This document shows, one piece after another, positions 1 through 22,119 of a DNA stretch of 22,119 nucleotides (its first letter is position 1; the number at the start of each line of letters is the position of its first letter). Both the position numbers and the translations under genes were made by a program. Location: IMG/VR virus record IMGVR_UViG_3300025326_000222, positions 1-22,119 of that record. The stretch is one strand, 5' to 3'. The notes under the pieces are model-generated. The model saw only the letters and a list, made by a program, of their open reading frames with translations, did no database searches and was not told the origin of the DNA. Origin of the DNA: a virus.

Positions 1-230
1 TGCCCAACGGCCAGAACATCACGACCGACGAGCCGAAGTATCGCGGTGACTTCACCAAGACTCGCGCGATTGCATTCCAGATGCAAGCGGCGGGGATGGT
101 TACTCTTCTCTCGGTCATGACTGAGACTGAGCGCGATGTGTCCCGTCAGGACTGGCTCTTCGTCACGAAGATGCTCACTGGTGGTGGGACGCTGCGCCCT
201 GAGTGCGCGGTCGAACTGGCCATCGCCTAA
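1..230 (+). CDS. Major capsid protein, C-terminal end (partial)
   Basis: An open frame enters from the left edge (first whole codon at 3) and ends at TAA 228-230, giving 75 residues. The end contains YRGDFTKT, then VSRQDWLFVTKM and LRPECAVELAIA. From memory of the family, T7-like and marine podovirus major capsid proteins (HK97 fold) end in a similar way, with a region like YDIRRQGTLLVAKYAMG and then LRPECAVEL. Its place just before the tail tubular genes supports this. Lysine codons are all AAG and arginine codons nearly all CGC or CGT, as expected for a highly expressed structural gene. Only the C-terminal part is visible, so the length and start cannot be judged. Confidence 0.8.
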   Translation, partial: PNGQNITTDEPKYRGDFTKTRAIAFQMQAAGMVTLLSVMTETERDVSRQDWLFVTKMLTGGGTLRPECAVELAIA

Positions 231-252
231 TTAGAAAGGGACAAACTTTACT

Positions 253-1209
253 ATGGCACTTCGTATGCAGAGGGGCAAGCAGCCCTCCAATCGACCGTCG
301 TTTCCCCTGGACGTGGTTGCTAGCACTAGCAATCAGCGGCGCCCGGCACCGGACCCGATGGTGAATAATCCCGGCCAGGTCACTGTCAATATTGATCTTG
401 CCGATGATGCTGAGTACGTTCTCGGCGGGCTTCCCGATGAGGGAGCTATGTTCGAGTTGCGTAGAGCGGCTGATGAACGTCCATCACCGTCTCGTTTCCG
501 TGTAACCTCCAAGGCCAATCTTGCCTTTACGGCTAGCGTCCTTGATGATAGCTCCAATAACGCTATCTTTACGGTTGCTACGCCGCAAGGCATTGAGGTT
601 CAGACTGGACAGTGGGTTAAGGCTGTATTCGATACCAACCCCGGCGAGGGTCAGAATCAGTACATGCTTGTTGTGGATCAGACTGCCACTACGATAGAAT
701 GCACCTTCGCCTTCACGGCAGATGTTGCCGCTGCGGGGGCTGGCACTCTCCAGTTTGATGCAGTTGTGTTCCCCGTCGAATCTGAGGGCGTGGTCCTCTT
801 CGACTCGATCATGATTGCAGACAATCAGAATGCTGATCTTGGTACTGCCCGTAAGGGCGTGTATCGTGTTGAGTTCCTGTCCACCACGTCGCGTATGGGT
901 ATCATCGGTTCAGTCGATGCCGTCGCAACGTCAGAGTACATGAACATCAACTCCACTGACGAAGAGAACGTCAGCGTTGAAGAGGCCACCAGCGATACCG
1001 TTACTTCGCTGTTCGTCTCTAGCGGTCAGGTTCTCCTCCGCAACGGCGCAGACGTTGCCGCAAAGATGCGCGTGACCTTTTGGGCCGCCGAACATAGCGG
1101 GCTGGATCAGGACGGGCAGATGTGCCTGTTCGCCCGCAATGGCGCTCTCCGACTCCGTAACCGGAGCGGCGCCGCCGTGACAGACTTGGTTCTGTCGCGT
1201 GTTGCGTAA
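253..1209 (+). CDS. Unknown 318-aa protein after the capsid gene, probable virion component
   Basis: I do not recognise this protein. It has a basic, proline-rich N-terminus (residues 1-35), followed by a long stretch that looks like beta strands: short alternating hydrophobic segments with many V, T, F and G and few charged helices. No signal peptide, membrane segment or catalytic motif is visible. The start at 253 follows a purine run (AGAAAGGG, 233-240); an in-frame ATG at 265 has a worse spacing. It lies 22 bases after the capsid stop and ahead of a strong terminator, so it is probably transcribed with the capsid gene at high level. T7 has no gene here. A capsid decoration protein or head-tail accessory protein is a reasonable inference from position and fold type, not a demonstrated function. 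Confidence 0.85.
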   Translation: MALRMQRGKQPSNRPSFPLDVVASTSNQRRPAPDPMVNNPGQVTVNIDLADDAEYVLGGLPDEGAMFELRRAADERPSPSRFRVTSKANLAFTASVLDDSSNNAIFTVATPQGIEVQTGQWVKAVFDTNPGEGQNQYMLVVDQTATTIECTFAFTADVAAAGAGTLQFDAVVFPVESEGVVLFDSIMIADNQNADLGTARKGVYRVEFLSTTSRMGIIGSVDAVATSEYMNINSTDEENVSVEEATSDTVTSLFVSSGQVLLRNGADVAAKMRVTFWAAEHSGLDQDGQMCLFARNGALRLRNRSGAAVTDLVLSRVA

Positions 1210-1226
1210 CTCTCCTCTCTCACTCT

Positions 1227-1261
1227 TGGGCTATGGCTGAAAAGCTGTAGCCCATTTTTTT
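1227..1261 (+). terminator. Intrinsic terminator after the capsid and 318-aa genes
   Basis: TGGGCTA at 1227-1233 pairs with TAGCCCA at 1248-1254. The stem continues inward as TGGCT/AGCTG (1234-1238 with 1243-1247, two G-U pairs) and is closed by a GAAA tetraloop (1239-1242). The 12-bp hairpin is followed directly by seven T. This is a textbook rho-independent terminator on the + strand. It lies 18 bases after the stop at 1209 and probably limits read-through from the heavily expressed capsid genes into the tail genes, as the terminator after gene 10 does in T7. Confidence 0.93.
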
Positions 1262-1270
1262 CTTCATTGA

Positions 1271-1277
1271 AAGGAGG
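1271..1277 (+). promoter_or_regulatory. Shine-Dalgarno site that fixes the start at ATG 1282
   Basis: AAGGAGG at 1271-1277 is a near-perfect ribosome-binding site four bases before ATG 1282. An upstream in-frame TTG at 1267 would put this site inside the coding sequence, so 1282 is the likely start. Confidence 0.85.
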
Positions 1278-1281
1278 CGCG

Positions 1282-2925
1282 ATGCCTGCTCGAAGACAAG
1301 AAATTTCGACGCCTATTACAGAATCGCGTCTCCGGGAAATTATCACCCACCTACTGAAACAGGCGGTCAATCGTCTGGAGTTTGATATTGAAACTCTGGA
1401 GCACGGCGAACTAGTCGGGCTTACCGACGATGACCACCCACAGTACGCTCTTACTGATAAGTCCAGACCCTCACCATGGGTATCCGCTGCCGATCTCTCG
1501 ATCCGCAGCATTGCGGACTTAGGCACCCGCGATCATGACCTGCTGACCGGCCTACTTGATGATGACCATACCCAGTATATGCTGGGCGCCGGTGCAGTAA
1601 CAGATAACCGCATCCCTAGATTTGTAGGTACTGGCGGGCGCACAGTAGAGAATACACAACTTGAGATTACTGATGCCGGTGATCTAGTTATGTCCAATGG
1701 CGGGCTGCACAAAATCCACTTCGATGATGTGGTGAACGATACATTCATCTTCGCATCAGCAACGAAGCAACTTGACTTTGTGGTGGGCGGTTCCGTATTT
1801 GCCGTACTCAATGGCGATCTTACTCTACCCGATACTCCTAATACTGAATGGCTCCATCCTTTCTTCTTTGAAGGCCCTGTCTCTATTGAAGGCATCCTCT
1901 TAGTGAGGGAAATTACTCCTCCTGTGGCCGTACAGGATATGGCCATTACTGCCGGAGCAGGGTTAGGGGGCGGTGGCGGTATTCTTAGACTTACCGCCGG
2001 AGCTGGTCTGGCCGCCGCAGAAGATGGTGGTGCCCTTATAATTACCACCGGGAGTGGAACTAGCGGAATTGGGGCAGCGGCTGGCAGACTAACTCTAACC
2101 ACAGGAACTTGTGTAGGTAATGTCGGTGCTATCGCAGAACTGATTGCTGGTAATGCCCAAGGCAGCAACCGAGCTGGTGGCGCAGGACGTGTTGTCGGGG
2201 GTAATGCCTCTGGCACAGCTAAAGGCGGCGCAGTGGAACTTACTCCCGGAACCAGCCCCAGCGGGGCGGCCGGTGATGTAACCATGAATACCACCACAGC
2301 CGCTATCCTACCAGTAGGAACTACCGCACAACAGCCTGCTGCCACTAATGGTTCTGTGAGGTATGACTCTACTACTGTCAAGCTCCGAGCCGTTGAGAAT
2401 GCGGCATGGCGCGATGTATTTGATAGAGTTACTAACTTCTCCGTAACTGCACAGAGTCCCGCGGCAGCTACACGCACCTACATTACTGGTTCAGCACTTG
2501 CTGTGCCTCCTGTGAAACTCAAGGTAGGTACGTGCTTCCGATGGCGAATCAGTGTAACTAAGACAGCGGCAGGTATCGCCTCTAGTACCTATGCTATCGC
2601 TTTCGGTACAGCGGGTACTACTGCTGATACTGACCGAGTGACCTTTACTAAACCCGCCGGTACGGCCGATGCTGACGAGGGTGTAATTGAAATCAATTGC
2701 ATCATTCGTACCATCGGAGCTACAGGCGTGGCTGTGGGAGAATTTGCAATGGCCCATAATGGTAATATATTAGGGCACGCAATAATCCCCGTCCCCACGG
2801 TCAATACCATTTCGGCCGGATTTGATATGACAGTTGCAAGTCTGATTGTGGGCCTTACTGTCACGTCTGGTGCATCTGATGCGATTACCTTTCAATTGGT
2901 TCAAGCCGAGGCTTGGAATCTTTAA
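1282..2925 (+). CDS. Fibre-like virion protein (head- or tail-fibre candidate)
   Basis: 547 residues. The N-terminus (1-45) is helical. Two copies of a motif common in phage fibre proteins follow: GLTDDDHPQY at 46-55 and GLLDDDHTQY at 90-99, the second preceded by the related DHDLLTG. Residues 223-335 are a glycine-rich array of short strands (L-x-L-T-x-G-A-G type), as in stacked fibre shafts. Residues 343-377 match a common fibre element (LPVGTTAQ...NGSVRYDSTT...ENAAW). The C-terminal 150 residues look like a beta-sandwich head domain (FRWRISVTKTAAG..., ending EAWNL) of a type seen at phage fibre tips. Its place before the connector genes, away from the tail fibre gene at 14262, makes a capsid-borne fibre or second receptor-binding protein plausible. 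That role is inference. Confidence 0.8.
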   Translation: MPARRQEISTPITESRLREIITHLLKQAVNRLEFDIETLEHGELVGLTDDDHPQYALTDKSRPSPWVSAADLSIRSIADLGTRDHDLLTGLLDDDHTQYMLGAGAVTDNRIPRFVGTGGRTVENTQLEITDAGDLVMSNGGLHKIHFDDVVNDTFIFASATKQLDFVVGGSVFAVLNGDLTLPDTPNTEWLHPFFFEGPVSIEGILLVREITPPVAVQDMAITAGAGLGGGGGILRLTAGAGLAAAEDGGALIITTGSGTSGIGAAAGRLTLTTGTCVGNVGAIAELIAGNAQGSNRAGGAGRVVGGNASGTAKGGAVELTPGTSPSGAAGDVTMNTTTAAILPVGTTAQQPAATNGSVRYDSTTVKLRAVENAAWRDVFDRVTNFSVTAQSPAAATRTYITGSALAVPPVKLKVGTCFRWRISVTKTAAGIASSTYAIAFGTAGTTADTDRVTFTKPAGTADADEGVIEINCIIRTIGATGVAVGEFAMAHNGNILGHAIIPVPTVNTISAGFDMTVASLIVGLTVTSGASDAITFQLVQAEAWNL

Positions 2926-2933
2926 GGAATAAT

Positions 2934-3590
2934 ATGAACCTGTCACGATTGGAAGCGGTCAACCGCATTCTTCGTGGAGCCATGGAACATCCAGTTTCTA
3001 CGCTTGGCGAAACTACTATCAATGATACACTAGTAGCTGAGCAGATTCTGGATGAGGTCAACCAGAGGGAACAAATGGTTGGCTTCCATGTCAACACCAC
3101 CGATCAGACTTTTATCCCGGATGAGGACAACGATTTTAAGATTGTTCTCCCGAATAATACATTACAAGTCCACGGTACTAATGAGTGGATAGATCGAAGT
3201 TTCGCTCACCGTGAGGAAGATAGTATCACTCTTTTAGTTGATATCTGTCCTCCTGACGGTGATCCCTGTGTGGCTACTACGTCTTTTGAGGACGACTCCG
3301 ATGGCATCGATTTACGTATTACTACGTTGGTGCCTTTCGAGGATTTGCCTCCTCAACTACAGTTCTCAATTGTAGATCAGGCAGCCGTTGAATATCAGAT
3401 GGTAGCCCATGGTGGTGAGTCACTGAATATCATTCTGGAGAAGCGAGCGGCTCGTAGCCGAATGATTGCCCGCGCCTTCGATATGAGGATGCGGCCTAAT
3501 AATCAATTCACAGCCGGGCGCTCTCCAGGCCCGCGCAATGGCAGATCAGTTCCTCGGCCCTGGGGCCGGGGACAGTTTTGGGAAGGTTGA
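2934..3590 (+). CDS. Tail tubular protein A (adaptor, T7 gp11-like)
   Basis: 218 residues; T7 gp11 has 196. The N-terminal LEAVNRILRG...PVSTL (residues 6-24) is the typical opening of this family (LEAVNxML...G..PVSSL), followed by FHVNTTDQTFIPDEDNDFKIVLP-type text around 51-73, where the family has PD..G.I.LP. The family forms the ring that joins the portal to the tail nozzle. ATG 2934 is chosen over an upstream TTG at 2913 because TAAGGAAT at 2923-2930 gives it a ribosome-binding site and the upstream choice would overlap the fibre gene. The last 30 residues are basic and rich in P, G and R (RSPGPRNGRSVPRPWGRG) and probably disordered; T7 gp11 lacks such a tail. It is followed three bases later by its usual partner, tail tubular protein B. 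Confidence 0.88.
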   Translation: MNLSRLEAVNRILRGAMEHPVSTLGETTINDTLVAEQILDEVNQREQMVGFHVNTTDQTFIPDEDNDFKIVLPNNTLQVHGTNEWIDRSFAHREEDSITLLVDICPPDGDPCVATTSFEDDSDGIDLRITTLVPFEDLPPQLQFSIVDQAAVEYQMVAHGGESLNIILEKRAARSRMIARAFDMRMRPNNQFTAGRSPGPRNGRSVPRPWGRGQFWEG

Positions 3591-3593
3591 TAC

Positions 3594-5888
3594 ATGCCTA
3601 CGCAGGATATGAATGTGCCGTCCCTGCTGGGCGGTGTAAGTACAGTGAGCCAGAATGGACGGGCTCCCCATGAAACTACTGCCCAAGAGAATGTAGAGTT
3701 GTATCCCGACAAGGGTTGCGATAAGCGGCCCGGCACAGAGATCATCCTGGGAGAAGGCCCAGTAGGGGAACTTGATATGGATCAGGTCATTCCTGTCGCA
3801 GATCGTTTAGATGCCTATGTGTTCTGGATCAATCGTGGTCCCGATGAACAATTCTTGGTAATTGTGGACCCAAACTTGGATGATGATGGAATCATTCAAG
3901 CATTTAATCTGGAAGACGGCACTAAGGTTGCTGTATTCGATGCGAATGGCGATCCATTAGGCGATGCGGCCAGCGATAATCTTCGTGCCTACATTACGGC
4001 CGGGGCTGGAACTGCTGATGCCCGTTTACTGTTGCGGCATCTGACGGTGGAGGATAGTACTTTTATCCTCAACCGTAGTGTGCCTACGGCTCTCAAAGGC
4101 ACGGGCATTGCATATGAAACCTCGGTTGGGCAGTTCCTTCGCTTCAAGGCTAATGCGCATAACGTGACGGCCTGGAGCGATTTTGACCAGCCGCCCACTG
4201 GCACAGCCCCAATTCCTACATTTGTAGACGATGGAATGACTGTGACTAATGCTAACTACTGGTATGCCCAGGATGATGATGTGGGTTTGCCGGGCGGCTT
4301 CTATGCCGCTGTATCAACCACAGTTCCTCCTTGGTATACACGAACTGTGACCGAGGGTGCAAACTCTTGGGTTGATGAGAAAACCATGCCAATCCGTATG
4401 GACTGGAATGGCACAGAGTTCCGGGTCCAGTTTGTTGATTGGACTCCCCGCCAAAGCGGAGATTCCTTCACTAATCCCGGCCCCTCATTCATCGGCAATC
4501 CGATCAGCGACTTTGTGTTCGCTGCGGGACGCCTTTGGTTCTTTAGCGGTGAACGCATCGTATCTACTCGCCTGGATGATATCACCAACCTGTGGATCAG
4601 AAGTGTGGTTCTTCAGACCGAGAGAGACCCGATCGACACTAACCTTCGTGGCGCACGGTTCGCCTCTATTGACTTTGCCACTACATTCCGAGAGGCCATC
4701 ATTCTTCTAACCAATGGCTCACGGGAAGTGGAAATTCGGGCCAATGGTCCCATCACTCCGCAGACGGTACAACTATTTGACTCTGCGGCAGTGGAGTCTG
4801 TGAACTACTGTAGTCCTGCCCAACTTGGCGGCTCGCTATACTTTTTAGGAGAGCGAGATTTCGCCAATATTGTGTGGGAGTACTTCTACCTTGAACAGGC
4901 CGTAGCCAACCAAGCTTTCGATATCACTAACCGCGTTCATGGTTATATCCCGGCGGCATCCAGCCGCATCACCGCATCCGGCTCTACTGAGCAGTTATTC
5001 ATTATCACTGATGCTGACCCATCAATGATCTATGTGAACCGTTCCGCTTGGCAGGGACAGAATAAGGTGATGAACTCCTGGTATCGTTGGGAGTTTCAGG
5101 GTCTAGATGACAACTCCACTCGCACGATCCTAAGCATGGAGCCAGTTGGAGACTTTCTGTTCATTCTCTTTCAACACCAGGCAGGACTCTTCCTGGAGAA
5201 GATGGCTATTGGTGAACCCACTCAGGATACCGATGGTACTCCCGTACAGACTCTTGGCTATGCGTTGCGCATAGATCGGAAGTTTAAAGTACAGGGAGTA
5301 TATGATCTCATCACTGACACAACCTCTTGGACTGTTCCATTTAAGGATGCGTTCCTGGATGAGGTTGTGCTGGCAGCTACCTGGGATACGGCTGATGAAA
5401 AGGCAGCAGGTACTCGCCTCTCTGGTTTGGCGGTCGAAGTTATTGGTGATGAAACGATCATCACTATTGATGGAGATTGGACTGTCAATGAGGACAATGA
5501 TCCCGCTCCCGCCTATGTGGGACGCTCCTTCGAGGCTGCCATCACCCTAAGCGAGTTATTTGTCCGCGATTCACAAGGCCGTCCCGTGTATGGGAATATG
5601 TCCCTGCTTCGCGGGCGTATTCGCCATAGGGATGCTTCTTACTACTTCATCGAGATTACTCCTCCAGGTAGAGAAGCACTCAAACATGAATTCTTTGTAC
5701 CGTTTATTGGTTCTACACCACTGGACGGCGATCAACTGGAGCCTTATGGAGAGTTTCAGTTCCGGCTCTTGGCGCCGTCTCACAACACGGTGATTCGGAT
5801 TGTCAATGACTCGCCTTACCCTGCGGCTTGGATTGACCTGGACTTTCGTGTTCGGCTCAATTCTTCCGCTTACTCGTCGATCAAGTAA
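3594..5888 (+). CDS. Tail tubular protein B (nozzle, T7 gp12-like)
   Basis: 764 residues; T7 gp12 has 794. The N-terminus (VPSLLGGVSTVSQNGRAPHETTAQENVELYPDKGCDKRPGTE spread over residues 8-49) follows the family pattern of a short loop, GG(I/V)S, an arrangement of Q and N, and a final KRPG. The remainder is beta-rich, as expected for the nozzle propeller, with segments such as RLWFFSGERIVSTR near residue 308. The C-terminus contains a membrane-free beta domain with aromatic residues. Ribosome-binding site GGAAGG lies at 3581-3586. Gene order A then B, and the ejection proteins downstream, agree with T7. Confidence 0.88.
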   Translation: MPTQDMNVPSLLGGVSTVSQNGRAPHETTAQENVELYPDKGCDKRPGTEIILGEGPVGELDMDQVIPVADRLDAYVFWINRGPDEQFLVIVDPNLDDDGIIQAFNLEDGTKVAVFDANGDPLGDAASDNLRAYITAGAGTADARLLLRHLTVEDSTFILNRSVPTALKGTGIAYETSVGQFLRFKANAHNVTAWSDFDQPPTGTAPIPTFVDDGMTVTNANYWYAQDDDVGLPGGFYAAVSTTVPPWYTRTVTEGANSWVDEKTMPIRMDWNGTEFRVQFVDWTPRQSGDSFTNPGPSFIGNPISDFVFAAGRLWFFSGERIVSTRLDDITNLWIRSVVLQTERDPIDTNLRGARFASIDFATTFREAIILLTNGSREVEIRANGPITPQTVQLFDSAAVESVNYCSPAQLGGSLYFLGERDFANIVWEYFYLEQAVANQAFDITNRVHGYIPAASSRITASGSTEQLFIITDADPSMIYVNRSAWQGQNKVMNSWYRWEFQGLDDNSTRTILSMEPVGDFLFILFQHQAGLFLEKMAIGEPTQDTDGTPVQTLGYALRIDRKFKVQGVYDLITDTTSWTVPFKDAFLDEVVLAATWDTADEKAAGTRLSGLAVEVIGDETIITIDGDWTVNEDNDPAPAYVGRSFEAAITLSELFVRDSQGRPVYGNMSLLRGRIRHRDASYYFIEITPPGREALKHEFFVPFIGSTPLDGDQLEPYGEFQFRLLAPSHNTVIRIVNDSPYPAAWIDLDFRVRLNSSAYSSIK

Positions 5889-6577
5889 TGCCATACCAGT
5901 CAAGTTCTACAACTACTTCGGGCGAGATGACCCACGCCCAGCGGAGGGCCGCACAAGAGGCCCGTATCGCTGCGGGGCGGGCTGGGCGAGGCCGGGGCGG
6001 GTCCAGCAGGACTTCCGCTCAGAACAGTGTATCTAACATCGTCTCAGCTATGGCCGGTCTAGCAGCCAGGGCCACACAGGCGGCGAATGCCCAGCGGCTT
6101 CAAATCGCTAGAGGCAATATCGCGGCCGGTGAGGCCCAGCTAGAACGGGAAGAGACGGTGCAGAGGCGAGCAATCGCCCGATCCCTCGACCAGCACCTGG
6201 GAGCTGCTGCCGCCTCCGCATCCTTTCGCGGAGCAGGTGGTCGCTCGGCTGAGCAGGGGGCTTATGCAGCTTCACTACAGGCCGCCGATGAGGCGGCTGT
6301 AGTAGCAGGCAATCGGGCGGCCAACTCGGCAGCGCTTGCGGCTCACTTCCAGGTGATGCTGGACGACCCATACCTCTCTGCGATCCAGGGCGGGATGGAG
6401 GGCTACCAGCTTGGGAACCAAATCGCTGCGAGTCTCGCTAACCAGTCCGAAGTTATACGGACTCAAACCTCAGTCAATGTTGGTCCCTTCGGTGGGGCAT
6501 CAGAGACTGCACAGACCGTATTCACCCCTGGCTTTGATTTGAGCCAGTTGTTCGATCTTTATGTGGGAGGGTTCTAA
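5888..6577 (+). CDS. Internal virion protein (T7 gp14-like ejection protein)
   Basis: 229 residues; T7 gp14 has 196. The first A of its ATG is the last A of the TAA of the nozzle gene (TAATG), which implies coupled translation. Residues 1-45 are basic and rich in A, R, G and S. Residues 55-155 are alanine-rich and helical (ARATQAANAQRLQIARGNIAAGEAQ, then a stretch with RGAGGRSAEQGAYA in place of the gp14-family GESML.GSSM.R). Residues 165-229 are glycine- and phenylalanine-rich. In T7, gp14 is ejected first and forms a channel in the outer membrane. The assignment rests on length, composition, the weak central resemblance and order; no single catalytic motif exists to confirm it. Confidence 0.72.
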   Translation: MPYQSSSTTTSGEMTHAQRRAAQEARIAAGRAGRGRGGSSRTSAQNSVSNIVSAMAGLAARATQAANAQRLQIARGNIAAGEAQLEREETVQRRAIARSLDQHLGAAAASASFRGAGGRSAEQGAYAASLQAADEAAVVAGNRAANSAALAAHFQVMLDDPYLSAIQGGMEGYQLGNQIAASLANQSEVIRTQTSVNVGPFGGASETAQTVFTPGFDLSQLFDLYVGGF

Positions 6578-9489
6578 TGCCGCGAGAAGCGCCTACTAAT
6601 GTGCCCCGTGGCGTAGGATCGGCCGAGCCTGACTGGTCCCCGCCCAAGGTGGCGGTGGCCACGCCGGGGCTTACTATACAGCCTGAGCCCACTCAGTTTG
6701 AGAAGCTCAGAGCCGCAGTCCTTAGCATCGGTCAAGGAGCCGTGACGGGCCTTCAAGCCCAGGCACAGATTCAGGGGAATCTGGATCGCCTGAGACAGCG
6801 GGCTCTCAACGAATCTGACCAAGCGCTTCGGGGAGCCGAGGAAAGTATCCAGGCAGAGCGCATCAATTCCGTGAAGCGTGATATGCTAGCCATTCAGGTA
6901 GAGGGCGAAGATAAAGGCCCTGCCTGGATGGCACAAACGTCCCGCACCAAACTTGCTAATGCGGCATCGCTGCAAGAGCAGGAGATGTGGACCCGCATGT
7001 ACGTTGCCGCCAGCGGTGCGGCTAAGCAGAATGCCGCTGAGGCAGAGCGCGACCAAGAGATGCGAATCCGCCAGCAGTATGCACTCTCAACGCATACTGC
7101 CCATAACATCGCCTTACAAGCCGAGCAGGAAATTTCCTTACAACCAGAATTGCAGCAGGAACTGATCGGCAGCGGTACGGGTATTCATACGAGAGTGCAG
7201 GATTATCTCCTTGCAGAGATAGTGGCTGCAACGCCTGACGCGCTCATTATCAATAGAGATGATCCAAATGCCGAAGCCCGGAGAACGCAGCGCGACTTGC
7301 TTGTTGCCGCAATCACCGGGTATGGTATGAAGATTTCTGATGGTCTTGTCAATCAGTTCTCCAAAGGAAGAGATCAACTTTCTTTCCAGCGGGGTATCCA
7401 TCAAGTTGATGCTGATTTGTTCGACTTCATGACAAAGGATGGTAATCTCGATCAGTTCATGGAATCTACTGGGGCTACATTCGATGAGAACTTTACCCAC
7501 ATGACTGAACCTGAGAAAGCCGAGACCATGAAGAAGCGTGTCCTCGAAACCATGCAGTTAGCTGCCCAAGGGCAATTCCCTGGCAGGATGGCTAATATGT
7601 TGGAGAGAGGACAAACTTTACTCAACATGGAGATTGATGGACAGCCAGTATTCACTGATGCTGAGAAGGCGGGTCTTGTGGGCACAATGCTTGACGAGTC
7701 CCGCAAGACGGCGCAGGAACGACTGGGGGCTGAGATCGGGGCCTTGCTTCGACAACAGGTAATCCCGCTCTCCGATTCGGAAGGCAATTATACCTTCACC
7801 CCGGACCCGAATGGCCTTAGTACCCTGGCCCAGCCCGGCGTCAACGGTTTATCTGCCATTGACCGGGCTGCCAATAAGGTGCTCATGGATATGGGTTTCC
7901 TCGACAAGTCCCCATCTGACCTTCGGCCCGATGAGAATTTGATCGTAGAATCTGTCATGATTCGGGCCAGTGAGATGCAGAGTTCTGCCCGCTCTCAGGC
8001 CGTAACAGAGTCCCGCAAGGTTCAGAACTATACCGGAGTAATGACCGGAAGACCCGGCGGGAATCTGAATGATGCCTATGATACCGCGCCTCTTACGGCG
8101 GCGTGGGAGGGCCGGGCTGTAACTGCCTCACAGGCGGCGATGAATAAGCGGCTCGTCACGGCCTATGCTTCGGCTCAGGGTGGTATACCAGAGTCGATCC
8201 GGCAGTGGAATGGTGGCACTATCCCGGAGAGTACTCCAGAGAACCGGCCCTTGAGGGATGCCATTCTCGCCGTAGAGGCGCAGCAGTGGACCCGACCCGA
8301 AGTGGCCAAAGAGTATGGACTGCCGAAGGGTATCATTGATCGTATGTTCCGAGAGTTTACATCGGGCGATCCTGAATCCTTCCATGATGCGTTACAATTT
8401 GCTACTCATGTTCGCAGCGGGGCTAAACTCGAAGACTTGATCCAGGCCATGAACGAGAATGGCACGGAGATCGGCGCCGCGCTTCACTATGCAGTGGCGG
8501 CACAGAATGGACTCCTGGGACAGGGAGTAAAGCTAGACGAAGAGACGATTGCACAGAATGTGCAGGCTATCCTCTCGGCGGGCTCTCTGACCAAGTTCCT
8601 TGAGGCCCAGTCGCCATTTGCCACATCAGGCACCGGCTACTCTAATAATCGCATCATCCTTACTTCGGTGATCCAGGCACTTAGAGCAGCCGAACCAAGC
8701 ATGTTCGATCTGGCTGATCCCTTAGCTGAGGTTGATGGGCGCCCTCTTGGCGAGAGAGAAATTGAGGCTATCTTCCGTCAAGGGATGGCCGATGGTAATA
8801 ACATGGTGACGGCAGTGCAGCAAATGGGTGCTTCTATTATGGCTACTCATCCAGATGCGACTGTGGAAACCATGGGTTCTATGCTGTACTCTTATCTCAA
8901 TGCAGTGGGAGTTAGCATGCACCTGATTGGGAATCGGGTTGTCGGTATTGAAGACCCGCAAAAGCATCTTCCTGGTCACTTGAAGGATATCCCTTCCGTG
9001 GCAAGGGAGTGGACTCAGCGGGCCTATGACGCCCCAACCCGCGACCTTATCCAACGTGTAATGGGTATGGACCCGAAAGATGTTCCGGTAAACCTTGCTG
9101 ATTGGTATCAGCGAGCATACCCGGATATCTTTGTAAGCCATACCTGGGATGGTATGAATTGGGACATCTCCAATGGCTTTACCCCGGCTGGTGCCGAATC
9201 TTTGCACCGCCCGGCTTCGGCCCTTGGGGGTTTGCCCATTACGGCCCGGCGTCCTGTTGACGGTACGCCACTGCCGATGATCCGTACCAGGGTTGAGACA
9301 TTCCTGCCTCAACCCGATGGGACCGTCATTCATGTCCCTGCCGGGACACCAATTACTGCGCTTTCACAGCACTACCAACCCGCTCTGCTGGCCGAATCTA
9401 CGGAGAGCCGAAGCAATATGGAAGAGATTCTCTTCCGGGCTGAGGCAGGAGCATTCGCTCCGATTCTCGATAAGCTCTTTGGCCGCTGA
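6577..9489 (+). CDS. Internal virion protein (T7 gp15-like ejection core protein)
   Basis: 970 residues, longer than T7 gp15 (747). It begins with a TAATG overlap, and GGGAGGG at 6564-6570 lies in front. The N-terminal 60 residues are proline-rich. Residues 60-500 are strongly helical, rich in Q, A, E and R, with a clear coiled-coil look (IQGNLDRLRQRALNES, AAEAERDQEMRIRQQYA). The protein contains EPEKAETMKKRVLETM near residue 310 and many helices typical of ejection proteins. I see no signal peptide and no transglycosylase motif. In T7, gp15 and gp16 form a tube across the periplasm during DNA entry. The call is by order, length and composition. Confidence 0.72.
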   Translation: MPREAPTNVPRGVGSAEPDWSPPKVAVATPGLTIQPEPTQFEKLRAAVLSIGQGAVTGLQAQAQIQGNLDRLRQRALNESDQALRGAEESIQAERINSVKRDMLAIQVEGEDKGPAWMAQTSRTKLANAASLQEQEMWTRMYVAASGAAKQNAAEAERDQEMRIRQQYALSTHTAHNIALQAEQEISLQPELQQELIGSGTGIHTRVQDYLLAEIVAATPDALIINRDDPNAEARRTQRDLLVAAITGYGMKISDGLVNQFSKGRDQLSFQRGIHQVDADLFDFMTKDGNLDQFMESTGATFDENFTHMTEPEKAETMKKRVLETMQLAAQGQFPGRMANMLERGQTLLNMEIDGQPVFTDAEKAGLVGTMLDESRKTAQERLGAEIGALLRQQVIPLSDSEGNYTFTPDPNGLSTLAQPGVNGLSAIDRAANKVLMDMGFLDKSPSDLRPDENLIVESVMIRASEMQSSARSQAVTESRKVQNYTGVMTGRPGGNLNDAYDTAPLTAAWEGRAVTASQAAMNKRLVTAYASAQGGIPESIRQWNGGTIPESTPENRPLRDAILAVEAQQWTRPEVAKEYGLPKGIIDRMFREFTSGDPESFHDALQFATHVRSGAKLEDLIQAMNENGTEIGAALHYAVAAQNGLLGQGVKLDEETIAQNVQAILSAGSLTKFLEAQSPFATSGTGYSNNRIILTSVIQALRAAEPSMFDLADPLAEVDGRPLGEREIEAIFRQGMADGNNMVTAVQQMGASIMATHPDATVETMGSMLYSYLNAVGVSMHLIGNRVVGIEDPQKHLPGHLKDIPSVAREWTQRAYDAPTRDLIQRVMGMDPKDVPVNLADWYQRAYPDIFVSHTWDGMNWDISNGFTPAGAESLHRPASALGGLPITARRPVDGTPLPMIRTRVETFLPQPDGTVIHVPAGTPITALSQHYQPALLAESTESRSNMEEILFRAEAGAFAPILDKLFGR

Positions 9490-9504
9490 CAATCGGGAGG
9501 ACCA

Positions 9505-12500
9505 ATGCCGAATCGTTATGGTTCACTCTATCAGCCACTCTTGGCCCGCGCGGCAATGCCCGCTAGTGATGCCCCCACTCCAATGTTCTTTGGGGGCGAT
9601 CCATTTAGTGATACATTCTACGGGACGACCGAGGCCCCCAAGCAGGGCTTTTGGGGTGTAACCTTCCGTGACAAGTGGCTTGCTGCCGCTACTGAGGCGC
9701 CCGGCAATCTGCTGACTTGGGCCGCCAACAATGTTCTTGACCCTGTGGCAAGACTGTTGGGTGGCCCTGACCATCGCTATGTCACCCTTCCTGCCGCGAA
9801 TCTAATCCGGCACCAGTACTATGGGGAGCAACTTGGCCCTATTGAGGAACTGTCAGGATGGCGAGTACTCTCGAATCTCTGGAGTCCTGTCCAGGACGTG
9901 AGTGACGTTGACAAGCGAATTACCTTCCGGGATGAATCCTTCGATCCGACTTCGGCAGCCGCCGATTTCTGGAAGACGAATCCAACCATGCGAAGGGCAT
10001 TTGCAGATGCCGGGGTGGACGAGCGTATCTTGCTTGATGCAAGAAACATTGACCACTTCAATTACCTTTGGCGGCGAGTGGCTACGGAGGCCATGGCGAT
10101 GCAGCGCATCGATGCATATAATGCCGATGCTCCACTGCTCATCAATGGTCTCTCAAAGGTCATGTCCGGTGTTGGTAACTATTTACTATACGACCCGGTT
10201 TCTCAGGCACTCATGTTGCCGGGAGCCGCGAGTCAAGCTGTGTTCGGCACACTTGGCCGCTCCTTAGGCGCTCAGTCTAAGGCGGCCGCTTTCTTTGCCA
10301 ATGCCGCTGAAACGGCGGTAGTTGGTGCGGGCTGGTCCTTCGCGGATCAAGCCGAAGCCATTACGGACTGGAACACCATGTTCGACAGCCCGGAGTGGCA
10401 ACGCGAATTTACGTGGGAACATATGGCCCTGGCTGCCGGGTTCGGCGTCTCCATCATGGGGGCACTGCATCTCGGTGGCCGGGGAGTAAGCAGTGTAGCC
10501 CAATGGAATCGAATGCGCGAGTATTACTCGGACATTCACCCGATGGGCTCTGTCACTGATCCAATCGCCCAATCCTTCCGTAATGCCTCCGGGCAGGCGG
10601 TCTTGGACCGGGCGGCAATGGACGTACAAGAGGCGGCCGTCTCGCTTCTTGGGGAGAAGGCTGGCGACCTGGGTTGGACTTTGGACCCGGCCGCTCTCCA
10701 TGCCCATAATTTGAACCGCCTCCAGGTGGCTCGATTCCTCAAGTCACTCAATGAGGGCCTGGGCGATCTTCGCCCAACGCACGACGCCGTGTGGAAGGCT
10801 GTGGTAGATTTCTTCGAGGCCGGTAAGGCCCATAACCCGCCTTCGATCGGGATTCAGGCGCAGGTAGATCGGGCTCCTACCCGGCTTCGTAATGCCCAAG
10901 GCCAGTTCATAGCTCGGCCTATCACCGAACAACAGGTCAAGGGGATGCAAGAGGCATTACAGCACTATGAAGCTGTGGCTAAGAACCGCGATCTGATGCC
11001 CTTGGAACTTGACGAAGTGGCCCGAATGCGGGATGCTTTGCAGAAGTTTGGGCAAGCCGAATTAGAGGCAGGATTCCAAGCACAGGTAAAGCTGACAAAG
11101 TCGCCCTTCTCGGTGGAGATGTATCAGACAAAACTTGACGCTGCAATTGCAGAAGTCAAACGTACAGCCGCTAAACGAACCGATTCCGTACCCGTTCCCG
11201 GCGATGTGGCTCGACTCCAAGCTGTATTCGATAAGTACGCTACGGCCCGGCCAGAAACGGTAGCAGAGCGACAGGTCATGCTTGGTGAGATTGTTGATTC
11301 ACTGGAGATGGCTCATATGAATCAACCAATCCAAGATATGACGATCGTGGCCAAGATGATGCGTTCTGCGGGCCTGGGCGATCTGTTCTCTCGAATGGTT
11401 ACTAACTGGCCGACAGGTACTGGACAGTTTCATACTGTCCGTTCAACCTTTGGCCTTCTTCGTAGATTGACAGCCGAATTGGATAACAGCAAGCTTACCA
11501 CTGATACGGTGAGTGCTGAACCGGCTGTGACTAGAACCTCTACCCATGTCAAGTGGGAACTTGAACGCCGCTTCTTGGGAATGGTGAACGAGATGGTTCG
11601 CGTAAAGAAGACCGGCAAATTCGGTAACCCCTGGTTACACCCGGTACAATTTCAACAGAAGATTGCCGCTTTTGAGCGAGCAATTACTTTGCATATCCGC
11701 CGACTGCAAGCCTCTACTGATCCCGATGTTCTTGCTCTTGCTAGAATGTGGGAGCAACACCGTGATGAGATTGGCCAAATCGGATTGAAGTCTGGAGTGC
11801 TGGATAAGTTGGAGGATAATTTCTTCCCGCTGCGGGCCAATCAGGGAATTCTGAGAAGGTCCGAGCGGGAGGCACAAGCCGCTTTCACCAGTTACTTCCT
11901 TCGTGACTTCGAGACAGGAACGCATAGCACAGAGATTCATTGGGATACCCTGGTGAATATGGGATGGGCTAAACGTATCCTGGATAAGGATAATCCCGGC
12001 CGGGTGAAGGGATGGGAAGGACTGGGGCCGCTCCTGGGCGTGACTGACAAGACGCTCAAGACTCGCGGTTCGCTGGGGTCCATCGCCGGGCCAGGTGGGG
12101 CTGCTGTGTCTCTTGAATCCGCCTATGCGGCTGGCTTGAGATCGGCCGTAGATGCGAGCGGGCATACTGCCATGCAGCAATCGGCCCGCGCTGCGATCGG
12201 GCGTCTCCTAGGCGCAGATGCAGTAGAGGAAGGAGCCAATGGGATTATGAAGGTAGTTCGTACTCCTACTCCTAATACAGAATACGAGCGCTTCCTTCCT
12301 GCGGACATGATTACCAATCCACTTACTTCTAAGTTTCTTGACAACAGTTTCTTTACTTTGGCCCACGATTACTTTCGTGGATCGGGGTTCCGAATTATAG
12401 ATCAAGCACGCCATCAGCAGTTGTGGGGGATTCCCGGTCTGAAATATGACGAGACTCTTTCCTTTGCTGAGGCTCGGCTATTGAAGTTCGCAAAGACTTC

Positions 12501-14262
12501 CGAAGAGACAAAGACAATCTCAGCAGCTATCAATGATCTCCGTCGTAAGCATTATCTCATGTCCGGCTATCTGCCGACAATCCATGACGATGTGAATGCA
12601 ACCGCAGAGTTCTTGACTCAGGTTACAGAAGGTGCCACCACCATGACCTTTGGTGCGGGCATCGGACTTACAATGGTGCCTACAGAGATGGCCCATTCGT
12701 TCTGGAGTCGCATCTATAGTTCTTCGGATATGTTCCGCAAGATTCGTAAGGCCTTCTCTCTGACTGTCCCGTGGTCCCATGATGCTTCGGCCCGTGCCGA
12801 ACTTCGATATATTGCTACGGCCATTCAGATGAATAGGAATGCGGCACTGGACCGATTTGCTAATGGCGCCTCCTACTCTGACTTCCACTGGGGGATTCTG
12901 CCTAAGGCTCTCCATGGATGGCAGGTGTTTTGGGATACTTTGTCGGGCAGGACCATGCCACCCTCAGGTGGGCGTGGGATGGCCCTCCCTCAGGCCATGA
13001 AGGCCCTGGGATCGAACCAGATGCAGTTGGGTGCCCTGGACTATAACACGACATTCAGCCGCACCCTCCAGGTGGTAGGACTCACCGGAGAGACGGCTCG
13101 ATTCTTTCCTCATGCGGAAAGGATGGCTATCATCCTTCGGGATGAGGGCGGTGCCCTGGATGCGGCCTACAATGCCGCCTACGCAGCGGCCAAGACGAAG
13201 GGCCTGGAGGAGAAGGCGGCCACTCGGATGGCTGCCACGGCCAAGGCCAAGGTCTGGCGAGGCTTTGCCCGCCGGGCTGGGTTCACAGCCTTCGGGGGCG
13301 ACAACTGGCAGGTGGCGCGGCGCTTTGCCGAGACGGGCCTGCTGGACGTGGAGCGCCTTGCCGTCCTCCGCAGGGCGGCGCAGAAGACTGGCGGCATGGA
13401 CGTAGGCGCGAAATCACACCTGGACCTGGACCGGCTCCAGGGCTACATGCGGCATCCAGAGACCGCGGTTGAGGAGGCTGTGGCGTTCGAGGACGCATTC
13501 AATCGCCTTGTGAACGGCATCGAGCAGACCATGAAGAAGCGGGTGTCTGACCAGAATATTCTCCAGACTCCCACCACGGTTCAAGCTCGAACCCCGATTG
13601 GGCGAGTGCTCAATCTATTCAGTAGCTACCAGCGGTCTTGGTTTGACAACAACTTACTGGACATGGCCTTCATGCCCGCACGTTGGGCTATCGGCGGCTG
13701 GACTACATTCATGATGGGCGAGATGGTCAATAGGACCGTGCGCGATCTGCTCCGGGGTCAGAACATCGAGAATATTGCTGAGGAGGCACTGGCAGACCCG
13801 GACAACTACATTCTGCGGCGTATGCTACAGCCCGCCTTGCTTGGGCAGTTTACTGCTCCAGCACAGGCAATGGTGGATGCCTTTACGAAGGATGGCCGCC
13901 GAATGCAGTATGACACAACGGAGTCGGCAGGTACTACAGCAGCAAACTCGATCACGAACTTCATGCTCGATGCGCTGCATGTGGCCTCGCCGCTAGCCCA
14001 AGATACCGGCGGATTCGGGCCTCAGGCCATTCGCTTTGCCAATACGATGATTCCAGGATATAAATCCTGGGTCTACGGGCTTACGGCCTGGGGACTCAAT
14101 GAGTCGGCCGGAATTGACCTTAGACCGGATATGCGCCGAGGGCGTTATGCCAGTCGGCCATACGTCGGTAAGACTCCTGTACCAGATGTCACACCCGATG
14201 ATCGGGCTGTGCTTCTGGAGCAAACACCAGATGAACTTGACTTCCTCTATAAGGGGCAGTAA
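9505..14262 (+). CDS. Internal virion protein (T7 gp16-like, very long, no visible transglycosylase domain)
   Basis: 1585 residues; T7 gp16 has 1318. Ribosome-binding site GGGAGG lies at 9495-9500. The N-terminus does not carry the lytic transglycosylase signature (catalytic E-S with G-x-x-G-L-M-Q) of T7 gp16, and I found none further on. Residues 225-325 contain hydrophobic, alanine- and glycine-rich helices (NYLLYDPVSQALMLPGAASQA, MALAAGFGVSIMGALHLGG) that could insert in a membrane. The middle is long helical repeats. Around residues 1205-1270 lies a patch with high A and K and a higher GC content. The C-terminal 200 residues (LNLFSSYQRSWFDNN, WTTFMMGEMVNRT) look like a helical membrane-active end. 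It is probably the last ejection-core protein. Order and size support this; peptidoglycan digestion is not supported. Confidence 0.75.
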   Translation: MPNRYGSLYQPLLARAAMPASDAPTPMFFGGDPFSDTFYGTTEAPKQGFWGVTFRDKWLAAATEAPGNLLTWAANNVLDPVARLLGGPDHRYVTLPAANLIRHQYYGEQLGPIEELSGWRVLSNLWSPVQDVSDVDKRITFRDESFDPTSAAADFWKTNPTMRRAFADAGVDERILLDARNIDHFNYLWRRVATEAMAMQRIDAYNADAPLLINGLSKVMSGVGNYLLYDPVSQALMLPGAASQAVFGTLGRSLGAQSKAAAFFANAAETAVVGAGWSFADQAEAITDWNTMFDSPEWQREFTWEHMALAAGFGVSIMGALHLGGRGVSSVAQWNRMREYYSDIHPMGSVTDPIAQSFRNASGQAVLDRAAMDVQEAAVSLLGEKAGDLGWTLDPAALHAHNLNRLQVARFLKSLNEGLGDLRPTHDAVWKAVVDFFEAGKAHNPPSIGIQAQVDRAPTRLRNAQGQFIARPITEQQVKGMQEALQHYEAVAKNRDLMPLELDEVARMRDALQKFGQAELEAGFQAQVKLTKSPFSVEMYQTKLDAAIAEVKRTAAKRTDSVPVPGDVARLQAVFDKYATARPETVAERQVMLGEIVDSLEMAHMNQPIQDMTIVAKMMRSAGLGDLFSRMVTNWPTGTGQFHTVRSTFGLLRRLTAELDNSKLTTDTVSAEPAVTRTSTHVKWELERRFLGMVNEMVRVKKTGKFGNPWLHPVQFQQKIAAFERAITLHIRRLQASTDPDVLALARMWEQHRDEIGQIGLKSGVLDKLEDNFFPLRANQGILRRSEREAQAAFTSYFLRDFETGTHSTEIHWDTLVNMGWAKRILDKDNPGRVKGWEGLGPLLGVTDKTLKTRGSLGSIAGPGGAAVSLESAYAAGLRSAVDASGHTAMQQSARAAIGRLLGADAVEEGANGIMKVVRTPTPNTEYERFLPADMITNPLTSKFLDNSFFTLAHDYFRGSGFRIIDQARHQQLWGIPGLKYDETLSFAEARLLKFAKTSEETKTISAAINDLRRKHYLMSGYLPTIHDDVNATAEFLTQVTEGATTMTFGAGIGLTMVPTEMAHSFWSRIYSSSDMFRKIRKAFSLTVPWSHDASARAELRYIATAIQMNRNAALDRFANGASYSDFHWGILPKALHGWQVFWDTLSGRTMPPSGGRGMALPQAMKALGSNQMQLGALDYNTTFSRTLQVVGLTGETARFFPHAERMAIILRDEGGALDAAYNAAYAAAKTKGLEEKAATRMAATAKAKVWRGFARRAGFTAFGGDNWQVARRFAETGLLDVERLAVLRRAAQKTGGMDVGAKSHLDLDRLQGYMRHPETAVEEAVAFEDAFNRLVNGIEQTMKKRVSDQNILQTPTTVQARTPIGRVLNLFSSYQRSWFDNNLLDMAFMPARWAIGGWTTFMMGEMVNRTVRDLLRGQNIENIAEEALADPDNYILRRMLQPALLGQFTAPAQAMVDAFTKDGRRMQYDTTESAGTTAANSITNFMLDALHVASPLAQDTGGFGPQAIRFANTMIPGYKSWVYGLTAWGLNESAGIDLRPDMRRGRYASRPYVGKTPVPDVTPDDRAVLLEQTPDELDFLYKGQ

Positions 14263-16037
14263 TGGCAATCACTACCGGTAACAGTTTTGTTACCTTTCTT
14301 CGTGATGATATCGCGGCAGCGGGAAACTTCACGCCTGCGATGGAACTGCTCCCTCTCAATGTCGCCGCGATCGAGGAGCAGCTTAGAGTTGCGATCGATT
14401 ATGCAGGTGCTACTGATACTGCGGCACTTGAGTTTGTAGAGGATGCGGTTGCACTGGATGAAGATGATGTAATCCAATTCACCGGTGAAGTCGGGCAGTG
14501 GACCTGGGCTGCTAGCCTGGGCGAGAATGCGGTCTATTTCCATCCCGATCAATGGTTGGATAATGACCGTATGGTGATCTGGCGAGAGACTCGCACAGAC
14601 CGTCTCTGGGCTTTCCCCACCAAGGTTGCCCGTGCCCATGGCCGTGATCTCATGAACTATTGGAACCAACTTCGGCTGGCTATCCAAGATGTCCGTGAAT
14701 TAGAAACGGTAGGGGACTTCTTGGGGCAACCGCCGACCGAAGTATTTGATCCTCCATATATTGGTCGATCACAAGCCGACTATACTGCTGCGATTGGAAA
14801 GACGAAATTCTCATACTTTGATATTGAGCTTATGCGAGGAGTGGGGGGTTACCCTGACCATCCTGGTAGGCAATTAGTTGTGGCAGTAGATTCAGGCGGT
14901 GTATTCGTGGATCAGGAGGAGGATGTGGACTATGAACTCAATATTGTCACGGAGAATGTGGAATTCTTTATAGCACCTAATGCCGCCGTAAGAATTCGCA
15001 GACAAACCAAGATCGACTCTATGTGGGTTCAGTTGCCAGATGGTTATGCCTTCAACTCGAAGACCATCCATCTGAATCAACGACAGATACGATTTCTCAA
15101 AGAGGAGGGGGGAGCCGTCCCTCCTCCTCTCTTTGCTGATTTGGATTTGCTTAATAATCCAATTCACCAACGAGGTTGGAACTATCTGAACTACCTCGGC
15201 ATTGATGGACGAGTTCTTGTCTTCGGCGGAGCGTCATGGGGCGGTGATGGAGAAACTCTAATCATCATCAACGAGGTTCTTGAAGAAGATGTTGAATTCG
15301 ATCCCATCAACTTTAGACTTACTTTGCCGGATGGTCTGGCGGATGATGATGTTATTCAAGTGCAACAAATTACAAACATCATCTATATGTTTGAAGCAAA
15401 TGACGCTAATACACCCATTGACCCGGCCGAAGATGAAGGCCCGGCATTTAATGAGCCACAAGATGGTGGTGGTGAGGGCGACCCGATCACTGTTACAATA
15501 GATGCCGGGCAAATTTTCCGGCGAGGTCTCAATATTGTGACAGGTATTCTAGCCTCAGGAGATACTCCGTTGGGGGGCGAAGCCGTAGTTGGGCGAACTC
15601 AAAACCAAGGGGGCAGTACATACCGAGATTGGCTCGGTATATGTTCATTTCCTAACATTCCCGGACAGTTAGATTGGCTTCCTGGAGCTACTATTGTTTC
15701 TGCCATCTGGACAGTCAAAGTACTAGCGTTACCCGTGGCTGCTTTATCAGTTACTGTCTTGGCTGAGGGTCAACCCTTTGTCGATACTTCTCAACCGTAT
15801 GTTCCGCAGTTACTGGCAAACCAACTGGCTTCAACTGTTTATTCCGGTGGTTGGATCATAGGCAATGTCTCTATAGATATAACTGCGCTGGCTCAAGCCG
15901 CCGCTGATGATGGTCAGTTTCCCAATCTCTTCCTTGCGATATTCTCTGAGCCTTTTCCTGGCACTGAGGACTTATTTGTAAGGCTGGAGAGCACAATTCC
16001 ACGTTCAACTGGTACATTTACATATATTCCTGCCTAA
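14262..16037 (+). CDS. Tail fibre protein with T7 fibre-type attachment modules
   Basis: 591 residues, starting in a TAATG overlap with the ejection gene. Three modules share one pattern, a strand, D-x-D-V, strand, then (D)D-x-(V/M)-x-I-x-R-x-T: about residues 55-112 (ending MVIWRETRTDRL), 204-252 (DVDYELNIV... VRIRRQTKID) and 318-372 (DVEFDPINF... DDDVIQVQQIT). The first also has the helix of the T7 fibre N-terminal domain that binds the tail (RDLMNYWNQLRLAIQDVREL, 128-147). An acidic, glycine-rich linker (381-408) leads to a beta-rich C-terminal domain (409-591) that I cannot name; it would be the receptor-binding end. There is no long coiled coil or collagen-like shaft, so the fibre is probably short. 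Position matches T7 gene 17. Confidence 0.8.
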   Translation: MAITTGNSFVTFLRDDIAAAGNFTPAMELLPLNVAAIEEQLRVAIDYAGATDTAALEFVEDAVALDEDDVIQFTGEVGQWTWAASLGENAVYFHPDQWLDNDRMVIWRETRTDRLWAFPTKVARAHGRDLMNYWNQLRLAIQDVRELETVGDFLGQPPTEVFDPPYIGRSQADYTAAIGKTKFSYFDIELMRGVGGYPDHPGRQLVVAVDSGGVFVDQEEDVDYELNIVTENVEFFIAPNAAVRIRRQTKIDSMWVQLPDGYAFNSKTIHLNQRQIRFLKEEGGAVPPPLFADLDLLNNPIHQRGWNYLNYLGIDGRVLVFGGASWGGDGETLIIINEVLEEDVEFDPINFRLTLPDGLADDDVIQVQQITNIIYMFEANDANTPIDPAEDEGPAFNEPQDGGGEGDPITVTIDAGQIFRRGLNIVTGILASGDTPLGGEAVVGRTQNQGGSTYRDWLGICSFPNIPGQLDWLPGATIVSAIWTVKVLALPVAALSVTVLAEGQPFVDTSQPYVPQLLANQLASTVYSGGWIIGNVSIDITALAQAAADDGQFPNLFLAIFSEPFPGTEDLFVRLESTIPRSTGTFTYIPA

Positions 16038-16045
16038 GGAGATCA

Positions 16046-16456
16046 ATGAAACTCTTTTGTATTATATTGGCAGCCCTGGTCATTTCCCTTGGAGTGATTG
16101 GTTGTTCGACTGCCCCAAAAATACTGCCGAATGAATTGCCCTCAATCCCGGTTCTGCCGGGCACAGGGGCCGCAATTCAGGCAGGCCAACGAGCCTTATG
16201 GCCTATCTACCTCGCCAGCTTCGTATGTATCCTAGGAGGGGCGGCCTACGGCATCTTCTTCAAGAACTGGAAGCTTCTGGCGGTGGGGATAGGGCTGGCC
16301 CTAGTGCCGCCTGTATTCCTGATGTTCCTCCAACCTGTGGCTCCCTACGTCTCCTGGATGGTTCTCGCCGCAGGCGCTGGCCTCCTGGGACTATTGGGAT
16401 ACCGCATCTACGACTACATCAGGGATGAGGAGCGTAAGAGTGCCAAGCCTGATTGA
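16046..16456 (+). CDS. Membrane lipoprotein with three further membrane helices; holin candidate
   Basis: 136 residues with a strong ribosome-binding site (TAAGGAG, 16035-16041). Residues 1-19 form a signal sequence ending in V-I-G-C20, an acceptable lipobox. Three hydrophobic segments follow at about 50-72, 74-95 and 101-122, and the C-terminus is charged (RDEERKSAKPD). It lies between the tail fibre and the small terminase, where T7 has its holin (17.5). Lysis is therefore the likeliest role, but a lipid-anchored protein with three more helices is not a standard holin, and no family was recognised. The 3' end overlaps the next gene by 17 bases. Confidence 0.8.
   Translation: MKLFCIILAALVISLGVIGCSTAPKILPNELPSIPVLPGTGAAIQAGQRALWPIYLASFVCILGGAAYGIFFKNWKLLAVGIGLALVPPVFLMFLQPVAPYVSWMVLAAGAGLLGLLGYRIYDYIRDEERKSAKPD
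16427..16432 (+). promoter_or_regulatory. Shine-Dalgarno site favouring the GTG start at 16440
   Basis: GAGGAG at 16427-16432 lies seven bases before GTG 16440. The in-frame ATG at 16425 has no comparable site in front of it and would itself overlap this sequence. Confidence 0.5.
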
Positions 16457-16607
16457 ATCCTTGATCGTAGCCGGTATCGTGGGAGTGGTCAGCATGCTAT
16501 GGCGGATCAATACCCAACTCGGCTGTATCAAGGTTGAGATGCGGTACTTTCGCCGGGTTACTGAGGACCATGAGGACCGCATCAGAGAGCTAGAACAAGA
16601 TGATTGA
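16440..16607 (+). CDS. Small one-helix membrane protein, possible holin or lysis accessory
   Basis: 55 residues from GTG 16440 (60 from the alternative ATG 16425). One membrane helix at about residues 4-22 (IESLIVAGIVGVVSMLW) is followed by a short charged helical tail with coiled-coil character (VEMRYFRRVTEDHEDRIRELEQDD). It overlaps the upstream membrane lipoprotein by 17 bases and the small terminase gene by 8 bases. Size, topology and position fit a small holin, antiholin or i-spanin-like protein, but I cannot choose among them. It is short for an i-spanin. Confidence 0.72.
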   Translation: MPSLIESLIVAGIVGVVSMLWRINTQLGCIKVEMRYFRRVTEDHEDRIRELEQDD

Positions 16608-16917
16608 GAATGAAGAGTTCATTCCTGACTATGCCGATCTAGAGAAGTTATGGGATGATGAAATTGAGAATGCTCCGATCGAGGGCATGTCACCTGAGAA
16701 TCTGGAATCCCTGGTTCATGAGTTGACGGCCCGGCGGCTGGTGGAGGCGCTCCGTGACCCGGAGCGCTCCACTCCCGGTATGCTGCAAGCTGCACTTCGG
16801 TTCCTCAAGGATAATGACATTACTGGATTGCCCATTCCTGGATCGGCTCATGCCAAACTCAAAGAGAAGCTAGGAGGGAAGCTTCCCTTCACTCCCCGAT
16901 TGACAGGAACTGAATAA
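16600..16917 (+). CDS. Terminase small subunit (T7 gp18-like)
   Basis: 105 residues; T7 gp18 has 89. The N-terminus is acidic. The core reads LVHELTARRLVEALRDPE, then STPGMLQAALRFLKDNDITGLPIPGSA (residues 58-84), matching the T7-type small terminase pattern of a helix, a short break, then (A)L.FLKDN.I. The subunit recognises phage DNA and hands it to the large subunit for cutting and packaging. Its ATG lies inside the preceding gene (8-base overlap), and its TAA shares a base with the ATG of the large subunit (TAATG), so the two are probably made together. Confidence 0.88.
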   Translation: MIENEEFIPDYADLEKLWDDEIENAPIEGMSPENLESLVHELTARRLVEALRDPERSTPGMLQAALRFLKDNDITGLPIPGSAHAKLKEKLGGKLPFTPRLTGTE

Positions 16918-18740
16918 TGGCACGGATGCTAGAAAGGTTATTGGCGGATCACTATAGGATGGTGGATAACCCGAAGTGTGAGGATTATGATCCATTCAAG
17001 GCTGACTTCCGCAACTTCCTGTACTATGTATTCAAAGAAGTCCTCAAGTTCGGGGAGCCGCATGCACTCCAATACGATATTGCCGATTACATGCAGAATC
17101 TTCCCGTCTCACAGGATGGAACGGCTCGCGGTCAGGCTCAGGCCATGCGCGGCTGCGGCAAGACCGTAATTGCCTGCGCATTCTGCGCTTGGCTGTGGTA
17201 TTGTAATCCGACGATCCGTGCTTTGGTGGTTTCGTCTGTACAGACGAAGGCTGAGGAGTTTGCGGGCCTTGTAAAGCAGATTGTGGACTCCGCGGCGCTC
17301 CTAGAGCATCTTCGACCCAACATTCAGGTCGATCAACTCAAACATGGTAAGCGGCGACTCAAGGTTGACCAGAATACCTTAGCACGGTTTGATATAGCCG
17401 GTGCTGGGCCGGGGAAAGACCCGTCCTTTGCCGCCTATGGAGTTTACGGAGGCTATACAGGCAGTCACCCGGATATTATCATCCCGGATGACGTAGAAAT
17501 TCCCGAAAACTCCCTTACCCAACTCAAACGAGAGCGTTTGTTCAACAAGATGCAGGAGTTCGAGTCGCTGATCCTCAAGGGAGGGGCAATTCTCCAGATG
17601 GGGACGCCTCAAACCGAGGAATCGGTTTACAACAAGTCCGAGAAGGTCGGATATCCTGTCCGAAAGTGGCCAGCAGAGCTTCCTGACTTGACGAAGGATG
17701 AGGATTTGGGACATTACACTCCTTACATCATCACTCTGACCAAGCACAAGGGTTCTGGCTCCCCAACTTACCCGGAACGCTTCCCCATTGAATCCCTCAT
17801 GGAGAAGCGGGCGAAAGGTGAAGCGTACTATAGACTCCAGATGCTTCTTGACACAAGCCTCGCTGACCTGGATCGATATCCGCTCAAGACTAGAAACTTG
17901 ATCGTGTTAGATCAGGACTTCGAGCACGGCCCTGTCTCGGTTATTTGGGGCACGGCGTCTCCGTTAAAGGAGATCGAGAACGCTGGACTCACAGGGGACT
18001 GCTTCTATGGGCCGGGCTATCAATCCCCGGACTACGAGCCGTTTCAGGGCGGTGTCATGTACATCGACCCCAAGGGCGGCGGCGGTGACACAGTGGGATA
18101 CGGCGTGGCCAAGACCCTACGGGGTTTGATCTACGTTCCGGCCGCAGGAGGTCTTGCGGTGGGTGCAGGCGAGCACGGCACGGCCGAGGCGGTACTTGTC
18201 AAGCTCGCCAAGATCGCGGCCCAGTGGGGCGTCAAGCGAGTGCAGGTTGAATCCAACTGGGGCGGTTCCAAGGAAGAGTCCGCTTATGCCCGACTCTTGC
18301 AGCCGATCATGGCCAAGTACAACGGACCAACTCAGATTGAGACGGTCTGGAATACCGGCCAAAAGGAACGGCGCATCCTGGATGACCTGGAGCCGTTAGT
18401 CAACATGCATAAGGTCATTGTGAGTCGTGAGGTCGCCAGACGTACCGAGTTGATGTATCAGTTGACTCATATTACCCGTGAACGTGGTAGCCTGATTCAT
18501 GATGACGAGATCGAGGCCCTTTGGGGTGCGGTTAGGAACTACAAAGACAACTGCGTTATGGACTCTGAGACTGCGGCGGCCATGAAGTCCGAGCAGGCCA
18601 GCCGTGAGGCGGCCAAAGAGTTCGAGCGCGAGTACCATAAGTCTGCGGGAGGCGCCGCCTTCCACAAGGAGGATGAATGGAAAGAGATCAAGAGACGAGC
18701 AGCGAAGATCGACCGAAAGAGGCGATGGACAAGAGTGTAG
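16917..18740 (+). CDS. Terminase large subunit (T7 gp19-like packaging ATPase and nuclease)
   Basis: 607 residues; T7 gp19 has 586. ATPase: Walker A-type MRGCGKT at 77-83, Walker B DIIIPDDVE at 186-194, and a coupling motif MGTPQ at 228-232. Nuclease (RNase H fold): the three acidic sites are D384 in MYIDPKGGGGD, E445 in VQVESNWG and D529/D530 in HDDEIEALWGAV, all as in T7 gp19. The enzyme pumps DNA into the prohead and cuts the concatemer. The C-terminus is highly basic (KRRAAKIDRKRRWTRV). All catalytic residues appear intact. The gene overlaps a possible 31-residue gene at its 3' end. Confidence 0.95.
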   Translation: MARMLERLLADHYRMVDNPKCEDYDPFKADFRNFLYYVFKEVLKFGEPHALQYDIADYMQNLPVSQDGTARGQAQAMRGCGKTVIACAFCAWLWYCNPTIRALVVSSVQTKAEEFAGLVKQIVDSAALLEHLRPNIQVDQLKHGKRRLKVDQNTLARFDIAGAGPGKDPSFAAYGVYGGYTGSHPDIIIPDDVEIPENSLTQLKRERLFNKMQEFESLILKGGAILQMGTPQTEESVYNKSEKVGYPVRKWPAELPDLTKDEDLGHYTPYIITLTKHKGSGSPTYPERFPIESLMEKRAKGEAYYRLQMLLDTSLADLDRYPLKTRNLIVLDQDFEHGPVSVIWGTASPLKEIENAGLTGDCFYGPGYQSPDYEPFQGGVMYIDPKGGGGDTVGYGVAKTLRGLIYVPAAGGLAVGAGEHGTAEAVLVKLAKIAAQWGVKRVQVESNWGGSKEESAYARLLQPIMAKYNGPTQIETVWNTGQKERRILDDLEPLVNMHKVIVSREVARRTELMYQLTHITRERGSLIHDDEIEALWGAVRNYKDNCVMDSETAAAMKSEQASREAAKEFEREYHKSAGGAAFHKEDEWKEIKRRAAKIDRKRRWTRV

Positions 18741-18820
18741 AGGCAAAGCCACAGAGATCATTCATGTCTCTCTACAAGTTATGGCTAGGCCCTGAGGGCC
18801 GATTCGGAGCTAAGTGGTGA
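18725..18820 (+). CDS. Possible 31-aa protein between the large terminase and the small-gene chain
   Basis: ATG 18725 opens a 31-codon frame (MDKSVEAKPQRSFMSLYKLWLGPEGRFGAKW) ending at TGA 18818-18820. It starts inside the last 16 bases of the terminase gene, after AGAGG at 18718-18722 (spacing short). Its stop overlaps the next start as GTGA, the linkage used by the other genes here. The 76 bases after the terminase stop are otherwise empty in a very tightly packed region, which is the main argument for it. The protein is basic and aromatic, with no recognised family. It could equally be non-coding leader sequence. Confidence 0.4.
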   Translation: MDKSVEAKPQRSFMSLYKLWLGPEGRFGAKW

Positions 18821-19131
18821 GCGACGAGCCAAGGAAGATTGCCAAACCGAGACCGGTCAATGATGCTACGGTGCGTCAAGTAGCCGAGAACCTCAGGAGC
18901 AGGGCTCCATATGTCCGTTGGAAGTATGGCCCCTCCAGTCTCTCTCAGGAAGATGCCGAGGCCATCGTAAGGAAGTCCATCGATGAGTCTCCGGGCTTTG
19001 TTGCCAAGGCTACTCTCCTAGAGCGGCTTGGAGACCGAGAGAATCGTAGCAGCGGGTACTACGGTACTTCCTCGATAAAAGAGCAGAAGCTCCAGGACGA
19101 GTTAGACAAGAAGCAGGGATTGAAGAGATGA
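18817..19131 (+). CDS. Unknown 104-aa protein with an LSxxDAE domain
   Basis: Start at GTG 18817, with GGAG at 18806-18809 seven bases before it and a GTGA overlap with the possible 31-aa gene; GTG 18814 is an alternative. The protein is basic and helical. Residues 15-57 (VRQVAENLRSR... SLSQEDAEAIVRKSIDESP) resemble residues 7-47 of the next gene's product (QVRIAANRLRKH... TLSPADAEKLLLQEIEKNP): a helix with A-x-x-L-R, a short loop, LS-x-x-DAE, a second helix, then an I-x-x-x-P end. No family was recognised. It ends KKQGLKR and overlaps the next gene by ATGA. Confidence 0.8.
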   Translation: MSDEPRKIAKPRPVNDATVRQVAENLRSRAPYVRWKYGPSSLSQEDAEAIVRKSIDESPGFVAKATLLERLGDRENRSSGYYGTSSIKEQKLQDELDKKQGLKR

Positions 19132-19673
19132 TAACTGAATTTACGATGCAGCAGGTCCGCATTGCGGCCAACCGCTTACGGAAGCACGGCCGAGGTGGGC
19201 CATTTGGGACTCTATCCCCGGCCGATGCCGAGAAGTTACTACTCCAGGAGATTGAGAAGAATCCAGAGCAGACCCACCCCGGCGACCCTCAGGCCCAGGC
19301 CAAGCGCCAAATGGCCGAGTCCAAAGCCAAGGTGGAGGAGTTACATGAGCGATTGCAGCCGACCCAATCACTCAAGGAATCTGACCAGTGGATGCCGGGC
19401 CATCCTCAGGATATTCAGAGCGTTCCCGCGACTGCGGTCGATGGTCCCTCCCGTGTTACGGTCGGCACCGGACTGTTGGGTGAGATTTCCATCACCGAGA
19501 AAGACCTTGAGGCGATCAAGAAGCTCAAGCTCAAGACCATAGGTGGTGAGCCGATTAGTGCAGCCGGAGTTCCAGACTCATTTAGTCGGCGCGCCTTGAA
19601 TCCCGCCGAGGGGCGTAAGGTACTATTAGACCTTCCTGATACTATGGGTCCGGGCCGGGATAGGCTGGCATGA
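19128..19673 (+). CDS. Unknown 181-aa protein, sharing an N-terminal domain with its upstream neighbour
   Basis: Starts in an ATGA overlap with the preceding gene. Residues 7-47 are related to the preceding protein (see there). A charged coiled-coil-like segment follows (QAQAKRQMAESKAKVEELHERL, 56-77), then a proline-rich linker, then a small domain (RVTVGTGLLGEISITEKDLEAIKKLKLKTIGGEPIS, about 108-145). No catalytic motif, signal or membrane segment is visible. Its place after the terminase suggests a packaging or late accessory role, but nothing in the protein shows it. T7 has unrelated small genes (19.2-19.5) at this place. Confidence 0.82.
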   Translation: MITEFTMQQVRIAANRLRKHGRGGPFGTLSPADAEKLLLQEIEKNPEQTHPGDPQAQAKRQMAESKAKVEELHERLQPTQSLKESDQWMPGHPQDIQSVPATAVDGPSRVTVGTGLLGEISITEKDLEAIKKLKLKTIGGEPISAAGVPDSFSRRALNPAEGRKVLLDLPDTMGPGRDRLA

Positions 19674-19915
19674 GTATCTGGATAATGGTCCTTGCCCTTA
19701 TCCTGGTGGCCGGGGCGGCAATGGTGGCCTGTGTCCGGGAGGCACGGCCAAGGTGCCCATCTTGCCATAAGCCCCTAGATTGCCTAGCTTGCCTACGGCG
19801 TATACAACTAGGCGGTTTGGCGGAAGATGACAACCCACAATATCATATTCGCCCAGAGGCCCCAAAGGCCCCAGTTTGGTCAGATTCTCCAGATAACCCA
19901 GATGACCCAGATTGA
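19670..19915 (+). CDS. Small membrane or lipoprotein with paired cysteines and a fibre-type motif
   Basis: 81 residues, beginning in an ATGA overlap. Residues 3-20 are hydrophobic and end MVAC21, a weak lipobox, so the protein is either lipid-anchored or has one helix. C29-x2-C32-x5-C38-x2-C41 looks like a small zinc knuckle or disulfide pair. Residues 48-60 (GGLAEDDNPQYHI) resemble the GLTDDDHPQY motif of the fibre-like protein encoded at 1282, also at DNA level (GATGACAACCCACAATA against GATGACCACCCACAGTA). The C-terminus is proline- and aspartate-rich and probably disordered. An o-spanin-like role is conceivable, as these are small proline-rich lipoproteins, but no i-spanin partner is evident. 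Confidence 0.78.
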   Translation: MSIWIMVLALILVAGAAMVACVREARPRCPSCHKPLDCLACLRRIQLGGLAEDDNPQYHIRPEAPKAPVWSDSPDNPDDPD

Positions 19916-19925
19916 CGGCGGGCTT

Positions 19926-19963
19926 GCCCCAGGAGGCCAGGATTAGTTCCTACCTCCTGGGGC
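19926..19963 (+). terminator. Strong hairpin at the end of the late genes, possible terminator
   Basis: GCCCCAGGAGG (19926-19936) pairs perfectly with CCTCCTGGGGC (19953-19963), and AGGA/TCCT (19939-19942 with 19948-19951) extends it inward around a five-base loop. It lies ten bases after the last late gene, the usual place for a terminator. No T tract follows, so it may instead block 3' decay or be processed. Confidence 0.4.
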
Positions 19964-20181
19964 CTGGGTGGAAGCTAGGAACGCCTCCAGGTGGCAATCC
20001 ACTGACGTTCCTATGAGGGTGGTGCTGTGCCGCCCTCGCCGGATGGACCGGTTCGGCTGGGCATGTACCAATCGGGTGAGAAATAGTACATATCTGATTC
20101 TAAATGGAGGGATAGGTAATGTAGGATGATGGGGCAAACTGGGAACATTGGGTATGGCCGGGTACTGAGGTAGATTGGGTA

Positions 20182-20221
20182 ATATTCACTGAATAGGGCA
20201 TCTTCACCGCGCAGTGAATAT
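20182..20221. repeat. Perfect 10-bp inverted repeat
   Basis: ATATTCACTG (20182-20191) and CAGTGAATAT (20212-20221) are exact reverse complements around a 20-base loop. The arms are AT-rich in a GC-rich gap. No T tract follows, so it does not look like a terminator; an operator, cruciform or RNA hairpin are all possible. Confidence 0.75.
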
Positions 20222-20358
20222 CGACTGGGGGTGGTACGCCGGGAGTGAGGGTGCGCCCCGTCCGATAACCATGGAATCCCCCCGTACCCCCCGGTCAAGC
20301 ATTATCGGACCCGGCACGGGCCGCCCCAGGGTGGGTTATTATCGGACTCTCCGCAGGT

Positions 20359-20448
20359 CGCATAGCCTACCCACACGGTACAGGCCCACCTGTTGCCGGG
20401 CGATAACCGGGTGCGGACCTTGACAGGGCAAGGACCGTATGCTATGCG
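20359..20448 (+). other. Branched inverted-repeat element (RNA-junction-like)
   Basis: An outer stem CGCATAGC/GCTATGCG (20359-20366 with 20441-20448) and a second stem ACGGT/ACCGT (20375-20379 with 20434-20438) enclose three small hairpins: ACAGG/CCTGT with a CCCA loop (20380-20393), CCGG/CCGG (20396-20411 area) and CCTTG/CAAGG (20418-20433). The nesting is tidy, as in a multi-way RNA junction, though each small stem could arise by chance. It is not a tRNA: no GTTCRA arm or acceptor pairing fits. Confidence 0.4.
20420..20448 (+). promoter_or_regulatory. Sigma70-type promoter candidate facing the structured region
   Basis: TTGACA (20420-20425, perfect -35) is followed by exactly 17 bases and TATGCG (20443-20448). 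The -10 matches only three of six consensus bases but has an extended TG one base before it (20440-20441). Transcription would start near 20455 and run through the structured region toward the gene at 21443. The same bases belong to the branched inverted-repeat element, so the match could be incidental. Confidence 0.35.
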
Positions 20449-20467
20449 GGGAGGTCGGTCTGTGCGG

Positions 20468-20524
20468 GCGGGCCTGAGGCGGTTATGGGGCCTTTGCCTG
20501 CGTTTTTCTTCGCCTCAGGCTTGC
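20468..20524 (+). repeat. 14-bp hairpin at the 5' end of the structured region
   Basis: GCGGGCCTGAGGCG (20468-20481) pairs with CGCCTCAGGCTTGC (20511-20524), ten perfect pairs plus two G-U and two G-C pairs. The 29-base loop contains TTTTTCTT at 20503-20510. If the transcript starts near 20455, this would be its first hairpin. Confidence 0.75.
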
Positions 20525-20934
20525 ATGCCGTCCACCATATGCCATACTATGTTTGCCTACCATGCGGGGTGACCCGCCGGGAGCACGACGGACGGCCAGT
20601 ACGGGCAGGGACAACGCCAACCTACACCCGGAATGTCGCGAGTCGCCCGGTCACAGGACGGATCGCTAACGTAGGGGCTCGCGGGAGCCGACAACTATAT
20701 CGGACCACCGGGACCGAGCTAAAAACCACCCGAACGGACAACGCGTTGCGTAGTCACGACGGAATGGGAAGGAGCCGGACCCAAGCGGGTAAACGCAGTC
20801 CATTGCACGTCCGATAGAGCGTACTAAGTCAGGGGACGAAAGCTAGCGATGCGGGATATGCAAACGTCGCCGCATAATACTGCTGATAACTAACCTGACG
20901 AGCTAGGCTGAACATGCCACGGAACATCGCCTAA

Positions 20935-21238
20935 GCACACTGTACGATAAGCCCAATCGACTTGACTATGCGGTAAGGTAGACCGTGTGTCAATAGGTTA
21001 GGATCGCAGGAGCTAATAACTCTCAACCGCGAACCGAAGCCGTCCGACTCTCGGCTAAGGGCACGACAAGACTACGTGAGTAGAGCTATACGGCCCGGAT
21101 AAAGGAACCGACGCCCAGCGTGAGCTGTAAGTGTACGATCTGCCGACCACGGCTCAACCGAAACCGCCGTCTATCTTACCGCATAGTCTTGGGAGTCGAT
21201 CCTCTGAGAAGCGGTAAGACCGTAGGGCATAAGTGTGC
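20935..21238 (+). repeat. Long-range arm with a 20-bp helix
   Basis: GACTATGCGGTAAGGTAGAC (20964-20983) pairs with GTCTATCTTACCGCATAGTC (21169-21188): 19 Watson-Crick pairs and one G-U. Across a one-by-five internal loop, ATCGACT (20956-20962) pairs with AGTCGAT (21194-21200). Further out, GCCC/GGGC (20951-20954 with 21225-21228) and GCACACT/AGTGTGC (20935-20941 with 21232-21238) can continue the arm. It encloses a 185-base domain with small hairpins, among them AGCCG/CGGCT (21038-21056), CTAC-GTGA-GTAG (21072-21083), ACGC/GCGT (21111-21121) and GCCG/CGGC (21142-21153). The outer pairs are weaker evidence than the 20-bp core. Confidence 0.85.
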
Positions 21239-21335
21239 GTGGACGCGGAGACAACCGACGTAAACAGATATAACAAACACCGTAGCCGAACGAAACCCTG
21301 ATAGGTGGGCTGTTCGGTCACACTACGGAGATCAC

Positions 21336-21403
21336 GGTCAACCTCCCCGGCCATGAGCGAAAGCTTGTGGCCGGTCTTATAGGTTGGCCAACGTGGTCAA
21401 CCT
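21336..21403 (+). promoter_or_regulatory. Switch-like element: two identical strands competing for one partner
   Basis: GGTCAACCT occurs at 21336-21344 and again at 21395-21403. Between them, AGGTTGGCC (21381-21389) can pair with the first copy (nine pairs, one G-U, enclosing the GAAA-capped 12-bp hairpin at 21347-21374) or, as GGTTGGCCA, with the second (21382-21390 with 21394-21402, nine pairs, three-base loop). The two folds exclude each other. The element ends 40 bases before the start of the 126-aa gene. No T tract follows, so it is not a plain terminator. Confidence 0.55.
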
Positions 21404-21419
21404 ACTTCGCAACAGTACC

Positions 21420-21445
21420 CATATCAATGAAGGAGCATATCAATG
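21420..21445 (+). repeat. 10-bp direct repeat around the ribosome-binding site
   Basis: CATATCAATG occurs at 21420-21429 and 21436-21445, with the Shine-Dalgarno sequence AAGGAG (21430-21435) exactly between. The second copy contains the start codon at 21443. The first supplies another ATG (21427) that opens a nine-codon frame, MKEHINAWY, ending at TGA 21454-21456, overlapping the true start in another frame. Confidence 0.8.
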
Positions 21446-21823
21446 CTTGGTACTGAGAATCCTGTGGTTGTCCCGTCCGTCGAGCACGCAAAGGCTCTCG
21501 CTGGCATCTACGGTCGCCTTCATGGTGCCGTGGCTGCAAGCCGCAAGGCAAGCACTGCTCTCAAGCAGGCTTGGGCAAAGGGTCTTGACGTGGTGGCTGA
21601 TGCCCGTGTCATTCGCACGGGTGCCATGCAGAAGCTCGATCTCATCATGGATGAGTCGTGGACGGCACTGCTCGCTCTGCCTCGCGGCACTACTGCCCGT
21701 GGTGGTGCGACCCCGCAGACGGTTGCCTTGGAGTACTTCTCCAGCAACCTGAACCGTGATCTCAAGGCCCGCATCACTGCCGCGGATGCCCGCAAGATCA
21801 ACGGTCGCTCGTTCGTCGTCTAA
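21443..21823 (+). CDS. Unknown 126-aa protein downstream of the structured region
   Basis: ATG 21443 with AAGGAG seven bases before it. The protein is helical and basic: VEHAKALAGIYGRLHGAVAASRKASTALKQAWAKGL (residues 13-48), then a segment with DLIMDESWTALLAL (66-79) and a short C-terminal helix ending RSFVV. No signal, membrane segment or known motif. Codon choice is biased: all seven lysines are AAG and arginines are CGC or CGT, like the capsid gene end and unlike the terminase, which also uses AGA and AGG. That suggests strong expression. It is the first gene after the gap, so it could be the first early gene of the phage or a partner of the structured RNA; both are inference. Confidence 0.85.
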   Translation: MLGTENPVVVPSVEHAKALAGIYGRLHGAVAASRKASTALKQAWAKGLDVVADARVIRTGAMQKLDLIMDESWTALLALPRGTTARGGATPQTVALEYFSSNLNRDLKARITAADARKINGRSFVV

Positions 21824-21848
21824 TCGGAGACGGCAACCCACCCCGAAT

Positions 21849-21877
21849 GCCCAAAGCTGAAAGGCTTGGGCTTTCAT
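21849..21877 (+). terminator. GAAA-capped hairpin followed by TTTCAT, probable terminator
   Basis: GCCC (21849-21852) pairs with GGGC (21868-21871), and AAGCT/GGCTT (21854-21858 with 21863-21867) continues the stem after one bulged A, closed by GAAA. TTTCATT follows. It lies 26 bases after the 126-aa gene. The T run is short, so termination may be partial. Confidence 0.6.
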
Positions 21878-21879
21878 TC

Positions 21880-21942
21880 CCTTGGTTCCAAGGTACCTAC
21901 ATAATCCGCACGCGGGATTGTGTAATGATATACAGCGTGCGG
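21880..21942. repeat. Two further hairpins in the intergenic leader
   Basis: CCTTGG/CCAAGG (21880-21885 with 21888-21893) is a near palindrome. CCGCACGC/GCGTGCGG (21906-21913 with 21935-21942) pairs perfectly over eight bases; AATCC/GGATT (21903-21907 with 21915-21919) is an alternative using the same bases. Confidence 0.5.
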
Positions 21943-21975
21943 CCACCTACCCTTAGCGGGGTAGGGGCCTTTCAT
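21941..21975 (+). terminator. 11-bp hairpin followed by TTTCAT, possible second terminator
   Basis: GGCC (21941-21944) pairs with GGCC (21966-21969) and CCTACCC (21946-21952) with GGGTAGG (21959-21965), with one bulged A and a six-base loop. TTTCATT follows, exactly as after the hairpin at 21849-21871. Confidence 0.5.
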
Positions 21976-21981
21976 TAGTGT

Positions 21982-22077
21982 CCATCCTTAGATGGCACTG
22001 GGATCGCATTCGCAATCTGTAAATATATGCGGTACGGCCTTAGCCAAAGTCCGCAATGACGAATGCGGTCCTTTCAT
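21982..22077. other. Nested hairpins ending in a third CTTTCAT
   Basis: CCATC-CTTA-GATGG (21982-21995) is a small perfect hairpin. CGCATTCG/CGAATGCG (22005-22012 with 22060-22067) encloses TGCGG/CCGCA (22028-22032 with 22051-22055) and GGC-CTTA-GCC (22036-22045 area). CTTTCAT follows at 22071-22077. No gene is present here. Confidence 0.5.
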
Positions 22078-22099
22078 GTCGGCCCATGCTGGTGCCGAC
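22078..22099 (+). promoter_or_regulatory. Leader hairpin just before the next ribosome-binding site
   Basis: GTCGGCCCA (22078-22086) pairs with TGGTGCCGAC (22090-22099): nine pairs with one bulged T and a three-base loop. It stands 12 bases upstream of the ribosome-binding site at 22111-22117, so it could protect or control the next mRNA. Confidence 0.5.
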
Positions 22100-22110
22100 C
22101 TGTACCCTCA

Positions 22111-22117
22111 TAAGGAG
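22111..22117 (+). promoter_or_regulatory. Ribosome-binding site of a gene starting beyond the window
   Basis: TAAGGAG followed by AT at the window's last bases is the same sequence that precedes the gene at 16046 (TAAGGAGAT). The coding region should begin within a few bases of the right edge. Confidence 0.65.
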
Positions 22118-22119
22118 AT

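Follow-up and report, generated by a model that had tools for sequence, protein, structure and literature searches.

In relatives of the T7-like phage studied here, the gene-free stretch before the first early gene encodes a plus-strand RNA whose fold is conserved over its full length. The phage itself is known from the window, by which we mean the entire virus record of 22,119 bases, and its own stretch very probably encodes some kind of structured RNA with a conserved fold as well. The original prediction had placed a large structured non-coding RNA in a T7-like phage; plus-strand structure in two sister groups of relatives, with controls, and a T7-type polymerase bear this out, while its placement had to be refined to the early end and its excess of A turned out not to be general.

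The gene order of the window is T7-like, with tail families phrog_446 and phrog_457, long proteins of the type found after this pair in T7-like genomes, a possible tail fibre gene (the match is weak), and then the small and large terminase subunits. The large terminase, 50-53% identical to those of L001, L002 and L086 and about 40% to that of L003, is the last large late gene upstream of the RNA locus. It is followed by three small open reading frames, a non-coding stretch at 19916-21442 and a gene for a 126-aa protein. As a partial contig the window ends before the position of the RNA polymerase gene, and the polymerase is seen in the relatives only: a T7-type RNA polymerase (PF00940) was present in four of the five relatives searched, downstream in the early region. 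The T7-type (Autographivirus) assignment thus combines the terminase and tail order of the window with the single-subunit RNA polymerase of the relatives. The original prediction described the locus as lying next to the packaging genes; it does follow the terminase block, but because the preceding gene is late and the following gene early, we assign it to the left (early) end, before the first early gene. The elements along the window are as follows.

16917..18740, plus strand: large terminase subunit (T7 gp19 type; phrog_38, E 3e-86)
20220..20232, plus strand: single-copy box ATCGACTGGGGGT, the sole exact copy in the window, which opens the non-coding left end
20260..20347: three TTATCGGAC repeats, at 20260-20268 (minus), 20302-20310 (plus) and 20339-20347 (plus)
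20414..20448, plus strand: promoter-like element CGGACCTTGACA-N17-TATGCG (TTGACA-N17-TATGCG at 20420-20448), with a predicted start near 20455
20455..21380, plus strand: predicted extent of the structured non-coding RNA (no open reading frame beyond chance, fold z -4, structure conserved in syntenic relatives)
20468..20524, plus strand: 5' hairpin GCGGGCCTGAGGCGG / TCGCCTCAGGCTTGC, a 15-bp helix
20955..21200, plus strand: domain closed by a 20-bp stem (20964-20983 / 21169-21188), in common with L003 7160-7335
20991..21002, plus strand: CAATAGGTTAGG, also at L003 7194-7205
21153..21165, plus strand: CTCAACCGAAACC, also at L003 7291-7303
21347..21380, plus strand: terminator-like GC hairpin with a GAAA loop (CCGGCCATGAGC-GAAA-GCTTGTGGCCGG at 21347-21374) and a TCTTAT tail
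21380..21404, plus strand: second hairpin TAGGTTGGCCA / TGGTCAACCTA, read from the sequence
21443..21823, plus strand: first early gene, 126 aa, family unassigned by Pfam/PHROG, with homologues in five relatives

The stretch does not look like coding sequence. The longest stop-free run in the six frames of 20455-21405 is 120 codons, compared with a median of 122 in shuffled sequence, so that the earlier view that it lacks a believable reading frame holds; moreover, the members of the relatives' group differ from each other by many indels. The base counts made by hand for 20581-21360 (A 220, T 119) were exact on recount, and the AT skew of 0.298 there is the maximum of the contig (mean 0.004, sd 0.082). 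In L002, L083 and L084 this excess is absent (A 14-15%, T 18-19%), and therefore it is not a property of the class.

Relatives were gathered via the terminase, the 126-aa protein and the RNA polymerase. Seven related phage genomes (L003, L086, L002, L083, L084, L216 and G023) have 650-1000 nt of non-coding sequence in the same place; L090, identical to L089 over its own length, was left out of the member count. They share one order: TTATCGGAC repeats come first, then the gene-free 650-1000 nt, then a terminator-like GC hairpin whose tail is U-rich, and finally the first early gene. A nucleotide search of annotated phages and of the relatives gave no useful match, no close relative of the window RNA was present in the collections searched, and the sequences of the different groups are not alignable end to end. 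Local alignment between groups with lenient gap costs gave weak support at best and was not used as evidence. The DNA pattern CAATAGGTTAGG N0-6 CGCNG had 30 matches, with the second motif downstream only in the already known L003, and the pattern CCGTTGCAACCGCATCGG yielded, beyond the known members, short chance matches only. The two ends of the 44,230-base contig of G023 (L298, L299) overlap within the RNA locus by about 48 nt, one of them mismatched, and this assembly appears to be circular across the left end. Two more distantly related T7-like phages, with about 35% RNA polymerase identity, have long left-end gaps that end in structured, partly A-rich sequence (L255 3249-4495 and L259 3840-4655, fold z -3.2 and -1.8); these are possibly further members and are not claimed as such.

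Several short elements recur at the left end of these genomes. L086, L216 and G023 each have a single copy of the ATCGACTGGGGGT box at the corresponding position, that of G023 altered at one base; the box is a candidate packaging or concatemer-junction site or phage promoter. In the five relatives checked, the TTATCGGAC repeats are confined to the left-end place, with no copies elsewhere. Arrays of this type lie at L002 14140-14720, L083 1-560, L086 5700-6160 and L216 4220-4440, in some phages in both orientations; located at the genome junction, they resemble the short repeats of the T7 left end, from which they differ in sequence. The element CGGACCTTGAC is common to the window, L003, L083, L084 and (with one change) L002, where it opens the stretch in the same place, and a longer version, GTTCTCGGACCTTGAC, is exact in L003, L083 and L084. 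L003, alone among the relatives, has a tRNA-Glu (CTC) gene upstream of the repeats and the RNA (6632-6704), about 350 nt upstream of its CGGACCTTGAC element. The promoter-like element of the window has a weak -10 and the consensus promoter scan made no call there.

At the other edge, terminator-like hairpins are found in L086 (CCGGGGGGGTC-GAAA-GATCCCCCCGG TTATTC), L003 (CCGGCCCGGTG...CATCGGGCCGG TTTCTTTC), L002 (GCCATCGGTGCC...GGCGTCGGTGGC TTTTG) and L216 (ATGGGCATCGG-GAAA-CCGGTGCTCAT GTTTTTAT), the last with a counterpart in G023 (GTGGGCATCGG...CCGATGCTCAC GCTTTTAT) in which the end pair is compensated. The tail of the window hairpin holds too few U for the consensus terminator scan. The predicted edges of the RNA are nevertheless sensible, in that a start at 20455 would fit the promoter-like element and an end at 21380 the terminator-like hairpin. 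Behind the 126-aa gene, at window positions 21824-22119, strong hairpins again follow one another (fold z -5.2), some with U-rich ends, and the early region may hold further small structured RNAs or leaders.

The conserved structure itself was established in the relatives. The loci of L002, L083 and L084 were aligned over 785 columns, with indels, at pairwise identities of about 70-81% (by BLAST, L002 is 81% and 77% identical to L083 and L084). Their consensus fold comprises 237 pairs, 35 of them with compensated changes, at an energy of -309 versus -234 ± 7.6 in column shuffles that preserve local conservation. This corresponds to a z of -9.8 on the plus strand and -4.4 on the minus strand (-10.2 and -3.9 in a repeat run), and the number of compensated pairs was 22.8 ± 3.0 in shuffles, with a maximum of 30 over 40 of these. 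In a held-out test, in which two sequences predicted the structure of the third, 51 of 58 double changes kept the pair, counted as sites and not as independent events; by sequence, 19/19, 20/22 and 12/17 of the changes on both sides still paired. When the partners in single-sequence structures were slid by two columns as a control, pairing was kept in 59 of 211 cases. L216 and G023, an independent pair alignable at 86%, gave a z of -6.7 on the plus strand and -3.3 on the minus strand; GACCG..GGUC / GCCGG..CGGC and GGCACGACU..GGUCGUGUC / GACAUGGCC..GGUCAUGUC are examples of its compensated hairpins. Early genes and the RNA polymerase gene of the same phages, taken as coding controls, reached only -0.9 and -1.5 on the plus strand and about -2 on the minus strand. 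Single-sequence fold z values were unremarkable for L086 and L084.

In the relatives, compensatory changes as expected of a large structured phage non-coding RNA thus extend over several hundred nucleotides. The homologous gaps after the terminase, where the original prediction had looked to covariation for a decision, do carry compensated pairing, in both L002/L083/L084 and L216/G023. Given the conserved-structure z values, the held-out pairing and the weak controls, we therefore conclude that this locus encodes a conserved plus-strand RNA; that the stretch of the relatives represents some form of conserved structured RNA, whatever its task, is highly probable.

The RNA is mosaic in the L002/L083/L084 group. 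About 160 nt are identical in L002 and L083 where L084 is 60% identical; elsewhere it is L083 that departs from a sequence common to L002 and L084, and the last domain is near-identical in the latter two. In the RNA of L216 a direct repeat, GTCGCACCGTGCAAGCCGTGCCAC, occurs at about 4898-4921 and 5027-5050; the second copy in G023 differs by 2 bases.

Folded on its own, the plus strand of the non-coding stretch in the window gave z values of -4.05 and -4.19 against dinucleotide shuffles in two runs, and the minus strand -2.66 and -3.11. We regard this single-sequence signal as only moderate, because coding controls from the same contig reach down to -2.8 on the plus strand. The helices and GNRA loops described originally are real: the 20-bp helix 20964-20983 / 21169-21188, with one G-U pair, is far beyond chance, a GAAA loop caps the hairpin at 21347-21374 and a further GNRA loop lies in GGGTGACCC near 20568. 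The long stem, of 20 bp in the window, has a counterpart of 21 perfect pairs in L003, and the stem sequences of the two are unrelated, whereas just within the stem CAATAGGTTAGG and CTCAACCGAAACC are identical in both. Independent folds of the window and L003 gave the same core, consisting of the long stem, a GGUU/AACC helix and a first hairpin UUAGG..CCGAAG, whose tip can pair as GGAG..CUCU in the window and GGUAG..CUACU in L003; the fold z of the domain is -4.7 and -5.7. A long stem retained with a wholly different sequence is, as read from these two genomes, the outcome expected of selection on pairing. The domain lies about 580 nt from the promoter element in the window and about 140 nt in L003, and therefore domains move. 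Placement and this common domain tie the window to the RNA class of the relatives, to which it presumably belongs.

No known RNA family accounts for the locus. Rfam covariance models (GOLLD and ROOL included) gave no match to the window at gathering score and none above chance at E <= 5, which upholds the statement that the stretch fits no known class; in L001-L003, L083, L084, L086, L216, G023, L255 and L259, only tRNAs scored above gathering. The motif GGTTTGGATTCGACG in L002 suggested a tmRNA, which was rejected since no tmRNA call was obtained and L083 does not retain the motif. GOLLD (RF01998) is a phage-carried RNA of at least about 800 nt with an elaborate structure, a varying sequence, a variable 5' part and an unknown function, and ROOL (RF03087), also large and ornate at about 660 nt, is carried by phages or prophages and has no known protein partner (PMC12286853). 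The original analogy with these RNAs is apt in style, as the RNA described here is likewise phage-borne, large and ornate, with structure conserved while sequence varies, yet it does not extend to any sequence or model match. Moreover, no tRNA was found in or beside the window RNA, which also has no tRNA island nearby such as would suit ROOL and lies in a T7-type early region; and expression of GOLLD rises at lysis, whereas the window RNA sits at the early end. As the covariance models fail and the tRNA neighbourhood is missing, the RNA is not filed under either, nor does it belong to another Rfam family. Our searches of the open-access literature turned up no account of a large RNA located at the left end of T7-like phages.

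What such an RNA would do has to be judged from its surroundings. A promoter-like element, a structured body and a terminator-like end together outline a transcription unit, at the place where transcription of a T7-like genome by host polymerase begins. The gene that follows is kept in L003, L086, L002, L083 and L084 at 39-54% identity; its protein was assigned no family by Pfam and PHROG searches, had no match in annotated phages or prokaryote genomes by protein search, and has an all-helical AlphaFold model for which a fold search gave no match at E<=0.001. It is absent from G023/G025, and L216 and G023 have an unrelated first early gene while keeping the terminase and the polymerase. This swap of the following gene argues for an RNA with a job of its own and not a leader tied to one gene, and on that argument we lean, without great assurance, towards a free early plus-strand RNA of about 0.9 kb that would act in trans, its promoter, transcript, ends and trans action being inferred. 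As the phage enters, host RNA polymerase would start the RNA at the predicted TTGACA-type promoter (20420), the transcript would end mostly at the hairpin before 21380, and the folded RNA would work early in infection, alone or with proteins, with host transcription, translation or defence as candidate targets.

The main rival to this free RNA is an early leader acting in cis, either by binding host RNA polymerase or as a hairpin switch that controls read-through of the terminator. The stretch does have the first promoter-like element on one side and the early operon on the other, every group shows a terminator-like hairpin just ahead of its first gene, and the 5' arm of the second hairpin (21381-21389) has two competing partners, 21394-21404 or GGTCAACCT at 21337-21345, which could serve such a switch. 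Precedent exists in the put RNA of HK022, a structured RNA at the start of a phage early transcript that acts on the early genes in cis (PMC9378689). The put RNA acts on the polymerase that made it, whereas the structure in the window is about 0.9 kb long and ends in a terminator-like hairpin. Put RNA is also about ten times smaller than the window RNA, and activity of that type requires small hairpins only, while here structure spans the whole 700-1000 nt and the downstream gene is exchanged; we therefore consider a cis-acting leader unlikely, though worth keeping in mind.

Readings in which the structure is incidental, or belongs to the DNA, are less likely still, given the strength, length and strand specificity of the structure signal. 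T7 itself has terminase, repeats, host-type promoters, a leader and the first early gene in this arrangement (A1-A3, R0.3), with 924 non-coding bases upstream of gene 0.3, and the annotation of T7M includes an RNase III stem-loop, R0.3. Long left-end gaps also occur in cultured relatives, and RNase III could act on long perfect stems, so that the locus could be an ordinary left end made up of a terminal repeat, short repeats and host promoters, together with a leader processed by RNase III. Only about 430 nt separate A1 from gene 0.3, however, and the T7 leader, RNase III stem included, has a conserved-structure z of -3.4 to -4.3, compared with -10 across the whole stretch in the relatives; in S2B the gap is only about 400 nt, and in a Limnohabitans phage repeats make up most of it, a promoter-like element being found only about 180 nt upstream of the first gene. 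This makes an ordinary left end quite improbable. Inverted repeats of a packaging or concatemer-junction site, a replication origin or cruciforms could mimic helices too, and the location at the genome junction beside the terminase, with TTATCGGAC arrays just upstream, would suit such an element. The repeats are mostly outside the RNA, though, the plus-strand signal far exceeds that of the minus strand and G-U pairs are kept on the plus strand in the relatives' structure, and we give a DNA-level element very little credence.

Known RNAs of this size are very few, and the functions of those from phages (GOLLD, ROOL) are unsolved. More tentatively than the free early RNA as such, we put forward a new class of giant phage RNA that would be made first on infection by host polymerase, fold into a large particle, act in trans on the host and evolve by exchange of whole structural domains; as part of that same tentative reading, phages with 50% identical terminases would keep the place of the RNA and not its sequence. 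The locus would add a further large RNA, unrelated to GOLLD and ROOL, at the position where T7-like phages place their first transcript and their anti-host functions. A small phage with a single such locus would offer a simple genetic setting for testing what a giant phage RNA is for, and the non-coding left ends of T7-like phages merit annotation for RNA.

Follow-up and report, generated by a model that had tools for sequence, protein, structure and literature searches.

The 20-bp helix described here, P1, probably closes the base of a three-way-junction domain. The domain would belong to a noncoding RNA that is made early and read rightwards at the genome end of an uncultured T7-like phage. 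We observe the helix itself, the compensatory replacement of its pairs in a relative, invariant sequence motifs and the synteny of the two loci that carry the domain.

Genomic setting

The window (the whole stretch of DNA that was analysed) is a linear fragment in IMG/VR of 22,119 bases. It encodes a T7-like tail protein (phrog_457, E 7.9e-90) and a TerL that matches phrog_38 (terminase large subunit, E 3.1e-86) and also DNA maturase B of T7-like phages. The late block ends with a small open frame that stops at 19,915, and no gene is evident in the window from there to 21,442; P1 lies within that noncoding stretch, which has the late genes on one side and a small gene, p126 (21443..21823, + strand), on the other. 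The 126 codons of p126 encode a small helical protein with two long predicted helices, for which no match was found in Pfam, PHROGs, PDB folds or the phage collection and no relative in genome_contigs. An alignment search of IMG/VR found p126 relatives in five contigs, represented by loci L003 (also L082), L083, L084 (also L001), L002 (also L085) and L086, which with the window make six records; among the collections searched the family has only these six members. In all six p126 follows a noncoding region. A T7-type RNA polymerase (PF00940) is present in four of the six, the missing pair being the window and the L002 contig, both of which are fragments. TerL and p126 lie at opposite ends of the L001/L084 contig (42,091 bases), so the noncoding region is the junction of the late and early ends. 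This location fits expectation for a T7-like genome end, in which case the early genes would begin with p126.

P1 and its replacement in a relative

The two arms of P1, GACTATGCGGTAAGGTAGAC at 20964..20983 and its partner at 21169..21188 (both + strand), are 20 nt long, 95% complementary and separated by 185 nt, and they form 19 Watson-Crick pairs and one G-U pair, exactly as the first-pass annotation had described them in coordinates, pairing and spacing. Its statement that such a helix is beyond chance was borne out by shuffling: P1 is the best helix in 20450-21442 among those with arms no more than 400 nt apart (score 19.5), and the best score in 150 dinucleotide shuffles of the same region was 15.0 (mean 10.5, sd 1.2). 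The sole non-Watson-Crick pair is G20978-U21174 on the + strand, which would be C-A on the - strand, and this lone G-U fits a + strand RNA.

The same annotation had extended the arms outwards by seven further pairs, ATCGACT (20956..20962, + strand) with AGTCGAT (21194..21200, + strand). These are present and correctly nested, the spacers between them and P1 being T and TTGGG, and of 20,000 random placements 72 produced seven such Watson-Crick pairs no more than 6 nt from either arm; the extension occurs in the window only and gains no comparative support, since L003 has no counterpart of it.

Are the arms of P1 conserved as a pair or merely copied? The contig of L003, a distant relative, has a P1-like helix of 21 bp (20 bp in the window) whose position with respect to two invariant motifs (below) matches that in the window, and both domains are flanked by the gene block that follows TerL and by p126. 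When the two helices are registered from their inner ends (window arms as above; L003 7169-7188 and 7308-7327), all 20 P1 pairs are kept, of which 14 are changed on both sides, six are the same, none is changed on one side and none is broken. These counts come from a motif-anchored alignment made by hand, because MAFFT misplaced the motifs in the window/L003 alignments as a result of their different linker lengths. Replacement of 14 of 20 pairs in step is what selection on pairing predicts, and copied arms would not behave in this way. The earlier suggestion that either selection or a recent duplication-inversion explains the helix is thus narrowed to selection on pairing, and the helix survives the check for a homologue in which one arm is altered alone (0 of 20 in L003): its arms are conserved as pairs, with only six of 20 having the same letters. 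P1 pairing is well supported by these sequence comparisons, within which only two independent sequences carry the domain. L003 has in addition a second perfect helix, of 23 bp (7931-7953 / 8021-8043), near p126, for which a counterpart was not seen in the window.

Invariant motifs and the junction that P1 closes

Just inside P1 the window and L003 have two sequences in common, an exact 12-mer CAATAGGTTAGG (window 20991..21002, + strand; L003 7194-7205) and an exact 13-mer CTCAACCGAAACC (window 21153..21165, + strand; L003 7291-7303). They are separated from the helix by 7 and 3 nt in the window and by 5 and 4 nt in L003. A lone match of 12 or 13 letters could be chance at this comparison size; here both lie inside a long helix in two sequences.

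The motifs contribute to a common plan that consists of the P1 stem, an internal loop CAATA/GAAACC, the short helix P2 (GGTT/AACC), and two further arms, P3 and P4. The first motif comprises the CAATA side of the internal loop, the 5' strand of P2, a single A and the start of P3, and the second comprises the end of P4, a C, the 3' strand of P2 and the GAAACC side of the loop. P2 (20996-20999 / 21156-21159, + strand) is invariant between the window and L003, with predicted pair probabilities of 0.69-0.98. P3 is a hairpin, GGATCGC/GCGAACC (21001-21007 / 21029-21035, + strand), with CTAATAAC in its loop; its pair probabilities are 0.97-1.00 at six of seven positions, it has one A-A mismatch in the window, and one of five compared pairs is compensatory between the window and L003. 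P4 pairs AGCCG (21038..21042, + strand), which follows the junction GA, with CGGCT (21150..21154, + strand), and is AGTCC/GGACT in L003, where two of the five pairs are changed on both sides relative to the window. In L003 P4 has probabilities of 0.65-1.00 and is the minimum-energy choice, whereas in the window it is a minor state (0.07-0.11) because AGCCG has a competing local hairpin partner there; constraining the window fold to P4 costs 2.1 kcal/mol. The junction linkers (A, GA and C) are the same in both sequences, and P1, P2 and P3 agree between their unconstrained folds. The predicted internal loop and junction are thus supported by the comparison. GGTTAG (20996-21001) may also pair with CTAxTAAC (21013-21020) in P3 rather than with AACC, and by eye this alternative is stronger in L003.

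Specificity of the domain

The domain was searched for with a descriptor that called for both motifs (no more than 3 mismatches each), starts 40-450 nt apart, and a flanking helix. It gave 76 motif pairs in 238 records totalling 2.23 Mb, the window included (the records include overlapping loci and hence represent fewer genomes). Six of the 76 score at least 19.5, namely four overlapping loci of the L003 contig (L003, L082, L133 and L184) and two copies of the window, and the next-best helix scores 6.0, compared with 19.5 for the window and 21 for L003. In a null of 20,000 random flank pairs the 99.9% quantile was 10.0 and the maximum 21.0; the helices themselves, which are part of the pool, would account for that maximum.

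Broader searches gave no further copy. L002, L083, L084 and L086 have no motif pair by the descriptor and the domain was not found in them. Among 88 IMG/VR stretches with GRCTCAACCGAAACC, only the L003 contig has the second motif and the helix, and L169 has the motif with 2 mismatches and no helix. The gapped pattern CAATAGGTTAGG-CTAMTAAC occurs in six stretches, five of them without the helix, and in genome_contigs in one stretch without the second motif. A TerL scan of 63 loci gave no additional record with the domain, and the noncoding regions of the window, L003 and L083 have no match in the phage collection.

Evidence for a different structured RNA before p126 in three relatives

L002 (13655-14405), L083 (425-1180) and L084 (755-1522) have a different covarying RNA at the position before p126. 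Its consensus structure has 237 pairs, with 93.6% of cells paired, and 35 of the 237 pairs are changed on both sides, compared with 14.1 in shuffles (none of 500 reached 35); these counts lean towards the structure, as there are three sequences, two of them with identical blocks, and the structure comes from the same alignment. When partners were slid, only 2-7 both-side changes were found. Folded as a consensus, the + strand reaches -309 kcal/mol and the - strand -216 kcal/mol, and in the hairpin at columns 705-734 eight of 13 pairs are changed on both sides with all cells paired. This strand difference and this hairpin are the strongest points in favour of the predicted RNA. The region thus very likely yields a + strand structured RNA in these three relatives, and because the loci are syntenic the same is likely in the window.

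The alignment is a mosaic: L002 and L083 are 100% identical over columns 541-660 (L084 0.56-0.65 there), and L002 and L084 are 93% identical over columns 721-780 (L083 0.61-0.67 there). Such blocks can be read as exchange of RNA modules among the three. The L086 intergenic region folds weakly (z -2.3).

Extent and possible transcription of the window RNA

How much of the noncoding region in the window is structured? Its excess stability over 20630-21440 (z -6.4) is due to P1 and to a pair of long hairpins that lead up to p126 and would form the 3' part of the RNA (21190..21440, + strand), with a folding z of -4.5 (-2.3 on the - strand). For the stretch that P1 encloses, stability does not exceed that of shuffles (z +0.46 in the window and +0.18 in L003), nor does it for 20450-20960 in the window (z -0.45). 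These values support an RNA in the window that consists of P1, its junction and the 3' hairpins, and not one over the whole 1 kb. A single large structured RNA over 20450-21440 was also considered, and the value for 20450-20960 does not support it.

A promoter-like sequence, TTGACA-N17-TATGCG after CGGACC (20420..20448, + strand), is a candidate transcript start. The element CGG[A/T]CCTTGAC lies upstream of the noncoding region in the window, L003, L002, L083 and L084, and in all five a hexamer that starts with TA lies 16-17 nt farther on. A sigma-70 consensus scan of the window, L003, L002 and L083 did not list it, so it is a candidate only. That scan found three sites in the window (1.5 expected), and the best match near the domain (10 of 12 letters) is on the opposite strand, from 20993 to 20965. 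The distance from the candidate promoter to the domain is ~540 nt in the window and ~110 nt in L003. A terminator-like hairpin lies before p126 in L003 (8061-8089) and L002 (14319-14348), so in these two the putative RNA would not simply be a p126 leader; the terminator scan listed no such site in the window from the domain to p126, nor any in L083 on the + strand.

Proposed role of P1 and other explanations

In the reading that we favour, the RNA would be transcribed rightwards from the genome end ahead of the first early gene, p126, would be made early in infection and would act apart from the p126 mRNA. P1 would be architectural, about two turns of double-stranded RNA whose length and pairing are kept and whose sequence is free. 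It would bring the invariant strands CAATAGGTT and AACCGAAACC together to form the conserved internal loop and the junction of P2, P3 and P4, the part that would be recognised by a partner, be it a protein, an RNA or an ion. RNase III may trim the transcript at P1 in addition to this architectural role.

RNase III could also be the main reason for the helix. On this account P1 is chiefly a processing stalk in an early transcript, and a cut there would release the inner domain or free the p126 mRNA. The near-two-turn length kept in the window (20 bp) and L003 (21 bp) while 14 of 20 pairs were replaced, the 23-bp second helix of L003 and the position in a presumed early transcript all agree with it; invariant motifs that adjoin P1 suggest more than a cut site, and we consider this explanation possible though on the whole somewhat unlikely. 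A cis-acting p126 leader that controls translation or termination, possibly as a switch, would account for the presence of p126 after the noncoding region in six of six records, for the occurrence of both alternative partners of GGTTAG (AACC in P2 and CTAxTAAC in P3, by eye) in the window and L003, and for the terminator-like hairpin before p126 in L003 and L002. We judge it unlikely, since the distance between domain and p126 differs greatly (~250 nt in the window and ~815 nt in L003) and p126 is kept in four records that have no domain.

Two further explanations place the function, or the origin, of the repeat in DNA. An inverted repeat near the genome end that serves replication, concatemer resolution or packaging as a cruciform or as a binding site is suggested by its location and by the arrays of boxes in the same region (below). 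But a G-U pair is tolerated, invariant letters fall in predicted loops, a cruciform with a 185-nt loop is itself improbable, the three related RNAs show strand asymmetry, and with only six of 20 P1 pairs the same in L003 there is no sequence-specific DNA site; we regard such a DNA element as very improbable. A near-perfect inverted repeat could also be an inverted duplication or the ends of a mobile element, but L003 has a helix at the same place with its arms replaced in step, no transposase-sized gene lies between the arms, and an exact P1 arm has no match in the IMG/VR viral collection, which together leave this origin hardly credible. Both forms of it, duplication and mobile-element ends, are refuted by the L003 arms, which are not copies, unless the L003 match is fortuitous.

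The architectural reading can be carried further, to a T7-like lineage with a modular noncoding RNA at the genome end whose domains are swapped between phages and which acts in trans as a structural component of a machine for packaging or early infection. This is speculative and we think it quite unlikely; to our knowledge no RNA is known in such a role in T7-like phages.

Comparison with known RNAs

No Rfam family matched anywhere in the window at the gathering threshold, the tRNA, tmRNA, GOLLD, ROOL and phage_pRNA models among them, and at E values up to 10 no family fitted and no GOLLD, ROOL or pRNA was found in the window (19900-22119), L003 (6950-8150) or L083 (400-1180). At the gathering threshold Rfam gives a tRNA and nothing else in L002 and L003; L003 has a tRNA-Glu with anticodon CTC at 6632-6704, 465 nt upstream of the domain. 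By Rfam comparison the P1 domain belongs to neither GOLLD/ROOL nor pRNA.

GOLLD and ROOL are described in PMC12286853 as long structured phage noncoding RNAs, often near tRNAs, with function unknown. On that description our RNA resembles them in being a structured phage RNA and in the nearness of the L003 domain to its tRNA-Glu. It differs in adjoining a T7-like genome end and p126, and its domain plan is unrelated as far as compared. The phi29-type pRNA is another phage RNA near a genome end. It consists of a stem plus a three-way junction, and its primary sequence is very variable while its fold is kept, according to PMC5340915 and PMC12670572. The P1 domain has both features in common with pRNA as so described: the stem that leads to a three-way junction, and the persistence of the fold while the letters change. 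As far as the window, a fragment, shows, its TerL is T7-like rather than of the phi29 type, and a 225-nt domain here lies within a longer presumed transcript. Inspection by eye brought out no pair of complementary interlocking loops of the pRNA kind. RNase III stems are long duplexes around rRNA precursors and in T7 early mRNA. P1 is like these in being a near-perfect duplex of ~20 bp, with length kept and sequence free, in what we presume is an early transcript, and unlike them it encloses a domain with invariant motifs.

Our literature search, in the portions of the sources open to it, turned up no description of an RNA like this one from a T7-like phage. The P1 domain is a comparatively supported RNA domain outside every Rfam family. 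A precise secondary structure can be given for it, along with the nucleotides that are invariant and its niche in T7-like genomes, after the late genes and before the first early gene. As a short, well-bounded domain it would be a simpler object for function tests than ROOL or GOLLD, and the three-member RNA with exchanged blocks in the same niche suggests an intergenic hot spot of RNA evolution.

Boxes and other small elements

All six p126 records have boxes of the kind TTATCGGAC in their noncoding region. The window has two at 20302..20347 (starts at 20302 and 20339, + strand), and each of the other five has the same kind in its homologous region. The box regions are 20260-20347 and 20697 in the window, 5-430 in L083, 210-830 in L084, 13200-13780 in L002, 6745-7057 in L003 and 3700-4890 in L086, and the arrays of L083 and L002 are regular, at 14-15 bp. 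In L003, L083 and L084 the TTGAC element is continuous with the last box (TTCTCGGACC), which might be operator-like.

An exact 13-mer, ATCGACTGGGGGT, is found where the noncoding region begins in the window (20220-20232) and L086 (3623-3635), and occurs also in L182 (L086 contig) and L183; it is possibly a phage promoter or genome-end signal. Finally, a CCTGC-like element followed by at least five T was seen by eye in the box region of several records, at 20496-20512 in the window, ~7035 in L003, ~3870 in L086, ~13350 in L002 and ~615 in L084.
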